Shown: positions 1-64,000 of the stretch, piece by piece
Numbering within the stretch: the stretch's first letter is position 1
How the letters are laid out: the number at the start of each line of letters is the position of its first letter
NCBI RefSeq assembly: GCF_000798815.1
Contig: NZ_JTLD01000121.1
Span: forward strand, 1 to 64,000
Length of the DNA: 64,000 bases
Reading direction: 5' to 3'
Source: Alistipes sp. ZOR0009
GTDB taxonomy: Bacteria; Bacteroidota; Bacteroidia; Bacteroidales; ZOR0009
The notes under the pieces: generated by a model
The model's database searches: none
What the model saw: only the letters and a program-made list of their open reading frames with translations
What the model was told of the DNA's origin: nothing
Translations under genes and position numbers: made by a program

Positions 1-147
1 CCCGAGGCTCGGTTTTGCGTACCGGAATTCCAGTGGGCTTTCCCGAGGCTCGGTTTTGTGTACTGGAACTCCGGTGGGCTTTCCTGAGGCTTGGTTTTGT
101 GTACTGGAACTCCGGTGAGCTTTCCTGAGGCTTGGTTTTTATTTTGG
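1..147. repeat. 41-bp tandem repeat array, cut by the left edge
   Basis: Units begin at 1, 42, 83 and 124, so the period is exactly 41 bp, with about 3.5 copies visible and the array probably continuing to the left. Each unit carries two short inverted repeats: CCGAGGCTCGG (degenerating to CCTGAGGCTTGG in copies 3 and 4) and an imperfect ACYGGAAYTCCRGT. There are no unique spacers, so it is not a CRISPR array. It lies beyond the terminator of the minus-strand gene at 263-1495 and shows no convincing coding potential. Confidence 0.85.
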
Positions 148-199
148 AAATCAGACCGATTGGTCTAATGCTTGAATAAGCTGGAGGCTTGCTCCATCT

Positions 200-236
200 A
201 AAAGCAAAGGCGATACGGAAGTGCTCCGCATCGCCT
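200..236 (-). terminator. Intrinsic terminator of the PNGase F-like gene
   Basis: A 12-bp stem (208-219 with 225-236) closes a short loop. Its only non-Watson-Crick position is a G-U wobble when read as minus-strand RNA but an A-C mismatch on the plus strand, which supports minus-strand use. The downstream U-rich tract is interrupted (UUGCUUUU), so strength is uncertain. Confidence 0.65.
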
Positions 237-262
237 GGGTACGCTATTTTATGCTAGCTGGG

Positions 263-1495
263 CTACCTGATGGTTCCTACCATGTAGGCAGAAATTAGCC
301 AGTGGTTCATTTTGTCGCCATCGGCCACCTGTGCCTTGGGTATGCTGAAGCGAATTTTATGCTTGCCAGGCTTTATGTTGGGCAGGTTGATGGTTACAGG
401 CTCCACCACCGATCCGGGGCACCAGTTGCTGCGCGAGAGGTCGGACGAGGCGATGCGCTCCTCGATCTCCTTTTCGGCGTACTTGTTGGACACCGTGTCG
501 ATGTAGCTGGCGGTATCCCTCATCAGCCACACGCCCGATCCGGGATTAAAGCGGCGGAACGAGGCGCAGTCGTCTCGCCAAGGGGTAAAGGCCAGCACCT
601 TCTGCCCGTCGAGGTAGATGATGTTCTCCTTTTTCACAAACTCGTCTCCTTCGTTATGGCCGCCGTGTCCGGTAACGATGTACTTCAGCATGGTGTTTTT
701 TACATTTTTGGGGATATCTACCTCTACCTCTATGTCTCTGCGGCCAAAGATATCGGGCATTCCCTGTCCGGCATAGTAAACCGTGTTTACCAGCGGGGCT
801 ATCCACTGCTTCTGCTTCGGATCTATAGGTAGGGTGCTTTCCTTTACGGTTAGCTCCACGTCGATGTTGTAGCCTTCGGCTGTCCAGGTGTCAATCCATA
901 CGCCAATCAGCGCTTCGCCGTTAAGCAGCGGCAGGCGGTCGGTGATATCCTGCTCCCAAACAACCTGCTTCTCAAAGAAGGGGATGTATACGGGACGGCG
1001 TTTTTCGAAGCCCTCACGGCCGCTGTAGTAGCCCACGCCAAAGGGGGTCATAAAGCGCATCAGCTCCACGGTTGGCTGGTAGCCGGCAGATGGAATAGTA
1101 CCAGGGAGCTTCTCCTGAGCCACAGGGTAGGCTGGCAGGGTTGCTTCTCCTTGGGCCACGGTTAGCATGTTTACCTTCGATGTAGCGGGGATCACAAACA
1201 GAGAGCCCGACTTATCCCATCGGTCGCCAGCGGACGATAGGGTTACGCGCACTTTGGCTTCGGTGTATTTTTTTGTTTTTGGGATGGCGATTTTTTTGAG
1301 CAGCACGCGGCCATCGGCAATTCGAACAACGCCTTTGACATCTGGGACCAGCCCTTTTTTGGCGTACTCGCCGCTAAAGTTCAGGTGCTCGTGGTCGAAT
1401 ATCTTTACCGTAGTGGTGGTAAAACGCTCTTGGGCCGATGCGCCCAAGCTAACTAGGGTAGCCAACGCTAGCCCAATCGTGATTCGAATACTCAT
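263..1495 (-). CDS. Secreted PNGase F-like peptide-N-glycosidase
   Basis: 410 residues starting with a clear signal peptide (cleavage expected after ASA-Q, about residue 22), so it is exported. Two stretches align by eye with Elizabethkingia PNGase F, the amidase that releases N-glycans from asparagine: RFMTPFGVG with WIDTWTAEGYNID (147-212), and the region from TGHGGH (275) through WCPG (358-361) to the C-terminus. Mapped against PNGase F, D94 in DRWD sits where catalytic D60 lies and E285 in GDEF where E206 lies. The third active-site acid, E118, appears as D202 (DTW), a conservative change. It has its own terminator and no obvious operon partner. The family assignment is solid; activity and substrate are inferred. 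A host-glycan or dietary-glycoprotein role is possible. Confidence 0.82.
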   Translation of the reverse strand: MSIRITIGLALATLVSLGASAQERFTTTTVKIFDHEHLNFSGEYAKKGLVPDVKGVVRIADGRVLLKKIAIPKTKKYTEAKVRVTLSSAGDRWDKSGSLFVIPATSKVNMLTVAQGEATLPAYPVAQEKLPGTIPSAGYQPTVELMRFMTPFGVGYYSGREGFEKRRPVYIPFFEKQVVWEQDITDRLPLLNGEALIGVWIDTWTAEGYNIDVELTVKESTLPIDPKQKQWIAPLVNTVYYAGQGMPDIFGRRDIEVEVDIPKNVKNTMLKYIVTGHGGHNEGDEFVKKENIIYLDGQKVLAFTPWRDDCASFRRFNPGSGVWLMRDTASYIDTVSNKYAEKEIEERIASSDLSRSNWCPGSVVEPVTINLPNIKPGKHKIRFSIPKAQVADGDKMNHWLISAYMVGTIR

Positions 1496-1683
1496 GGTAA
1501 GAGGTTAAAATGTTTCGAATACGAAGATAGGCTATTTTGGGATAGATATGCGATGTGGATGTTGGGATGTGCGATCTGCTATATGTGACGAGGTGACGGA
1601 GGGAGCAGGAGGTGGGAAATCGAATAAGAAATGAAACATGTACCGCCGTTCGATAGAATTACCTATATGCTTAGCCTATGCCT

Positions 1684-1716
1684 AAAAAGAAGGAGCCTAG
1701 ATAAAATCTAGGCTCC
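1684..1716 (-). terminator. Intrinsic terminator of deoC
   Basis: A perfect 11-bp stem, 1692-1702 with 1706-1716, with an AAA loop. On the minus strand it is followed by TTCTTTTT. It lies 23 bp beyond the deoC stop codon. Confidence 0.9.
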
Positions 1717-1739
1717 CAGTATGATGCTATCGATATAGG

Positions 1740-2609
1740 CTAAAAGTATTCTACTGGCTCTTCCTTGATGTCGGAAAGCAGGTTGTTGGCCAAGCGGCTA
1801 GCGCCAAGGCGGAAGTACTCGTTGTTAAGCCAGTCTTCACCTAAAACGGTTTTCATAATTCCGTAGTAGGTAAGGGCGTCGTTGGTGGTAACCACGCCGC
1901 CGGCAGGTTTAATACCCACCATGCGTTCGGTACGGTCGTAGTAATCCTTTACTGCTTGTGCCATAACGTATACGGCTTGTGGGGTTGCGCCTACGTTAAT
2001 CTTTCCGGTTGATGTTTTGATGAAGTCGGCACCAGCCTCCATGGCTAGCAGCGATGCCAATCGGATAGAAGAGTAGGTTGGTAGCGCACCTGTTTCGAGG
2101 ATAACCTTTAGGTGGGCATCTCCAATAGCCTCCTTTATTTGGGCAATTTCGTTGAATACGGTTTCGTAATCCTCTTCGAGGAATCGGCCAACAGACATTA
2201 CAATGTCTACCTCATCGGCACCCTGCTCTACGGCCATCTGGCTTTCAGAAAGCTTAATGTCGATAAAGGTTTGCGAGTGAGGGAAGCCAGCGGTAACGGT
2301 GGCAATCTTTACGTCCTTAGCCTTAAGGTTTTTGTTCACCTCGTTGATAAGCCCTGGGTAGATGCAGATGGCGCCTACGTTAGGCATGTAAGGGAAATCC
2401 TTTTGGAAGCGGCTAACCTTTTCGGCAAGCGTTTTTCCAGTTTCTAAAGTATCTGTAGTGTTTAAGCTGGTAAGGTCGATGCAAGAGAAGCAGGTCTTCA
2501 GCGCGTCGATGCTACGTAGGTCGTCTAGCTTAGTTTTGATGAGGTCAACCTCATACTCGACCTCGGCATCATTTACGTCGAAGTCGTACTGGTCAAAAAA
2601 GTCGTCCAT
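1740..2609 (-). CDS. deoC: Deoxyribose-phosphate aldolase
   Basis: 289 residues. It cleaves 2-deoxy-D-ribose 5-phosphate to glyceraldehyde 3-phosphate and acetaldehyde in the cytoplasm, in deoxynucleoside catabolism. Class I aldolase signatures are all present: IDLTSL near 44, ADEVDIV around 131-137 with the proton-relay aspartate, the Schiff-base lysine K198 in FIKTSTG, and K234 in GIKPAGGV. It is about 30-40 residues longer than the E. coli enzyme, mostly as an acidic N-terminal extension (residues 1-35) of the kind seen in longer DeoC proteins. It is monocistronic: its own terminator lies just downstream and the neighbouring genes are separately terminated. Confidence 0.95.
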   Translation of the reverse strand: MDDFFDQYDFDVNDAEVEYEVDLIKTKLDDLRSIDALKTCFSCIDLTSLNTTDTLETGKTLAEKVSRFQKDFPYMPNVGAICIYPGLINEVNKNLKAKDVKIATVTAGFPHSQTFIDIKLSESQMAVEQGADEVDIVMSVGRFLEEDYETVFNEIAQIKEAIGDAHLKVILETGALPTYSSIRLASLLAMEAGADFIKTSTGKINVGATPQAVYVMAQAVKDYYDRTERMVGIKPAGGVVTTNDALTYYGIMKTVLGEDWLNNEYFRLGASRLANNLLSDIKEEPVEYF

Positions 2610-2726
2610 ATTAGTTTATAAAAATACGATTTGGGGTGCAAGATAGTAATTTTTTGCTTTCCTACCGATGGATTTAGCTTAGATGCGATTCATCTTATTT
2701 TGGTTAGGAGGCTGACAGTGAAGTGT

Positions 2727-2772
2727 TAAAAACGCACGAGCCTCAATCTGTGGAGGATTAGGCTCGTGCGTT
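2727..2772 (-). terminator. Terminator of the DUF2723-CE4-purD-DUF6427 operon
   Basis: A 13-bp stem (2731-2743 with 2760-2772) is extended inward by four more pairs after one bulged base. On the minus strand it is followed by a run of T. It sits 20 bp past the end of the last gene of the operon. Confidence 0.85.
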
Positions 2773-2792
2773 TGTGCTTGTGTGAAATATTT

Positions 2793-3788
2793 TTACTCTA
2801 CAAAAATCTGTAGAAGAACGGCTAGCGAGAGCAGCATTAAAAGGAGCGCATCGGGGATGAGGGTTCGACGCGAGAAGATCATGTAGACGCTTATCACGTA
2901 GCTTAGGGGGAGGGCCATTATCACCAGCGCCTCCTTAGATACCGTTGGTATTAAGACGTACGATAGGATGCCAACCCCAATCATCGAGAAAAAAACGAGA
3001 AAAATCTTGTTGGTACGTACCTTTTGCGAGCCAGTCCAAGTAAGGATGAAGAATGAGGCGGCGGCGAGGGCTAGTAAGATGGTGCCCAAAAATCCGTAGC
3101 CGAAAAAGCTGTTCATCGACTTGGGTATCGCTGCTATGATCTTTCCTGGATCGAGCGCAAGTATCGTGTTCATCCCGTCGGTATCGAAGAGCAGATAGTA
3201 GGTAGCCAGAAAGATGAATGGCACTAGCAATCCGGCAAAGGTAGCCACCCATTCGCGCCAGCTAAAGGGGCGCATTATCAGCACCGAGAAGATGATGGTG
3301 AGCAGGTAGGCCAATGCGGGCAGATAAACCACCGCTGCCAGCGCCATGTAGAAGCCCGCCAAGAAGTAGTCTGCCTCTGCGTAATCCTTACGGTACGAGG
3401 TGAAGATGCTTTTTAGGGACAGGATGATAATGGGCATGGCGGCTAGTGCTGGAGTAAGATGCTGTAGCGAAATAAAGCTGAAACCAATCATAACGTACAG
3501 CAGCGAGGGCAAAAGGCTTCGTTGGGGTACAAAAATAAACTGGTTGTTGAGCGACTGCATCATGAACAGCACAACTAGCGTTATTAGAAAGGCAACTATG
3601 GTGGAAAGTCCCGGAAGGTGTAGCGCAAACTGGTTGATCACCAGCTCGAGCGGTGTTCCGTAGGATAGGGTGCGCTCTATGTCCTGATCGCCTAGCCCCA
3701 TGAGGGTTTTTATCCATAAGGCTAAAAGCAGCAGGGCAAAAATAATCAGCACCTCCAGCGTGTCTTTTCTAAAGAATTTTACTAGCAT
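2793..3788 (-). CDS. DUF6427-type polytopic membrane protein
   Basis: 331 residues, almost entirely hydrophobic, with about nine to ten predicted membrane spans and short loops, so it is an inner-membrane protein. The composition and architecture fit the Bacteroidota family DUF6427, whose function is not known to me. No catalytic or transport motif can be read. It starts 7 bp after the purD stop, and with purD, a CE4 deacetylase and a GT117-type protein forms one minus-strand operon ending at the terminator at 2727-2772. The context suggests an envelope role, but purD in the same unit shows that operon membership alone is weak evidence. Confidence 0.7.
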   Translation of the reverse strand: MLVKFFRKDTLEVLIIFALLLLALWIKTLMGLGDQDIERTLSYGTPLELVINQFALHLPGLSTIVAFLITLVVLFMMQSLNNQFIFVPQRSLLPSLLYVMIGFSFISLQHLTPALAAMPIIILSLKSIFTSYRKDYAEADYFLAGFYMALAAVVYLPALAYLLTIIFSVLIMRPFSWREWVATFAGLLVPFIFLATYYLLFDTDGMNTILALDPGKIIAAIPKSMNSFFGYGFLGTILLALAAASFFILTWTGSQKVRTNKIFLVFFSMIGVGILSYVLIPTVSKEALVIMALPLSYVISVYMIFSRRTLIPDALLLMLLSLAVLLQIFVE

Positions 3789-3795
3789 AGCAGCA

Positions 3796-5061
3796 CTATA
3801 AATCTTGTCCTATATCTCGTCTAAAGTACATTTTGTCGAAGGAGATGCCTTCTATTGTGGCGTATGATTTCTTTAACGCCTCCTCTTTGGTTGCTCCAAG
3901 CGAGGTTACTGTTAGCACTCGTCCGCCCGATGTTACCAGCGTGCCCTCCTTTAGGGTTGTTCCTGCATGGAATACGATGCTTTCTGCTGTTTCGGGTAGC
4001 GATATGGGGAATCCTTTTCCGTAATCTTCGGGGTAGCCTCCCGATACGCAAACAACGGTTACGGCTGCTTCCTTTTTGATTCCAAACGATTTTTCGGAAA
4101 GGGTGCCGTTGGCAACTCCCTCGAATAGATCTAGAATATCTGCATCGAGTCGGGGTAGTACAACCTCCGTTTCTGGATCGCCCATGCGAACGTTGTATTC
4201 AATAACAGAAGGTTCTCCGCCGTCATTCATTAGGCCAATAAAGACAAATCCTTTGTAGGCAATTTCGTCCTTATGGAACCCGTTAACGGTTGGCTCTACA
4301 ATGCGGGTACGAACCTTTTCCATAAATTCGGCATCGGCAAAAGGAACTGGCGATACGGCTCCCATACCACCTGTGTTTAGGCCCGTGTCGCCCTCGCCAA
4401 TGCGCTTGTAGTCCTTGGCTTCGGGTAGTATTTTGTATGATTTTCCGTCGGTAAGTACAAAAACGGAGCATTCGATGCCTTTTAGGAACTCTTCAATCAC
4501 AACCGTATTGCCCGCTGCTCCAAACTTGCCGTCAAACATCTTGGCGAGCTCGTCTTTTGCTTCCTGCAGGTTGCTGATGATAAGCACTCCTTTCCCGGCA
4601 GCTAAGCCATCGGCCTTAAGCACGTATGGAGCCTTAAGCGTTTCCAGAAACAAGTAAGCTTGGGCTAGAGTCTCTTTGGTAAACGATCTGTAAGCAGCGG
4701 TTGGCACGCCGTGGCGAGTCATGAATGCCTTTGCAAAGTCTTTGCTTCCCTCTAGGGTGGCACCCAGCTTCGAAGGGCCAATCACCGCGATGTGCTTTGT
4801 CTCCTTATTGGTGGTAAAGTAGTCGTAAATTCCCTTTACCAGCGGATCTTCGGGGCCAACAACAATCATGTCGATACGTTCTCTTAAGCTGAACTCCTTT
4901 AGCGCCTCAAAGTCGGTTGCGCTAATGGCAACATTTTCGCCTAAAAGGGCTGTGGCTGGATTGCCAGGTGCGATAAATAGCTTGCTGAGCTTTGGACTTT
5001 GTGCGATTTTCCAGGCAAATGCATGTTCTCTTCCTCCTGAACCCAATAAAAGAACTCTCAT
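3796..5061 (-). CDS. purD: Phosphoribosylamine-glycine ligase (GAR synthetase)
   Basis: 421 residues, the usual length for PurD. It makes glycinamide ribonucleotide from phosphoribosylamine, glycine and ATP in the second step of purine synthesis. The N-terminal GSGGREHA (7-14), the ATP-grasp lysine motif VLKADGLAAGKGV (147-159), GLNTGGMGA near 230 and NVRMGDPETEV near 295 are all intact. It lies inside an otherwise envelope-directed operon, 39 bp after the CE4 deacetylase and 7 bp before the DUF6427 gene. No purine-regulated element was seen in front of it. Confidence 0.97.
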   Translation of the reverse strand: MRVLLLGSGGREHAFAWKIAQSPKLSKLFIAPGNPATALLGENVAISATDFEALKEFSLRERIDMIVVGPEDPLVKGIYDYFTTNKETKHIAVIGPSKLGATLEGSKDFAKAFMTRHGVPTAAYRSFTKETLAQAYLFLETLKAPYVLKADGLAAGKGVLIISNLQEAKDELAKMFDGKFGAAGNTVVIEEFLKGIECSVFVLTDGKSYKILPEAKDYKRIGEGDTGLNTGGMGAVSPVPFADAEFMEKVRTRIVEPTVNGFHKDEIAYKGFVFIGLMNDGGEPSVIEYNVRMGDPETEVVLPRLDADILDLFEGVANGTLSEKSFGIKKEAAVTVVCVSGGYPEDYGKGFPISLPETAESIVFHAGTTLKEGTLVTSGGRVLTVTSLGATKEEALKKSYATIEGISFDKMYFRRDIGQDL

Positions 5062-5100
5062 TGTATGGTTGTTATTGTTTGTTTAATGGTGCTTTCAATC

Positions 5101-5715
5101 TTAGTATTCGATGCTTTTCATCTTATACCCCTTAACGTTGGCAATGTAGTCTAGCACGCGTGGCAGGGCGTAGCGTAGATTTTTTTCGGCCTTGTAGGAG
5201 TCGTGAAAAACAATTATTGCTCCGGGACGAAGAACCTTAACGACGTTGTTTACGCAGCCACGGCGCGATAGCGTACGGCTGTAGTCGCGGCTAAGTATAT
5301 CCCACATTATTATTTTGTAGCGTTCGGAAAGCACGTTGGCTTGTGAAGGCTTAATTCTTCCGTATGGTGGGCGCAGCAGGGGCGACTTAATGAAGGTGTC
5401 GGCCAAGTCTACGTCTTGAATGTAATTTCCAACGCTCATGCTCCATCCCTTTTGGTGGCTGTAGGTGTGGTTGCCCACCGCATGTCCTTCGTCGAGTATC
5501 ATCTGAAATGTTTCGGGGAACATCTCCACGTTTTTACCAAGGCAAAAAAAGGTAGCCTTGGCGTTGTACTTACGTAGCTGTTCCAGAACCCAAGGCGTTA
5601 CGTCTGGGTTCGGGCCATCATCGAAAGTGAGGTAAACGGTATCAGTCTCATCCGGAAAACTCCAGATGAAGCTAGGAAAGAGCTTTGTTATAAATTTAGG
5701 CGGTCTGAAATACAT
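5101..5715 (-). CDS. Polysaccharide deacetylase, NodB/CE4 family
   Basis: 204 residues forming a single NodB-homology domain. Metal-dependent N-deacetylase motifs appear in order: TFDDGP (30-35), with D32 the likely base and D33 a metal ligand; H83 and H87 in HTYSH as the other metal ligands; RPPYGR (115-120); WDILSRDY (138-144); and FHDS with H171. It therefore looks catalytically complete. No signal peptide is evident, which is common for this family in Bacteroidota, and the acceptor cannot be told from sequence (peptidoglycan, chitooligosaccharide or another N-acetylated glycan). It follows the DUF2723 gene after only 3 bp, so the two are co-transcribed. Confidence 0.9.
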   Translation of the reverse strand: MYFRPPKFITKLFPSFIWSFPDETDTVYLTFDDGPNPDVTPWVLEQLRKYNAKATFFCLGKNVEMFPETFQMILDEGHAVGNHTYSHQKGWSMSVGNYIQDVDLADTFIKSPLLRPPYGRIKPSQANVLSERYKIIMWDILSRDYSRTLSRRGCVNNVVKVLRPGAIIVFHDSYKAEKNLRYALPRVLDYIANVKGYKMKSIEY

Positions 5716-5718
5716 ATA

Positions 5719-8688
5719 CTACTTGTCGTATTTGTCGATTTGTTGCTTGATCTTCATGGCTTGCTGCGTGTAGCCATGCGCTACTAGTATTTCTGCAAAA
5801 CTGTCCAGATTTTGCAAAGCTAACGCTTTTTCGGCGAACACGTATCGTTTCTGAAACGAATTCAACTTTTCGATGAAGTGAAGCATCTGCAAGTTTTCTT
5901 TTGATAGGTAGTTAACTAGCAGCAGCGCATCCCTGTTTTGTTTCAAATCGAGCAGCAGCTTTACCATTACGGGTTCCTTAGAGCCTAGCGGAATGGTTTC
6001 GACAGGTATGTTTTTATTGCATTTGGCAATAAGTGCGGTTGCTTTTGCGGTGTCTCCAGCGTTGGCCAATGCAGCAGCGGTTCTAATAAACGCGGTTCGG
6101 TATGATGCAATGCACCGTACGCTCACCTCATCGAGCAGCTGCGGCTTATCCAGCTTATCAAAAGAGAAGTGGTTCATTAAAAATTTGTACGAGCGAAGGG
6201 TGGCCGCGCGGTTTACGCTGTCGGTGCTATCTGCTGCACGAATTATGAGTTCGTGGTTAAGTCCTACCCGCGAGAGGTTACGCTGTAGCAGCTTGTACGA
6301 CTGCTCTGGAACTGTCTGAGCATAGCTGATGGTTCGCTCGGGGTAGTTTCGGTTGATGATATCGAGATAGATGATTTGCTCCTTGCTGAGGATTTGGTTA
6401 TTTGCGAGGTAGATGTTATTCGAATCTTTTCGGGTTAACCCAGGTAGCACAATAACATCCTGAGGTAGGTATCGAACCATCTTACCCTTTTGTAGAGGCG
6501 AAGGAACACGGTTGGCCGAGTCGGACGAAAAAATTTGCAGCATGGCTATCTGCAACGGCACGGGAGGCATTAACGAATCTTTCCCTGTTGTATGCCTAAA
6601 CTCATCGGGGATGGTATACAGCGATCTGCCATCCATCTTAAAGCCATCGTTGGTGTAGGTTTTGTAGGCTAGCTGTCCAGGCTGCCAGCTGGTAGGAAGG
6701 TAGTTGCTGTTAACGACCTTTACATCCTGCCTTACGCCTTCTACCATCTGAGCGTACCAAACGGGGAAGGTGTCGTTGTCGCCGTAGACAACCAGCAGCG
6801 AGTTTTTGGGAACGCTATTGAGGAAGTTTTTGGCGTAGTTTAGCGCTATGCTTCTTCCAGAGCGATCGTGGTCGTCGTAGTTTTGGGCAAGGACCAAGGC
6901 TGGTACAGCTATAAATGAGAGTGCGGCAATGTTGCGTAAACTTCTTGCCTTAATCTTTTCCAACTTTTTCGATAGGAATAGTAGCCCGTAGCCAATCCAA
7001 ATGGCAAAAACGTAAAACGAGCCAACATAGGCGTAGTCTCGCTCGCGTGCCTGCAGCGGCGTTTGATTAAGGAAAAGCACAATGGCAATTCCCGTAAAGA
7101 AAAATAGCAGCAGGGTGGTTATAAATAAATTTTCGTGCCTCTTCCATTGGTAGTAAATGCCAATAAGCCCTAGCAGCAGCGGTATAAGGAAGTAGCGGTT
7201 GTTCGCCGCGTTATTTTTATAGGCATCGGGCAGCTCGTTTTGTGGCCCAAGCATTAGGTTGTCGATAGCGGGAAATCCGGTTATAAAGTTTCCGTTCAGG
7301 ATATTTCCGTTACCGTAAAACTCGTTTTGTCGGCCAGAGAAATTCCACAGCAGGTAGCGAAAGTACATCCACCACATTTGGTAGCCAGCAAAAAAGGTGA
7401 GGTTTTGGGTAAACGTAGGCTTAATCTCCTTAAATGCTTTTCCATCTACCGTTTTGTAGGTTACCGAATCTTCCTGTATGTCTGCCCAGCTGCGGTAGCT
7501 GCCTATATGGTTGGGTACGTTGCTGTGCATTCTTGGGAAGATGGTACAGTGCGAGCTGTAGTACTTAACCTTCGAGGTATAGCCTTTTATCTCGTATCGG
7601 CCATCAATCTTTACGTAAATGGGCTCGTCGGCCACCACAGCCTTTACAGGCGCGGAGTAGTATGGGCCGTAAAGCAGCGGCGTTTTGCCGTACTGGTCGC
7701 GGTCGAGGTAGTATTTTAGGCTAAAAATATTGTCGGGTTGGTTTTGGTTCATTGGCGGATTCTGAATTCCGCGAATAAGCACCATGGCGTAGCTGGCAAA
7801 GCCTAGCGTAAAGAGGGCGAAGCTTACGGTAAACAGAAATGTCTTAGCATGACCTTTTGTAAACGAAAACCAAACGAGCCACCCCATTGCACCAAAGATG
7901 GCAAACACGCCAAAAAGCGTTCCGCTGTTGTAGGGTAAGCCTATCTGGTTTACAAAAAGCAGCTCTATTCTGGAAATTACCCAAAGCAGTAGGGGAACAA
8001 AAAAGTACATTACGGCACCTACACCTAGCGAGCTAACGGCAATGGCAAGCAGCTTTTTCCCTGTCGAAAGGTGGTAGCATTTTGAGATGATTAGAAAAAG
8101 GATGGCCGGAATAATGAGCAAGTTTAGCAGGTGTACACCGTACGATAGTCCGCAGAGGTAGGCTATTAAGATTAGCCAGCGGGAGTGAATGTTTCCATCT
8201 TCGAGGGTGTACCACTTAAGTACGGCCCAAAAGCAGGCTGCCGTAAAGAGGAGCGAGAAGGCGTAAACCTCCGCTTCTACAGCCGAAAACCAAAAGGTAT
8301 CGGTAAAGGCAAATGTCATGGCAGCGGCAAAGGCCGATAGCTGTATTGCCAGCTGGCTCTTAACCTCGTTTTTTGCCGATATTGCGAAGAGCAAAAGAAT
8401 AGACTTATACAGGAAGGTGATGGTTAGCGCGCTGGCCAACGCCGAAAAGCTGTTGACAAAAAGCGCCACGTGCTGGCTACCGGGTGCTACAGCGGCAAAA
8501 ACTCGGGCTACCATAGCGTACAGCGGCGCTCCCGGTGGATGGCCAATTTGTAGGCCAGTAGCAGAGGCTATAAACTCTCCACAATCCCACAAGCTAACGG
8601 TACGCTCGAGGGTTAACAGGTAGATTCCAAAAGAAATAATGAAAGTTAGGTAGGTAAGCACCGTTCCTAACTTTAAGCTTTTTGGCAT
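5719..8688 (-). CDS. DUF2723 membrane protein, GT117-type O-mannosyltransferase-like
   Basis: 989 residues. The N-terminal half has many membrane spans plus the DUF2723 signature WDCGEFIASATG (34-45) followed by GHPPGAPLY (49-57). This is the GT-C type arrangement in which an acidic residue in the first periplasmic loop (here D35 and E38) is expected to be catalytic. The last ~400 residues are soluble and helical, TPR-like. The family is widespread in Bacteroidota and is classified as GT117; members are thought to transfer a sugar from a lipid-linked donor onto exported proteins or glycans, but I infer this only from family membership. It is the first gene of the operon and has a good phylum-type promoter at 8714-8743. 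Confidence 0.88.
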   Translation of the reverse strand: MPKSLKLGTVLTYLTFIISFGIYLLTLERTVSLWDCGEFIASATGLQIGHPPGAPLYAMVARVFAAVAPGSQHVALFVNSFSALASALTITFLYKSILLLFAISAKNEVKSQLAIQLSAFAAAMTFAFTDTFWFSAVEAEVYAFSLLFTAACFWAVLKWYTLEDGNIHSRWLILIAYLCGLSYGVHLLNLLIIPAILFLIISKCYHLSTGKKLLAIAVSSLGVGAVMYFFVPLLLWVISRIELLFVNQIGLPYNSGTLFGVFAIFGAMGWLVWFSFTKGHAKTFLFTVSFALFTLGFASYAMVLIRGIQNPPMNQNQPDNIFSLKYYLDRDQYGKTPLLYGPYYSAPVKAVVADEPIYVKIDGRYEIKGYTSKVKYYSSHCTIFPRMHSNVPNHIGSYRSWADIQEDSVTYKTVDGKAFKEIKPTFTQNLTFFAGYQMWWMYFRYLLWNFSGRQNEFYGNGNILNGNFITGFPAIDNLMLGPQNELPDAYKNNAANNRYFLIPLLLGLIGIYYQWKRHENLFITTLLLFFFTGIAIVLFLNQTPLQARERDYAYVGSFYVFAIWIGYGLLFLSKKLEKIKARSLRNIAALSFIAVPALVLAQNYDDHDRSGRSIALNYAKNFLNSVPKNSLLVVYGDNDTFPVWYAQMVEGVRQDVKVVNSNYLPTSWQPGQLAYKTYTNDGFKMDGRSLYTIPDEFRHTTGKDSLMPPVPLQIAMLQIFSSDSANRVPSPLQKGKMVRYLPQDVIVLPGLTRKDSNNIYLANNQILSKEQIIYLDIINRNYPERTISYAQTVPEQSYKLLQRNLSRVGLNHELIIRAADSTDSVNRAATLRSYKFLMNHFSFDKLDKPQLLDEVSVRCIASYRTAFIRTAAALANAGDTAKATALIAKCNKNIPVETIPLGSKEPVMVKLLLDLKQNRDALLLVNYLSKENLQMLHFIEKLNSFQKRYVFAEKALALQNLDSFAEILVAHGYTQQAMKIKQQIDKYDK

Positions 8689-8713
8689 AAGTAGTTGATG
8701 TTATTGCTCCGTG

Positions 8714-8743
8714 CAAAGATAAACCTTATGCCATATCTGGAAA
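8714..8743 (-). promoter_or_regulatory. Bacteroidota-type promoter of the DUF2723 operon
   Basis: On the minus strand TATCTTTG (8714-8721) matches the TAnnTTTG -7 element exactly, and TTTC (8740-8743) matches three of four positions of the -33 TTTG. The spacing is 18 bp. It lies about 25 bp upstream of the start codon. Confidence 0.7.
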
Positions 8744-8835
8744 CTATTTAAAAAAGCTAAGCGAAACTTTTTGCATCCGACTTAGACAAAATCAATCAGA
8801 TCGCTTACTTTTACCCTACTTTTAACTTAAATACA

Positions 8836-9957
8836 ATGCAGAAGTCGCTTTATTCACTTTCCCTACTTCTATGCTTTGCGGTGGTTGGCAAGGCGCAGCC
8901 GCTGCAGCTGCCACATCAGCCCGCAGGACTATCGGACACTACCGAGCTAAAGGTTAAGCTTCGAGGTTCGTCGTACTTCTACAACTACGAGTACTTTAAG
9001 CCATTTGCCAAAGGCTTTACGCAACCCGGCTTCTCGCTAGTTCCGACGGTGGAGGCCAACCTCGGAAATAAGCTGGTATTGGGCGGCGGCGTCCACCTAA
9101 AAAAGTATTGGGGCGATGCTCCTTTTGGCAAGGTTACGCCTGTGGTGTTTGCCCGATATGAGGCCTGCAAAAACTTCTTTGTACAGGTAGGAACCCTCGA
9201 AAATAGGGATGGCCATCTGCTCTCTACCATACTGTACAACCCGCTGCATGGGATTGACTTTCGTCAGGAGAATGGGCTGCAGCTGCGCTACTACGGCAAG
9301 CGTATGTTTGTGGATACGTGGGTTAGCTGGGAAAACTACATCCGCGAGGGCGACAACGACCAGGAGCGGCTTACCGCAGGCTTCTCCTTTTTGGGTAAGC
9401 TAACTTCCGACGAGAACCCTTGGGAGGTAAGCATCCCGGTGCAGTCGGTGTTTAAGCACATTGGCGGCCAAATTAACGACAAGGAGGATACCCTAAAAAA
9501 GGTGCGCACCTTGGCTAACCTCGGCGCGGGCCTGCAGGTTGCCTACCGTTTTGATGAAGGCAAAAGGCTGGGCGCGCTGGTGCAGGTGGTTAAGTTTAAC
9601 GACAACTACAACTTTAAGCCTTTTAAGGGGAATAGCGGTAACAAGGCCATTTCGGCTACGCTGTTTATGAAGAGCAAGTCGCTGGATATGCAGCTGGGCT
9701 ACCTGTACGGCAAGCGCTTCTTCACCATACTGGGCGACCCCATATACAACGATGTAACCTTCGACTATAACGTGATAGACTACACCCGCAGCCTGATATC
9801 GGCAACGGGCTCGTACTCGGCCACCCCATTTGCGGGCGTTCAGTTTCGGTTTGATGCAGGCGCCTACTACGACCCATCGTACACCGATTTAGACTACTAC
9901 TATGGAGCCGGCTTTATCTTCGACCTCAACGTTTTTGGAAGGCGTTTTAGCCGATAA
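8836..9957 (+). CDS. Predicted outer-membrane beta-barrel protein
   Basis: 373 residues with a signal peptide (hydrophobic 4-16, cleavage near GKA-Q, about residue 20). The rest alternates polar and aromatic residues in short strands such as KLRGSSYFYNYEYF and GFSFLGKL, ends in a strand with a penultimate arginine, and has no recognisable enzyme motif. I read it as an outer-membrane barrel of roughly 16-18 strands and cannot name the family. It is transcribed divergently from the DUF2723 operon and is followed by its own terminator, so it is monocistronic. Codon use is as GC-rich as its neighbours. Confidence 0.65.
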   Translation: MQKSLYSLSLLLCFAVVGKAQPLQLPHQPAGLSDTTELKVKLRGSSYFYNYEYFKPFAKGFTQPGFSLVPTVEANLGNKLVLGGGVHLKKYWGDAPFGKVTPVVFARYEACKNFFVQVGTLENRDGHLLSTILYNPLHGIDFRQENGLQLRYYGKRMFVDTWVSWENYIREGDNDQERLTAGFSFLGKLTSDENPWEVSIPVQSVFKHIGGQINDKEDTLKKVRTLANLGAGLQVAYRFDEGKRLGALVQVVKFNDNYNFKPFKGNSGNKAISATLFMKSKSLDMQLGYLYGKRFFTILGDPIYNDVTFDYNVIDYTRSLISATGSYSATPFAGVQFRFDAGAYYDPSYTDLDYYYGAGFIFDLNVFGRRFSR

Positions 9958-9965
9958 TCATCTAG

Positions 9966-10003
9966 CCACAAACCCTCTTTAGCTTCGGTTGTGGGGGTTT
10001 TTG
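9966..10003 (+). terminator. Terminator after the outer-membrane barrel gene
   Basis: CCACAAACC (9966-9974) pairs with GGTTGTGG (9987-9994) with one bulged A, and GGGTTTTTG follows. It starts 9 bp after the stop codon. Confidence 0.7.
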
Positions 10004-10017
10004 TACTAACAAAATGC

Positions 10018-10025
10018 TATCTTTG
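10018..10025 (+). promoter_or_regulatory. -7 element upstream of tyrS
   Basis: TATCTTTG is an exact match to TAnnTTTG, 37 bp upstream of the tyrS ATG. No -33 TTTG stands at the usual spacing; the closest, at 10000-10003, is only 14 bp away. Confidence 0.5.
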
Positions 10026-10062
10026 GCAGAATTTTACTAAAAGCTGATAAAAAATTTGCCCG

Positions 10063-11355
10063 ATGAACTTTATTGAAGAACTGACTTGGAGGGGCATGAT
10101 TCATGACATGATGCCCGGAACGGATGAGCTACTATCTAAAGAGATGGTAACCGCCTATGTGGGTATCGACCCAACTGCCGACTCGCTGCACATTGGTCAC
10201 CTGGTTGGCGTGATGATGCTTCGCCACCTACAGCGTACCGGCCACAAGCCGCTTGCTCTTATTGGTGGTGCAACAGGTATGATCGGCGACCCTTCAGGAA
10301 AGTCGATTGAGCGTAACCTGCTCGATGAGCCGACTCTCCGTCACAACCAAAACTGTATCAAGGAGCAGCTTTCTAAATTCCTTGACTTCGAGAGCGACGC
10401 ACCAAACCGCGCCGAGATTGTAAACAACTACGACTGGATGAAGGAATTCTCGTTCCTTGCGTTCATCCGCGATGTGGGTAAGCATATTACCGTAAACTAC
10501 ATGATGAGCAAAGACTCAGTGAAGAAGCGCATCACGGGCGAAGCGCGCGACGGGATGTCGTTCACCGAGTTTACCTATCAGCTTGTTCAGGGATACGACT
10601 TTTTATACCTAAACCAAAATAAGGGGTGCAAGCTCCAAATGGGCGGTTCCGATCAGTGGGGTAACATCACCACCGGTACCGAGCTAATTCGCCGCAAGAC
10701 AGGTGGCGAGGCTTTTGCCCTTACCTGTCCGCTTATTACCAAGGCCGATGGCGGTAAGTTTGGAAAGACCGAGAGCGGCAACGTGTGGCTGTCGAAGGCC
10801 TACACCTCGCCCTACAAGTTCTACCAATTCTGGCTTAACGTATCGGACGAGGATGCCGAGAAGTACCTCAAGATTTTCACCTTCATCAGCCGCGAGGAGT
10901 ACGAGCAGCTGGTGGCAGAGCACCGCGAGGCGCCTCACACCCGCATCCTTCAGAAGCGCCTGGCGCAGGAGGTAACCGTAATGGTACACTCCGAAGAGGA
11001 CTACAACGCCGCTGTTGAGGCGTCGCAAATCCTATTCGGAAACGCAACCGCCAACACCCTTGCCAAGCTCGACGAGGAAACCTTCCTTTCCGTATTCGAA
11101 GGCGTGCCTCAGTTCGAGGTAGAGAAGAGCGTGCTTGATGCGGGCGTTAACGTTATCGAGCTGCTGGCTACCAACACCTCCGTGTTCCCATCTAAAGGCG
11201 AAGCCCGTAAGATGATTCAGGGTGGTGGCGTAAGCATCAACAAGAATAAGGTGGAGGGCGTAGAGGCAACCGCTACCTCCGACATGCTGCTTAACGGCAA
11301 GTTCCTTTTGGTGCAACGCGGAAAGAAGAACTACTTTATCATCAAGGTGCAATAA
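10063..11355 (+). CDS. tyrS: Tyrosyl-tRNA synthetase
   Basis: 430 residues, normal for bacterial TyrRS. It attaches tyrosine to tRNA-Tyr in the cytoplasm. The class I HIGH motif is HIGH (43-46), and the KMSKS counterpart is KFGKT near residue 235, the variant typical of bacterial TyrRS. The tyrosine pocket includes [11 protein letters not shown] and GSDQWGNI. The C-terminal ~70 residues form an S4 RNA-binding domain ([18 protein letters not shown]). No T-box is expected in this phylum and none is seen. The gene is monocistronic, with a strong terminator downstream. Confidence 0.98.
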
Positions 11356-11377
11356 CCTGCTGATGACACCGATATTG

Positions 11378-11414
11378 GGCAAGGCTATCCGTAAGGGTAG
11401 CCTTGCCTGCTTTT
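11378..11414 (+). terminator. tyrS terminator
   Basis: A perfect 10-bp stem, GGCAAGGCTA (11378-11387) with TAGCCTTGCC (11398-11407), is followed by TGCTTTT. It lies 22 bp after the tyrS stop codon. Confidence 0.8.
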
Positions 11415-11486
11415 GGTAGCTGGCATCTGTGGCTGGCAGCACGCGCAGCACCTGCCCGCATTTTTGTTGGCTTCATGCCGATTTAC

Positions 11487-11756
11487 GATTTCCCAAATGG
11501 GAAAAGGCACTCTGCTCCGCCGGGGAACGATTTCCCAGTTGGGAAAAGGCATCCAGCTCCGTTCGGGAACGATTTCCCGATTGGGAAAAGGCGTCCAGCT
11601 CCGTTCGGGAACGATTTCCCGATTGGGAAAAGGCGTCCAGCTCCGTTTGGGAACGATTTCCCGATTGGGAAAAGGCATCCAGCTTCGCTCGGGAACGATT
11701 TCCCAAATGGGAAAAGGCACGCAGCTCCGCTCGGGAACGATTTCCCAGTTGGGAAC
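11487..11756. repeat. Seven-copy 42-bp tandem array with inverted repeats
   Basis: Copies begin at 11487, 11529, 11571, 11613, 11655, 11697 and 11739, so the period is exactly 42 bp. Each contains TTTCCC-N4-GGGAAA, perfect in copies 1-6 and ending GGGAAC in copy 7. The arms are invariant while the four central bases change (AAAT, AGTT, GATT, GATT, GATT, AAAT, AGTT). A second, weaker palindrome of the GTTCGGGAAC type lies between them. Because 42 is a multiple of three and the unit lacks stops, several frames on both strands stay open; I do not regard these as genes. The rest of the tyrS-to-leader gap (11757-11970) shows nothing I can identify. Confidence 0.9.
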
Positions 11757-11972
11757 AGCCCTACAGCATCGCTAGGGCATGGTTTATGGTTTGGGAGCGG
11801 AGCAATCCCTACGCCTACCACTAAAACAGCGTCCTTTTAACCCTACGCGGCTACCTCTAAGTGGCGAGGTGAATCTTTGTAAATCCCCACATCATCAGAT
11901 ATTTTAGCTGCCCAGAGTCAACAACTTGCCCAAAAACATAAAAAAAGGGGGATCTTTTAGTTGGGGCAACGC

Positions 11973-11980
11973 TATATTTG
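11973..11980 (+). promoter_or_regulatory. -7 element of the biotin-operon leader
   Basis: TATATTTG matches TAnnTTTG exactly. The expected transcription start is about five bases downstream, at or next to the ATG at 11986, so the leader message may be leaderless. No clear -33 element is visible. I see no comparable element between here and bioB. Confidence 0.55.
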
Positions 11981-11985
11981 CCCCG

Positions 11986-12399
11986 ATGAAATTCGGAAGA
12001 TCGTCATACAACGGTTCGCTATGGTTTAAGCGCTGGTCGCGCCGCGCCGATGCCTCGTTTTTGAGCATTGGCAAGGTGGTGCACATCGGTCGCCTAAAGG
12101 TAGACATTTGCCGTTTGGCGATGCTCAAGAGTGGCGTTGTTGGGGCTACCCCCATGTCGGAGGTGCCGCTTACTGCTACCTCCGATGCCGAGGAGGAGGA
12201 TAAACCACGAATCCCCCTTTTGCTGGAGCAGCTGCTGTTGGCGCTACTCCCTGTACAGGTTAAAGCATCGGTTGCTGCGGCGTGCGATATCGCCGGCGGG
12301 GCTACCGCATATAATACTTATCCCACATCGAAAGGAGTAAAAAACCTTTGGATGTGGGATTTTTCGTTTTGTCAACAATTTAAAATCGAACAGATATGA
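11986..12399 (+). CDS. 137-residue leader ORF overlapping the bioB start
   Basis: The start is chosen at 11986, six bases past a perfect -7 element; upstream in-frame codons would lie in the promoter. The N-terminal part is basic and patterned (KRWSRR, then FLSIGKVVHIGRLKVDIC) and the middle is leucine-rich after an acidic stretch. From memory only, a similar RWSRK...F.S.G..V.IG.L pattern occurs at N-termini in vitamin-related TonB-receptor loci of Bacteroidota; I could not check this. The last 26 codons run through an intrinsic terminator (12322-12364), and the TGA stop at 12397-12399 overlaps the bioB ATG as ATGA. This fits translational coupling or attenuation of the biotin operon. The product could also be a real small protein, or the frame could be fortuitous. 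Confidence 0.5.
   Translation: MKFGRSSYNGSLWFKRWSRRADASFLSIGKVVHIGRLKVDICRLAMLKSGVVGATPMSEVPLTATSDAEEEDKPRIPLLLEQLLLALLPVQVKASVAAACDIAGGATAYNTYPTSKGVKNLWMWDFSFCQQFKIEQI
12322..12364 (+). terminator. Intrinsic terminator or attenuator just before bioB
   Basis: A 14-bp stem (12322-12335 with 12345-12358) with one internal mismatch has a loop of nine bases and is followed directly by ATTTTT. It ends 32 bp before the bioB ATG, and I see no promoter between. It therefore either ends a separate leader transcript or conditionally controls entry into bioBAFGCD. Confidence 0.85.
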
Positions 12400-13370
12400 T
12401 GACTGCCCAAGACGTGGCTGCGCTTAAGGAGCGCATTCTTAACGGCTACCTTGTTACCTCGGAGGAGGCGCTGGAGCTGCTTAAGGTGGAGGATAAGGAG
12501 CAACTTTACCAAATGGCCGACGACATCCGTCGCCACTTTTTGAAGAACGACTTCGAGATGTGCTCCATAATTAACGCCCGTTCGGGTCGTTGCCCCGAGG
12601 ACTGTAAGTGGTGCTCTCAGTCGGCACTGCACGACACCAACGTGGAGGTTTACCCGCTAATTGCCTCGCCCGTGGCGGTGGCACAGGCGCGCGATAACGC
12701 CAAGTATGGTGTGGCCAAATTCTCGCTGGTAACCAGCGGCCGAACCCTTTCGCAAACCGATGTCGATAAGTCTTGCCAGATATATAACGATATCCGTAAG
12801 GAGGTGGATATTCACCTTTGCGCCTCGATGGGCCTACTGAATAAGAAGCAGCTGCAGCAGCTGGCCGATGCGGGCGTGGAGCACTACCACTGCAACCTCG
12901 AAACCGCGCCATCGCACTTCAAGAATCTTTGTACCACGCATACCATCGAGGAGAAGAAGCAAACCATCCAGTGGGCTAAGGAAGCAGGGCTGGGCATCTG
13001 CTCTGGCGGAATTATTGGTATGGGCGAGAGCGAGGCGCAGCGCATCGAGTTTGCCTTTGCGCTTCGCGAGATTGGCGCGGAGTCTATCCCCGTAAACCTG
13101 CTAAACCCTATCGAGGGAACGCCCATGCACGGCACCGCCAAGCTATCAGACGAGGAGATCCTAACCACCTTTGCCATGTTCCGCATAATCAACCCAACGG
13201 CTAAGATTCGCTTTGCGGCTGGTAGGGCAGATATTTCGCACATGATGGAGAAGGCGCTAAAGTGCGGCATGAGCGCGGCATTGGTGGGCGATTTGCTTAC
13301 CACCCTTGGCTCTAGCGTTTCGGAAGATGTAAAAATGCTTACCGATCAGGGATACGATATTGTAAAATAG
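12396..13370 (+). CDS. bioB: Biotin synthase
   Basis: 324 residues. This radical-SAM enzyme inserts sulfur into dethiobiotin in the last step of biotin synthesis. The radical-SAM cysteines C66, C70 and C73 are present in GRCPEDCKWC; the binding region for the sacrificial cluster, including the NLETAPSHF and AGRAD segments, is also present. Two ATGs stand in tandem at 12396 and 12399; either could be used. The first overlaps the TGA of the leader ORF. The next gene, bioA, begins immediately after the stop codon, as expected for one co-transcribed pathway unit. Confidence 0.97.
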   Translation: MMTAQDVAALKERILNGYLVTSEEALELLKVEDKEQLYQMADDIRRHFLKNDFEMCSIINARSGRCPEDCKWCSQSALHDTNVEVYPLIASPVAVAQARDNAKYGVAKFSLVTSGRTLSQTDVDKSCQIYNDIRKEVDIHLCASMGLLNKKQLQQLADAGVEHYHCNLETAPSHFKNLCTTHTIEEKKQTIQWAKEAGLGICSGGIIGMGESEAQRIEFAFALREIGAESIPVNLLNPIEGTPMHGTAKLSDEEILTTFAMFRIINPTAKIRFAAGRADISHMMEKALKCGMSAALVGDLLTTLGSSVSEDVKMLTDQGYDIVK

Positions 13371-14678
13371 ATGAATTTCACATCGCAGCTAATGACAACA
13401 GAACAGCTACTCGAATACGACAAAAAGCATATCTGGCATCCCTACACCTCTATGATTAACCCGCTGCCCGTTTATCCGATGGCGCGCGCCAACGGGGTGT
13501 ACCTCGAGCTGGAGGATGGCCGCCAGCTAATTGATGGCATGTCGAGCTGGTGGGCGGTGATACATGGTTACAACCATCCGCATATCAACGCGGCCATCGA
13601 GCGGCAGCTAAAGGATATGTCGCACGTCATGTTTGGTGGCATTACCCACCGTCCAGCCGTGGAGCTGGCGCAGAAGCTGGTGGATATTACGCCCGACGGA
13701 TTGGAGCGCGTATTCTTTTCAGACTCCGGATCGGTGGCTGTAGAGGTGGCCATGAAGATGGCGCTTCAGTACCAAAACGCAAAGGGAAATCCACAGAAAA
13801 ACCAGCTGCTAACCATCCGCTCGGGCTACCACGGCGACACGTGGCATACCATGAGCGTCTGCGATCCCGATACGGGAATGCACACCATTTGGAACGGGCG
13901 CTTACCCATCCACTTTTTTGTTGATGCTCCCCAGGTGAAGTTTGGCCAGGAGTGGAATCCTTCCGATATAAAGCCCATGCGCGAGGCGCTGGAGGCGCAT
14001 CACCAAACGATTGGCGCCATAATTCTAGAGCCCGTTGTACAGGGAGCCGGAGGAATGCGCTTCTACTCTCCGCAGTACCTAAAGGAGGTGAAACTTCTGT
14101 GCGAGGAGTTTGGGGTGCTGCTCATCGCCGACGAGATAGCCACTGGCTTTGGTCGTAGCGGAAAGATGTTTGCCTGCGAGTGGGCGGGCATTACGCCCGA
14201 TATCATGTGCCTAGGTAAGGCCATCACTGGCGGATATATGAGCTTTGCCGCAACGCTAGCCACCGCCGAAGTGGCCGAAACCATATCGAAGGGGAACCCC
14301 AGCTGCTTTATGCACGGACCAACCTTTATGGCCAATCCGCTGGCTTGTGCTGCCGCCAACGCTTCGCTGGAGCTGCTAATGCAAAGCTCTCCTATCGGCA
14401 AGGTAAAGCAGATAGAGGCGCAGCTGGAGCGCGAGCTTGCCGTTGCGCGAACATTCGGTGGTGTTGCCGATGTGCGGGTGCTCGGAGCAATTGGTGTTAT
14501 AGAGATGAGGCAGCCGGTGGATATGGCAACCATTCAGCGCGAGTTTGTGGAGGCGGGTATCTGGGTTCGTCCATTTGGTAAGCTGGTTTACGTTATGCCG
14601 CCATTTATCATTACCCCAAGCGAGCTAAGCAGGCTAACTGCCGCGCTGATCGAGGTGGTTGGCCGCATAAAGAACTAA
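13371..14678 (+). CDS. bioA: Adenosylmethionine-8-amino-7-oxononanoate aminotransferase
   Basis: 435 residues. This fold-type I PLP aminotransferase converts KAPA to DAPA with S-adenosylmethionine as amino donor. Family features are HIWHPYTSM near the N-terminus, the [13 protein letters not shown] loop, [23 protein letters not shown] and the PLP lysine at about K283 in LGKAITGGY. The ATG at 13371 abuts the bioB stop; a second in-frame ATG at 13392 gives the more usual length for the family and may be the true start. It is the second gene of the biotin operon. Confidence 0.96.
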
Positions 14679-14691
14679 ATATTTTTTTTGA

Positions 14692-15855
14692 ATGTCGGAT
14701 TACAACAGCATACTTAGCCAGCTCGAGGAGTCGGGAAACCTACGAAGGTTGCGCAATACGCGCAGCGAGGGGAAGTACATCTACCACGATGGACGAAAGT
14801 ACCTGAACCTATCGTCTAACGACTACCTTGGAGTGGCCTGCAACGCTAGCCTGCAAAAGAATTTCTTAGCCACGCTAGCCGATGAGACGGAGTTTCTTTT
14901 TGGCTCAACCTCGTCGCGGCTGCTTACGGGTAATGCGCCTTCGTATACCAGCCTCGAGCAGCATCTTGCCGCCATGTTTGGCCGGGAGGCTGCGCTGGTT
15001 TTCAATAGCGGCTATCATGCCAACATTGGGATACTTTCTGCGCTAACCAGCAAGCATGATCTGATACTGGCTGATAAGTATGTTCATGCTAGCATCATCG
15101 ACGGCCTACGCCTTTGTGATGCAAGGTGGGAGCGCTACCGTCATAACGATTTGGAGCATCTCGAAAAGCTTATTCTTAAGAATAGGGATCAGTACAAGCG
15201 CATCTTTATAGTTACCGAATCGGTATTTAGCATGGATGGCGATGTGGCCGATCTGGTAGCATTGTGTGATTTGAAGGAGAAGTATGGCGCTACCCTTTAC
15301 GTGGATGAGGCGCATGCCATAGGCGCAATGGGTGCGGTAGGTTTAGGTCTTTGCGAGGTTACGCAAACCACGCATCGCATCGACCTTATTGTAGGAACTT
15401 TCGGAAAGGCAATCGCCTCTCAGGGGGCTTATGTGGTGGCTAGTCGCGAGGTGGTAGACTATCTTATCAACACGCAACGCTCGCTCATATTCACTACCGC
15501 TCAGCCAAGCATTAATGTAAGGTGGACCGATTACGTTATGCGCCACATTGCATCAATGAAGGAGGATAGGGTAATGCTTGCTAAGCTAAGCAGTATGCTG
15601 CGGGGAGAATTGGAAAGGGATGGTTTAGAGACGAGAGGCTGCTCGCACATTGTGCCAGTTGTGGTGGGCGAAAATCATGCAGCCATATCGCTTGCGGAAA
15701 GGTTGCAGGAGAACGGCTTTTGGGCGTTACCCATTCGCTATCCAACCGTTCCTAAAGGCGAGGCTCGCATTCGTATCTCGTTAAATCCGCAAATAACCGA
15801 AGTAGAAGTACATCAAATTGTAAAAATAGCAGCCCAATGGAAGCAAAATGGCTAA
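14692..15855 (+). CDS. bioF: 8-amino-7-oxononanoate synthase
   Basis: 387 residues. This PLP-dependent alpha-oxoamine synthase joins pimeloyl-ACP and L-alanine to give KAPA. Diagnostic segments are LSSNDYLGVA, FGSTSSRLLTGN, FNSGYHANIG, VDEAHAIGAMG and the PLP lysine K239 in TFGKAIASQG. Glycine C-acetyltransferase is a close relative, but the position between bioA and bioG settles the role. It begins 13 bp after bioA and overlaps bioG by 19 bp. Confidence 0.96.
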   Translation: MSDYNSILSQLEESGNLRRLRNTRSEGKYIYHDGRKYLNLSSNDYLGVACNASLQKNFLATLADETEFLFGSTSSRLLTGNAPSYTSLEQHLAAMFGREAALVFNSGYHANIGILSALTSKHDLILADKYVHASIIDGLRLCDARWERYRHNDLEHLEKLILKNRDQYKRIFIVTESVFSMDGDVADLVALCDLKEKYGATLYVDEAHAIGAMGAVGLGLCEVTQTTHRIDLIVGTFGKAIASQGAYVVASREVVDYLINTQRSLIFTTAQPSINVRWTDYVMRHIASMKEDRVMLAKLSSMLRGELERDGLETRGCSHIVPVVVGENHAAISLAERLQENGFWALPIRYPTVPKGEARIRISLNPQITEVEVHQIVKIAAQWKQNG

Positions 15856-16511
15856 AGCGTGAAGGAGCATCAGAGCTCATCGTCTTCTTTTGTGGATGGG
15901 GCTTCGACGAGCATTGCGTGGCAAGGCTCGATGCCAACGGCTACGATGTGGTGGTTCTGTACGACTATCGAGATGGCACTTTTCCTTTAGAAAAGCATTT
16001 AGGCTACGAGCGGATAACGGTTGTGGCGTGGTCGTTTGGTGTGTGGGTGGCTGGAAAGGCAATCGAAGATGGACTTATTCTTCCGCACCAAGCTTTTGCC
16101 ATTAACGGAACCCTTAAACCCGTTGATGATTCGGAAGGAATTTCCCCCAAAATATTTGATAGTACGCTGGCTGGTCTTTCCGAGGCTGCTATCAGCAAGT
16201 TTAACATGCGAATTTGCGGTGGTGCGCGCCAAATGGCCGATTTTAAAGATCTAATGCCCACCCGAGACTTTAATGGACAATACGAGGAGCTGGCGCTTTT
16301 GGGCAAAAGGTTTGCCGAAGGGTGTCTGCTTAATAAAGATAGCTGGTCAAAGGCTCTTATCTCCACCAGCGATTTGATCTTCCCATACCAAAATATGAAA
16401 AATCACTGGGGAGATAGAGCTACGACTATCGACGGGGCGCACCTTTGCTTTGGAAAGGTTACCTCGTGGAATAATCTTATTAAACTAATTACGGGGCTTG
16501 AGCATGAATAA
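15837..16511 (+). CDS. bioG: Pimeloyl-ACP methyl ester esterase BioG
   Basis: 224 residues of the DUF452/BioG alpha/beta-hydrolase type, which replaces BioH in this operon type. It removes the methyl ester from pimeloyl-ACP methyl ester, ending the disguised chain elongation begun by BioC. Visible features are FFCGWGFDE (17-25), the nucleophile S66 in AWSFGVW, an aspartate in the ISTSDLIFP segment and a late histidine in DGAHLCFGK (near 202). It overlaps bioF by 19 bp at its start and bioC by 8 bp at its end, suggesting tight coupling. Confidence 0.93.
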   Translation: MEAKWLKREGASELIVFFCGWGFDEHCVARLDANGYDVVVLYDYRDGTFPLEKHLGYERITVVAWSFGVWVAGKAIEDGLILPHQAFAINGTLKPVDDSEGISPKIFDSTLAGLSEAAISKFNMRICGGARQMADFKDLMPTRDFNGQYEELALLGKRFAEGCLLNKDSWSKALISTSDLIFPYQNMKNHWGDRATTIDGAHLCFGKVTSWNNLIKLITGLEHE

Positions 16512-17259
16512 GGATGCCGTGAGAGAAGGATTTGCAGGGTGCTTTAACACCTACAGCACGGAGGCGGTGGCACAGCAGCAGATAGCCGTTAAGCTTGCCG
16601 AGCTGATGGAGCAACATGTGAAAGATGACCCTAAAGTTGCCGTTGAGGTTGGTTGTGGTTCTGGATTTTTGTCCGAGCAGCTGCTGCGTAGGTATTCCTC
16701 CTCCGAGTGGATTCATAATGACATAACCCCTTCGTCGGAAGCTTTTGTAAATCTAATATCCGAACGATATGCTGCCACCAACACCCGTTTCGTGGTTCAG
16801 GATGCCGAAAAGATGGAACTACCCGAAAGTATAAACCTTTTTGCTTCCTCTTCTGCTGTGCAGTGGTTTAACGATTTGGATGGGTACTTTGCCCGGCTCG
16901 CCAAATCGATGGTAGAGGGCGGGATTGTTGCAATTAGCACCTTTGGTCCAAAGAACTTAACTCAGATAAGAGATCTCACCGGGAATGGTCTCGACTATAT
17001 TACGCTTGAGCGGCTGAGGGAGATTGCTACTAAATATTTTGATATATGTGAGATGGAGCAGGAGGAAATCAACATTCACTTTGTTCAGCCAGTTGATGTA
17101 TTGCGCCATATAAAGCTCACGGGTGTAAACGGAGCCTTCCGCCAATGCTGGACAAAAGGGAAGCTTACTGCATTTAATCAGGGCTATGAGGCGTTTCGAA
17201 CTGAAGCGGGATACCCGTTAACTTACCATCCAATTTACTTAGTAGGAAAAAGACTATAA
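16504..17259 (+). CDS. bioC: Malonyl-ACP O-methyltransferase
   Basis: 251 residues from the ATG at 16504; an upstream TTG at 16498 would add only two residues and is less likely. BioC methylates malonyl-ACP so that fatty-acid synthase can build the pimeloyl chain. The SAM-binding motif is VAVEVGCGSGFLSEQLL (near 44-60), followed by the HNDITPSSEA acidic segment and QDAEKMELP. Length and N-terminal KDAVREGFAGCFNTYSTEA fit BioC rather than a generic methyltransferase. It overlaps the last 8 bp of bioG and is 48 bp from bioD. Confidence 0.93.
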   Translation: MNKDAVREGFAGCFNTYSTEAVAQQQIAVKLAELMEQHVKDDPKVAVEVGCGSGFLSEQLLRRYSSSEWIHNDITPSSEAFVNLISERYAATNTRFVVQDAEKMELPESINLFASSSAVQWFNDLDGYFARLAKSMVEGGIVAISTFGPKNLTQIRDLTGNGLDYITLERLREIATKYFDICEMEQEEINIHFVQPVDVLRHIKLTGVNGAFRQCWTKGKLTAFNQGYEAFRTEAGYPLTYHPIYLVGKRL

Positions 17260-17307
17260 CCTTGCGATGCAGGTTGCATCCAACCAATATAAAACAGTTA
17301 CTATCGG

Positions 17308-17982
17308 ATGAAAACTTACTTTATAACAGGCATAGATACGGATGCTGGGAAAAGCGTTGCCACGGGGATGTTGGCAAAATATCTGCTATCTAAAGGTGTA
17401 AGCGTGATAACCCAAAAGTTAATTCAAACCGGATGTGTTGGGGTGTCGGAGGATATAATTACCCACCGTAAGCTTATGGGAATCGAACTTCAACATGTCG
17501 ATGTCGACTTTACAACCTGCCCGCAGGTCTTTACCTATCCCTGCTCTCCACATCTTGCTGCCGAAATTGATAGTAGGGAGATAGATTTTGATGCCATAAA
17601 AGCATCAACCAAAAAGTTGGAATCGATGTATGAAAAGGTATTGCTGGAGGGTGCTGGCGGATTGATGGTGCCAATTACTCGCAGCTACTATACTATCGAC
17701 TACATTGCCGACAATCAGCTGCCCGTAATTTTGGTAACCTCTTCCAAACTGGGAAGTATTAACCATACCTTACTAAGTTTAGAGGCTTTGTTTGCCCGTA
17801 ATATCGAGGTGGCAGGTATTATCTACAATAAGTATCCAGCAGGAAGCCCTCAAATAACAGCAGACTCCATTCGTGTCGTTGAAGATTTTATTAGTCAGAG
17901 GGGGAAACTTATCCCTATGGCGGCAATGGGAGAGGTGATTGGTAACGAGGTGATCGATTTTGATGTGTTAAAGATGATTTAG
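17308..17982 (+). CDS. bioD: Dethiobiotin synthetase
   Basis: 224 residues. It closes the ureido ring of DAPA with CO2 and ATP. The P-loop is GIDTDAGKS (8-16), K15 being the phosphate-binding lysine. QKLIQTG near 35-41 and EGAGGLMVP near 113-121 are the other family motifs. It is the last gene of the biotin operon, ending before a strong terminator, so all six genes from pimeloyl-ACP formation to biotin are contiguous; the BirA ligase is not in this window. Confidence 0.96.
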   Translation: MKTYFITGIDTDAGKSVATGMLAKYLLSKGVSVITQKLIQTGCVGVSEDIITHRKLMGIELQHVDVDFTTCPQVFTYPCSPHLAAEIDSREIDFDAIKASTKKLESMYEKVLLEGAGGLMVPITRSYYTIDYIADNQLPVILVTSSKLGSINHTLLSLEALFARNIEVAGIIYNKYPAGSPQITADSIRVVEDFISQRGKLIPMAAMGEVIGNEVIDFDVLKMI

Positions 17983-18004
17983 TTCGTTGCTATACGTAAA
18001 ATAT

Positions 18005-18040
18005 AAGCCCGATGTTCTTTTAAAAACATCGGGCTTTTTA
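18005..18040. terminator. Shared terminator between bioD and the convergent lipoprotein gene
   Basis: A perfect 12-bp stem (18005-18016 with 18025-18036) is followed by TTTTA on the plus strand. On the minus strand a T-containing tract also follows, so it can serve both converging genes. Confidence 0.85.
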
Positions 18041-18050
18041 TGCTATTCTG

Positions 18051-19085
18051 CTACTTTCCCATTTGGCTTTCGAGCCGTTGCCTATCGGCAATTAGGTTGT
18101 CTATAATGGAGGAGTACCTTAAGGCTCTGCTATCTCCTGCTTCGGTATACGAGGTGATTATCCACTTTTTGGCAGTTTCGTAGTTGCCCAGTACTTCGCT
18201 GGTAAGTGCTAGGTTGTAGGCTGCGGCGGCCTTTAGCTTCGGTTCGCGAGCGTTGTCGTACTCCTGCTTCCAAAGCTTCTGCGCGCTTTCCCAATCTCCC
18301 GTAAGGGCAAATCGTTCGGCCTTCTGCGATAGCGGCGTTTTTCCTTTAAACATCAGCCTATTTTCCCAGTATCTATGAGGAATTAGCTGCGCCGAAAAGT
18401 TGGCGCCTAAGTCGCGGCTTACGTACAGCATGGCATCGTTCTTTTTAATGAGCTTTGTGGCAGCCTCAAGGTAGGTGCGGGCGCTTTGCTTCCATTCCTT
18501 TCTAAATCGGTACGAGTCTTCGTAGGTTATGCTGTGCGAAAGATTGTTGTAGAGGCGAAATCCAGCTTCTGCCGAGGCGGTACCTCGTGCCGAAAAAAGA
18601 GGTTCGGGAGTGTTGTTGACAACCGCTTTATCCGCTGTTTTTGCCGATTTGGTAATATGCTCTAGGGTGTAGTCCGAGTCGAAGTATTCCAGAACAAGTA
18701 CCGCATCAGCGCTGGTGCGCTTACATATATCGCCTATGATATTCCATGGTAGCATGGGGCCAAACTGAGTGCTGCTTGGGCTACCGCTCATCAGCTCTTT
18801 TTCATAAACGGCTACCGAAAAACGATCGCTTTGTCCAAGTTCCTGCGATAGTCCTTTAATGCATTCGCGCGAAAGCCTGCTATCGTTACCGGGTAGCTCT
18901 CCTGTCAAAACCCCTTCTAGCACCGATCGTTCTCTTCCTATCGAACGGTTTACAATGGCAATGCGTTTTACCTCGCTGCCTACGGTTACGTTGGCTGGGC
19001 GAGCCGTTAGCACGCGCATATCGCGGGTGCTGCTACAGCTATATAGCACGCCCGAAAATACAACAGCCCAAAGTAGTAATCTCAT
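18051..19085 (-). CDS. DUF6340-like lipoprotein
   Basis: 344 residues with a lipoprotein signal peptide, lipobox LYSC with C17, so it is likely anchored in an envelope membrane. The middle part (about 60-180) contains SRECIKGLSQEL and SADAVLVLEYFDSD. The C-terminal third (about 255-330) has helical pairs (AERFALTGDWESAQKLWKQ, AAAYNLALTSEVLGNYETAKKW) that look like TPRs. This arrangement fits the Bacteroidota DUF6340 family, of unknown function. It converges on bioD and shares the terminator there; no partner gene is adjacent. Confidence 0.72.
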   Translation of the reverse strand: MRLLLWAVVFSGVLYSCSSTRDMRVLTARPANVTVGSEVKRIAIVNRSIGRERSVLEGVLTGELPGNDSRLSRECIKGLSQELGQSDRFSVAVYEKELMSGSPSSTQFGPMLPWNIIGDICKRTSADAVLVLEYFDSDYTLEHITKSAKTADKAVVNNTPEPLFSARGTASAEAGFRLYNNLSHSITYEDSYRFRKEWKQSARTYLEAATKLIKKNDAMLYVSRDLGANFSAQLIPHRYWENRLMFKGKTPLSQKAERFALTGDWESAQKLWKQEYDNAREPKLKAAAAYNLALTSEVLGNYETAKKWIITSYTEAGDSRALRYSSIIDNLIADRQRLESQMGK

Positions 19086-19189
19086 ATTCCCTCAAATTTG
19101 GTCGCAAATATACTTAACCAAGAGAGATATTGCACATATGGGGGAAAAAGGGAAGGATGGTTGATCGGTGTTGCTCGCGGGTTGGGATA

Positions 19190-19229
19190 GATAAAAAATA
19201 GAAAGGACGCTTTTCACAAGCATCCTTTC
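19190..19229 (-). terminator. Terminator of the DUF5916 gene
   Basis: GAAAGGACGCTT (19201-19212) pairs with AAGCATCCTTTC (19218-19229). The single irregular pair is a G-U wobble in minus-strand RNA, and TATTTTTTA follows on that strand. It lies about 190 bp past the stop; the AT-rich stretch between (19310-19420) holds nothing else I recognise. Confidence 0.75.
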
Positions 19230-19419
19230 TTAGCAGCTGAATAAGCATAGCACCCAGTTAGTGAATTATCCTATGCTAATTACTATAACATGCTAGTGCG
19301 ATTTTGGTTGAATTTTTTTCTAACTTTTTTCAAAAAAATCAAAAAAAAATTATTTAAGCCTTCTCGTGCTATTTGCTGCTGTGTTTGCTCCGTTAAAATA
19401 ATGAGAAATCTAGTGCTCG

Positions 19420-21837
19420 CTACTTTTTTCGGTAGGCCCAATAGTAGAGTATCCTAAACGAAAGTAAGTCGCGCTGGGGCATGCCTCTTAGCCTGCTTAA
19501 GTTGTCGAAGTAGCCGATAGGTTTGGCACTTCGATTTTCGTCGAAGTTTTTACGGTACATCAGCGAAAGCTGGCTGCCAGGGGCAAAGTTCCACAGAGCG
19601 CTCATTTCGACGGTGGCTGCGGTGTAGCTGATATCTCGGTTGGGCAAAAAGGTAATTTCATCTACCCAGCCATCGTCTTTAAGATGGTAAAACTGCTTGT
19701 AGTGTACGGTTGTCCAGTTGTAGCGTGCACGTAGATTAGTAAAGGCGTTTTTGGAGATGATGTAGCGCATCTCTGCCGATTGTTCGTAGTTATTTATGTC
19801 GCGCCTTCCGAATACAGGAACGCCAGTAGCGGCATCGTTCTCGGCGTAACCGATGGCATTTTGGTTGAATGTTCCAAAGAAACCCACAGTAGCGGACAGG
19901 CGGTTGCTGAAGCGCAGCGTCGGGTTTAGCTGGAGGTAGAAGGCGCTTTTGTCGTATTTGTCAGCCATCCAATATCCCACTAAACCGCGACTGATGGCCA
20001 ACGGTTGGCGCAGATCGGTATTGAAAGAGTAGCCTAACCACATGGCACGGGGCTCAGCATACTTGTAGCCGAACTGGCGTGGCTCGAAGTAGTCGTACTT
20101 GGTTATTGGGGTGATTGAGGTTTCCAATTCGTGGTGAAACTCGTTGTGGTAGGTTACGGCTCCTTGTATGCTGAACTCGAATCGTGAGTAGCGGGTGGGC
20201 TGGTAAAGCATTTCGTGTGTGGCGTTCAACGACAGCTTGCGGTACTTGGTGTTTGTGCCCTTATCGTACGATATGTACTCTACTTTTCCGAAAGTGATGA
20301 TACGGTTGTTTTGCTCGATATAGCCCATGTAGGAGGGATTGTAGGTGTCGGAGTAAAGGGTGTTAGAAAGTTCGACGCGCACGTTACCTGAGGTTTTGAG
20401 GGCGCTTATCGTGTAGGCCATTCCACTGGTGGTCGTTTCTTGTGCCTCGTTATGAAGGGCATACTGTAGGGCTCCTTTTACGGCGTAAGACTGGTGCTTA
20501 TTGGCTAGGTAGAAATCTACCGCTGAGTTGTTGAACATGAATTGCTGGCCTGGTATTCCCAAGTTGGCATTGATGACTGATAGGTATGAGCTATTTTTTA
20601 TAGGGATATCGACTACGCTTACGTTGTAGTTGGATAACGGCTGTACGTTTACTTGGCGGGTTTCTCCAGTTTGCCTGTTCGTAATCGTGGCGTAGGTGTT
20701 GCCGGTGATGGCGTTGAGGAATCCGATGCCGAGACCCTCCTTGGTGCGCCCCGATATTTTGGTGGCGTTAATCATGGAGGTCGCGTTGGGCATTTCTGAG
20801 ACGTATTCGTTGGGGTTAAGATTGTCGTAAGCTCGGCTGTTATTTACAGGGGAGCTGCCTATGCGGCGGGAGTAGAAGATCCCTCCACGCGCAAATAGCT
20901 CAGAGCCTTCGGTAAAGAACTGACGATTCTCATCAAGACGTTGCTCTACGGTGGTTAGGTTTAGTTGGATGTCGTCGGAGCGTACTTGGCTAAAATCGGG
21001 AATGGTAATCATGTCGAGCGTAAAGGCGTCGGAAATACCGTAGCGTAAGTCGAGCCCCCCTTTAAAACGGTTGTTGGTCCCCTGCTGACTGCGCTCGGTG
21101 GTATTGGAAAGGTAGGGTGTCAGCGATAGACGAAAGGGCATTTCGAGTTGGTTGAATCCTTCGAGGTTAGCCTCTTGGTTGTTTATTCCTTGAATGTTAA
21201 TATCAACAGGATTGAAAGTGTCCCACTCGTTATTTCGTTTTATGAGGCGCCACTGGTTAAATCCCCATACGCTATTTTTTGACGAGAAGCGTAGTTGGGT
21301 TAGAGGAATTTCCATTTCTACGCTCCAGCCTCTATCGTCAATCTTGACGGCACTGTACCAAACCGCGTTCCATCCCAAATCGTAGGTGGTTCCAGTAACC
21401 TTTTGATCGGACTGCACGCCAGCTGCCGAAACCATGAAGTAGAAAGAGGTAATGCCGTCGTTGTAGGGGCTAAATCCAACCGAAAAAATATCGCATTGGG
21501 GCGTATCGTATGAGTCGCGCGCACCAAGTTGTGTGGCAATTTTGCTGGCGGCGGTATCCTCCATCCTGCCGTATATGTAAATTGACGACTTGTCGTAAAG
21601 GAGTCGCACCTCTGTTTTGAGTTGGGCAGGTGACAGGCGGTTGGGGATGTGCTGGATGTAGGAGGTGAGCGGTTGTGCCTTTTGCCACACCGCCTCGCTA
21701 AGATCTCCATCGACTTTGGGCTTTTCAGTGGTAAAGGTGATGGATGCGTTGCGGCGCATCTGCTGCGAGTATCCGATTTGGGCGAGCAGCATTAGTAGTG
21801 TTACGGTACTAATTGTCCTGATAGGTAGGCGGTTCAT
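19420..21837 (-). CDS. DUF5916 outer-membrane protein with CBM9-like N-domain
   Basis: 805 residues with a signal peptide (to about residue 24). Residues ~33-220 resemble the CBM9/DOMON-like sugar-binding fold: PKVDGDLSEAVWQKA, VRLLYDKSSIYIYGRMED, GWSVEMEIPLTQLRFS. The remaining ~580 residues form the DUF5916 region, rich in alternating aromatic strands and ending in RILYYWAYRKK, consistent with a large outer-membrane barrel. The family is common in Bacteroidota; its substrate is not known to me. The gene is monocistronic, with a -7 element at 21861-21868, and lies divergent to a LytS/LytTR pair that may sense envelope state. Confidence 0.82.
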   Translation of the reverse strand: MNRLPIRTISTVTLLMLLAQIGYSQQMRRNASITFTTEKPKVDGDLSEAVWQKAQPLTSYIQHIPNRLSPAQLKTEVRLLYDKSSIYIYGRMEDTAASKIATQLGARDSYDTPQCDIFSVGFSPYNDGITSFYFMVSAAGVQSDQKVTGTTYDLGWNAVWYSAVKIDDRGWSVEMEIPLTQLRFSSKNSVWGFNQWRLIKRNNEWDTFNPVDINIQGINNQEANLEGFNQLEMPFRLSLTPYLSNTTERSQQGTNNRFKGGLDLRYGISDAFTLDMITIPDFSQVRSDDIQLNLTTVEQRLDENRQFFTEGSELFARGGIFYSRRIGSSPVNNSRAYDNLNPNEYVSEMPNATSMINATKISGRTKEGLGIGFLNAITGNTYATITNRQTGETRQVNVQPLSNYNVSVVDIPIKNSSYLSVINANLGIPGQQFMFNNSAVDFYLANKHQSYAVKGALQYALHNEAQETTTSGMAYTISALKTSGNVRVELSNTLYSDTYNPSYMGYIEQNNRIITFGKVEYISYDKGTNTKYRKLSLNATHEMLYQPTRYSRFEFSIQGAVTYHNEFHHELETSITPITKYDYFEPRQFGYKYAEPRAMWLGYSFNTDLRQPLAISRGLVGYWMADKYDKSAFYLQLNPTLRFSNRLSATVGFFGTFNQNAIGYAENDAATGVPVFGRRDINNYEQSAEMRYIISKNAFTNLRARYNWTTVHYKQFYHLKDDGWVDEITFLPNRDISYTAATVEMSALWNFAPGSQLSLMYRKNFDENRSAKPIGYFDNLSRLRGMPQRDLLSFRILYYWAYRKK

Positions 21838-21860
21838 TTTCGATTTGTTTAGTTGTAGCT

Positions 21861-21868
21861 CAAATCTA
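21861..21868 (-). promoter_or_regulatory. -7 element of the DUF5916 gene
   Basis: TAGATTTG on the minus strand matches TAnnTTTG exactly, about 23 bp upstream of the start codon. No clear -33 box is seen. Confidence 0.5.
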
Positions 21869-22075
21869 TTTCGGCTTTTTTAAATATTTTTGATGCTTAT
21901 TTACAGGCCTACTGCAGCAAAGTAGACATCCCTTACCTCCATACGAAAGGTTTATAGATAGATACAGCCGCTGTTAATCCCTCTAATCTTTGTTTTTGTA
22001 TAAAAAAAGGTGGCGCGGTGGTTGTAGGCTACTCTTTAACATACGGTTGTTATAACTTTATCAACGAACAATTTG

Positions 22076-23152
22076 ATGGAAGAGATGAGCATTTACGACA
22101 TTACGGAAAGCAATCGAATTAACGCCCTGCTGAACAAGCGCTGGCTCCGCCATTTGCTGTACTGGGGGATAACCGTGATGTTTTTTACTTTTTTCTGGGG
22201 GTCTGATAAAAACGACTACCAAACGGTTTTACTCAATGAGCTGATGCTGCTTCCTCCTAAGCTGCTGGCCGTTTATACGGTGCTGATGTTGCTTGTTCCG
22301 AGGTTGTTGTTTAAAAAAAAGTTGCTGCTATTTACTCTTGCTACCTTTCTGGTGATGATGCTGTGCGGAACGCTGCTGCTTATTCTACAAGATTTTGTGC
22401 ACTCCCAGGTGCTGTCTATATTTATAGCCAAGCCGACAACCATCAATCGCTTCGAGGCTCTATCAGCCATGGTAGATATTAACACGGTGCTCATAATTCC
22501 GTTGGTGATAAAGATAGTGGAGCATGGCTACCGTAATATGCAGCGCAGCGAATTGCTCGAGCGCGAGAAGTTGGAGACTGAACTACAATTCCTAAAAACA
22601 CAAATTCATCCTCACTTCTTTTTCAATACGCTCAACAACCTTTACTCGTTGGTTTTAAAGAAATCGGACAGGGCTCCAGAGGTGGTGCTAATGCTTAGTG
22701 CGCTGATGCGCTATGTGTTGTACGAATCAAACGTAGCGCGGGTATCGGTGGATAAGGAATTGAATCACATAAGCAACTACATCAACCTTGAAAAGTTGCG
22801 CTTGCCTGCCGACTCAGAAATTCGTTTTACCGTGCATGGCAATGTGGCGGCAATGACTATCGAGCCAATGCTACTTATCCCAATTATTGAAAATTGCTTT
22901 AAGCACGCTTCTGCTCCTGTTGGCGACAGCATCTGGATTCTGATCGACATTAAGGTGGAAGAGGGGCTCCTGATTATGAATACCGAAAATAGCATTGATA
23001 CGGCCAGCCAAGGAGCAGATAAGGGGCCTCATGGTGTGGGTATGAAAAATGTGAAGCGGAGGCTCGAATTGTTGTACCCCAACCGTTACGACCTTAAGGC
23101 AATTACCGATGGATTTTCGTATCTATGTAAACTAAAAATAGAACTAAGCTAG
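22076..23152 (+). CDS. LytS-type sensor histidine kinase
   Basis: 358 residues from the ATG at 22076 (a TTG precedes it). Four membrane spans occupy roughly residues 22-155, followed by a short coiled linker. The His_kinase domain (PF06580 type) has the phosphoacceptor in QIHPHFFFNTLNNL and the HATPase part in LLIPIIENCFKHA and GVGMKNVKRRLELLYP. Such kinases pair with LytTR regulators, and indeed the next gene starts one base after its stop. The signal is unknown; no extracellular sensor domain is present, so it probably senses through its membrane part. Confidence 0.93.
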   Translation: MEEMSIYDITESNRINALLNKRWLRHLLYWGITVMFFTFFWGSDKNDYQTVLLNELMLLPPKLLAVYTVLMLLVPRLLFKKKLLLFTLATFLVMMLCGTLLLILQDFVHSQVLSIFIAKPTTINRFEALSAMVDINTVLIIPLVIKIVEHGYRNMQRSELLEREKLETELQFLKTQIHPHFFFNTLNNLYSLVLKKSDRAPEVVLMLSALMRYVLYESNVARVSVDKELNHISNYINLEKLRLPADSEIRFTVHGNVAAMTIEPMLLIPIIENCFKHASAPVGDSIWILIDIKVEEGLLIMNTENSIDTASQGADKGPHGVGMKNVKRRLELLYPNRYDLKAITDGFSYLCKLKIELS

Positions 23153-23153
23153 T

Positions 23154-23876
23154 ATGGGCAAAAAAATCAGCTGCTTAATTGTAGACGATGAGCCGCTTGC
23201 TGCCGACATCATCGAGGAGTACCTTTCGCGTATGGATGGGTACGAGCTGGTTGCCAAGTGCAACTCTGCGATTCAGGCTTTCAGTATCCTTTCTCAAAAC
23301 AAGATAGATCTGCTGTTTTTGGATATTCAGATGCCAAAGCTTACAGGAATCGAGTTTCTAAAATCGCTTCATAATAAGCCGAAGGTTATTTTTACAACCG
23401 CCTACAGCGAGTATGCCCTCGAAGGCTATGATTTGGATGTGGTGGATTACTTGTTAAAGCCAATTCCTTTCGAACGGTTTCTTCGCGCTATAGACAAGGC
23501 TTCGCGTCTTATTTCGTCGAGCACTGTGCTTGCTTCTCAGGCTGGAAACTCGCATGCAGCATCGGAACCGTACATATATGTGCGGGAGGATAAGATTACC
23601 CAAAAAATTTTCCTGTCCGAAATTTTATATATCGAAAGCCAGGGTAACTATGTGAAAATTGTTTGCACTAATCGTGAGATTACTTCTTACTCCTCAATTT
23701 CCTTAATAGAGGAAAAGTTGCCAGAAAACTTGTTTTTGAGGGTTCATCGGAGTTTTATTGTATCTACCGATAAGATTACGGCTTTCTCAGGTACAACCAT
23801 TATGATTGGAAAGATTCAGATACCTATTGGGCGTAGCTACAAAACGTTGGTTGAGCAAATCCTGAATCAGGAATAG
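23154..23876 (+). CDS. LytTR-family response regulator
   Basis: 240 residues. The receiver domain (3-125) has the acidic pair D11/D12, phosphoacceptor D57 in LLFLDIQMPKLTG and the conserved lysine in LLKPIPFERF. The LytTR DNA-binding domain fills 138-240, with YIYVREDKITQKI, ILYIESQGNYVKI and FLRVHRSFIVS. It forms a two-gene system with the LytS-type kinase upstream and is followed by a terminator. Its targets cannot be read here; the divergent DUF5916 gene is one candidate. Confidence 0.95.
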   Translation: MGKKISCLIVDDEPLAADIIEEYLSRMDGYELVAKCNSAIQAFSILSQNKIDLLFLDIQMPKLTGIEFLKSLHNKPKVIFTTAYSEYALEGYDLDVVDYLLKPIPFERFLRAIDKASRLISSSTVLASQAGNSHAASEPYIYVREDKITQKIFLSEILYIESQGNYVKIVCTNREITSYSSISLIEEKLPENLFLRVHRSFIVSTDKITAFSGTTIMIGKIQIPIGRSYKTLVEQILNQE

Positions 23877-23889
23877 AGGATAATTAGTT

Positions 23890-23918
23890 AAAAGCCAAAC
23901 TATTTTTGTTTGGCTTTT
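23890..23918. terminator. Bidirectional terminator between LytTR and GT2 genes
   Basis: AAAAGCCAAAC (23890-23900) pairs perfectly with GTTTGGCTTTT (23908-23918). The A and T runs at the arms let it act on both the LytTR transcript and the converging GT2 operon. Confidence 0.8.
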
Positions 23919-23950
23919 GATGTATTTAGATGTATTTAGATAGCTGCTTA

Positions 23951-25384
23951 CTAGATTATATTTTCGTCGAAACCACGTCGCTCCATCTTTCCCCACTCTC
24001 GCTTGCCTCTAAAGAAATAGTCGAAGTTGCCTTTTACCATCCAGTAAAAGTTAAGAGGATGGTAAAAGAAGGGTTCTACCATGGCCATTAGCATCAGCTT
24101 CACCAAATCTATTTTGCGGTTGTAGTGGTGATAGGTTATCTCTTCGGAAAGGATAGATAGTAGTGTAATCATCAAGAAGAAGGAGTAGACTACTATAAAG
24201 AGGAAAATGTAAAATGGTATATTTAGTAGCCCCATTGAGAGGGTAATAAGCACGTAAGCAATACCCAAAAACTCGATAGGAATAAGTATCCACTCCATAA
24301 ATACGGTGTATGGAAAACTTACTAGTCCAATAAATCCAAATTTAGGATTAAGCATCATTTTTCGGTGAGCGAAGATTGATTCGATAAAGCCGCGGCTCCA
24401 TCTGTTTCGTTGACGAGAGAGCACGTTGGCGTCTGATGGAGCTTCTGTCCAGCAAAGAGGGTCTGGTATAAAGTCGACAACATATTTTTTCTTGGCGACT
24501 TCTCGCATATAGCGATGAATTCTTACCACCAGCTCCATGTCCTCGCCAACTATTCCATGACGGTAACCTCCAGCCTTAACTACAATATCTTTGTCGAACA
24601 TACCTAGTGCTCCTGAAATGATTAGTAGTCCACGGAGGTAAGCCCATCCCATTCGAGAAAGGGTAAATACCCTGAAATATTCGAGAACTTGGAAGCGTTC
24701 GAGCCAGCCATCAGGTAGGTTAACCTGTACTACTTTGCCATCTTTTACCTCGCACGAGTTGACAATACGAATAACACCTCCAACAGCCACCACTTGCTTG
24801 TCTTTTTCTTCCAAAAATGGTCTTACAAGTTTTAGTAGCCCGTCGTTTTCTATAATGCAGTCTACATCGATGCATAGCAGCAACTTTTTTGTAGAAAGGT
24901 TGATTCCTGCATTGAGTGCATCTGCTTTGCCTCCATTTTCCTTATCGATAATTACTAAATGACTGTATGCTAAGTTTCGTGATTTGTATACGGCTCTGAC
25001 TGGTGCTGTCTCGAGCGTTGCTGTTGGAACATACTTTACAGGGGCAAGGTTAAAGGCTTCGATGAGTTTGTTCAACGAATCGTCTTTACTACCATCGTTT
25101 ACAATAATTATTTCGAAATCGGAGTAGCTTATCGAGAGAATAGAACGAACGTTCTCGACAATTGTTTTCCCTTCGTTATAGGCTGGGGCAACGATGGTGA
25201 TTCCGGGTAGATATTTAGAGGATATGAGGTCGTTTACTGGTTTGTATCGACCCTTTATTTGGTGCTTACGCAGCGCAATAACAGAGACAATGGCAAGCGT
25301 TAGGTATGATATAACTACTCCCACCAAAATTATTAGAAATAGAATCTCGATAATGTGGTTTATACTCTCAAAAGTGATGTTCAT
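23951..25384 (-). CDS. Membrane GT2 glycosyltransferase, processive polysaccharide-synthase type
   Basis: 477 residues: one N-terminal span (about 12-37), a cytoplasmic GT-A domain (60-350) and two to three C-terminal spans (about 350-440). Synthase motifs are in order: VNDGSKDDS (96-103), GGKADALNAG (151-160), DVD (173-175), CWTEAP, and the QRNRW motif near 326-330. These are the hallmarks of processive beta-glycan synthases such as PgaC, HasA and YaiP; the product cannot be deduced. It is the last gene of a five-gene operon and overlaps the HEAT-repeat gene by 4 bp (ATGA), so synthase and HEAT protein are probably made together. Confidence 0.9.
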   Translation of the reverse strand: MNITFESINHIIEILFLIILVGVVISYLTLAIVSVIALRKHQIKGRYKPVNDLISSKYLPGITIVAPAYNEGKTIVENVRSILSISYSDFEIIIVNDGSKDDSLNKLIEAFNLAPVKYVPTATLETAPVRAVYKSRNLAYSHLVIIDKENGGKADALNAGINLSTKKLLLCIDVDCIIENDGLLKLVRPFLEEKDKQVVAVGGVIRIVNSCEVKDGKVVQVNLPDGWLERFQVLEYFRVFTLSRMGWAYLRGLLIISGALGMFDKDIVVKAGGYRHGIVGEDMELVVRIHRYMREVAKKKYVVDFIPDPLCWTEAPSDANVLSRQRNRWSRGFIESIFAHRKMMLNPKFGFIGLVSFPYTVFMEWILIPIEFLGIAYVLITLSMGLLNIPFYIFLFIVVYSFFLMITLLSILSEEITYHHYNRKIDLVKLMLMAMVEPFFYHPLNFYWMVKGNFDYFFRGKREWGKMERRGFDENII

Positions 25385-26811
25385 TTGGATACCCCTTTCG
25401 TATTGTCGTTCATTAGAGTCTTAATTTCTTGTTTTTGAGGCTCATCAAACATTCCAATGATGACTTCTTGTTTGGTTATGACGGTTTGCATCATTTGCAG
25501 AATGAGCATCTTCATCTCTCTTTCTTTTTCATTGATCATCATATTTCGAGCCCAAAGCAGAGAATCTTCTGAAAAATAGGGTTGTATGGAGTAGAGTAGC
25601 TCTACTTTATTTTCCGATGGTGCATTTTCTATTGCTTCTACAATATGCTTTTCGTAGTCTACGTAGTCTAAGTTCATGAGGGTGTTCATGGCTGCTCTTG
25701 CTACCTTTATGTTTGGGTGTAGCAGCATCTTTTTTACAAGAGGGATGTGCTCTTCTTCGTAGTATTCGTGGATAAGATTTAGGCCTAAAATAATGACGCC
25801 TTCATTTTTGGATTTCAGAAGAAACCCGTAGTCTTTTATAGCTTTGTTTTGTAGGCGTATCGCCGTAATAATCTTTATCGCATCAAAACCGACAAGAAAC
25901 TCCTTAGATTCAGAAAGATATTCGAGTACGTAGTCTATTTGATTTAAGCGGATAAGTCCCAGAATCGTTTCAAATTTAACGTACTTATTGCTGCTTTCCT
26001 GTAGTTTTTGTTTTAGATGGTCGGTAGAGTCTATGTCGTTAAAGGAGGATAGGGTTTTTATTGCCCATATTTTTCGGCTTGTTCTAATCGCATGCAGTTT
26101 TTTGCGAACAAAAGTGTTTAGGTTTAGCTCGAAAAAAAGGTCGTGAGTACGCTGTTTAAGTTCTCCTTTAAAGTTTAAGTTGAACATGTTAAGCGTATCT
26201 ATAAAACTACGAATAATGAAATCGTTCGAAAGATAGTGCTTCATCTTGCTAAGCGCAAGATATTTGGTTTGCTTATCGCCGTAGATATAGTCGAGTATAT
26301 TGCTGTAGTAGTTTTCGTAGTGTATCTTTTTTATAATTTGGTGCCCAATGCCCTTTGTCCTTGCCATTAGGGTTATTAGGAAAAATATTAACCCAGCAAG
26401 CATGCTGACAAAAATTGAATAGAAGAGCACCTTACTAATTGGTGGGAATTCAAAATTATCTCTCAAAAAGAAGTATATCCCACCAACGGATAGATGGAAA
26501 TGGATGGTTGTCGTTACTATAAATGCAAATAAAATTAAAATCGAAACAATGTAGATGGCAATTAGTGAGTAGTTTGAAATGATATACTTATTTTTCTTAT
26601 TGTTGGCTACAATGATGATTACCGCAAATACAATTAGTAATACGGTGAATGTTTTGTAAAATATTTCTACAATAGGTATTAGAAAAGCCGCTTTGAAACC
26701 TATTGTGCGAATAAATAGATAAAAGAGAATTATCCCCAGAATTGCAGCCAATCCTGAAATAAAAACATCGCGATGTTTCTTTAAAAAATCTCTCTTATGT
26801 AAGGCTGTCAT
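25381..26811 (-). CDS. Membrane protein with C-terminal HEAT repeats
   Basis: 476 residues. The first ~150 contain about four to five hydrophobic spans (18-36, 42-66, 78-101, 123-148). From about 165 to 460 the sequence is helical with HEAT/ARM-like repeats, for example LGLIRLNQIDYVLEYL and HPNIKVARAAMNTLMNLDYVDY. It has no enzyme motif. Its position, directly before and overlapping the GT2 synthase, suggests an inner-membrane scaffold or regulator of that synthase, possibly contacting the response regulator encoded first in the operon; that is inference. Confidence 0.75.
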   Translation of the reverse strand: MTALHKRDFLKKHRDVFISGLAAILGIILFYLFIRTIGFKAAFLIPIVEIFYKTFTVLLIVFAVIIIVANNKKNKYIISNYSLIAIYIVSILILFAFIVTTTIHFHLSVGGIYFFLRDNFEFPPISKVLFYSIFVSMLAGLIFFLITLMARTKGIGHQIIKKIHYENYYSNILDYIYGDKQTKYLALSKMKHYLSNDFIIRSFIDTLNMFNLNFKGELKQRTHDLFFELNLNTFVRKKLHAIRTSRKIWAIKTLSSFNDIDSTDHLKQKLQESSNKYVKFETILGLIRLNQIDYVLEYLSESKEFLVGFDAIKIITAIRLQNKAIKDYGFLLKSKNEGVIILGLNLIHEYYEEEHIPLVKKMLLHPNIKVARAAMNTLMNLDYVDYEKHIVEAIENAPSENKVELLYSIQPYFSEDSLLWARNMMINEKEREMKMLILQMMQTVITKQEVIIGMFDEPQKQEIKTLMNDNTKGVSK

Positions 26812-26815
26812 TCTC

Positions 26816-28837
26816 TTATTTTTTTATTCTGTTTGTAAAAAGTAGAGAGTCTGGCATGAGTTTATTGTTTGAGCAGGTGTAGGCACACATCTTTTTAAAC
26901 GAGCTTAAATAGTTGGCAAGCTTCGTCTGCTGCTTCGTGTTGTTTGATTCTGCAAGATCCATAGTTGGGGTTATTTCGTACAATCGGTTCATAGAGATAA
27001 GATATAACCCACTTAGGTAGGTTGTTTGTTCATTTTTATTCTCCATTAATGGAACATTGTGGATATTTCTAAAATTTCGGACGGTATCTAGTCCCATTCC
27101 AATCCAGTGGACATACTTTGGTGTAGATATGGAGGCCCTTTCTTTTAGGAATGCTAGTAAACTCGGTGTTACATCAAACTGTGTTGAAACAGATTTGAAG
27201 TTAGCACTTCGTTTTAGCATAGGTGAGTATATAACTAATGGTACTCTGAATCTTTCGAGTTGAGTTGATATTGGAATTTCAGGCATACTGTGATCGCCTG
27301 TAATTACAAATATTGTGTTGTTATAGCTAGGCAGCTTGCTAAACTCTACAAAAAAATTGCGGAGCGCATCGTCGAAATAGAGGACTGAAGCAAGTTGGCT
27401 TTGGTAGGGTAGAATTTTTTCTTTTAAATCATCGCTTAGCTTTCTTTGTTCCACTATCTTTTGAAATCTCTGGTTATAATACTTTTGATTAGGAACTCTA
27501 AAAGGATCATGCATGGCAAGTGTAAGGGCAATGCTTATAAATGGTTTGTTTGCATTGCTATTTATTTCAACTATTTTTTGGAGGATATCCTTATCTCCGT
27601 AGCCCCAACTATATCCTTGGTCGTTTGGTGGAAGCTTACTTTTGTTGGGCCAGCTGCTTTTTAGGTCTACTATTTTTTCAACGCCCTGTCTTTTTAAGAA
27701 GAAGGCCATATCGTCAAAATTGGCATCACCACCATATACAAAATTCGAGGAATACCCATTGGCATTTAGTATACTTAAAAGTGTGTTGTGATTAGGCATA
27801 CGATCGGTTAGAGACGCAAATCCCCTGATTGGAAGAGGTAGCGAACCTAGCATAGATGGTAAAACCGCAAAAGTACGCCCCGCGGTACTTAAAAAATGTT
27901 CAAAATAAAGGCTTTGGTTAGATAAAGAATCTAAGAAGGGGGTAAAACTTCCTAAACGCGCATTCTTCCCGCTGTAGGCTTTCCCGAGACTTTCAACTAA
28001 GATTATAACTAAGTTTGGTTTTACTTTGGCTGTATCGAAAAAAGGGGCAAGAACGTTACGTGTTTCGTCGAGATGAAGAAGAGGGTATTTTTTGTCAATA
28101 GTTTTAACTTCGCCTTTTAGGTAAGCTTCGTCTTCTTTTAGCCCTTCCGTTTGGGCGATATTCATTTGCTCGCTTTCTTTAATGTAATCCATTGTGCGCT
28201 GGGTAAAAAAGCCCAACTTATTGGAGGCTATAAACGTATTAAATCTATTGCCATTTGGTGCAGATTGTGCAGTCGAGTAGTTTGTTGTAATGATGGCTAC
28301 TGCAAGTAAAGGGTAGAATAAAAAATATATACCTCTTACGAATTTTACTTTTCCGATATAGTGCCAAAGAGCAACAAATAGAATAGGGAAAACAATGAAT
28401 GGTATAATATTTATAATATTCATAGAGTTAGAAGAACGAAGAATCTCGCTTAGTTCTTCCGTGTTATAGCTGAATATATCAGAGCCTAATAGCACTTTGG
28501 TGGTGGCAAAATATAGTTGAAGAGCAAGATTAGCAATTATTGCAATTATGCCTGCTGTGAGGAAAAAAAGTTCAGCAATTTTTTTTCGAAGGAGGCATAA
28601 TGTATAGTAAGGAATAAGTAGTATTCCCGCAATCTTTAGTACGAGGTAAGTGTCGTGGAAAAAGCCTTGAAGATTTGCCCTTAGCGCATCATCATTAAGC
28701 GAAAAGGATGTGGTTAAGACAAATATTTCGAAAAGGCGCAGCAGCAGGAATATGGACAACAACGATAATGTGTTGTTTAGATAGCTGTACGATGCATCTA
28801 TCAATCGGTCTACGTTCGAAACTTTTTTTATTGTCAT
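26816..28837 (-). CDS. LtaS-like sulfatase-fold phosphotransferase
   Basis: 673 residues: five N-terminal membrane spans (about 20-190) and an extracytoplasmic sulfatase-type domain (270-600). Metal and nucleophile residues of lipoteichoic-acid-synthase/MdoB relatives are visible: E282 in LVESLG, T322 in STAGRTF as candidate nucleophile, and DH in TGDHSMPE near 515. Such enzymes move phosphoglycerol or phosphoethanolamine from phospholipids onto glycans. Here it lies between a YaiO-type outer-membrane gene and a membrane GT2 operon pair, so it may decorate the glycan made by that synthase. It starts 6 bp after the YaiO gene and ends 4 bp before the HEAT gene. Confidence 0.88.
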   Translation of the reverse strand: MTIKKVSNVDRLIDASYSYLNNTLSLLSIFLLLRLFEIFVLTTSFSLNDDALRANLQGFFHDTYLVLKIAGILLIPYYTLCLLRKKIAELFFLTAGIIAIIANLALQLYFATTKVLLGSDIFSYNTEELSEILRSSNSMNIINIIPFIVFPILFVALWHYIGKVKFVRGIYFLFYPLLAVAIITTNYSTAQSAPNGNRFNTFIASNKLGFFTQRTMDYIKESEQMNIAQTEGLKEDEAYLKGEVKTIDKKYPLLHLDETRNVLAPFFDTAKVKPNLVIILVESLGKAYSGKNARLGSFTPFLDSLSNQSLYFEHFLSTAGRTFAVLPSMLGSLPLPIRGFASLTDRMPNHNTLLSILNANGYSSNFVYGGDANFDDMAFFLKRQGVEKIVDLKSSWPNKSKLPPNDQGYSWGYGDKDILQKIVEINSNANKPFISIALTLAMHDPFRVPNQKYYNQRFQKIVEQRKLSDDLKEKILPYQSQLASVLYFDDALRNFFVEFSKLPSYNNTIFVITGDHSMPEIPISTQLERFRVPLVIYSPMLKRSANFKSVSTQFDVTPSLLAFLKERASISTPKYVHWIGMGLDTVRNFRNIHNVPLMENKNEQTTYLSGLYLISMNRLYEITPTMDLAESNNTKQQTKLANYLSSFKKMCAYTCSNNKLMPDSLLFTNRIKK

Positions 28838-28843
28838 TGCTGT

Positions 28844-30061
28844 TTAAAATGATTTTGCAATGGTAACATCTAGGGTATACTGGTTGCGATAGGAATTTTT
28901 GATTATCTCATTTCTATCGAATCCCACCTTGCTACTAATCACCCAAAGCTGTCCTAGCCTTTGGCTATAGACAATTTTTGCTCCCCACGATTTTAGTCGT
29001 GCGAGGTACGAATAGTCAATATTTTGGTGATCGAAATCAGGAGCTGTTCCAAAATTTACTTCAACACCAATGTAGGTTTCTGGGTCGGAAAAATATCTGC
29101 GTGAAGCTAACTTGAAGGAATAGGAAACATCTCCATTGCGAAATCGAAATTGAGGTCGAATAGAGAACCAGTAGCTTTTGTAGTATTTGCCAACAGTACC
29201 TGTGTAAAGAAGTACGTCGGAAGAAGAGAATTTCATATATCTAAAACCAAGAGATGCTTCGAAGGAATGAGGAAGGTTGTGGTAGTATTCGAGTCCACAT
29301 CGAAAATCAGGGAATATGCTGGATCCTGAAAATCCAATATTGGCATAGGTGTATCCTCCTTTCCAAAAGGATAAGTAGGAGTCTGCTTCAGCTTGAAAGC
29401 CATTAGAGTTAAATCTGTTTGCATAGTTTACTCTTCCAATTACAGTTCCTATACGAGTTTTTCTGCTGTACTGTAAATAAGAGAAGTACCATGGATTTGT
29501 GCTATCGCTAAAAAAATCGTAAGTAAAGTTTGCCGATATTGTGTTCTGGGTGTTGGAATTTTTTATTTGAGCGTATACTAGCCTTGCTTCTAGTGAGGCT
29601 GGATCTTTATTCAAAACCTTTTCTATGGTTGCAGAGGCTTCTTTTCTTTTCCCTAAATTGTTTAGCATCTTCGCTTTTTTTATCAGAAGATCTAATTCGT
29701 TCGGATTTTTGCTGATGCTTTTATCGAGGATCGTAATTGCTGCACTATAATCTCCAGACCAATACTCTACGTTGTATTGGGCATTCGTCAGCTCTAGGCT
29801 ATTTGGGCGAGTTTGTTCTAATTTCTGAAATTCGTTTCGGGCGTCGTCGTATCGTCCACTCCAAGAGTAGATGAGACCTAGGTAAAAACGTACATCACCG
29901 TCGTCTGTTTTAGCCAGAATTTCTTTGCAAAGTTTTTCTGCTTGATCGTATTTTTTTTCTTTAGCAAGTTGCTTTACCTGCTCGTATGACGATTCGGTGC
30001 TTTGAGAAAAGCAATCTAAGACTAATAATGTAAATACTATGATTGTTGCTATTTTATTCAT
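28844..30061 (-). CDS. YaiO-type outer-membrane barrel with N-terminal TPRs
   Basis: 405 residues with a signal peptide (to about residue 20). TPR helices fill 25-165 (VRFYLGLIYSWSGRYDDARNEFQKLEQ, AQYNVEYWSGDYSAAITILDK). Residues ~172-405 are a barrel in which SANFTYDFFSDSTNPW and GVEVNFGTAPDF resemble the YaiO outer-membrane domain; the protein ends in a terminal phenylalanine. TPR-plus-barrel proteins serve as exit ports for synthase-made exopolysaccharides (PgaA, AlgK/E-like), and E. coli yaiO is encoded near the GT2 gene yaiP. I infer glycan export. It overlaps the response-regulator gene by 8 bp. Confidence 0.85.
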   Translation of the reverse strand: MNKIATIIVFTLLVLDCFSQSTESSYEQVKQLAKEKKYDQAEKLCKEILAKTDDGDVRFYLGLIYSWSGRYDDARNEFQKLEQTRPNSLELTNAQYNVEYWSGDYSAAITILDKSISKNPNELDLLIKKAKMLNNLGKRKEASATIEKVLNKDPASLEARLVYAQIKNSNTQNTISANFTYDFFSDSTNPWYFSYLQYSRKTRIGTVIGRVNYANRFNSNGFQAEADSYLSFWKGGYTYANIGFSGSSIFPDFRCGLEYYHNLPHSFEASLGFRYMKFSSSDVLLYTGTVGKYYKSYWFSIRPQFRFRNGDVSYSFKLASRRYFSDPETYIGVEVNFGTAPDFDHQNIDYSYLARLKSWGAKIVYSQRLGQLWVISSKVGFDRNEIIKNSYRNQYTLDVTIAKSF

Positions 30062-30431
30062 TGCTGCCGTTTTTTAAGATTTCATATTCCTTTATTTTGG
30101 AAATAAGCTCATTGGTATCTAAAGGCTTTACAACGTAATCGGTTGCTCCAATCTCTATCGCTTTATCCATGTTGCTTTTCTGTCCTAATGCAGTTATTAT
30201 AATGAAGGGAACGTCCAGCTTCATTTCATGTCGTACCATCGAGAGAAGCTCTATTCCGTTGGTGTGAGGCATTAGTATGTCGGAAATGATGATATCTGGC
30301 TTTTTAGTTTGGATGAGCTTTTTTCCATGTCGTCCATCTTTTGCCACAATAACTTCAAAACCTTCCAACTTCAGCCTATATTCTAAGGCTTTTAGCGTAA
30401 CAATATCGTCTTCAACAACAAGTATCTTCAT
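30054..30431 (-). CDS. Single-domain response regulator
   Basis: 125 residues from the ATG at 30431 (a TTG at 30443 is possible). It is only a receiver: acidic D7/D8, phosphoacceptor D51 in IIISDILMPHTNG, and the conserved lysine in DYVVKPLDTNEL. It has no output domain, so it must act by protein contact or as a phosphorelay intermediate. As first gene of the YaiO-LtaS-HEAT-GT2 operon it probably controls that glycan system. The cognate kinase is not adjacent; an Hpt protein and another lone receiver are encoded about 2 kb away on the other strand. Confidence 0.92.
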   Translation of the reverse strand: MKILVVEDDIVTLKALEYRLKLEGFEVIVAKDGRHGKKLIQTKKPDIIISDILMPHTNGIELLSMVRHEMKLDVPFIIITALGQKSNMDKAIEIGATDYVVKPLDTNELISKIKEYEILKNGSNE

Positions 30432-30546
30432 GTTAAAGTACAATTCTAAAACAGCTATAAAGGCATTATTTCACATCCTATAAACAACTGTTTTTTAAAA
30501 TATGTTTATTTTGGTGTGGATTAATTGAGGTCTTTTGAACTTAAAA

Positions 30547-31137
30547 ATGCAAAAAATGGAAAGATGTCCATGGACCGCAAGCGATGAGCTGATGGTTAAG
30601 TATCATGATGAGGAGTGGGGTGTACCTGTTTATGATGATGTTAAGCATTTTGAATTTCTGACATTGGAATCGGCTCAGGCTGGTTTAAGCTGGAAGACAA
30701 TTCTTCATCGTCGCGAAGCATACAGGCTGGCTTTTGCTGGTTTCGATCCAGAGAAAGTGGCGTTATTTGGAATAGAAATGGTGGAGCATCTTATGCAAAA
30801 TGCTGGAATTATTAGGAATAGGCAAAAAATTGAGGCTGCCATAAATAATGCTCAACGGTTTCTCGAGGTGCAAAAGGAGTTTGGCTCTTTTTCTGCATAC
30901 ATTTGGGGTTTTGTAGGAGGTGAACCTATTCAAAATGGTTTTAGAACGTTAGACGAATTGCCTAGCAAAACTGTTGAAGCAGAGCGACTCAGTAAAGATT
31001 TGAAAAAAAGAGGTTTTAAGTTTGTTGGTCCTGTAACTATTTATGCGCATATGCAGGCCGCAGGTTTGGTAAATGATCATTTAGTAGCTTGTCCTTGCTT
31101 CAAGGCTGTTCAGCTATTGGTGAGAAGGGAAGAGTAA
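30547..31137 (+). CDS. tag: DNA-3-methyladenine glycosylase I
   Basis: 196 residues from the ATG at 30547; an ATG at 30556 and a TTG at 30535 are alternatives. Tag removes 3-methyladenine from alkylated DNA. MERCPWTASDELMVKYHDEEWG contains the zinc-ligand cysteine and histidine and the base-binding glutamate region; LSWKTILHRREAYRLAF, and the late zinc site HLVACPCF near the C-terminus complete the family pattern. It is transcribed alone, divergent from the glycan operon, and lies near a second alkylpurine glycosylase at 31706-32209. Confidence 0.95.
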   Translation: MQKMERCPWTASDELMVKYHDEEWGVPVYDDVKHFEFLTLESAQAGLSWKTILHRREAYRLAFAGFDPEKVALFGIEMVEHLMQNAGIIRNRQKIEAAINNAQRFLEVQKEFGSFSAYIWGFVGGEPIQNGFRTLDELPSKTVEAERLSKDLKKRGFKFVGPVTIYAHMQAAGLVNDHLVACPCFKAVQLLVRREE

Positions 31138-31164
31138 CGACTTTGAGAAAATGTGGATATTACT

Positions 31165-31195
31165 TTTCATGGTTCATCCTTTTCTGCTATTTTTG
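31165..31195 (+). promoter_or_regulatory. Bacteroidota-type promoter of the CvpA gene
   Basis: TTTC (31165-31168), 19 bp of spacer and TATTTTTG (31188-31195) give an exact -7 element with a near-consensus -33. The ATG follows 20 bp later. Confidence 0.7.
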
Positions 31196-31215
31196 AGCGA
31201 ACATCATAATTCGGC

Positions 31216-31698
31216 ATGAATTTTATAGATATAATTGTATTAGCGTTACTTGCGTGGGGGGCTATATCGGGCTATATAAAAGGATTTTTGACTCAGCTAA
31301 TTAGTTTTGGGGCTGTGTTCTTGGGTATATACCTTGCTTTCATTTTTTCAGATTGGATTGCTTTGTTGGTTAGCGAGCATTTTAAGGTTAGCGCAAAATG
31401 GAGTATGGCGGTTGCATCTTTAATTATTTTTATGGGGGTGTTCATATTGCTTCATCTTGCAAGCCGAATTATAAGCAAATCTTTTGAAAAGACTTCAGTT
31501 GGCACTGCTAATCGTATTTTGGGGCTGGCCTTTGGTTTGCTAAAAAGTTTTCTTATTGTTTGTGCCGTTTTGTGGCTCTTATCTACGTTGAATGGAATAG
31601 TAAAAGTAGTTCCAGAGCATATAACTGCTGATTCAAAATTATTTGATATGTGGAGAATTGTTCCTTGGGCTTTCCCTTTTGTTAGAGATTTGGTTTAG
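31216..31698 (+). CDS. CvpA family membrane protein
   Basis: 160 residues with four hydrophobic segments (about 5-24, 28-48, 61-82, 100-122). The N-terminal NFIDIIVLALLAWGAISGYIKG pattern and the glycine-rich first two helices are typical of the CvpA/colicin V production family. Relatives have been linked to envelope homeostasis and biofilm traits, but no mechanism can be read from this sequence. It converges on the alkyladenine glycosylase gene with only 7 bp between stop codons and no terminator that I can see. Confidence 0.88.
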   Translation: MNFIDIIVLALLAWGAISGYIKGFLTQLISFGAVFLGIYLAFIFSDWIALLVSEHFKVSAKWSMAVASLIIFMGVFILLHLASRIISKSFEKTSVGTANRILGLAFGLLKSFLIVCAVLWLLSTLNGIVKVVPEHITADSKLFDMWRIVPWAFPFVRDLV

Positions 31699-31705
31699 TT
31701 TTCCA

Positions 31706-32209
31706 TTAAATAAAAAAGCGCCAGTGCTTTATTTTCCACTCTAGGGGAGCATAATCAATCCCAATTCGAGGCGATGTTTGAAAGGATTCTATCATTGGGG
31801 CATCCTCAATCCATAATCGCTCGGATCTTGATAGGTTTTCACCGTAAAAGGACTTGTCGAGCTTCAGTGCTTTTGTTAGCTTCCCTGGACCATTATATCT
31901 ACCTGCTCCTCTTATGAGTATTGCTTGCGGATGATCTATGCTGCCTGTTACGACATTCAACATCCAGTACATGCCGTAGATGAGAAACATGTAAATGGAG
32001 CCTCCTTCTTGGTACATTATAGAATTACGTTCCGTTTTACCAAATCGAGCATGGCAAGCGCCATCATCTTCTCCTCTGTAAGCTTCAACTTCGTTAATGG
32101 TTAGGCGGAGTTCAGATCCATCTTCAAATTTTCTTACCAGTATTTTCCCAAGCAGCAAAGGTGCTAGTGTTAGCGCATCTTGTTGATATATGTTTTCTAA
32201 TAATCGCAT
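31706..32209 (-). CDS. 3-methyladenine DNA glycosylase, AAG/MPG family
   Basis: 167 residues, somewhat shorter than the ~190-205 typical of bacterial members. It is an alkylpurine and hypoxanthine glycosylase of a fold unrelated to Tag. LLGKILVR, NEVEAYRGEDDGACHAR (catalytic glutamate in the first part), RNSIMYQEGGSIYMFLIYGMYWMLNVV and RGAGRYNGPGKLTKAL are conserved. The C-terminus ends at the usual final strand (KHWRFFI), so it is probably compact, not truncated. Upstream, TATCTTAG (32229-32236, minus strand) is a seven-of-eight -7 element. Confidence 0.93.
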   Translation of the reverse strand: MRLLENIYQQDALTLAPLLLGKILVRKFEDGSELRLTINEVEAYRGEDDGACHARFGKTERNSIMYQEGGSIYMFLIYGMYWMLNVVTGSIDHPQAILIRGAGRYNGPGKLTKALKLDKSFYGENLSRSERLWIEDAPMIESFQTSPRIGIDYAPLEWKIKHWRFFI

Positions 32210-32416
32210 GAGGTTGCTATTTGGTGTGCTAAGATAAATTTTCTTGGCAAGTGATGGCGTTTTTACGGGTACTTGGTATTGATTATTGCCTGTATTTTTG
32301 AACCAAACTAATCGTATTTGGGTTTTAATTTAACTAGATCACTTTTGAGTGACACGGCTCTTTGCCTAGTTGTTTAGCAGTTTTGTGAGGATATCGTTGA
32401 ATTAAAATGTAGTGTT

Positions 32417-32764
32417 ATGCTTTATGATTTAACTGAGTTGAAAAGCTATTCAAATGGCGATAAGGAATTTGAAGCTGATATGTTTCAAACATTCCTCGAT
32501 CAAGCTCCCGAATTTTTATCCCAAATTCAAACTTATTTGGCCCAAAACAATATCTCTGAGGCTGGTAAATCTGCCCATAAGTTTAAATCTTCAGTTGGTA
32601 TTTTTGGAATGGAAACCATCAGAAAAGGGTTGGAAGAGTTGGAGAATTCTTGCCGTATTACTGCAGAATATGATCATTTGCAGGAATTGTTTAGTGATGT
32701 TAGAACTCTTGTCAATGAGGTGATACCTCAAATAGAACGGGAAAGGCAGCGCTGTTTCGCTTAG
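32417..32764 (+). CDS. Histidine phosphotransfer (Hpt) protein
   Basis: 115 residues, a single four-helix Hpt domain. The phosphoacceptor is H54 in SAHKFKSSVGIFG, matching the HxLKSS-type motif. It has no other domain. It is the first gene of the plus-strand run leading into the Wzx/Wzy polysaccharide genes and is 71 bp before a lone receiver. It is expected to shuttle phosphate between a hybrid kinase elsewhere and the single-domain receivers at 32836 and 30054. Confidence 0.9.
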   Translation: MLYDLTELKSYSNGDKEFEADMFQTFLDQAPEFLSQIQTYLAQNNISEAGKSAHKFKSSVGIFGMETIRKGLEELENSCRITAEYDHLQELFSDVRTLVNEVIPQIERERQRCFA

Positions 32765-32835
32765 TAAGTTGATGTAGCATGTTTTTTTGTTTGATCTTGA
32801 TGTAATTAAGTGAATGCTTTTAAACGAATCTACCG

Positions 32836-33198
32836 ATGAAAAAGGTCTTGCTTATAGATGATGAAGTTACCATTCTCAAACTTCTTAACCACTATTTGTC
32901 TTCATACTATAGTGTTACTATGAAGAATGATGGCGAGCAGGCTCTTCTTTGGATGCAGGAGGGGAATATTCCTGACGTTATTGTTGCAGACATCCAAATG
33001 CCTAACATGGATGGTGATGGCTTTTTAAAACAGCTAAAAACTAGCGGTTTTTTTAAAGATATTCCTGTTATAATGCTCTCTGGATTAGAAAATAGCGCTG
33101 AACGCATAAAATTCTTAAAAATGGGTGCTCGTGATTATGTCGTAAAACCGTTCAATCCCGAGGAACTTTATTTGCGGATAAAAAATTTAATAAATTAA
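32836..33198 (+). CDS. Single-domain response regulator
   Basis: 120 residues consisting only of a receiver. Acidic D8/D9, phosphoacceptor D52 in VIVADIQMPNMDG, S82 in the threonine/serine position and K104 in DYVVKPF are all intact, so it should be phosphorylatable. It has no DNA-binding or enzymatic output. It ends 7 bp before the sugar-transferase gene that itself begins with a degenerate receiver, which suggests that the two receivers act together on polysaccharide priming. Confidence 0.93.
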   Translation: MKKVLLIDDEVTILKLLNHYLSSYYSVTMKNDGEQALLWMQEGNIPDVIVADIQMPNMDGDGFLKQLKTSGFFKDIPVIMLSGLENSAERIKFLKMGARDYVVKPFNPEELYLRIKNLIN

Positions 33199-33205
33199 GA
33201 ATGAG

Positions 33206-34351
33206 ATGGTGCTTCAAGTTCTTTACATTGGAAGCAGTAGTGCAACAATTCAAAAGTTGGAAAGCCATTCTGACTTTAGAGTTGTTCGGGAAGAAAATGG
33301 ATTTTCTGCATTTAAGTATTTGACAGATTGTGTAAATGCGCTTCCTGACGCAATAGTTGCAGAACACAACATCCCTGGATTGAATGGAGTGGAGCTGGTT
33401 ACACGATTGCGTACTAATGGGACATCTAATGTGCCTTATTTTTTGATTGATAAGGATTTCAAGAAGGAAGACGTGAAGCAATTTCTAAAGTTGGGCATTG
33501 CAGATGGCTACACTTATCAGCTGAGTCCAGAGGATATTAAGGAGAGGGTTGTTTACTTAAAAGAACATCAGGGTATAGCAAAAAAGGATGCTTTACAGTC
33601 TGATTATAAGATACCTGTAGTTAAGCGTCTTTTTGATATAGTAGTGGCAAGTTCTATTTTGCTTATTATATCTCCATTTCTTTTGCTGGTTATGCTTGCC
33701 ATACGTATTGAGTCGAAGGGGAAGGTTTACTATACTTCCAAAAGGGTTGGTACAGGATATCGGATTTTTGATTTTTACAAGTTTCGATCAATGTATACCG
33801 GCGCTGATGCTAGGCTTAAAGATCTAAAACATTTAAATCAGTATAGTGCAGATAAAGAGTGCGAATTGGAAGATGAATGTCCAGATTGTAAGCGGATGGG
33901 ACAGCCCTGTTCTCCAATTCTCATGGTTGATGGCGGGGAAATATGTGAAAACCTATTCTTAAAGAAAAAGAGAATAAAAAATGCTTCAGCATTTTTTAAA
34001 ATAAAGGATGATCCGCGTATAACTAAAGTCGGAAAGTTTATTCGTAATACGAGTATAGATGAACTTCCCCAACTTATAAATGTGATAAAAGGGGATATGT
34101 CTATTGTTGGAAATCGTCCGTTGCCTCTTTACGAGGCAGAGCTGCTTACTTCAGATCAGTGGATTTTACGATTTATGGCGCCCGCAGGTATTACAGGCTT
34201 GTGGCAAACCATGAAAAGAGGGAAAGGTTCCATGTCTGAAGAGGAGAGGAAAGGCCTTGACAATAAGTATGCATTTGATTACTCATTTTGGAATGATATA
34301 AAGATAATCTTGAAAACAATACCTGCACTTTTACAGAAAGAAAACGTATGA
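33206..34351 (+). CDS. Priming sugar transferase fused to a degenerate receiver domain
   Basis: 381 residues. Residues 1-~120 keep the receiver pattern (DAIVAEHNIPGLNG) but the phosphoacceptor is E53, the acidic pair is G9-S10, and the conserved lysine is gone, so this receiver cannot be phosphorylated normally. One membrane helix follows (144-167), then the bacterial sugar-transferase domain (171-381), with YKFRSMYTGAD, RITKVGKFIR, SIDELPQL (D285/E286) and SIVGNRPLP. Such enzymes move a sugar-1-phosphate onto undecaprenyl phosphate to start repeat-unit assembly. An insert with C219, C225, C228 and C235 could bind metal. The gene overlaps the TolC-like gene by 4 bp. Confidence 0.9.
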   Translation: MVLQVLYIGSSSATIQKLESHSDFRVVREENGFSAFKYLTDCVNALPDAIVAEHNIPGLNGVELVTRLRTNGTSNVPYFLIDKDFKKEDVKQFLKLGIADGYTYQLSPEDIKERVVYLKEHQGIAKKDALQSDYKIPVVKRLFDIVVASSILLIISPFLLLVMLAIRIESKGKVYYTSKRVGTGYRIFDFYKFRSMYTGADARLKDLKHLNQYSADKECELEDECPDCKRMGQPCSPILMVDGGEICENLFLKKKRIKNASAFFKIKDDPRITKVGKFIRNTSIDELPQLINVIKGDMSIVGNRPLPLYEAELLTSDQWILRFMAPAGITGLWQTMKRGKGSMSEEERKGLDNKYAFDYSFWNDIKIILKTIPALLQKENV

Positions 34352-35103
34352 TGAAGGTATCAACCATATTGACGTTTTTACTTTTAGCTGTAGAGTTAGC
34401 CTCCTTTGGACAAGCAAAAACCATTCCTGTAAAACCTCTTAAGAAAGTCGATTCTACAGAAACGCAGTTTAGATTTTTGCCTCCTTTGGATGCGCTAATC
34501 GATTCTGCATTGAGGCATTCCCCCATATTAAAGCTTCAGGATGGACAAATAGAGATACGGCAAATAGAGTTGGCTCGTAAGCGAAAGCAATGGTTGGAGT
34601 ACCTTAACGTGGAGGCTTATGGTCAGTACACGAATAATACTGGAATAACCTCCAGCACATTCAATAGCGGGGTATATACTGATTTGAATTCGAACTCTTT
34701 TCAATGGAGATATGGAGGTGGTGTTACTTTTAAGTATCCGATATTCAATTTATTTAGTAGAGGTAAGGATATAAAAATGGCCAAAAAGGAAATTCAAGTG
34801 GCATCGCTACAGCGGGACGTTCTGATAAAGGATTTGCGAAAGACGATAATTGAGCTATACAACCAAGCGTTGCTTCAGCATTCTTTGTTAGAGGTTAAAA
34901 TTGGAGCATTGGAAACTTCCAGTGTAGCCGTAAGGCTTGGTGAACTTGATTTTAGAAACAGCAAAATTAACGTGTCCGACTTATCGAAAATTGCGGATGC
35001 ACATATGAAAAATCAAACGGAGTATGAACAGGCGTTAGCTGCGCTGAGGCTTTCTCTAGAGATGCTTCAGGAAGTTAGCGGTTATTACTTTTTACCTAAC
35101 TAA
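34348..35103 (+). CDS. Short TolC-family outer-membrane protein
   Basis: 251 residues with a signal peptide (to about residue 22). SALRHSPILKLQDGQIEIRQIELARKRKQWLEYLNVEAYGQY is the start of a typical TolC/OEP repeat: a long helix followed by two barrel strands. YPIFNLFSRGKDIKMAKKEI and the helical C-terminus complete one repeat. Classical TolC proteins have two such repeats and about 430-480 residues, so this is about half size and would need six rather than three subunits, or a different role. It stands where a Wza/OPX export protein would be expected in a Wzx/Wzy locus. Start ATG overlaps the preceding stop. Confidence 0.78.
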   Translation: MMKVSTILTFLLLAVELASFGQAKTIPVKPLKKVDSTETQFRFLPPLDALIDSALRHSPILKLQDGQIEIRQIELARKRKQWLEYLNVEAYGQYTNNTGITSSTFNSGVYTDLNSNSFQWRYGGGVTFKYPIFNLFSRGKDIKMAKKEIQVASLQRDVLIKDLRKTIIELYNQALLQHSLLEVKIGALETSSVAVRLGELDFRNSKINVSDLSKIADAHMKNQTEYEQALAALRLSLEMLQEVSGYYFLPN

Positions 35104-35105
35104 CA

Positions 35106-37202
35106 ATGGACATTGCCACGCTAATTAAAGTACTGCTACGTCACCTAAAGGTTATTGTTGCAATTCCTTTGATTGTTGCTCTGTTGGCAATTTTTGCAAC
35201 ACTCAATGAGAAAAAGGAGTACACCTCTAGCTTGTCTATTTTTACAGGAATCACGTCTGGATTCTCAATTGGTAGTTTAGATGGAAATTCTAGAATTGAT
35301 ATGTTCAATACAAACAATCAATTTGATAATTTCATTAATATTTTAAAATCGAAGGAAACCAACGAAGAGGTTGCCCTGCGTCTACTTGCGCAAAACTTGT
35401 CACTCAAAGCGCCTCATCCTATTTTTATATCCAAGGAAAACTACCATAACTTAAAGCAATCTATACCTGCCGAGATACAAGATCTGGTTGTTGATGGTGA
35501 TACTAATCAAACTTACGAGCGTTTTGTTGCTTTTAAAAATAGAAATAGTGATAATTTCCTTGTCTACTTATTGGCTTCCGATGACCCACACTATAGCCTG
35601 AATGCCATCTCTCAGATGGGAATAAAGCGAGTTGGAAATAGCGATTTGGTGAATGTTACGTACGTAAATAATGATCCTGGTATAACCTACCAAACTTTAA
35701 AGATATTATCAGAGGTATTTATAAAGAACTACAAGCAGATTAGGCAAATGCAAACTGATGCAGTTGTCAAATACTTTGAGCGAGAGTTGGCTAAAGTGTC
35801 GGTTAGATTGCGCGATGCGGAGGATCGGCTACTTGCCTACTATAAGAATAATAGCGTAATTAACTACAATGAGCAAACACGGTATATAGCAGAACAAAAG
35901 GAGTATTTCGAAACAGATTATGTTAGAGAAAAGATGAATTTTGCGTCGACGCGCGCATCTGCTTTTGCCCTAGAAAATAAAATGAATGCTCGGGATAGAA
36001 TTTTTCTCAAAAACGATTCAATTGTAAGGCTTCGTAATGAGTTGTATGCCATTAATTTGAAGCAAACAGAAAATCGATTAAATATGAGAGATTCTGTTAA
36101 CGTTGGAAAATCATGGCGTACGCGATTGTATCAAAAGCAAATAGACTCTTTAGTTGGTAAGTTGAATGAATCCATAGTTGGTTCAATGAGATTGCAGAGC
36201 TCGGTAGAGGGGATTGCTGCTGATAAAATTTTGAATCAATGGCTTGATTACGTGGTAAGCAATGAGGCAAGTAGAGCGAAAATAGAGGTGATGGATAATC
36301 GCCTTAAAAATTTTAGGGATATTTACGCATCCTTGGCTCCTGTTGGTGCAACTATTAAACGAATAGAGCGGGAAATAGACATAAATGAACAACAGTATTT
36401 GTCTGTACTACATGGGTTGAACATGGCCAAGTTGAAGATGCAAGATGTCGAAATGTCGTCTACTATTAAGGTTTTGGATAAGCCTCTTTTCCCGCTTACT
36501 TCTCGACCTTCTAATCGGAAAATGATTGTGGCTGCTGCTTTTATCGGAAGCATGCTTTTGGTCATTGCTATCATCATAGCACTTGAGTTTTTAGATAAAT
36601 CCATAAGAACTGCCGAGCGAGCTTCTAAGCTTATAGAGTTGAAGGTAATGGGAGTTTACCCTCATATGTATAAGCGGAAAATTTGGCTGGAGGATGTGGC
36701 AGCCCATCTTGTGCGCATTATGGCAAGGGATGTTGCTAACCATAAGCACGAGGTTCCTATTCGTGTTGGAGTTATAAGTACAATCGATGGAGAAGGGCGA
36801 ACAACCATCTCCAATAAGCTGATTGAAACGTTGAATCAGATGGGATATAAAGCGAAAATGGATGATGTAAAAAATATGCGATCTTCCCGTGAAGCAGATA
36901 CAGATATTTTCATCTATGATTTGCCGTCTATTCTTCTTTCTCCCGTTTCATCAGAAATAGTAAAATCTATAGGACTTTTTATTTTGGTGGTAAGAGCCAA
37001 TCGAGAATGGCGGCCTTCAGATGCTCGTGCATTGTTAGTATTTAACGAAGGAACTTCTAAGCGTCCAGTTATTGTTCTTAATGGTGTTGAAGAGGATGGT
37101 TTGGAGCATTATTTAGGTGATTTACCGAAGAAAAGAAGTCGGTTGCGAATTTGGGCTAAAAGAATTCTAACTCTTAATTTCTTCGGAAAGGAGAGGTTTT
37201 AA
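35106..37202 (+). CDS. Wzz/GumC-like chain-length protein with degenerate BY-kinase domain
   Basis: 698 residues. A Wzz domain with the first membrane span (about 12-32) is followed by a long periplasmic coiled-coil region (215-440). The GNVR-like end and second span are at about 475-498, and a cytoplasmic C-terminal domain at about 545-670. That last domain has the shape of a BY-kinase or MinD-like ATPase, but the Walker A region reads STIDGEGRTTIS (about 558-569), with arginine instead of lysine; no tyrosine-rich tail follows. It should therefore control chain length and export without normal kinase activity. It sits 2 bp after the TolC-like gene, a natural export partner. Confidence 0.85.
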   Translation: MDIATLIKVLLRHLKVIVAIPLIVALLAIFATLNEKKEYTSSLSIFTGITSGFSIGSLDGNSRIDMFNTNNQFDNFINILKSKETNEEVALRLLAQNLSLKAPHPIFISKENYHNLKQSIPAEIQDLVVDGDTNQTYERFVAFKNRNSDNFLVYLLASDDPHYSLNAISQMGIKRVGNSDLVNVTYVNNDPGITYQTLKILSEVFIKNYKQIRQMQTDAVVKYFERELAKVSVRLRDAEDRLLAYYKNNSVINYNEQTRYIAEQKEYFETDYVREKMNFASTRASAFALENKMNARDRIFLKNDSIVRLRNELYAINLKQTENRLNMRDSVNVGKSWRTRLYQKQIDSLVGKLNESIVGSMRLQSSVEGIAADKILNQWLDYVVSNEASRAKIEVMDNRLKNFRDIYASLAPVGATIKRIEREIDINEQQYLSVLHGLNMAKLKMQDVEMSSTIKVLDKPLFPLTSRPSNRKMIVAAAFIGSMLLVIAIIIALEFLDKSIRTAERASKLIELKVMGVYPHMYKRKIWLEDVAAHLVRIMARDVANHKHEVPIRVGVISTIDGEGRTTISNKLIETLNQMGYKAKMDDVKNMRSSREADTDIFIYDLPSILLSPVSSEIVKSIGLFILVVRANREWRPSDARALLVFNEGTSKRPVIVLNGVEEDGLEHYLGDLPKKRSRLRIWAKRILTLNFFGKERF

Positions 37203-37213
37203 ATAGGCTGTTT

Positions 37214-38551
37214 ATGAAAAGCCTGCTATTAGCAGTATGGAAAAACCACAACTTTCTATCAATGTTTGGGAATGTGGTGTTTGCTGGCGTTGCGTTTCTT
37301 TCTTTTGCAATACTGGCACGAAGCTATAATACCCAAATTTTTGGGAAGTATATGCTGTTCGTTTCTGGAGGGGCTTTTCTCGAAATGTTACGTTTTGGAT
37401 TGACCAGAACGTCCATCGTTAAATATCTTTCAGGGGTAGACAAGAGTGAGCAAAAAGCGTTTGTTGGGGCAAACTATCTCATAGGACTGGGAGCAACTTT
37501 GCTAATTAACGTGTTATTATGGCTTGTCTATTTTTTGGGAGGTAAGCAGGTTTTGGAATCGGGATTTTCTTTATTTCTTATTTGGTATCCTTGGATGGCT
37601 TTGGCTAATATTCCAATGAATAATGCTGTTAGTTTGCTTCAAGCGCATATTCGGTTTGATCGTATTCTTTTTATCAGGGCTTTTGCCTCCGTTTCTTTTT
37701 TTCTGTATGCTGCCTTTAATTTCTTTATTGTAAGAAATTCTATTGAAATAACAATTGTTGTTCAAATAGGGACTCAACTACTTACTTCTATAGTCTGTGC
37801 TATGCTCGGCTGGGATGGTATGGGGCATCTTTTGCACACATCTAGAGAGGCGGTAATGAAGCTTCTTCGTTTTGGAAAATTTAGCATGGGAACTCTCATT
37901 AGTACGAGTCTTTTAAAAAGCGCTGACACCTTTATTTTGGGATTGATGCCAGCAATGGGGGTTAGTGCAGTTGCTATTTACAGCGTTCCTCTTAAACTTA
38001 CGGAGTTATTTGAGATACCTCTCCGAAGTTTTACAGCAACGGTATATCCCCGTATGTCAAAGGCGGTTGCTGTTAATGATAAGGTTGCGGTTACATCTTT
38101 GTTTTATGACTATGTAGGGATGCTTTCATTACTTTTTATACCTCTCCTACTGGTGTGCGAGGTGTTTGCTTCAGTGCTAGTGTTGCTTTTTGGTGGAGAG
38201 CAATACTTGGTTGCAGTTCCAATCTTTAGAGTGTACATGCTTTATGGCCTTTTTCTTACAATGGATCGGCTAACTGGTGTTGCATTGGATAGTTTAGGAG
38301 TTCCCAAGTATAATCTCTATAAAGTGGTGTTAATGGCATCCATTAATATTGTTGGAGATATTGTTGCTATATTACTCTTTAAGTCGCTTTTAGCTGTTGC
38401 GGTGGTGACTGTTCTTAACACATTTATTGGAGCGCTGGTTGGGTATAGAATTCTTAAGAGGTTTTTGCCTTTGAATTTTTCTACTGTTATAACGAGAGGT
38501 TGGTATTTTATAATGTCAAAAAAGGGGGTGTTTTATGAACGCTTTTCGTGA
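37214..38551 (+). CDS. Wzx-type polysaccharide flippase
   Basis: 445 residues with about 12-14 membrane spans and little extramembrane sequence, typical of MOP-superfamily oligosaccharide flippases. Family-like features are NVVFAGVAFLSFAILARSYNTQIFGKYMLFVS at the N-terminus and the TLISTSLLKSADTFILG segment in mid-protein. It would carry undecaprenyl-linked repeat units to the periplasmic face. It is encoded between the Wzz-like and polymerase-like genes and overlaps the latter by 17 bp. Confidence 0.9.
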   Translation: MKSLLLAVWKNHNFLSMFGNVVFAGVAFLSFAILARSYNTQIFGKYMLFVSGGAFLEMLRFGLTRTSIVKYLSGVDKSEQKAFVGANYLIGLGATLLINVLLWLVYFLGGKQVLESGFSLFLIWYPWMALANIPMNNAVSLLQAHIRFDRILFIRAFASVSFFLYAAFNFFIVRNSIEITIVVQIGTQLLTSIVCAMLGWDGMGHLLHTSREAVMKLLRFGKFSMGTLISTSLLKSADTFILGLMPAMGVSAVAIYSVPLKLTELFEIPLRSFTATVYPRMSKAVAVNDKVAVTSLFYDYVGMLSLLFIPLLLVCEVFASVLVLLFGGEQYLVAVPIFRVYMLYGLFLTMDRLTGVALDSLGVPKYNLYKVVLMASINIVGDIVAILLFKSLLAVAVVTVLNTFIGALVGYRILKRFLPLNFSTVITRGWYFIMSKKGVFYERFS

Positions 38552-39998
38552 TAGCATCGGTAGCGAGAGGCTTTATTCTCTTAGGGGGGGATTGTTGCTA
38601 GCGTCAGTCGTTGGTCTTTCATTTATGGCGGTAAGGATGCTAGGTTTTACGGGGGCGCTGCTTCTTGTTGCAATACCACTCGTAGGAGCTTATCTTTTTT
38701 GGGTATTTGAAGAGCCTCGAGTTGGTATTTACACAATTATTTCAATGAGTTTTGCTATTAGCGGCTTAGGTAGATACTATTCAGCGCTTCCTTTTGGTTT
38801 GAGTATTGATTTTTTAATTGTAGTGACGTTTTTGGCCTTCTTCTTTCAGCATTTTAGAAAAACTCCTTGGTCTTTAATCCCATTTGATGCTTTTGCTGTA
38901 GTTGGTATTTGGTTCTTTTACTGTGTCGCAATGATTGCAAATCCGCTGTCTCCTGGTCCAGAAGCATGGTTTTATGCTTCTAGGGGATTGGCTTTCTATA
39001 TGTTTTTCATGATCCCTCTAGGTATTTTAGTGTTTAATACACCGAAAGATCTGGAGCGTTTTATTTTGATATGGTTGCTTTTTTCTTCGATAGGTACACT
39101 GTGGGCCATAAAACAGATATACATTGGAGTTTCGCAGACAGAGCAGCTTTGGCTTGATGGAGGTGCCGCCAGCACTCATTTTGTATGGGGCAAACTTCGT
39201 GCATTTTCTTACTATTCAGATGCTGGCCAGTTTGGTGCAGCACAGGCTCATGCTGCCATAATTAGTGCTGTTGTAATGCTTCATCCTCAATCTTTAAAAA
39301 AGAAAATGTTGTTTTTGACTTTCTTTATTTTGAGTATGTGGGGGATGGGGTTGTCAGGAACGCGTGGTGCTATATTTTTATTAGGAATTTCTGCTTTTAC
39401 CTATCTTCTTTTTAGCAAACGATTTGTGATTTTGGTAATTGGCGGAGTTATTGCGGGGGGAGCATTTGGTTTCTTAAAATATACCACCTTACTAAGCTCA
39501 AACTATCAAATTAATCGCATGCGCTCGGCATTTGATCCTAATGACCCATCTCTGATGGTTCGCAAAAATAGGGAGAAAATTCTTGTTGGATATCTTGCTA
39601 ATAAGCCAATTGGCGAAGGAATTGGGAGCTCTGGTTATTGGGGACAAAGGTTTAGGCCTGGCAGTTTTTTGGCAGATTTGGGAACTGATAGCCATTTTGT
39701 GAGGGTCTGGGCTGAAACAGGAATTGTTGGTCTGATAATTGACATCGCGATGTTCTTATACCTTATTGGAAAATGTGGGCTGATTCTTTGGCGGATGGAA
39801 TATTCGTATCATCGCACATGTTTGGTAGGACTGTATTCTGGTTTTGTAGGGGTAGTGGTGGCTAGCTATGGAAACATGGTGGTGGCTCAAATGCCAACAG
39901 GAACGATAATTTATTTAAGTATCGGTTTTATTTTAGTCTCTCGTAAATGGCCTTCGCCTATTAAGGATGAAGTTCAAATAAAAAGCATTCAGGAATAG
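38535..39998 (+). CDS. O-antigen polymerase/ligase-like membrane protein
   Basis: 487 residues with about 11-12 membrane spans and one long periplasmic loop around 325-395 containing NREKILVGYLANKPIGEGIGSSGYWG and DSHFVRVWAETGIVGLI. This is the pattern of the Wzy/WaaL (O-antigen polymerase or ligase) family. With the adjacent flippase and chain-length protein it most likely polymerises the repeat unit. Ligase activity cannot be excluded from sequence. Its start overlaps the last 17 bp of the flippase gene. Confidence 0.86.
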   Translation: MNAFRDSIGSERLYSLRGGLLLASVVGLSFMAVRMLGFTGALLLVAIPLVGAYLFWVFEEPRVGIYTIISMSFAISGLGRYYSALPFGLSIDFLIVVTFLAFFFQHFRKTPWSLIPFDAFAVVGIWFFYCVAMIANPLSPGPEAWFYASRGLAFYMFFMIPLGILVFNTPKDLERFILIWLLFSSIGTLWAIKQIYIGVSQTEQLWLDGGAASTHFVWGKLRAFSYYSDAGQFGAAQAHAAIISAVVMLHPQSLKKKMLFLTFFILSMWGMGLSGTRGAIFLLGISAFTYLLFSKRFVILVIGGVIAGGAFGFLKYTTLLSSNYQINRMRSAFDPNDPSLMVRKNREKILVGYLANKPIGEGIGSSGYWGQRFRPGSFLADLGTDSHFVRVWAETGIVGLIIDIAMFLYLIGKCGLILWRMEYSYHRTCLVGLYSGFVGVVVASYGNMVVAQMPTGTIIYLSIGFILVSRKWPSPIKDEVQIKSIQE

Positions 39999-40166
39999 TA
40001 TGCCTTATTTATCTATTAAATAAGACGATGGTTTTTTGTTAAGAATTGAACGAGGCGGGTTGAATAAAAATACAAACAGATAGACATAGTTCTTTTTTAA
40101 GCAACATTAAGTGTTCTTTTTTTTCTTTTGTCAATCTATTGTTGTTTTATATAAAATCTTAGAGGG

Positions 40167-41345
40167 ATGGCAGTAACGGATAAAATCTACTTTCCTGGTT
40201 TAAATGGAATTCGCTTTATAGCGGCTTTTTCTGTCATAATTCACCATGTTGAACAGACAAAATATTTTGCCAATTTGCCGAATGTTTGGGGAAAGAATGT
40301 CTTTATCGATTCGTTAGGGCATCGTGGTGTATCCCTTTTTTTTACGTTGAGTGGGTTTTTAATTACTTACCTGTTGCTTGCTGAAATAGAAAAAACAGGA
40401 ACTGTCAATGTTGTTAAGTTCTATATTCGTCGTACGTTGCGTATTTGGCCTTTATACTACTTTGTTGTACTCTTTACCTTTTTTGTTTTACCCTTTTTTA
40501 TAACCTTACCAGGTATTAGTGGCGAACATTATACAGGCTTTTATGTAAAACTATTTTTGTATCTCGTTCTTCTTCCTAATATTGCTCGACAGATGTTTGG
40601 AAATTCGTTGGTATTAGGGAGTAATCAGGCTTGGTCGGTGGGAATTGAGGAGCAATTTTATGCCTTCTGGCCATGGCTAATTCGTTGGTTCAGGAATCAT
40701 ATTCTCAAATTTCTTGTTGCATTTATCGTTCTAAAAACATTCGTTTCTGTAGTTCTAATCTGGACTATTCAACATTTTTCGGATGCTTCGTGGATTCGTT
40801 ATGTGGATTTTGCAAATACAGCATGGCGTTTTTTGCAGATAGAGCAAATGGCTGTTGGTGCAGTTGGTGCATATTTTTTGTTTAAAGGGATGCGGCATGT
40901 GATGAAATTAGTTTACCATCCTATCGTAATGTGGGGAGCTTTTCTTGCTATTGTAGGGTCGCTAATGGTTCACGTATCATTTCTTGGTTTTTCCATATTG
41001 GAAGCAATTGCTTATACTATTGCTATTCTCAATATCTCTACAAATCCGTTGTGTCCTGTAAAGTTAAATGCATCATGGCTTCAAAAAATGGGTGATATAT
41101 CTTACGGAATTTACATGTACCATACCATTTGTTTGGCTATCGTAATTCGTTTATTGATGGGGGTAAATATGCATAATACCAGTTGGGTTGGTTTTAATGT
41201 ATTAATGTACACTGTACCAGGAGTTCTTACGTTGTTGGTTTCTTGGTTATCGTACAGGTATTTTGAGTTGTGGTTTATCAATTTAAAGAAAAGGTTTATG
41301 GTCGTAAAAAGTGCTACTCTCAAGAATGAGGAATTTGATAGGTGA
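40167..41345 (+). CDS. Acyltransferase 3 family membrane protein
   Basis: 392 residues with about ten membrane spans. FPGLNGIRFIAAFSVIIHHVEQTKYF has the N-terminal arginine-phenylalanine and histidine typical of OafA/NodX-like enzymes; SLFFTLSGFLITYLLL, RRTLRIWPLYYFVV and NQAWSVGIEEQFYAFWP are the other conserved segments. Members acetylate or succinylate sugars on envelope polysaccharides. It follows the polymerase gene after a 168-bp gap that shows no clear promoter or terminator, so it may be the modification gene at the end of the locus. Confidence 0.92.
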   Translation: MAVTDKIYFPGLNGIRFIAAFSVIIHHVEQTKYFANLPNVWGKNVFIDSLGHRGVSLFFTLSGFLITYLLLAEIEKTGTVNVVKFYIRRTLRIWPLYYFVVLFTFFVLPFFITLPGISGEHYTGFYVKLFLYLVLLPNIARQMFGNSLVLGSNQAWSVGIEEQFYAFWPWLIRWFRNHILKFLVAFIVLKTFVSVVLIWTIQHFSDASWIRYVDFANTAWRFLQIEQMAVGAVGAYFLFKGMRHVMKLVYHPIVMWGAFLAIVGSLMVHVSFLGFSILEAIAYTIAILNISTNPLCPVKLNASWLQKMGDISYGIYMYHTICLAIVIRLLMGVNMHNTSWVGFNVLMYTVPGVLTLLVSWLSYRYFELWFINLKKRFMVVKSATLKNEEFDR

Positions 41346-41425
41346 ATCTGAGTTATATTAATTATTTGCTATTAACATGATGTAATTATTGTGTGTTGTG
41401 AGGAGAAGAGCTGGTTGCTTGTTCT

Positions 41426-41749
41426 CTAGAGTTTAGGGTTGTTCCTATGTCGATCGGCATCTCGCAGCGTTTTCTTTTGAAGATTTTTTTCGAGTGCTTC
41501 TGTAAGGTTAACACCTGTTTGGTTCGCGATGCACATTACTACGAAAAGTATGTCTGCAAGTTCGTCCTCTAAACTTTTATTCTTATCGCTTTCTTTTTCC
41601 GATTGCTCTCCATATCGGCGTACCATTATGCGGGCTACTTCGCCAACTTCCTCCATCAGTATTCCAAGGTTGGTCATCTCGTTAAAGTAACGTATGCCGT
41701 ACTCTTTAATCCATTTATCTATAGTTGTTTGAGCCTCTTCTATTGTCAT
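41426..41749 (-). CDS. MazG-like nucleotide pyrophosphohydrolase
   Basis: 107 residues, a single MazG/NTP-PPase helical domain. The two acidic metal-binding motifs are EEVGEVARIM and EDELADILFVVMCIA. Such small proteins hydrolyse non-canonical or excess (d)NTPs to the monophosphate; the specific substrate is not predictable. Its start ATG shares one base with the stop codon of dtd (TAATG), so the two are translated from one message. Confidence 0.9.
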   Translation of the reverse strand: MTIEEAQTTIDKWIKEYGIRYFNEMTNLGILMEEVGEVARIMVRRYGEQSEKESDKNKSLEDELADILFVVMCIANQTGVNLTEALEKNLQKKTLRDADRHRNNPKL

Positions 41750-42201
41750 TATTCTTTGTTTTGGGTGTCGATTATGATGGTAACAGGGCCGTCATTTAGA
41801 AGTTCAATCTGCATATTGGCGCCAAATTCTCCTGTTTTTACAGATCTCCCTAGATCTTTTTCGATTTGGGCTATAAACTTTTCATACATGGGTATGGCAA
41901 GATCAGGTTTTGCAGCCTTTATGTAAGATGGTCTGTTCCCTTTTTTTGTTGATGCGTGAAGCGTAAATTGGCTAACCAAAAGTATTTCTCCTTCAGCATC
42001 AGCTACAGATAGATTCATGATACCATCACTATCGTCGAAAATTCTAAGACGAGTAATTTTTCCTGATAGCCACTCAATATCCTCTTGTGTATCATTGTTC
42101 TCTATTCCTAAAAGAATAAGAATTCCTTTTTCAATAGAAGACCTTATATCGCCATCGATGGCCACAGATGCTTTGCTTACTCGCTGTAATACAGCTCTCA
42201 T
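41749..42201 (-). CDS. dtd: D-aminoacyl-tRNA deacylase
   Basis: 150 residues, the usual length. DTD hydrolyses D-aminoacyl-tRNA and glycyl-tRNA-Ala as a translation quality check. It starts MRAVLQRVSKASV as expected, and the catalytic SQFTLHA motif (SQxT) and the C-terminal NDGPVTI motif with the cross-subunit Gly-cis-Pro are present. It is co-transcribed with the MazG-like gene. Confidence 0.97.
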   Translation of the reverse strand: MRAVLQRVSKASVAIDGDIRSSIEKGILILLGIENNDTQEDIEWLSGKITRLRIFDDSDGIMNLSVADAEGEILLVSQFTLHASTKKGNRPSYIKAAKPDLAIPMYEKFIAQIEKDLGRSVKTGEFGANMQIELLNDGPVTIIIDTQNKE

Positions 42202-42374
42202 ACTGTTATATTTTGATCATCTACAAAATTATAAAAACTAGTTGATTTGTTTGGTCAGAAAAGATTCTTCTATATTTACTCAAAATACTTCTGCCGAAAA
42301 ACTATGCTACTTATTTCAGACGGAGGTGTATGGCCTTTTTTTATTAAACGAAGAGAGCGAGAACGGTGTTAAGG

Positions 42375-42899
42375 ATGTTGGATGATTTGCGTTTTGAAGA
42401 GGTTCTTGGTAGAACTTGTTGTAAGCAGGAAATTACAGCGGTTGCTGCAGCCGTTTGTCTACATCCAGAACGAATGAAGGAGTTGTGGGATTTTGCTATT
42501 TCTACGCATCCTAACGCTTGGCGAGCGGTGTGGGCTTTGGGGTATGTTAACGAATCCCATGAGAGTTTTTTAGTTCCCTACTTACATGATGTTGCAGAAA
42601 TGACGATTGCAACTAAGCATTTAGGAAAAAAGAGGGAGCTACTTAAGATCTTACTGCAGCATCCGCTATCTGCTGATTTTTCAGGCGAGTTATTAGACGA
42701 TTGTTTTAATACAATTGTTTCGAGGGATGCGCCGGTTGGTTTGCGTATGTATGCTATGGAAATGATCGCAAAATTTTGCGAGGTTTACCCAGAACTTATC
42801 CCAGAATACATTGCAATGCTGGAGGATATTGTTGCAGAACCTCCTTCTGTTGGAATGAAGGGAAGGGCACTAAAGCTCGTTAAGCGTTTTTCATCCTAG
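42375..42899 (+). CDS. Hypothetical helical repeat protein
   Basis: 174 residues from ATG 42375; a GTG at 42366 would add three. The sequence is almost all helical, with repeating pairs such as HPNAWRAVWALGYVNES, LKILLQHPLSADFSGELLDDC and APVGLRMYAMEMIAKFCEVYPE that resemble HEAT/ARM units. There is no signal peptide, membrane span or catalytic motif. I do not recognise a named family. It stands alone between dtd and a small minus-strand gene. Confidence 0.65.
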   Translation: MLDDLRFEEVLGRTCCKQEITAVAAAVCLHPERMKELWDFAISTHPNAWRAVWALGYVNESHESFLVPYLHDVAEMTIATKHLGKKRELLKILLQHPLSADFSGELLDDCFNTIVSRDAPVGLRMYAMEMIAKFCEVYPELIPEYIAMLEDIVAEPPSVGMKGRALKLVKRFSS

Positions 42900-42929
42900 T
42901 TGTTAAGCATCATTTAGGACAGAAACGTA

Positions 42930-43133
42930 CTAGTAATTCTGTGAAGTTGGATGTTTGATATGTCCCATTTTGCGAAGTTCATTTTTAACTACGCTTATGG
43001 CCTGTTGTTCCGAGCATCCTTGGTTTTGGAGTTCGTTAAAACGTTTGTATTCCCATTCGGTTAGCGAGAAGGAAAGCTTTAAGTTTCCTCCAAAATCAAT
43101 ATTGACAGTGTATAGTGCGCAATCAATCATCAT
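42930..43133 (-). CDS. Small hypothetical protein, 67 residues
   Basis: It starts MMIDCALYTVNIDFGG and contains SLTEWEYKRFNELQNQGCSEQQAISVVKNELRKMG, a short strand pair followed by two helices. The amphipathic pattern and regular codon use suggest a real small cytoplasmic protein, possibly a helix-turn-helix-like fold. I do not recognise it. It is followed at a distance by no terminator of its own that I can find, and it begins just after the tRNA-Gly(CCC) terminator, so it could be expressed by read-through from the tRNAs. Confidence 0.5.
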   Translation of the reverse strand: MMIDCALYTVNIDFGGNLKLSFSLTEWEYKRFNELQNQGCSEQQAISVVKNELRKMGHIKHPTSQNY

Positions 43134-43149
43134 TCTTTATTTTAAATAA

Positions 43150-43186
43150 AAAAGCCATCTACACGCTTTTGAGCGTATAAATGGCT
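43150..43186 (-). terminator. Terminator of tRNA-Gly(CCC)
   Basis: An outer stem AGCCAT/ATGGCT (43153-43158 with 43181-43186) encloses an inner stem ACGCT/AGCGT. On the minus strand it is followed by TTTTTT. It lies 16 bp past the tRNA. Confidence 0.8.
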
Positions 43187-43201
43187 AACTATTTATTTTT
43201 G

Positions 43202-43274
43202 AGCGAAAAACGGGGCTCGAACCCGCGACCCTCAGCTTGGGAAGCTGATGCTCTACCGACTGAGCTACTTTCGC
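43202..43274 (-). tRNA. tRNA-Gly(CCC)
   Basis: 73 nt with a full cloverleaf on the minus strand. Acceptor arm is GCGAAAG with TTTTCGC; the D-arm contains AGCTCAGTCGGTAGAGC; the anticodon stem TCAGC/GCTGA encloses loop TTCCCAA, giving anticodon CCC; the T-arm contains GGTTCGAGCC. The discriminator is U73, usual for glycine. CCA is not encoded. Confidence 0.95.
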
Positions 43275-43340
43275 ATGGTGTTACGGCAAAAGTAAGAAAG
43301 TTTTTGATTTGTTAATAGAGAAATGTGGATAAATAGTAAA

Positions 43341-43367
43341 AAAAAAGACAACCATTTGGTTGTCTTT
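43341..43367 (-). terminator. Terminator of tRNA-Gly(GCC)
   Basis: AAAGACAACC (43344-43353) pairs perfectly with GGTTGTCTTT (43358-43367). On the minus strand a run of T follows. It begins 3 bp past the tRNA, so the two tRNA genes are separately terminated. Confidence 0.9.
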
Positions 43368-43369
43368 AG

Positions 43370-43442
43370 AGCGGAAAACGAGACTCGAACTCGCGACCCC
43401 AACCTTGGCAAGGTTGTGCTCTACCAACTGAGCTATTTCCGC
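43370..43442 (-). tRNA. tRNA-Gly(GCC)
   Basis: 73 nt on the minus strand. Acceptor arm GCGGAAA pairs with TTTCCGC; the D-arm contains AGCTCAGTTGGTAGAGC; the anticodon stem CAACC/GGTTG encloses loop TTGCCAA, giving anticodon GCC; the T-arm contains AGTTCGAGTCT. Discriminator U73; CCA is not encoded. It resembles the neighbouring Gly(CCC) gene throughout, so the pair probably arose by duplication. Confidence 0.96.
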
Positions 43443-43527
43443 ATTGTTACATCTTAGTAGAACCTGTTGTCGTTGTTTTTCTAAGACGTTGCAAAGGTAG
43501 GTGTATTTTTTATATCTGCAAATTCAA

Positions 43528-44145
43528 TTATGGGACAAATTCAAAAATAGTGTCAATTTCTTTTTTTGTTTTAGGAGGAATGTCTTTATTTTGATATCCA
43601 ATAGCCACAAGACCTGCAAGTTCTAGGTTGTTTTCTGTGTTGAGTATTTTTGCAATTTCTTCTTTAGCAATGAGAGGCGATGACATCCAGCAGGCACCAA
43701 GACCTAGGTTTACGGTCCCAAGTAGCATGTTTTCTATACATGCTCCCACGCTTTGCATGTCAGGGTAGTTTCTCATTCTATTGATATCGTCATGCGAAAG
43801 GCCAACCCCTTTTTCGAGAACAGATTCGTATGGAGATGTAAATATGAAAATCACCGCAGGTGCATTTTCGAAAAAGGTGGAGAAGTACTCTACCTGCCGC
43901 TTAACAGGAATCGCTATTTCATGATTACCATCGGGTAGATTCTCTATTTTGTCTGCAATGGCGTTCGCTATTGCGGACATCATAGGCTTATTGGTAAGTG
44001 CAACAAAGCGCCATGGCTGGTAGTTGTTTATGCTAGGAGCCAGCCCTCCGATGCGACAGATTTCGCGTAGGGTACTTTCGTCAACTTTTTTGTCCGAAAA
44101 GGATCGAATGCTTGTTCTCTTTTGTACAACATCTAGGAAATCCAT
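43528..44145 (-). CDS. Nitroreductase-family FMN oxidoreductase
   Basis: 205 residues. The FMN-binding N-terminus is KRTSIRSFSDKKVD, followed by GGLAPSINNYQPWRFVAL, where the phosphate and ring contacts lie. The second half has MLLGTVNLGLGACWMSSP and the strand LAGLVAIGYQNKDIPPKTK. These fit the NfsA/NfnB-like family, which reduces nitro compounds, quinones or flavins with NAD(P)H. Substrate cannot be named. It follows the EamA transporter gene by 21 bp in the same direction and could be co-transcribed with it. Confidence 0.92.
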   Translation of the reverse strand: MDFLDVVQKRTSIRSFSDKKVDESTLREICRIGGLAPSINNYQPWRFVALTNKPMMSAIANAIADKIENLPDGNHEIAIPVKRQVEYFSTFFENAPAVIFIFTSPYESVLEKGVGLSHDDINRMRNYPDMQSVGACIENMLLGTVNLGLGACWMSSPLIAKEEIAKILNTENNLELAGLVAIGYQNKDIPPKTKKEIDTIFEFVP

Positions 44146-44166
44146 ATTGGTGAAGTTTTCCTCAAG

Positions 44167-45129
44167 TTATGGCTTATTCTTTAAATTCACAAATGGGATA
44201 GCAATGGAAGGGCGGCTGGCTATGTAAACTCCAATGCACACCAGTATCATTGATCCCATTTTTATCCAGCTGAGGCCATCCATGCCTATAAATATTGCGA
44301 AAATAGCGGCAATTGCAGGTTGGGTATAGGCGAATATGCTTACAGTACTTGCCTTTATGTGTGTTAGCGCAAGCGATGTAAATAGGTAGGCAAGAAATGT
44401 TGCGCCTATTACAATAAACGCTATGTCTCCTATTACCGACGAAGTTTGGGAAAGCAGGTTATACTTCATGAAAGGGCCTATGCAAATCGGTGTCAGCTGT
44501 AGCATTCCGAAAAGAAACACCCATTTCATTACTGTGATGGAACCGTATTTAGACATCGTGGGCTTAACAATTACCAGATATAGTGCGTAGGCTGTGGCAT
44601 TTCCAAGGATTAGGATATTTCCTAGGAGATGTTCCTGTCCAAAAGAAACCGTTCCGCTGTAGGTGATTAGCGATATGGCTCCGAATCCACCGATGATGAT
44701 ACCCACTATTTTTGATGAAGTAATTTTGTCGTGTAGAAATAACGACGACAGCAGCAGTACTAGTATGGGATTTAAGGTGATAATGATGGCTGCATCAATG
44801 GGGGTTGTTTTTGCAATACCGTTTATGAATAGGTACTGGTTGAGCGCAACCCCAAATAGCGCTGCAAAAAACATTCGGGCGAGGTCGGCTATCTCAACTT
44901 TTTCGTATTTGTAGAACAGTGATGCCACCCAGAAGAGTAAAGATGCTCCTAGAACTCGGAACATGGTAATTGCCTCTGGATCGATATGGGTAGGAACCAC
45001 CTTTTTGGAAACAACGTAGTTGATTCCCCAGATAATGTTTGCGCCGATAATTGCGGTGTAAGCCCAGAACTTTGTAGAATTTCCTTTTAATGAAATCATT
45101 TGTTGGTTAAGTTTATCTGTGATGGTCAT
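44167..45129 (-). CDS. EamA-type drug/metabolite transporter
   Basis: 320 residues with ten predicted membrane spans arranged as two EamA repeats (about 22-150 and 165-310). NIIWGINYVVSKKVVP and NQYLFINGIAKTTPIDAAIIITLNPIL in the first repeat and LALTHIKASTVSIFAYTQPAIAAIFA in the second are typical. Members export amino acids, nucleobases or other metabolites; no specific substrate can be inferred. It is divergent from the gene at 45175 with a very short shared promoter region. Confidence 0.92.
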   Translation of the reverse strand: MTITDKLNQQMISLKGNSTKFWAYTAIIGANIIWGINYVVSKKVVPTHIDPEAITMFRVLGASLLFWVASLFYKYEKVEIADLARMFFAALFGVALNQYLFINGIAKTTPIDAAIIITLNPILVLLLSSLFLHDKITSSKIVGIIIGGFGAISLITYSGTVSFGQEHLLGNILILGNATAYALYLVIVKPTMSKYGSITVMKWVFLFGMLQLTPICIGPFMKYNLLSQTSSVIGDIAFIVIGATFLAYLFTSLALTHIKASTVSIFAYTQPAIAAIFAIFIGMDGLSWIKMGSMILVCIGVYIASRPSIAIPFVNLKNKP

Positions 45130-45148
45130 TTTTATTGACCAAATTTGC

Positions 45149-45156
45149 TACATTTG
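45149..45156 (+). promoter_or_regulatory. -7 element of the flippase-like membrane gene
   Basis: TACATTTG matches TAnnTTTG exactly. The ATG at 45175 is 18 bp downstream, which supports that start over the TTG at 45145, which lies upstream of this element. Confidence 0.55.
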
Positions 45157-45174
45157 AAAAAATGGTTAGACCAT

Positions 45175-46260
45175 ATGAGCCAAGAGATCAAGAAAAATTC
45201 AATCGGTAAAGTTAAAACTTCGAATGTAATTTATCCTATCATTATAGGATTTGGGGTGGTTGGCTATATGATGATTCAAGAGTTTAATCCTGACGCTTTT
45301 AAATCTGTTTCTTTTACTTCGAACTCTATTTTTTGGTTGGGAGTTGCTGTAATTCTGATGGCTTTTAGAGATTTAGGATACATGATTAGGATTAGGTTGT
45401 TGGCCGATAATCACCTAACATGGAAACAGGCTTTTAGAGTGATTATGCTTTGGGAGTTTACTTCGGCCGTTACACCGTCGGCGGTTGGCGGTACCAGTGT
45501 TGCCATCTTATATGTTCATAAGGAGGGAATCTCGATAGGAAAAAGCAGTGCGATTGTTATGGCGACCTCTTTTTTGGATGAAGTTTATTTTATACTCATA
45601 GCACCTCTTCTTTATTTTTCTTTTGGTCATTCAAGACTGTTTGATATCCCGGGGTCGGAAAATCTTGCTGAAGGCTTGTTTACAGTAGCATTGGTTGGCT
45701 ATCTGGTAAAGCTTGTTTACATCGTTGTTTTATCATATGGTCTGTTTTATAACCCTCGAGGTTTGAAGTGGCTTTTGGTAAAAATATTCAGCTTTAGGTA
45801 TCTTCGTAAGTGGCGCTACAAAATGACCATTGTGGCTGGCGAGATTATGGTTTCAAGTAAAAATCTTAGCGCTAGACCTTTGATGTTTTGGGTTAAAACT
45901 TTTGGAGCAACCTTTTTTTCGTGGACTTCTCGCTATTTTGTGGTAAATGCACTATTGCTAGCGTTCTTTTTAATGCACGATCAGATGCTAATATTTGCTC
46001 GTCAAATGGTTATGTGGATTATGATGCTGGTAAGCCCAACGCCAGGAGGTAGTGGTTTTGCGGAGTATGTGTTTACCGTATTTTTGGGCGACTTAATTCC
46101 TGTTGCAAGCGATTTACAGAAAAGCATTTCTGTTGGATTTGCATTTATTTGGAGGTTGATAAGTTACTATCCTTACCTTATTATAGGCGCTTTTATACTT
46201 CCTAGGTGGATAAAGCATAAGTTTCATTTGCCAAAGTTAAATCGCCACCATAGCAATTAG
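45175..46260 (+). CDS. LPG-synthase TM-domain (UPF0104) membrane protein
   Basis: 361 residues from the ATG at 45175; a TTG at 45145 lies upstream of the -7 element and is unlikely. It has about eight spans. WEFTSAVTPSAVGGTSVAILYVHKEG (the conserved loop with a glycine-rich turn) and MMLVSPTPGGSGFAEYVF are signatures of the lysylphosphatidylglycerol synthase transmembrane/YbhN family. Without the cytoplasmic aminoacyltransferase domain, members are thought to move lipids or isoprenoid-linked intermediates across the membrane, but no function is proven for this one. Confidence 0.88.
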   Translation: MSQEIKKNSIGKVKTSNVIYPIIIGFGVVGYMMIQEFNPDAFKSVSFTSNSIFWLGVAVILMAFRDLGYMIRIRLLADNHLTWKQAFRVIMLWEFTSAVTPSAVGGTSVAILYVHKEGISIGKSSAIVMATSFLDEVYFILIAPLLYFSFGHSRLFDIPGSENLAEGLFTVALVGYLVKLVYIVVLSYGLFYNPRGLKWLLVKIFSFRYLRKWRYKMTIVAGEIMVSSKNLSARPLMFWVKTFGATFFSWTSRYFVVNALLLAFFLMHDQMLIFARQMVMWIMMLVSPTPGGSGFAEYVFTVFLGDLIPVASDLQKSISVGFAFIWRLISYYPYLIIGAFILPRWIKHKFHLPKLNRHHSN

Positions 46261-46940
46261 CGGGTGATCATTTTAAAAAAGGAATCCATTAGATCAAATC
46301 CATCCATTTTTTGTTGGAAGTGTTTTCTGGTTATAGGATTTGGTGTTATTCCGTAAATATTTCTATTCTTATTGCATATTGCTGCGATTGATTCGGTTGA
46401 TCCGTCAGGTGCAGACTCTTTGCTAATAAGCCCATTCTCAGAACAGTATCGAAGGAGTATTTGGCCGTTTGCTTTCATTGGTAGAGCTTCTTCTTTTTCG
46501 ACTATGTAGGGTCCCAAAGAGTGGGAAAGATAGAGCTTTATAGGGTGGTCTAAGTCTAAAAGATAGGTTAAGGCAGATTTTCTAAAATCAGACATTACAT
46601 GAACAACCTTACAGGTAAGGCGCGAGTCCTCTGTTTTTGTAAAAAGGCCAGGTAGCAACCCCGCTTGGCAGAGTATCTGAAACCCACTTTGAATCCCAAC
46701 TATAAACCCGCCTTGTTTCGCATACTTGCTTAGATTTTTGAATAAGGGACCTGCTGCTACTTGTTTTTGTAGCTCCACGCTTTCGCAATAGAGCATATTC
46801 GACGGGATTACTACAAGATTTAAATCTGTAGGGATTTCCTCCTCTACGGAAAGGAGAACTGTACTGTTATGGAAATGCTCAACCATGACTCTAACAGTAC
46901 TTTGGTCAAATCCCAAAATTTTGACAATGCCTATTCTCAT
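46257..46940 (-). CDS. PurQ-like glutamine amidotransferase pseudoenzyme
   Basis: 227 residues. The fold pattern follows PurQ, the glutaminase subunit of FGAM synthase: an N-terminal MRIGIVKILG strand, GGFIVGIQSGFQILCQAGLLPG where PurQ has G-I-C-N-G-F-Q-I-L, LYLSHSLGPYIV in place of HGEGRY, and GITPNPI in place of GLMPHPE. The nucleophile cysteine is therefore glutamine or serine (QS), the triad histidine is asparagine and the triad glutamate is isoleucine. Glutaminase activity should be absent. The stop overlaps the 3' end of the convergent flippase-like gene by 4 bp. It may be a regulatory or scaffold paralogue; I know of no assigned function. Confidence 0.8.
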   Translation of the reverse strand: MRIGIVKILGFDQSTVRVMVEHFHNSTVLLSVEEEIPTDLNLVVIPSNMLYCESVELQKQVAAGPLFKNLSKYAKQGGFIVGIQSGFQILCQAGLLPGLFTKTEDSRLTCKVVHVMSDFRKSALTYLLDLDHPIKLYLSHSLGPYIVEKEEALPMKANGQILLRYCSENGLISKESAPDGSTESIAAICNKNRNIYGITPNPITRKHFQQKMDGFDLMDSFFKMITR

Positions 46941-47077
46941 TTGCCTATCAAGTTACTTGCTGTTGTCTGTTAATCAAAGTTAACAGAATGTTTTGTTTTA
47001 TTAGTCAAAATTTTATTCTATTTTTTTGATATTGCCAGCGTAATTTGGTTTCTTTAACAAATTAGGGTGTCGTAATG

Positions 47078-47085
47078 TAATTTTG
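47078..47085 (+). promoter_or_regulatory. -7 element abutting the EEP-family gene
   Basis: TAATTTTG matches TAnnTTTG exactly, and the ATG at 47092 is only 6 bp further, so transcription would begin at or within a base or two of the start codon. A leaderless message is likely if this element is used. Confidence 0.5.
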
Positions 47086-47091
47086 TATCGT

Positions 47092-48141
47092 ATGGCTAAG
47101 ATATTAAGGTATGTACTGCTGTTTTTGTTCATTTTAGTTCTGATTGTGGGGGCTTTTCTTGTTTACACCGAGAAGTCTATCCCTAATTTTAAGTCAACCG
47201 AAATTATTTTTAGTGGCACAACTGATGCTGTTTTATCTAAAGATACAATTTCTATTTTATCTTGGAATGTAGGGTATTGTGGTCTTGGTAGCGATATGGA
47301 CTTTTTCTATGATGGAGGAACAAGAATGCGGACTTCTAAGTCGCAAACGTTGAAAAATATTGAAGGAGTAAAGGACGCGCTTAGCAAAAATGGAGATGCT
47401 GATTTTATCCTGCTGCAGGAGGTTGATAGGGAATCAAAGCGGAGTTATGGTATTAACCAAGAGTTGGAATTTAGTAAGAAACTTCCTGCGTATAGCTTCT
47501 TTTTTGCTTCAAATTATGTTGTGGAATTAGTACCTATGCCGCTTTCTAACCCTCTCGGAAAGATTAATTCAGGAATTCTTACAATGAGTTCGGTGACGCC
47601 TAAGCTGGCAGTAAGGCATAGCTATCCCGATAAGCACCCTTGGCCTACGGGGCTATTCATGCCTAAAAGATGCTTCTTGGAGACTCGCATCGCGACTCCG
47701 AGTGGACGGGATCTTGTTTTGGTAAATACGCATAACTCGGCATACGATGATGGAAATCTCCGTAAAATGGAAATGGAGATGCTTCGCAGTTTTGCATTAA
47801 GCGAATACAAAAAAGGAAACTGGGTGATTGTTGGTGGTGATTGGAATCAAAATCCGCCCGGGTACGTTCAAAAAAATGCAGATAAGGATGCGTTGAAAAA
47901 TTTTACGCCTAGGGCAATATCTGGATCTTTCTTTCCTGTTGGTTGGAGTTGGATTTGGGATAAGAAAGTTAGCTCAAATAGATTTCTAAATAGGCCATAC
48001 GAAGAGGGAGTGACGATGACCACTACCATAGATCTTTTTTTAGCCTCACCCAATGTGGAAGGCTTGTCGGTTGATGTTATCGCGGATGGGTTTCGATATT
48101 CCGATCATCAGCCACTTCGGGTGAAATTTGTTTTAAAATAA
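47092..48141 (+). CDS. Endonuclease/exonuclease/phosphatase-family protein
   Basis: 349 residues from the ATG at 47092 (a TTG at 47083 overlaps the -7 element). An N-terminal hydrophobic segment (about 5-27) anchors or exports it. The EEP fold motifs follow: ISILSWNVGYCGLG, FILLQEVDRESKR with the metal glutamate, LVLVNTHNSAYD, VIVGGDWNQNPPG and the final SDHQPLRVKF with the catalytic aspartate-histidine pair. Exported EEP proteins can be nucleases or phosphodiesterases acting on lipids or sugars; the substrate is open. Confidence 0.9.
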   Translation: MAKILRYVLLFLFILVLIVGAFLVYTEKSIPNFKSTEIIFSGTTDAVLSKDTISILSWNVGYCGLGSDMDFFYDGGTRMRTSKSQTLKNIEGVKDALSKNGDADFILLQEVDRESKRSYGINQELEFSKKLPAYSFFFASNYVVELVPMPLSNPLGKINSGILTMSSVTPKLAVRHSYPDKHPWPTGLFMPKRCFLETRIATPSGRDLVLVNTHNSAYDDGNLRKMEMEMLRSFALSEYKKGNWVIVGGDWNQNPPGYVQKNADKDALKNFTPRAISGSFFPVGWSWIWDKKVSSNRFLNRPYEEGVTMTTTIDLFLASPNVEGLSVDVIADGFRYSDHQPLRVKFVLK

Positions 48142-48319
48142 AATTGATATTTAATTGTTTGTTTTTTAATTGTTTGATATTGTGATGGAGGAGGTGTTTT
48201 CGTAGATTGTAGATATAATTTAAGCACGGTTAGCTTGGATTATTAAACTTATACTTATTTTTAACTCGGATATTAAAGGGGATAACCATCAAGTGTGGTT
48301 GGGAATATGAGGACGATTT

Positions 48320-49159
48320 ATGATTGTTACAGATGACGATTTAGTTAGTTTCATTCGAATCTTGAAGGATGGTGGTGGTTATGATCTTAGCGAATATTCA
48401 GACAAGTCGCTGAAAAGGAGGTTGGAAAAGGTTTCAGAAGATTCTCGATTGCCGTTCAATCAGTTTCTCAGTAACATAAAAACGAATAAGGAATTTGCCG
48501 AAAAAGTACTGAAAGATATTACAGTGAATACCACAGAGTTGTTTCGTGATCCTGTAATGTGGCAGCAGTTAAGGCATCGGATTCTCCCTCGTTTTAAGGG
48601 AAATAAGACCATCAACATTTGGCATGCAGGCTGCTCTACCGGGCAGGAGGTTTACTCTATGATTATCCTTCTGAACGAAATGGGAATGCTCGATAAGGCA
48701 AAAATAGTCGCTACAGATATCAACGGCGATGTGCTTGATATGGCTCGAAAGGGAGCCTACAAGTATCGTTTCAACATTGGCTATTTAGATAACTTCGATA
48801 AGGTTATTAGGCATAACCCCTTCAACTACGAGGAGGTGATTGATGTGCCTTATGAAAAGTATTTTGAAATAAGTAAAGTTAAGGATACGCTGGCTATCAG
48901 AAAAGAGTATACAGATATTCCTTTCTTTAGGAAGCACGATTTGGTGCAGGATGGAACTTTTGTTTATGCAAAATTTGACCTAATCCTGTGCCGAAATGTG
49001 ATTATTTACTTTAACAATAGCCTTCAAAATAAGGTTTTCGGGCTTTTCCATCAAAATCTATACTCAAACGGCTGTCTTGTATTGGGAGCGCATGAGTCAA
49101 TTCTTGGGCCATGGTCATCTCGATTTGAGAAAAATGGTACGTTTTATTTTAAAAAGTAG
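48320..49159 (+). CDS. cheR: CheR-type protein-glutamate methyltransferase
   Basis: 279 residues. The helical CheR N-domain (about 1-75, LSEYSDKSLKRRLEKVSEDS and VNTTELFRDPVMW) is followed by the SAM-binding domain with INIWHAGCSTGQEVYSM (near 95-111), a ATDINGD acidic segment and LILCRNVIIYFNN. All are intact, so methylation of glutamates on a receptor-like partner is expected. No chemoreceptor, CheA or CheW is encoded in the window. It opens a ten-gene plus-strand run; the 178-bp gap before it holds AT-rich sequence and no promoter I can call with confidence. Confidence 0.93.
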   Translation: MIVTDDDLVSFIRILKDGGGYDLSEYSDKSLKRRLEKVSEDSRLPFNQFLSNIKTNKEFAEKVLKDITVNTTELFRDPVMWQQLRHRILPRFKGNKTINIWHAGCSTGQEVYSMIILLNEMGMLDKAKIVATDINGDVLDMARKGAYKYRFNIGYLDNFDKVIRHNPFNYEEVIDVPYEKYFEISKVKDTLAIRKEYTDIPFFRKHDLVQDGTFVYAKFDLILCRNVIIYFNNSLQNKVFGLFHQNLYSNGCLVLGAHESILGPWSSRFEKNGTFYFKK

Positions 49160-49161
49160 GT

Positions 49162-49995
49162 ATGGCTATGGCGGAAATAGGAATTGTAGATACTCGGAAT
49201 ATTCTCAAGATTATAGCTGACAAGTCAGGATGGAATTTTAGTGACTTTTCCATTACATTTCTGAAGCGGCGTCTTGAGCATATCTTGCAGCAGCAAGGGC
49301 TTCAAAATGTCGAAACGTTAAAGCGTAAGCTTGAGTTTGATAGCGCATACTTTGATGTTTTCTTAGCAGAATTTATTCCATCGACAACTGAGATGTTTCG
49401 CGATCCCTCTCTTTGGCGATTTTTGAAGGAGTCGGTGATGCCAGAATTGGCATTGAGTGCGACACCTCCCAAGATTTGGATTGCCTCGTGGGATAGCGGG
49501 GAGGAACTTTATTCGCTGGCGATTCTTTTAAAGGAGATGAATTTGCTGGGGAAGGTGAAGGTTTACGCTGCAGATTACTCAGATTCGGTTACCAGGCAGG
49601 TAAAAGCAGGGATGCTTGACCCAAAGAAGATGGAAGTCAATGAGGCAAACTATCTTCGCTTTCATGGGAAAGCCACTTTTGATAGCTACTTCTCGACTCA
49701 GGCTGATGGATCATTAAGAATTAATCCAGAACTGATTCGTGATGTAGTTTTTATTCGACAAAATGCTAATTTTGATAGTTCGGTTTTGGGGTGTAAGCTG
49801 GTGCTATTCCGAAACCAGCTAATATGTATGAATATAAGTCAGGAAGAGAGGGTTATAAGCCGTTTACGTGATTGTGTTGTGGCGGGTGGGTTTTTGGTTG
49901 TTGGTATAAAAGAAAACCTAGAGCATCTGCCGGCATCGAATGCGTTTACGAATATTAATAGCGCGGAAAAGGTTTATAAACGAAAAATTGGATAA
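49162..49995 (+). CDS. Degenerate CheR-like protein
   Basis: 277 residues, collinear with the preceding CheR: FSDFSITFLKRRLEHIL and STTEMFRDPSLW match its N-domain. In the methyltransferase half the SAM loop GCSTGQE is replaced by SWDSGEE, and LCRNVIIYF by LFRNQLICM, so SAM binding and catalysis look damaged. It is therefore probably a regulatory pseudo-methyltransferase derived by tandem duplication, perhaps forming a heterodimer with CheR or binding its target. It starts 2 bp after cheR and ends 3 bp before cheB. Confidence 0.82.
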   Translation: MAMAEIGIVDTRNILKIIADKSGWNFSDFSITFLKRRLEHILQQQGLQNVETLKRKLEFDSAYFDVFLAEFIPSTTEMFRDPSLWRFLKESVMPELALSATPPKIWIASWDSGEELYSLAILLKEMNLLGKVKVYAADYSDSVTRQVKAGMLDPKKMEVNEANYLRFHGKATFDSYFSTQADGSLRINPELIRDVVFIRQNANFDSSVLGCKLVLFRNQLICMNISQEERVISRLRDCVVAGGFLVVGIKENLEHLPASNAFTNINSAEKVYKRKIG

Positions 49996-49998
49996 CCA

Positions 49999-50556
49999 AT
50001 GTATAAGGCAATAATAATTGGTGGCTCGGCTGGTAGTTTTCAGGTAATAACGAAAATCTTACATTCGTTACCTGCCAACTATCCTATTCCGATAATTCTT
50101 TGCCTTCATAGGTTGAAGCATGTGCGTTCTGGCTTTGTGGAGGCTTTGTCCATTAAGTCAGGAATACCTATCATTGAGCCAGAAGATAAAGATGCGATTA
50201 AGCCAGGAAAAGCATACTTGGCGCCTGCCAATTACCACATGTATATTGATTTGGGTAACCGCATAGCGCTATCAACCGAAGAGCCCGTAAACCACTCTAG
50301 GCCTTCTATTGATTTGTCGTTCATAAGTGCTGCTCAAACGTACAGGGATAAGCTTCTGGGAATTATCTTATCGGGAGCGAATAAAGATGGGGCTTACGGG
50401 TTAAAGCGGATTAAAGATTTTGGAGGAACTTGTATTGTTCAAGATCCGAAAGAGTGTCAAGTAAGCACGATGACGGAATCTTCCCTTAAGTTGATTAAGG
50501 CAGATATGGTGCTTAATACAAACCAAATAATTCAGCACTTGCTGAAATATAAATAA
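49999..50556 (+). CDS. cheB: CheB-type methylesterase domain protein
   Basis: 185 residues, only the catalytic methylesterase domain; the receiver of classical CheB is missing. The catalytic triad is visible: S10 in IIGGSAGS, H37 in LHRLKH and D130 in ILSGANKDGAYG. It should remove methyl groups added by CheR, with regulation that does not use its own receiver. It lies between the CheR-like gene (3 bp) and a GAF membrane protein (8 bp). Confidence 0.92.
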   Translation: MYKAIIIGGSAGSFQVITKILHSLPANYPIPIILCLHRLKHVRSGFVEALSIKSGIPIIEPEDKDAIKPGKAYLAPANYHMYIDLGNRIALSTEEPVNHSRPSIDLSFISAAQTYRDKLLGIILSGANKDGAYGLKRIKDFGGTCIVQDPKECQVSTMTESSLKLIKADMVLNTNQIIQHLLKYK

Positions 50557-50564
50557 GAATAAGT

Positions 50565-51317
50565 ATGAAGTTAGCGACAAACGTGCTGTTGGTCTGCTTG
50601 TTGTTGTTTGGTGTGGCTACGTTTGTATTTTTGCAAAACGCAGTTGTCAAAGGTAGTTCACCATCTGCTGGTTACGTCTTTCTGGCATTGACGCTTTTTA
50701 GTGGAGCCATGCTCTACTCGATGACGCTTTTTATGAATGAACGCATAAAAAAGTTGACTCAGCGGCTAGAGCTGCTTTCTACTTCGTTGGATGAATCGCT
50801 GCAGGCAGTTGAGGCCGATGAGGAAGTAGAGCAAAAAAAATCATCGCAGGAGTTAGCACGTAAAATTGCGGATAAAATTGCAGCTGATGGACTTAGTGTT
50901 GAGGATTTTTCGGAAGAGATTCTTTCAAGGCTTTCCAAAGAGGTTCCTTTTGCTCATGGACTTTTCTATATGAGGCAGCAAGGAGGAGAGGCTTTTTTAC
51001 CCACCGCTCGCTTTGCTTTTTATAGTGATAGGGAGTTGGATGGTTTTTCTGTGGGAGAAGGTATCAATGGCCAGGTGGTGAAGGATGGTAAGTCTGTAAC
51101 CATCGATACGATTCCGGATAATTATGTTCATATTGTTTCAGGTTTAGGAAAAACGAATCCGCGAGCAATAACATTAACACCTATTATGCAGGAAGGCAGA
51201 TCGGTGGCATTGCTAGAGTTGGCGTTTCTTTCGCAACCTACTGAGCATGATAAGCAGGTTGTTGATAGTTTTTGTACTTTGATTTCCAATAAAATACCAA
51301 TACTACAAGAGGCGTAA
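50565..51317 (+). CDS. Two-span membrane protein with cytoplasmic GAF domain
   Basis: 250 residues: two hydrophobic spans (about 7-26 and 36-56) with a short outside loop, a coiled linker (60-105) and a GAF domain (about 120-245). The GAF segment GEGINGQVVKDGKSV...DNYVHIVSGLG closely parallels the GAF domain of the next protein (GEGLIGQCAYERDLI...GDYVSITSGIL), so the two are related by duplication. It has no output domain and may be a sensor subunit for the SpoIIE phosphatase, whose gene begins one base after its stop. Confidence 0.82.
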   Translation: MKLATNVLLVCLLLFGVATFVFLQNAVVKGSSPSAGYVFLALTLFSGAMLYSMTLFMNERIKKLTQRLELLSTSLDESLQAVEADEEVEQKKSSQELARKIADKIAADGLSVEDFSEEILSRLSKEVPFAHGLFYMRQQGGEAFLPTARFAFYSDRELDGFSVGEGINGQVVKDGKSVTIDTIPDNYVHIVSGLGKTNPRAITLTPIMQEGRSVALLELAFLSQPTEHDKQVVDSFCTLISNKIPILQEA

Positions 51318-51318
51318 G

Positions 51319-53919
51319 ATGGAAACTGCTAAAAATAGAATTGTTGCATTACTGCAGTCGAAACAACTGATATACTATACGTTATCTTTGGTAGTTATTC
51401 CTGTCGCTGCGTGGATTCTTGCGATCTCAACGAAAGGCTATGACGCTTCTTTTACCTCTTTGGCAAAGGTTCATGCAGAGGTTCCTGTTCTCTGGCTAAT
51501 CAACTTTTTGCCGATCGTTTTTGCGGTGCTTTCTGTTAGTTTTTTGAAGGCGTACAAGAGGAAGGTTGAAGAGTTGGAAGGAGAGGTTACTGTTAAGTCG
51601 CAAATCATTAGTAAGAATGCCTTCTTTGCGAAGCAAATTGGAGAAGGAAATTTTAAAGTTGATATTTCGTGCCAAGACGGAGATGTTCTTGCAAAATCAC
51701 TCTTGGTGATGCGCGATAATCTGCTGAAGAATAGTACAAAAGAGGCAGAAGAAGCTTGGATTGCTGAAGGGAAGGAGATTATCTCTAACATTCTTCGTAT
51801 TCATAATAAGCTCGATGAACTTTCGTATGAGGTCCTTGTAAGCCTTATTAAGTATACAAAGGTAGTTCAGGGTGCTTTCTACTTTTATGATGATGAGCGA
51901 AATCTCATTGTTAATCTTGCCTCCTATGCCTATAATCGCCGGAAGTACATTAAGCAGGAGTTTAAAATAGGAGAAGGCCTTATAGGTCAATGCGCCTATG
52001 AGCGAGATTTGATTTATAGGACTGAGGTTCCTGGCGACTATGTTTCTATTACTTCAGGAATATTGGGGGATCAGAAGCCTAAGAGTATCATTATGATACC
52101 TCTTATTTCTGATGAAAAATTGTATGGAATTTTGGAGTTTGCATCAGTCTCGGAGATTCCGCCATTGACTATTCGCTTTTTTAAGGAATTAGCAGAGATT
52201 ATAGCTCGGACCATTTTTAATATTAGCGTTAATGAGCGTACCGCTAGGTTGTTGCACGAGTCGCAGCAAATGACAGAAGAGCTTAAAGAAAATGAGGAAG
52301 AACTTCGTCAGAATGCGGAAGAAATGATGGCAACTCAGGAAGAGTTGGAGCAATCGAACAACCGCCTTGAATCGCAGATTAAGGAGGTGGAGAATGTTCA
52401 AAAAAAGCTTCACTCCTTGCTCGAAAATGCATCAGAGGTTATTTCAATTTACAATAAAGATCTAGAGCTCTCTTACATTAGTCCTTCTGTAACATCAATT
52501 CTTGGTTTTACACCAGAGGAGATGGTGCAAGGAATGGATAAGGACCGGTTGACTAAGAAGGGAGAAGAAAGTTTGGACGAACTTTTTCAAAATCTGCTAT
52601 ATAATCCGAATGAAAGCTATACCATACAGTATACTTTCATGAAGAAAAATGGCGATAAGATTTACCTTGAAGTTACAGGCCGTAACCTTCTATCCGATCC
52701 CGCAATTAGTGGTATTATCCTTAATATGCAGGATATTACGGAGCGTAAGCGTGCGGAAAAAGAGGAGCGCATGAAGAGTAAAATGCAGGCGCTATCAGAA
52801 AATTCTCCCGATCTTATTATGCGATTAAGCATGATGGGACAGGTTTTCTATATAAACCCCACCGTAAATTCCTACTTTGATATCGATGCTAAATCAATTC
52901 AAAACCAAACTGTTGCTGCTAGCTCTTTGCCTGAGCCTTTGGTGGTTTTTTTGATGGATGCTATAGGTAAAATTGGGGAAACAAAGCAAAAGCTGGAGGA
53001 TGATATTTCATTTGATTCAAACTTTGGGAAAACCATTATGCACATTGTGGCTATTCCCGAGTTTAATGAAAATGAGCTGGAGACGATCCTTTTTGTTTCT
53101 CATGACATTACAGAGTCTAAGCGAATCGGAATGGAGATTCAAGAGAAGAATAGGAATATTACAGAGAGTATTAACTACGCGCAGCGTATCCAGAGCTCAA
53201 TACTGCCTGATAATAGGCTGATTCGTAAGTATCTTCCCAATTCTTTCATTTTCTACCTGCCGAGGGATGTTGTTAGTGGAGATTTTCCTTGGATGTTTGT
53301 AAAGGATCCGAATACCATATACGTGGCTGCTGTTGACTGTACGGGGCATGGTGTTCCGGGTGCGCTGCTCTCTTTTATTGGCTATTTCATCCTAAACAAT
53401 ACTGTTGATAGGGATCGCTACCTCAGTGCAGGAGAGGTGCTAGACGCTTTGCACAACGAGGTTCGGACGACGCTTAAGCAGGATAGGGTGGATGCTGATG
53501 CTCGTGATGGTATGGATATCGCTCTTTGTAAAATTGATTTGAAGAACAATGTGCTAGAATTTGCAGGTGCACATCGCCCTCTTTACTTGCTAAGAGACAG
53601 CCAGCTGCAAGAGTTTAAAGGAGAACGTAGGGCTATTGGAGGAATTCCTTCGGCTAAAAAAGCCGAGCAGCCGTTTACGAACCATACCATTCAGCTGCAA
53701 CCAAGCGACAGGGTATTTGTGTTTTCTGATGGACTACCAGATCAGGTAGGTGGTCCAGATAAGAAAAAGTACTCGGCCGCCCGTATTCGCGAGCATATTG
53801 TGCGGAATGCGCATCTTCCGATGAGTGAGCATGAGGAATTTTTTAATAAAGACTTTTCGGAATACAAAGGCGATGTAAAGCAGATTGATGATATCCTGCT
53901 AATTGGAATTGAATTTTAG
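51319..53919 (+). CDS. SpoIIE/PP2C phosphatase with membrane, GAF and PAS domains (SiaA-like role)
   Basis: 866 residues. Two membrane spans (about 16-34, 54-75), GAF (150-300), a coiled coil (305-365), PAS (370-475), a second PAS (485-595), then a PPM/SpoIIE phosphatase domain (600-866). The phosphatase metal aspartates lie in VVSGDFPWMF, AAVDCTGHGVPGA, RDGMDIALCKID, FSDGLPDQVGG and KQIDDILLIG. Such enzymes dephosphorylate a small regulatory protein in partner switching. With SiaB- and SiaC-type genes directly downstream it takes the place of P. aeruginosa SiaA. PAS and GAF domains imply an intracellular signal rather than a periplasmic one. Confidence 0.93.
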   Translation: METAKNRIVALLQSKQLIYYTLSLVVIPVAAWILAISTKGYDASFTSLAKVHAEVPVLWLINFLPIVFAVLSVSFLKAYKRKVEELEGEVTVKSQIISKNAFFAKQIGEGNFKVDISCQDGDVLAKSLLVMRDNLLKNSTKEAEEAWIAEGKEIISNILRIHNKLDELSYEVLVSLIKYTKVVQGAFYFYDDERNLIVNLASYAYNRRKYIKQEFKIGEGLIGQCAYERDLIYRTEVPGDYVSITSGILGDQKPKSIIMIPLISDEKLYGILEFASVSEIPPLTIRFFKELAEIIARTIFNISVNERTARLLHESQQMTEELKENEEELRQNAEEMMATQEELEQSNNRLESQIKEVENVQKKLHSLLENASEVISIYNKDLELSYISPSVTSILGFTPEEMVQGMDKDRLTKKGEESLDELFQNLLYNPNESYTIQYTFMKKNGDKIYLEVTGRNLLSDPAISGIILNMQDITERKRAEKEERMKSKMQALSENSPDLIMRLSMMGQVFYINPTVNSYFDIDAKSIQNQTVAASSLPEPLVVFLMDAIGKIGETKQKLEDDISFDSNFGKTIMHIVAIPEFNENELETILFVSHDITESKRIGMEIQEKNRNITESINYAQRIQSSILPDNRLIRKYLPNSFIFYLPRDVVSGDFPWMFVKDPNTIYVAAVDCTGHGVPGALLSFIGYFILNNTVDRDRYLSAGEVLDALHNEVRTTLKQDRVDADARDGMDIALCKIDLKNNVLEFAGAHRPLYLLRDSQLQEFKGERRAIGGIPSAKKAEQPFTNHTIQLQPSDRVFVFSDGLPDQVGGPDKKKYSAARIREHIVRNAHLPMSEHEEFFNKDFSEYKGDVKQIDDILLIGIEF

Positions 53920-53947
53920 TAAGAAACAATGAAATAATTAACTAGCT

Positions 53948-54520
53948 ATGGACAATAGGAGTATCAAGGGGTATATTGAGTTTATCTACGATTTCTATAA
54001 GTCGATGAAGGCTCATGAGATATCCTTAGTTTATGAAGGGGAGATAACACACCAGATCACCAAGGCATTTACAGCTCTTGCCGAGACGAATATGCTAAAG
54101 GATGCAGAATCGAATTCGGTGCAAAAGAAGGTATTTCACGTAATGGTTGAATGCCTCCAAAATATAAGTAAGCATGCCGATGGCTACACCACGGATAGCG
54201 AGGTGCTTTCTTCTCGTGGACTATTCATGGTGAGCAAAAATTCGGAAACCTACTATGTAACCACAGGCAATATTGTGGAAAATGATAAGATAGAGGAGCT
54301 AAAAACGTTGCTTAACCATATCAACTCTTTGGACAAAGAAGGTCTTAAGGTGCTGCATAAGACACAAATGCAGGAAGGAAGGCTATCCGAAAAAGGAGGT
54401 GCAGGTCTCGGATTTATAGACATTGCTAGAAAAACAGGGAATAAGTTGGAGTACCATCTTCTACCTGTAGACGACGATACCCACTTCTTTGTACTTACTT
54501 CAACAATAACTCGCGAATAA
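53948..54520 (+). CDS. siaB: SiaB-family protein kinase (DUF6272)
   Basis: 190 residues. It belongs to the GHKL-like SiaB family: VMVECLQNISKHADG (about 75-89) is the N-box with the Mg-binding asparagine, and EKGGAGLGFIDIARKTGN (about 147-164) is the G-box. In P. aeruginosa SiaB phosphorylates SiaC and the PP2C phosphatase SiaA reverses it. Here the phosphatase is 28 bp upstream and the SiaC homologue 21 bp downstream, so the switch is complete. It has no sensor domain of its own. Confidence 0.9.
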   Translation: MDNRSIKGYIEFIYDFYKSMKAHEISLVYEGEITHQITKAFTALAETNMLKDAESNSVQKKVFHVMVECLQNISKHADGYTTDSEVLSSRGLFMVSKNSETYYVTTGNIVENDKIEELKTLLNHINSLDKEGLKVLHKTQMQEGRLSEKGGAGLGFIDIARKTGNKLEYHLLPVDDDTHFFVLTSTITRE

Positions 54521-54541
54521 ATAAAAAGCATTTATATAGCC

Positions 54542-54922
54542 ATGGAAACAATCAAAATCCTAGGGACAGACGATACTCCAAACGTAATTTTGGATGCTAA
54601 TAACGAGATTTTTGAAATCTCTGGACGATCGCTTCCTGAAGATGTGAGCGCATTTTATGAACCAATTCTTGCTTGGCTCGACGAGTATGCTCAGAATCCT
54701 AACCCCAAAACGATATTTACGTTTAAGTTGGTTTATTTCAATACAGCATCTTCTAAATTATTGCTCGATATACTAATGCGTTGCGAGCACATGAAGGAGG
54801 ATGGTGCTGACGTTGTTATTCGTTGGTGCTATCCAGACGATGATGAGGATATGCAGGAAGCAGGAGAAGAGTATGCTGATATTGTGGATGTTCCATTTGA
54901 GATGGAAGCTTACTCTCTGTAA
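54542..54922 (+). CDS. siaC: SiaC-family regulatory phosphoprotein (DUF1987)
   Basis: 126 residues of the DUF1987/SiaC type, a fold distantly like anti-sigma-antagonists. The predicted phosphorylation site is T68 in YFNTASSKLL, which falls at the same position number as T68 of P. aeruginosa SiaC. GTDDTPNVILDANNEIFEISGRSLPED is the conserved N-terminus. In Pseudomonas the dephosphorylated form activates the diguanylate cyclase SiaD; no GGDEF gene is present in this window, so the target here must be something else. The ABC transporter gene follows after 43 bp. Confidence 0.92.
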   Translation: METIKILGTDDTPNVILDANNEIFEISGRSLPEDVSAFYEPILAWLDEYAQNPNPKTIFTFKLVYFNTASSKLLLDILMRCEHMKEDGADVVIRWCYPDDDEDMQEAGEEYADIVDVPFEMEAYSL

Positions 54923-54965
54923 AACTATTGCATAATTGAAATATCTGGCTTGATAATTTTGTACT

Positions 54966-57900
54966 ATGAGTGAAGAGATTCTTAGGGCGCTGATGCAGCT
55001 CTTTGCGATCGTCGTTAAGCAGGATGATGGTGTAGAACTGAAGGAAAGGGAGTATGTAGAGAACTTTCTTGTCCAGCAGCTTAACGAGGATGCCGTAAAG
55101 GAGTATGTTGCACTATTCGAACAGCATGCAGGGCTACGGAGCACCGATACCGATGATGAAAAGGATAACCGAAAAGGGAAGTTAACTTCCGTTAAGGATT
55201 CCGTGCGAATTCTTGGTATCTGTAAGAAAATTAACAAAACTCTGACTCAGAGGCAGAAAATTATTGTATTGGTTCGCCTATTCGAATTGGTAAATTCCGA
55301 AGGGAGATTTTCGGAGCAACGAATGGCAATAATCAATACCGTTGCCGAGGTATTCAACCTTGCGAAAGAAGAATTTAAGGGTATACAGGATTTTGTACTC
55401 AACAACTCTCTCGATGGATTCGATTCGCCAGAAGTGCTTACAGTCCATAGCAGCTTATTAAAAGTAAATGGAAAGCAAATTGTTTCAGAGGGGTTGTCGG
55501 GTGCTATTGCCATCCTTCAAATAAAATCGGTGGAGCTTTACTTCCTCAAGTATACAGGGAAGGATGATATCTTTTTGAATGGATTACCGATTAATAATAA
55601 GCGTATTTACCTTTTTGCTAATGGTTCGACTATTCGCTTACCAAAGGCAAAGCCAATTTACTATTCCGATGTGCTGTCCCGTTTTATGGCAGATGAAAAC
55701 TACACCAGACTTTCGTATGAGGTGCAAAGTATCAGCTACCAGTTTAAAACAGGGAATCTTGGCTTACGAAAAATTTCATTTTCAGAAGAGCAGGGAAAGC
55801 TTGTCGGAATCATGGGGGCAAGTGGTGCTGGAAAAACAACGTTGCTAAACGTCCTTTCTGGCATCGAACGGCCCACGGAGGGAGCTGTCCTTATCAACGG
55901 AATCGATTTGCATTCTCAAAGAGAGGATTTAAAAGGGATTATAGGCTTTATTCCTCAGGACGATTTGCTGATTGAAGAGTTAACCGTCTTTGAAAATCTG
56001 TACTACAACGCGAAGCTCTGCTTTAAGGATAAGTCAGATGTCGAAATTCGCGAGTTGGTAGAGAAAACGCTGCTTAATCTAGGATTAATAGATCAAAAAG
56101 ATCTGAAGGTTGGAAGTCCACTAAATAAAATGATTAGCGGCGGGCAGCGAAAACGGTTGAATATTGCGTTGGAGCTTATTCGCGAGCCTTCTATTTTGTT
56201 TGTAGACGAACCTACATCTGGACTTTCCTCTAGAGATTCCGAAAATGTGATGGATCTCCTGCGCGAGCTTGCGCTTAAGGGGAAGCTTGTTTTTGTGGTC
56301 ATTCACCAGCCCTCGTCGGACATCTACAAGATGTTTGATAATATGCTCATCCTTGATACGGGAGGCTATCTAATTTACCAAGGGAATCCTGTAGAAGCAG
56401 TCATGTATTTTAAGCGCTTAGATGCGCAAATTAATAGTGAGGTAGGAGAGTGTCCCTCGTGTGGTAATGTCAATCCCGAGTTAATATTCAATATTATCGA
56501 GGCTAAGGTTGTTGATGAGTTTGGACGGTATACGGCAACGCGAAAAGTCTCCCCTCCAAAATGGGAGGAGCATTATCACGAAAATGTAAAACTACCAGAG
56601 GTAACTCCTGTTAATGAAGCACCTCCTGCTGCTTTGCGTATTCCCTCTAAGTTAAAGCAGTTTCTGGTTTATACACTGCGTGATTCTAAGAGTAAGATAA
56701 GTAATGTGCAATATGTTGTTCTCAACTTGCTCGAAATGCCCGTTCTGGGATTCGTTTTAAGTTATGTAACTCGCTATATTGCAAATCCGAAGTCAGATAT
56801 CTACATATTTAAGGAAAATGAGAATATCCCAATTTTTATTTTCATGTCCATTATCGTTGCCCTTTTTGTAGGGTTAACGTTGAGCGCGGAGGAGATATTT
56901 AGAGATAGAAAAATACTAAAAAGAGAATCTTTTTTAAACCTGAGCCGTTTTAGCTATTTGCTCTCTAAAACCCTTATACTTTTAGTTTTATCTGCTATTC
57001 AAACATTTTTGTTTGTGATGGTGGCTAATACAGTGCTAGATGTTAAGGACATGTACTTGTCGTACTGGCTGGTGCTGTTTTCAACATCTGTTTTTGCAAA
57101 TCTTTTGGGGTTAAATATATCGGCAACATTCAATTCCGTTGTAACCATATACATTGTTATTCCATTGTTAATGATACCAATGATGGTGCTTAGTGGTGCT
57201 ATGTTTACGTTCGAGAAGTTGAATAGAACAATTAGCAGCACCAATAAAGTTCCTGTTATTGCCGATCTGATGGCGACTAAATGGGGGTATGAGGCTTTGG
57301 TTGTTCGGCAATTTAAAGACAATGAGTTTGAGAAGTATTTTTATGATATAGAGAAGGAAGAAAGTAAAGCGAACTACAAGCTCGTTTGCTACATTCCTGA
57401 GCTTCAAAAAAGGTTAGATCAGAATGCTGAAGCTTTAAAAAATAGATCTCTGCCACGTAATGAAGAGCTGTTAAAGGATAATCTAGCTGTTTTGCACCGT
57501 GCTTTTGAGCGAGAAGCGGTTGCTGTTCCTGAAATTAGGTTTAATCAAATCGGTAGTGTTGATTATAAATCATACAGTAACACCGTTAACGATGCAGCGT
57601 ATAGCTATACCGAAGATCTTGTTAACTATTACGGTAAGATTTTCGCCAAATATAATGGGAAGAAGGAGGCTGTTCGGGCATGGATGGTTGCAAAGAATGA
57701 GGCGATTTACAACCAACTTCGAGCGCAATATCATAATGAAAGTATAACAGATTTAGTAAAACGACCATTTGAGAAAAACAAGGTTCTTCAATTTGGAGAT
57801 GAGTTGGTTCAGCAGTATGAGCCAATTTTTAAAGACCCAGAACCCAAAGGGTATTTTGACTTTAGATCCCATTTCCTTGCACCTCAGAAGCACTTTGCAG

Positions 57901-58055
57901 GTGTGTATTTTGATACTTTTTGGTTTAACTTGTTTGTGATTTGGGGAATGTCGATCCTTCTTTTTGTTGCACTATACTTCGAACTATTTAAAAAATTGTT
58001 ATTTTCGTTTCCATCTAAAGTTGCATTTTTGCTACATCGTAAAGTTGAGGAATAG
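54966..58055 (+). CDS. ABCG-type ABC transporter with N-terminal TerB-like domain
   Basis: 1029 residues. Residues 1-~125 are helical and TerB-like (VVKQDDGVELKEREYVENFL). Residues ~150-235 (LTVHSSLLKVNGKQI, LNGLPINNKRIYLF, GSTIRLPKAKPIYYSD) are beta-rich and FHA-like. The nucleotide-binding domain has Walker A GASGAGKTT near 283, signature ISGGQRKR near 390, Walker B ILFVDEPTSG near 410 and VIHQPSSDIYK. A short CPSCG motif lies near 500. Spans fill ~580-760, then a ~200-residue soluble region and a last span near 985-1010. It looks like a reverse-orientation half-size transporter that would dimerise. Substrate unknown. Confidence 0.88.
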   Translation: MSEEILRALMQLFAIVVKQDDGVELKEREYVENFLVQQLNEDAVKEYVALFEQHAGLRSTDTDDEKDNRKGKLTSVKDSVRILGICKKINKTLTQRQKIIVLVRLFELVNSEGRFSEQRMAIINTVAEVFNLAKEEFKGIQDFVLNNSLDGFDSPEVLTVHSSLLKVNGKQIVSEGLSGAIAILQIKSVELYFLKYTGKDDIFLNGLPINNKRIYLFANGSTIRLPKAKPIYYSDVLSRFMADENYTRLSYEVQSISYQFKTGNLGLRKISFSEEQGKLVGIMGASGAGKTTLLNVLSGIERPTEGAVLINGIDLHSQREDLKGIIGFIPQDDLLIEELTVFENLYYNAKLCFKDKSDVEIRELVEKTLLNLGLIDQKDLKVGSPLNKMISGGQRKRLNIALELIREPSILFVDEPTSGLSSRDSENVMDLLRELALKGKLVFVVIHQPSSDIYKMFDNMLILDTGGYLIYQGNPVEAVMYFKRLDAQINSEVGECPSCGNVNPELIFNIIEAKVVDEFGRYTATRKVSPPKWEEHYHENVKLPEVTPVNEAPPAALRIPSKLKQFLVYTLRDSKSKISNVQYVVLNLLEMPVLGFVLSYVTRYIANPKSDIYIFKENENIPIFIFMSIIVALFVGLTLSAEEIFRDRKILKRESFLNLSRFSYLLSKTLILLVLSAIQTFLFVMVANTVLDVKDMYLSYWLVLFSTSVFANLLGLNISATFNSVVTIYIVIPLLMIPMMVLSGAMFTFEKLNRTISSTNKVPVIADLMATKWGYEALVVRQFKDNEFEKYFYDIEKEESKANYKLVCYIPELQKRLDQNAEALKNRSLPRNEELLKDNLAVLHRAFEREAVAVPEIRFNQIGSVDYKSYSNTVNDAAYSYTEDLVNYYGKIFAKYNGKKEAVRAWMVAKNEAIYNQLRAQYHNESITDLVKRPFEKNKVLQFGDELVQQYEPIFKDPEPKGYFDFRSHFLAPQKHFAGVYFDTFWFNLFVIWGMSILLFVALYFELFKKLLFSFPSKVAFLLHRKVEE

Positions 58056-58058
58056 TAA

Positions 58059-58988
58059 ATGGGAATAGTAAATAAAGCTGCTTGCCTGTTGATTATGGTC
58101 TTTTTGTTAGGTTCCTGTATGTCGGAAACTGCCAAAAAGGCAAAAAATGAGTTTGACATTCCAGATTCATTGGTTTCTGCAGATACGACACGGGGCGAAC
58201 AGGCTCTTGATGAAACTAAGGATATGGTAGATCATATGGTGGAGAACATGGGGTCTCCAATAGAGACTATCGCCATGTTGAAGAGCCTTGGGATACCTTT
58301 TAATAGTACGCTATTGGCCGATAATGATAAAAGCGATAGTTTTAATAGTAGCTATTCTCAGGCTGCGGCTTTAGGTATTTATGGGGCCGATTTGGGGTAT
58401 CTCAACTTCTACGGAAAAACATCGCTCGTTTTAAGCTATATTTCCACGGTAAAAGGGTTGGCCGATGAGCTTAAAGTTGGACAGTTTTTCGACTATGGAA
58501 CGCTTAAACGCCTTGCAAATAATAATGAAAATGTCGATTCACTTATTTTTATTTCTCGTAAGAGCATGAATAGAATCGACCAATATCTTCGAAAGACGCA
58601 AAGAAGCAGTATTAGTGCAGCAATTGTAACAGGAGTTTGGATTGAAGGAATGCACTATTTGACGCAGTTTTATAAGTTAAATAAGAAAAGTAGGCTAAAG
58701 GAGGCAATTGGCGATCAAAAAACGCTGCTTGCCCAACTTTTGAAGGTTTTGAAGAGCTACAACTACCATCCTGAGATTGCCAGCCTTGAAAAGGATATGA
58801 TGTACCTTTATGAAGGCTACAAGGGGGTTACAACTACAATTGAAAGTGGCGAACCTGAATACAAGGAAGTAAATGGTGTTTATACCGTCATTCAGCATGA
58901 TAGAACGGTTATTAATATATCAAGCCAGCAAATTAGCGATATTACAGCTCGTACACAAAAGATAAGAAGTAAACTGTTGGGAGAGTAA
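58059..58988 (+). CDS. Predicted lipoprotein, helical
   Basis: 309 residues with a lipoprotein signal peptide; lipobox LGSC, C20 the lipidated residue. The mature part is mostly helical (LKSLGIPFNSTL, SKLLGE at the end) and shows no enzyme motif or recognisable family. It begins 3 bp after the ABC transporter and precedes a secreted protein by 4 bp, so it is probably an envelope component of the same system, for example an accessory to export or a signal partner of the CheR-phosphatase module. Confidence 0.72.
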   Translation: MGIVNKAACLLIMVFLLGSCMSETAKKAKNEFDIPDSLVSADTTRGEQALDETKDMVDHMVENMGSPIETIAMLKSLGIPFNSTLLADNDKSDSFNSSYSQAAALGIYGADLGYLNFYGKTSLVLSYISTVKGLADELKVGQFFDYGTLKRLANNNENVDSLIFISRKSMNRIDQYLRKTQRSSISAAIVTGVWIEGMHYLTQFYKLNKKSRLKEAIGDQKTLLAQLLKVLKSYNYHPEIASLEKDMMYLYEGYKGVTTTIESGEPEYKEVNGVYTVIQHDRTVINISSQQISDITARTQKIRSKLLGE

Positions 58989-58992
58989 ATCG

Positions 58993-59445
58993 ATGAGAAA
59001 CAAAATATTCATATTTATATTGCTGTCCGTAGTAACTTGCCTTATAGGCGTCAATAAGGCCGCTGCTCAATCCGAGGAGGCGCTGCTAGAAATTAACGGC
59101 AAAAAGGCAAACGCTAACGGTAAGGTTACGTATCAAAGCGACTTTAAGATTAAGCTTATGGAAGGAACTCCTGCTCCTCAAAGCAAGTTCACCATTCTTC
59201 TTAATAAAAATGTGCAGTATCGTTTTGTTATTGTAAGCTCTAGAGACTTACCTGGGCAGGGTATGTTTAAGTTGTTAGATAACTCAAAGGTGGTAATAAA
59301 TAGCTATATGGAGGCGACAGATAATATCATGACGGTCGTCGATTTTAATTGCACCAAAACGGGGCCTTATCACCTTTTTTGTGAGTTTAAAGATGGAATG
59401 GCGGGGAACGCTGTATTGGGTGTCTATCTGGTCAAAATACTATAG
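58993..59445 (+). CDS. Small secreted protein of unknown function
   Basis: 150 residues with a signal peptide (hydrophobic 5-22, cleavage near AAA-QSEE). The mature ~125 residues form a likely beta-sandwich (KFTILLNKNVQYRFVIVSS, GPYHLFCEFKDGMAGNAVLGVYLVKIL). There is no lipobox. It is the last gene of the ten-gene run, ended by a strong terminator, and could be a substrate or periplasmic partner of the ABC transporter; I do not recognise the family. Confidence 0.7.
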   Translation: MRNKIFIFILLSVVTCLIGVNKAAAQSEEALLEINGKKANANGKVTYQSDFKIKLMEGTPAPQSKFTILLNKNVQYRFVIVSSRDLPGQGMFKLLDNSKVVINSYMEATDNIMTVVDFNCTKTGPYHLFCEFKDGMAGNAVLGVYLVKIL

Positions 59446-59446
59446 C

Positions 59447-59476
59447 AAAAAGGGAACATGACGTTCCCTTTTTTTA
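59447..59476 (+). terminator. Terminator of the CheR-SiaABC-transporter run
   Basis: AAAGGGAAC (59449-59457) pairs perfectly with GTTCCCTTT (59463-59471) around an ATGAC loop and is followed by TTTTTA. It starts just after the last gene. Confidence 0.9.
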
Positions 59477-59502
59477 TTTCATATTTGATAGTTCAGCATT
59501 AC

Positions 59503-59877
59503 TTAAGGTGTTGTGATGAGCTTAGGCGTAAATACGATTATGCCAATTATAAGTGCTGCAATATTGGTAATGAGCAGCGATGCGGCAGAAAGGCTCTTGA
59601 GCACATTTGCATTAGGTAAATTGCCGGAATCCGCAATAAGTTCTATCGCAATGTTGATTGCAGCTGTCGCCAAAACAAAGCCTATTGCAAAGACTACAAT
59701 TATCCATTCGATGCTTGTTAGTTGAAATTCAATTCCCGCAATAATCACAACGATTGCAGCAATAACATCAAACCATGCGTTTGGTTCGTAAAACATAAGA
59801 TTCGAAATTCCTTCTACACCTCTTGAAAAAGTATTTCTGCGCTCTTTGAGGGAGAATTTCTTTTTATTGTTTTTCAT
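59503..59877 (-). CDS. DgkA-like diacylglycerol/undecaprenol kinase
   Basis: 124 residues with three membrane spans (about 35-53, 56-80, 97-118). The family motif around the second helix reads TAAINIAIELIAD: N75 and E79 of the usual E-x-x-N-T-A-I-E are kept but the first glutamate (position 72) is alanine. The following K-D reads K94-S95. Two residues of the metal/ATP site are therefore altered and activity is doubtful, although the length and topology are those of the kinase that recycles lipid A or teichoic-acid by-products. It converges on the preceding operon beyond its terminator. Confidence 0.8.
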   Translation of the reverse strand: MKNNKKKFSLKERRNTFSRGVEGISNLMFYEPNAWFDVIAAIVVIIAGIEFQLTSIEWIIVVFAIGFVLATAAINIAIELIADSGNLPNANVLKSLSAASLLITNIAALIIGIIVFTPKLITTP

Positions 59878-60120
59878 AGTATAGCAAGTTAGAGTTGATA
59901 TAACACGCCATTATCTAAAGCAAAAATGATGTATTAATTTAGTGAGAATAGAGGTAAAAGTCAATTCTTACAGAGGTTATTTTAGGCGTAAAATTGTTGT
60001 GGTTTTTTGTATAGTCATATGTGGCTTTAAAGCAATGCCGATTGTGTATAAAAATAGCTTTTTATGCGAGATTATAATTTATTTGTTATATTTACGAATA
60101 ATAATTTAAACTTTATTACA

Positions 60121-60339
60121 ATGGAAGCACCAGTAAAGAAATTAGGAGAAAAAGTGAAGGGTAAAAGAGGTAGAAAGCCTCGTCAAACACCGGTTGAAGC
60201 AATTGTAACGATGATCCACAAATTAGAATCATTTGAAGATCTTGACAAGCTTGTAGAAGAGATTGTTAATATCAGAAATGGTAAAAAGCAAGCTGAGATA
60301 GAAAGACTTAAGGCGCAGCTGGCAAAATTAGAGGCATAG
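60121..60339 (+). CDS. Small basic AT-hook-like protein
   Basis: 72 residues from the ATG at 60121; an earlier ATG at 60064 lies upstream of the likely -7 element TATATTTA (60087-60094) and is unlikely. Residues 12-19 read VKGKRGRKP, with the RGRKP core of an AT-hook, and the rest is two helices, the last a basic-acidic coiled coil (KKQAEIERLKAQLAKLEA). It may bind AT-rich DNA as a dimer. It is monocistronic and ends at a strong terminator. I do not recognise a named family. Confidence 0.62.
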   Translation: MEAPVKKLGEKVKGKRGRKPRQTPVEAIVTMIHKLESFEDLDKLVEEIVNIRNGKKQAEIERLKAQLAKLEA

Positions 60340-60354
60340 ATTGAATTTGAAATA

Positions 60355-60381
60355 GAAAAGGGGGCTTTAAGCCCCCTTTTC
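60355..60381. terminator. Bidirectional terminator between the AT-hook gene and the hybrid kinase
   Basis: GAAAAGGGGGCTT (60355-60367) pairs with AAGCCCCCTTTTC (60369-60381), giving a long stem with flanking A and T runs on both strands. It serves the two converging genes. Confidence 0.85.
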
Positions 60382-63238
60382 AATAGTTAAATCTTTTTGC
60401 TTTGGGATTCCATTTGACAATCATTTTTTCAACAACTTCTATTTTTATTGGTTTGCTCGTATAGTCATCCATCCCTGTTCTTAGACAATTCTCCCTATCT
60501 GCTCCTAAAGCACTTGCCGTCATTGCAATTATTTTTGGACGATTTTCTTTATATTTCTCAACAATTCTGCGAGTTGCTTCTAATCCATCCATTTCAGGCA
60601 TTTGGATATCCATGAAGATGAGATCGTAGGTTTGCCGTTCTAACGCTTCAAGCACTTCCAGTCCGTTTGCAACGATGTCTACTGTGTACCCATAGTAGGA
60701 AAGTGTTTTTCGCATCAATTTTTGGTTTATTGTATTGTCTTCTGCAACTAGTATTTGTATTGGATATTGTTCGTGTAGCTTTGATTTATCTTCAAGTATT
60801 TGATTTTCGTAGTCTGCTATGTCATTTGACAGAAGTGTTTTCTTTAGCGTATTTACAAAGTTTGATAGCTTTAAAGGAAGGTAGAGCTGTGCTATAAATC
60901 TGTTACTTTCTATTTTTTCGTGTGTAGGGTTTAGCAGTATGGCTCTTACTCCTTCAACATGGTAGGTTGGGTCATCGGTAATTACAATGGATTTATCATA
61001 CGATCTTGCAGCAGATGAAATGTTAAGTGCTTCCAGAAAATTTCGAATTACAAAACGATCGTGTTCGTTGATGATATGAGGAAAGATGGATATATCGTTT
61101 AGTTTTGTCCCTATTGCGGTTATATCCACAACTCCAGTCATCTCTAGTTTGATGGTAAAGGTGAACGTTGATCCAACATTTTCTATGCTATCAACGTTTA
61201 TTGTGCCTCCCATCATCTCAACTAACTTGCTGCTAATTGCTAATCCTAGCCCAGTTCCTCCGTATTTACGTGTAATTGTAGAATCTACCTGGTTAAAGGC
61301 TTTGAATAGCTTATAAGCTTTGTCTTTTGGGATTCCAATACCTGTATCTACAACTTTAAACTCCAATGTTAGGGGAAATCCGGTTTTGGCATGTTCCAGC
61401 ATTCGGACTTCGATGTTGATGCTACCTTGATGGGTAAATTTAATTGCGTTTCCCACTAGGTTTACAAGAATTTGACGAATGCGGCTTACGTCTCCCGTAA
61501 ATTTCCTTTTTATATCAGGGCTAACCCAATAGCTGATATCTATGTTTTTTTGGCTCGCAGGAAGCCAGAATAGATCGAGTACGTCTTCGATGCAGAGGCG
61601 GAGATCGAAGGGGTTCAATTCTAGCTCCATATTTCCCGATTCGATTTTTGAAAAATCGAGAATGTCGTTAATTATTGTAAGAAGAGCATCGCCGCTATTA
61701 CGGATTGTCGCAAGATATTCCCGCTGCTCTTCATCTAGCTTGGTTCTTTGGAGAAGGCTAGTCATTCCAATAACACCATTCATTGGGGTTCTTATTTCGT
61801 GGCTCATAGTTGCCAGAAATTGGGTTTTGGCTTTGGCTGCGTAGGCGGCTTCTTCCGACATCTTCTTGGCTTGTTTTGTTGCTTCTTCGAGCGATGCATT
61901 TAGTTCAAGTAATTTTTCCGTTTTCGATTGAAGAGCATTGGCAAGTTCTGAATGGGATATTGCTCCTCCTAAACTTTGAGCAAAGCTGTTCAATATGGCA
62001 ACTTCATTTGTCGGTACAAGTATTTCAGATTCAGAGCTCGACAAAGAAAGTATTCCCCAAAGTTTTTTTTCTAGCAAAATGGGAAGGAAAATGATCGATT
62101 TTATGTCTAGCTGCTGGCAAATGGATTGTACTTCGAGAGGCAAACTGTCTGTTGTTTCATTTATTGCATTTCCTTTACTTAGTGACGATAAGTAAGAATG
62201 AATGGATGGAGAGAATGAAATGTATTCGGAATCGTGGTGTTGATTAGGGAGGCTAAACCCGTTTTTAATCCATTCAGAACGTATTTTTAGCTTATATTCG
62301 GTTTCCGAGGAGGAGGCCATTTCTAGGATACAAATGCGATCTTTATTACATGCTTGTCCTACTTTTTCTATGGCTGCAAGTACTGCATTTTCTATATTCT
62401 GAGGATTTGAAGTGAGAAGCATGTTTAAGGCCGATGTTACTCCAGCCAAAAGGTTAGTCTGGAGTTGGCTTTTTTTATTACTGCGAAGTATTTCTGTGAC
62501 ATCCTGAAATGTGTAAATATTACCACTAAACAGATTTTCGATTTCTACATGTTGGTGGTTTATGTTGATATCTTTGCCTTCAGTCGTTAAAAAAATGGCG
62601 CTGCTTCTTTTTCTTGCTTTTTTTGATTTTGGAGAGAACTCGGAAATAAAGGTTTCTGGACTGGTGAAAACATTGGCGTATTCGGTCAGATTGCGGATAA
62701 AGTTTGTACCTGTAATGTCTTGTGAGTCAATTTTTGTACAGATGATGTTGCAGAACTCTTGATTAGCGAATAAAATGTCATGATTTTCGTCCGTAATCAG
62801 AATACCAGAGTTTACGATATCAATGATGGAACTGAACTTAGCAGTTGTTGAACTTTCTAACCGTAGTAGTCTGCTATCTCTTATTTCTTTGATAAAAGCA
62901 ACGTATTCAACTTTTATGTTGTGATTTTGGGCTATAAGTTTTAGATGAAATTGAATTTTTTCACCCTTCATATTTTTGCCAATTTGGAAGGATTCCCCTT
63001 TAAGTGCTTCTAATCCATCCGTATTTCTAGATGTGGATTTCGCATTATATGGCCATAGTAAATCAAAAAAGGATTTTTCCTCAATGTCTTTTTTGCTAAA
63101 TCCAAACAGAGTGCAGGCCGCTAGATTGGCAGTAATAATGGAACCATCTTTTGTGAGATAAATTACACCTTCGAATAAGTTTTCAAACAAATTTGCTGGT
63201 TCGCTATTGTATTGAACTTTCACTACATCCTTTTCCAT
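60380..63238 (-). CDS. Hybrid histidine kinase with PAS, GAF and C-terminal receiver
   Basis: 952 residues and no membrane span, so cytoplasmic. PAS (about 10-120), second PAS (135-250), GAF (280-435), coiled linker (440-475), HisKA with H480 in MSHEIRTPMNGVIG, HATPase with DTGIGIPKD and YGGTGLGLAISSKL (640-680), a degenerate receiver (about 715-810) and a complete receiver (825-945) with D874 in LIFMDIQMPEMDG and K in TSKPIK. It could phosphorylate an Hpt protein such as that at 32417, 28 kb away. It is 33 bp from the upstream partial kinase, and the two share their C-terminal architecture. Confidence 0.93.
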   Translation of the reverse strand: MEKDVVKVQYNSEPANLFENLFEGVIYLTKDGSIITANLAACTLFGFSKKDIEEKSFFDLLWPYNAKSTSRNTDGLEALKGESFQIGKNMKGEKIQFHLKLIAQNHNIKVEYVAFIKEIRDSRLLRLESSTTAKFSSIIDIVNSGILITDENHDILFANQEFCNIICTKIDSQDITGTNFIRNLTEYANVFTSPETFISEFSPKSKKARKRSSAIFLTTEGKDININHQHVEIENLFSGNIYTFQDVTEILRSNKKSQLQTNLLAGVTSALNMLLTSNPQNIENAVLAAIEKVGQACNKDRICILEMASSSETEYKLKIRSEWIKNGFSLPNQHHDSEYISFSPSIHSYLSSLSKGNAINETTDSLPLEVQSICQQLDIKSIIFLPILLEKKLWGILSLSSSESEILVPTNEVAILNSFAQSLGGAISHSELANALQSKTEKLLELNASLEEATKQAKKMSEEAAYAAKAKTQFLATMSHEIRTPMNGVIGMTSLLQRTKLDEEQREYLATIRNSGDALLTIINDILDFSKIESGNMELELNPFDLRLCIEDVLDLFWLPASQKNIDISYWVSPDIKRKFTGDVSRIRQILVNLVGNAIKFTHQGSINIEVRMLEHAKTGFPLTLEFKVVDTGIGIPKDKAYKLFKAFNQVDSTITRKYGGTGLGLAISSKLVEMMGGTINVDSIENVGSTFTFTIKLEMTGVVDITAIGTKLNDISIFPHIINEHDRFVIRNFLEALNISSAARSYDKSIVITDDPTYHVEGVRAILLNPTHEKIESNRFIAQLYLPLKLSNFVNTLKKTLLSNDIADYENQILEDKSKLHEQYPIQILVAEDNTINQKLMRKTLSYYGYTVDIVANGLEVLEALERQTYDLIFMDIQMPEMDGLEATRRIVEKYKENRPKIIAMTASALGADRENCLRTGMDDYTSKPIKIEVVEKMIVKWNPKAKRFNY

Positions 63239-63271
63239 AATCTTGATATCAAACTGTTATACATCTATTTT

Positions 63272-64000
63272 TTAGGATTTTCCTTTTATCCTTTTTCCCC
63301 ATTTTCGAAGTAGCTCTTCTAACGTTTCGAGTTTTAAAGGTTTACTGACAAAGTCAGACATTCCTACGGATATGCATTTTTCTTTATCTTCAGGAAATGC
63401 TCCTGCTGTCATTGCAATTATTATAGGTTTAGATTCGTTATCCGCTTCGCTAATGATTTTGGAGGCCTCCAGTCCATCCATTTCGGGCATTTGTACATCC
63501 ATTAGTATGAGGTCGTACTTTTGCCGTTTTAGGGCATCTATAGCCTCTAATCCGTTAGCTGCGATGTCGCAGGTGTAGCCGAAAACCATCAACGCTTTTA
63601 CTATTAATTTTTGGTTGATGGAGTTGTCTTCTGCGACAAGTATCGCTAAAGGGTATTCATTAAACAGGTTTACTGTTTGTTTGGTTGTTTTTATGCTATG
63701 ATTTTTTTGGGAGGATGCTATGGATGTTAGTTTTCGTATAGTATTTGCGAAAATGCTAAATTTAATGGTTGGAAGTAGAACCACGCTGTGATTTGCAAGA
63801 ATTTGGTCAGAAGAATTTTCTTTGATAAGTATGGTTTTAATTGTTTCTGTTTGGGAGTAAGGTACATCCGTTATGGCGATGTCCGATGTTGTAATTTGTT
63901 TCTTTTGATGTATATCTAAAGAATTGAGCATGGAAAGGATGCTTTGCCTTAGCTGTTTGTTCGAGATGTTGCAGTATGCACTAATTGGCTTGCTAAGCTC
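63272..64000 (-). CDS. C-terminal part of a second hybrid histidine kinase, cut by the window edge
   Basis: The frame is open to the last base of the window with no stop upstream, so the start lies beyond 64000; an internal ATG at 63931 is probably not the start. The visible part has a degenerate receiver (ending near 63680, VVLLPTIKFSIFANTIRK) and a complete receiver with LAILVAEDNSINQKL, phosphoacceptor in LILMDVQMPEMDG (D144 counted from 63931) and K in VSKPLK. It parallels the last ~250 residues of the adjacent hybrid kinase, so a tandem duplicate is likely; the kinase domains are expected further left on the minus strand, outside the window. Confidence 0.85.
   Translation of the reverse strand, partial: ELSKPISAYCNISNKQLRQSILSMLNSLDIHQKKQITTSDIAITDVPYSQTETIKTILIKENSSDQILANHSVVLLPTIKFSIFANTIRKLTSIASSQKNHSIKTTKQTVNLFNEYPLAILVAEDNSINQKLIVKALMVFGYTCDIAANGLEAIDALKRQKYDLILMDVQMPEMDGLEASKIISEADNESKPIIIAMTAGAFPEDKEKCISVGMSDFVSKPLKLETLEELLRKWGKRIKGKS

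Follow-up and report, generated by a model that had tools for sequence, protein, structure and literature searches.

We propose that a conserved operon of the Bacteroidota places chemotaxis-type adaptation on a partner-switching phosphatase that controls export, a joint reading to which we assign a probability of about one half. The window, a stretch of 64,000 nucleotides from Alistipes sp. ZOR0009, holds at positions 48320-59445 ten open reading frames, all on the plus strand and spaced by gaps of 2, 3, 8, 1, 28, 21, 43, 3 and 4 bp. The original prediction had described ten close-set plus-strand genes here, and its coordinates and family assignments agree with the open reading frame and profile results; the membrane, lipoprotein and secreted assignments come from inspection of the N-termini by eye. 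The features are as follows.

48320..49159, plus strand: CheR1, a CheR methyltransferase with intact SAM/catalytic motifs (Pfam CheR, E 1.3e-37)
49162..49995, plus strand: CheR2, a second, diverged CheR (Pfam CheR, E 2.1e-24)
49999..50556, plus strand: CheB, a methylesterase domain lacking a receiver and retaining the catalytic triad (Pfam CheB_methylest, E 2.5e-48)
50565..51317, plus strand: GAFm, a hydrophobic N-terminus with one GAF domain (Pfam GAF_2, E 8.9e-14)
51319..53919, plus strand: SiaA-like phosphatase (SpoIIE), ordered hydrophobic N-terminus, GAF, coil, PAS, PAS, SpoIIE/PP2C (Pfam)
52318..52335, plus strand: putative methylation motif EEMMAT, phosphatase aa 334-339, in the GAF-PAS coil
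53948..54520, plus strand: SiaB-family kinase (NF038262, 172 bits, cut-off 85; 6kko_A, E 1.1e-13)
54542..54922, plus strand: SiaC phosphoprotein (Pfam SiaC, 137.6 bits, cut-off 24.5), with Thr68 within YFNTASSK
54966..58055, plus strand: ABCG-type exporter, ordered TerB, FHA-like, ABC ATPase, ABC-2 membrane (Pfam TerB, ABC_tran and ABC2_membrane)
58059..58988, plus strand: lipoprotein, mostly helical, lipobox by eye
58993..59445, plus strand: small secreted protein, signal peptide by eye

A gene order peculiar to Alistipes sp. ZOR0009, which the original prediction had considered, is ruled out by its recurrence at the loci of relatives; because the same order is found again in many families, it is not a product of chance. 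Among 98 loci selected by their exporter, SpoIIE-SiaB-SiaC-ABCG lies on one strand at 62, and CheR and CheB are also present at 46 of these 62; the relatives having been picked by the exporter, such counts are uninformative on the frequency of the other genes without it. The one-strand loci belong to the Bacteroidales and the Cytophagales, and we take Flexithrix, Fulvivirga, Marivirga, Cesiribacter and Nafulsella to be members of the latter.

The customary partners of these proteins are absent from the genome. Whole-genome searches (4.45 Mb, completeness 99.99%) returned no MCP signalling domain, no CheW domain (CheA/CheW) and no GGDEF domain, the same searches being positive in 7, 7 and 8 of 14 control genomes, respectively. 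This agrees with the original prediction, which had found neither chemoreceptors nor a diguanylate cyclase at the locus, and disposes of an MCP/CheA/GGDEF set elsewhere as the partner. Both CheR genes of the genome are the operon copies, and its one CheB gene, among the matches listed, is that of the operon. Since CheR and CheB occur here in a genome without chemoreceptors, another substrate is required. Across 149 genomes of the order, 8 have an ABCG orthologue, among the matches listed, and no MCP; CheB is found in all 8.

Both enzymes of a canonical chemosensory pathway are present and, judging from their sequences, retain their catalytic residues. CheR1 shares 25% identity with E. coli CheR over 224 columns; across 32 rows that include the window, its motif residues R, G, E, D and N are always retained, and the CRN Cys is retained in 31. 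At the 29 two-CheR loci, again with the window included, CheR2 has lost the Cys of CRN without exception and the Asp of ATDIN at 28, the window alone retaining it, a pattern from which CheR2 is possibly a non-catalytic partner of CheR1. CheB aligns with E. coli CheB, and its triad is conserved (Ser 47/48, with one gap; His 48/48; Asp 48/48). At one locus (L073, identical to L163), which counts against the proposed adaptation, CheB is present and the sole adjoining CheR is degenerate. The likeness to adaptation in E. coli K-12 extends to conserved catalytic residues and to an EExxA[ST] motif; the differences are that here there is no MCP or CheW-domain protein, CheB has no receiver and an extra, diverged CheR is added.

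A concrete candidate for the substrate is the phosphatase itself. Its top NCBIfam match is SiaA (NF038263; E 1.1e-52, 179.5 bits, below the cut-off of 700), and its PP2C domain matches the SiaA structure 6k4e (E 5.1e-36). The six Asp/Gly columns of the PP2C active site are invariant in 63 of 63 sequences, as is the Asp preceding the last column. The EEMMAT of its coil has the EExxA[ST] form of EETAAS at the methylation helix of E. coli Tar, which also has EQLTAT. A scan for EExxA[ST] found none in 15 other proteins of the window, GAFm included. The original prediction had placed methylation on a non-MCP partner, the GAF or the SpoIIE protein; the latter choice is favoured by the motif, and the former was rejected for want of it.

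A strict form of the motif, EE[ML]xA[ST]x[ED], was counted in SpoIIE or the adjoining receptor gene. It is present at 46 of 53 loci with CheB, leaving 7 without it, and of the 15 loci lacking CheB, 5 retain it (Fisher 1.1e-4, before any correction for kinship). Two loci, L057 and L058, had been dropped beforehand as duplicates of L039 and L042; L103 (upstream sequence missing) and L167 (SpoIIE gene not found) were left out, L073 and L163 were both retained despite being one locus, and L161 (EEMRGT, EELQTT) turns positive if small residues are allowed at both places. On the ABCG tree, CheB presence switches only 4 times. Because only 3 independent pairs can be drawn, motif and CheB are not significantly associated when kinship is taken into account, and co-loss was set aside as proof of their tie despite the Fisher value, such a number of pairs being unable to attain significance. 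The Glu-rich GAF-PAS coils could be structural; in relatives without the motif, the coil pattern is still there even where the EE pair is gone. This survival is consistent with a quite improbable alternative in which CheR and CheB act on some other substrate (the GAF protein, SiaB or the transporter, for example) and the coil motif is a structural signalling helix only. Methylation of PhoP by Salmonella CheR, as reported in the available part of one source (PMC8546571), also fits it. The agreement of the motif with Tar argues against this alternative, however, as do its lack in the other operon proteins and its reappearance in coil proteins beside CheB of separate che clusters.

Ten further GAF proteins, receptor-like and encoded outside the window, beyond the view of the original prediction, have the same coil; 7 have Cache and 9 have HAMP matches, and Pfam finds no kinase, MCP or output domain in them. 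The motif takes the form EExxA[ST] in 5, EExxST in 4 and EExxAA in 1. The coil profile is matched in 43 of 44 genomes with an ABCG orthologue (among the matches listed, at least 54% identity with partial matches included; G033, partial at 52%, excluded) against 4 of the 105 remaining genomes, with no adjustment for kinship. In 24 MCP-less genomes with the ABCG gene, CheB occurs in 7 of 10 with the coil and 7 of 14 without, which is no association (Fisher 0.42). Outside this operon type, at least 9 genomes encode a coil protein no more than 4 kb from CheB (150 CheB and 150 coil rows used), and in the 5 of those that were inspected, the coil protein gene directly follows a receiver-type CheB in separate che clusters. 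It is conceivable, if unlikely, that CheR and CheB work mainly on such unlinked Cache-HAMP-GAF-coil receptors with another output, the SiaABC-ABCG switch being functional and SpoIIE unmethylated. The shared coil speaks for this, together with a ten-row CheB-bearing clade in which the strict motif is gone from SpoIIE and retained in the adjoining receptor gene, and with 15 loci that keep SpoIIE-SiaB-SiaC-ABCG without an adjoining CheB. Yet the CheR and CheB genes sit inside the phosphatase operon, SpoIIE itself retains the strict motif at 34 of the 53 CheB-bearing loci, the window among these, and the Flexithrix phosphatase, the sole long Cytophagales one scanned, has a weak Cache match ahead of GAF (E 1e-4, below cut-off).

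In the reading that we prefer, that of adaptation acting on the phosphatase, signals would enter SpoIIE through its own membrane, GAF and PAS parts and would also arrive through separate Cache-HAMP-GAF-coil(-PAS) receptors communicating with it. The EExxA[ST] site in the coils of both would be methylated by CheR1, perhaps with the help of CheR2, and demethylated by CheB, and the methylation state would reset the dimeric coil and with it PP2C activity. Thr68 of SiaC would be phosphorylated by SiaB and dephosphorylated by SpoIIE; SiaC in its unphosphorylated form would bind the cytoplasmic TerB/FHA-like region of the ABCG protein and so switch export, in which the lipoprotein and the secreted protein would be either partners in the envelope or the cargo. 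We infer, the sign of each step included, that reversible methylation of the coils by CheR1 and CheB sets SpoIIE activity, SiaC Thr68 phosphorylation and hence export. A more far-reaching formulation, which we hold tentatively and at somewhat below even odds, is that of a CheA-free adaptive pathway in Bacteroidota, composed of 'methyl-accepting' Cache-HAMP-GAF-coil receptors, CheR1 with the pseudo-enzyme CheR2, a receiver-less CheB and a SpoIIE/SiaB/SiaC output gating a TerB-FHA-ABCG exporter. The operon supplies a concrete candidate substrate, in EEMMAT of the phosphatase coil and in the ten coil proteins, together with an output, and suggests that adaptation of the chemotaxis kind can adjust a signalling machine of quite another type. 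If this is true, the reversible methylation of glutamates that serves chemotaxis as its molecular memory would be a portable module able to tune phosphatases.

No description of the operon was found in the literature covered (titles, starts of abstracts and partial listings); the occurrence of EExxA[ST] in the coil of SpoIIE and the coil common to ten further GAF proteins are new here. The original prediction of an undescribed system has nevertheless to be qualified, as there is a closer precedent than it stated. By analogy, this closest precedent is RsbM/RsbK of Bacillus cereus, in which a signalling helix that lies upstream of a PP2C is methylated. According to the passages available (PMC4574943, PMC12848376), the S-helix of RsbK is methylated, the methyltransferase gene lies beside a HAMP/GAF/S-helix sensor, and the output runs via RsbY and partner switching. 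Common to both systems is a CheR-type gene adjoining a GAF-helix sensor that feeds a PP2C, which here is in the same chain, so that the motif lies within the phosphatase itself; glutamyl methylation of this helix is putative, on the grounds of the motif. In the same passages, the methylated protein, RsbK, belongs to the hybrid histidine kinases, and RsbM is stated to have no cognate methylesterase, whereas here neither SpoIIE nor the ten coil proteins have a kinase domain and both CheR and CheB are present. In RsbU-type control, a coiled-coil linker governs the activity of the PP2C dimer, as is likewise proposed here; the available passages of that work (PMC12143880) do not mention covalent modification of the linker; for the coil here, we propose methylation.

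From the phosphatase onwards, the locus resembles SiaABCD of Pseudomonas aeruginosa, which in the parts of the papers available (PMC7647112, PMC8457831) likewise combines a PP2C phosphatase, a SiaB kinase and a SiaC with Thr68. In contrast to SiaABCD, there is no diguanylate cyclase (SiaD-type effector) in the operon or the genome; the gene after siaC encodes an ABCG exporter, CheR and CheB are added, and the sensor part is GAF/PAS. The narrower kinase family NF038264 scores 83 bits, below its cut-off of 225, and the narrow SiaC family NF038265 79.6 bits, below 150. SiaC can be aligned to 6kko/6k4f across their NTSS segment, Thr68 included, and its YFNTASSK is invariant in 69 of 69 sequences.

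That SiaC gates the transporter, as the original prediction had it, finds support in linkage in two different arrangements, and the contact itself is what we infer. SiaC lies within 500 bp of ABCG on the same strand at 67 of 98 loci, and at 11 of 20 paralogous ABCG loci it is convergent within 150 bp. A somewhat unlikely alternative, compatible with the others, is that the effector of SiaC is encoded elsewhere and that its linkage to ABCG reflects shared expression. On its side are the diguanylate cyclase target of Pseudomonas SiaC in the sources available (PMC7647112, PMC8457831), the number of SiaC genes, up to at least 21 in some genomes among the matches listed, and the remaining 9 of 20 paralogous loci, which have no SiaC within 500 bp. 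Direct gating of the exporter accords better, however, with the absence of GGDEF proteins from the genome, with the adjacency in both arrangements and with the co-occurrence of SiaC and TerB-ABCG in 58 of 149 genomes (exceptions 5 and 5). If gating is true, SiaC would be a general effector switch, acting on ABC exporters as well as on diguanylate cyclases. The original interpretation as a whole is partly supported.

The exporter itself is an ABC ATPase fused to an ABC-2 membrane domain (Pfam), in which aa ~154-242 are predicted from a structural model to form an FHA-like beta domain. Residues 133-243 of the model match the FHA chain 1g6g_B with Z 7.9 (the tool advises 8), rmsd 3.3 and 87 aligned residues; the best Foldseek E value for the region is 0.02. 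Phosphothreonine binding by FHA domains involves a set of conserved residues, and those expected are not conserved in the domain. Reading of phospho-SiaC by a canonical FHA domain was rejected on this account, and also because Thr68 phosphorylation prevents binding in Pseudomonas, where, in the parts available, SiaC binds a helical stalk (PMC7647112, PMC8457831). Rv1747/PknF of Mycobacterium tuberculosis, in the available passages (PMC3908365, PMC5549992), comprises an ABC exporter with FHA tied to Ser/Thr phosphorylation, an arrangement to which the one predicted here is similar; the kinase there is of another type, and here a SiaC switch is joined to TerB and one FHA-like domain without the conserved phosphothreonine residues. 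As regards the last two genes, neither product of the window matches a Pfam family at E 0.01. No Pfam family matches more than 1 of 37 members of the lipoprotein family, none matches any of 22 members of the secreted-protein family, and the lipoprotein model (pLDDT 85) has no fold match in the PDB (lowest E 2.1). The lipoprotein is present at 59 and the secreted protein at 58 of the 62 core loci.

The ten genes of the original prediction were all found as claimed, on the plus strand and with gaps of 1-43 bp. The features concerned are:

48320-59445, plus strand, operon of CheR1, CheR2, CheB, GAF protein, SpoIIE phosphatase, SiaB, SiaC, ABCG exporter, lipoprotein and secreted protein
49162-49995, plus strand, CheR2
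51319-53919, plus strand, SiaA-like SpoIIE phosphatase (hydrophobic N-terminus, GAF, coil, PAS, PAS, SpoIIE/PP2C)

The domains assigned by Pfam and NCBIfam are CheR, CheR, CheB (methylesterase domain only), GAF, GAF with PAS and SpoIIE, the SiaB family (DUF6272), SiaC, and TerB with ABC ATPase and ABC-2 membrane domains; the lipoprotein and the secreted protein had no Pfam match at E 0.01. The operon is a real and widely conserved gene combination. Among 20 loci from other Bacteroidales genomes, picked via the ABCG orthologue, CheR and CheB were in place in 13, and CheB was missing beside the phosphatase in five (L046, L048, L052, L053 and L054); no SpoIIE gene was seen upstream in L044, and no SiaC in L050, a locus cut by a contig end. 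Scanning the named genome contigs added 80 loci, giving 98 distinct loci in total, and the gene-order survey that had been suggested showed that the order recurs in other genomes: SpoIIE-SiaB-SiaC-ABCG lies on a single strand in 62 of the 98, the remainder being mostly paralogous or cut. These 62 core loci include the lipoprotein in 59, the secreted protein in 58, the GAF protein in 49, CheB in 47, and CheB together with a CheR in 46. The carriers, according to record titles, include Marinilabiliaceae, Salinivirgaceae, Anaerophaga, Fulvivirga, Marivirga, Cesiribacter, Nafulsella and Flexithrix dorotheae, the last five being Cytophagales.

The exporter is tied more firmly to SiaC than to CheR/CheB, as follows from two observations. 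TerB-ABCG and SiaC occur together in 58 of 149 genomes of the order, each being found without the other in 5 (Fisher 3e-29, kinship ignored). Moreover, a second arrangement, with SiaC then SiaB convergent to ABCG and SiaC within 150 bp, is present at 11 of 20 paralogous ABCG loci (L168-L187), none of which has CheR or CheB. SiaC is also strongly expanded in some genomes of the order, reaching 21 copies in three of the 149, which implies many further SiaC effectors. One relative (L165, 1536-3040) has an additional SiaB-SiaC pair immediately 5' of CheR1, the SiaB frame measuring 374 aa.

The absence of chemoreceptors and of a diguanylate cyclase, noted originally for the window, extends to the whole genome (4.45 Mb, 125 contigs, 99.99% complete): MCP signalling, CheW and GGDEF domains were all absent, in searches positive in 7, 7 and 8 of 14 control genomes, respectively. 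Lacking a CheW domain, the genome has neither CheW nor a typical CheA. The CheB and the two CheRs of the operon are its only ones, and its second SiaC gene is isolated on a different contig (L034, 16902-17297), with no match to SiaB or the phosphatase in the surrounding 20 kb. This genome is not alone in retaining CheB without MCPs: CheB occurs in all 8 of the 149 genomes in which the ABCG orthologue is found and MCPs are not.

A likely substrate emerges from the phosphatase itself. E. coli Tar, used for comparison, contains EETAAS and EQLTAT, both of them methylation sites. The pattern [EQ][EQ]xxA[ST] was found in one of 16 window proteins scanned, the SpoIIE phosphatase, as EEMMAT (aa 334-339), within the coil that joins GAF to PAS; judged by sequence, it is likely a methylation site. 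Most motif-bearing relatives, including those from Cytophagales, have the context RQNAEEMxATQEEL or near it. Many Bacteroidales operons carry an extra gene, whose GAF-coil-PAS-PAS product bears a motif of the type EEMRQNMEELxATQEE, and in a ten-row clade with Marinilabiliaceae, where SpoIIE is without the strict motif EE[ML]xA[ST]x[ED], this neighbour has it in 10/10. The motif is present in SpoIIE or the neighbour in 46/53 loci with CheB vs 5/15 without (Fisher 1.1e-4), and in SpoIIE alone in 34/53 vs 4/15 (Fisher 0.017). This association is only suggestive, because CheB presence changes only 4 times on the ABCG tree and the independent pairs number 3. One exception, L054, belongs to a genome that encodes CheB elsewhere, on other contigs.

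A coil profile matched 11 places in the genome: the SpoIIE gene, plus ten genes spread over seven contigs other than that of the operon (C50, C25, C7, C4 with three, C30, C10 with two, and C20; loci L147-L155). The motif reads EExxA[ST] in five of these ten proteins, EExxST in four and EExxAA in one. Pfam assigned Cache-type domains to seven (four over the curated cut-off), HAMP to nine (two under cut-off), GAF to ten and PAS to six, and no MCP, kinase or other output domain to any. These proteins may constitute a receptor family. The profile matched 43/44 genomes with the ABCG orthologue vs 4/105 without, the operon's own coil being counted and kinship kept in. In the Flexithrix phosphatase (1152 aa), the one long Cytophagales phosphatase scanned, GAF is preceded by a weak Cache match (22.4 bits vs a cut-off of 45); this fusion, if real, ties sensor to phosphatase. 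The phosphatases of other Cytophagales have a similar length. At least nine genomes, among the matches listed, have a coil protein within 4 kb of CheB on the same strand outside the operon. The five such loci inspected (L156-L160) are che clusters from Bacteroidales that have MCPs; in each, a GAF/PAS protein of ~760 aa with the coil lies directly 3' of a receiver-type CheB, accompanied by CheY, CheA, CheW and CheR in four and by CheR in the fifth. Across all 99 MCP-less genomes, CheB is present in 7/10 with the coil vs 17/89 without (Fisher 0.0016). However, the two are not associated in the 24 that are ABCG-positive (7/10 vs 7/14, Fisher 0.42), which counts against linking a receptor family to CheB.

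SiaC keeps Thr68 and the whole YFNTASSK segment around it unchanged in 69/69, and the SpoIIE active-site columns are invariant in 63/63; the CheB triad is kept in 48/48, bar one gap at Ser, and SiaC, SiaB and the PP2C domain match solved Pseudomonas proteins. CheR1 keeps the motif residues R, G, E, D and N in 32/32 and Cys in 31/32. At the 29 loci with two CheRs (window included, CheB present in every one), the motif Asp of CheR2 is missing from 28 and kept in the window alone, whose CheR2 is less degenerate than those of the other loci. The Cys of CRN is gone from CheR2 in 29/29, and the FR Arg and RN Asn are kept in 29/29. The lone CheR of 17 single-CheR loci keeps Asp in 15 and Cys in 16 (exceptions L073 and L102). 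Degeneracy of CheR2 where CheR1 is present, together with a mostly intact lone CheR, suggests a duplication after which CheR2 may have specialised as a non-catalytic partner, perhaps a pseudo-methyltransferase.

We propose that receptor, GAF or PAS input and coil methylation would set the SpoIIE dimer, that the dimer state would govern the level of SiaC phosphorylation, and that SiaC would act on the exporter; coil methylation, receptor-phosphatase communication, the signs of the steps and the SiaC-ABCG contact are what we infer. Precedents come from published work: SiaB and SiaA act on SiaC Thr68 (PMC7647112), whose phosphorylation prevents SiaC from binding the helical stalk of SiaD, and the authors propose DUF1987 proteins as modulators of adjacent proteins (PMC8457831). 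The RsbK signalling helix, upstream of the phosphatase RsbY, is methylated by RsbM, and that system has no cognate methylesterase (PMC4574943, PMC12848376), and coiled-coil linkers switch PP2C phosphatases (PMC12143880). The suggestion of an undescribed system holds in part: no description of the combination was found in the literature searched, yet it is not a categorically new system, because its parts and logic have precedents.

TerB is present in 32/32 exporter family members (Pfam). The N-terminal 264 residues of ABCG were modelled (pLDDT 83) as a TerB-like helical part, similar to PG1108 (2h5n; Z 9.8, rmsd 3.5, 118 aligned), and a beta domain that, among solved structures, comes closest to FHA domains (Foldseek best E 0.02; Z up to 7.9, just under the tool's advised level, rmsd 3.3-3.4, 87 aligned). 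The residues that an FHA domain would be expected to use for binding phosphothreonine are not conserved. The lipoprotein was modelled well (pLDDT 85), but the lowest E among solved structures was 2.1; a lipoprotein homologue lies upstream in 9/20 paralogous TerB-ABCG loci (L168-L187). The window has two tRNA genes, both beyond the operon, and nothing else from Rfam at the gathering threshold. Downstream of the operon, the minus strand (60380-63931 and L033) carries several related hybrid histidine kinase genes, and the ORF at 63272-63931 appears, by eye, to encode the C-terminal receiver portion of another such protein.
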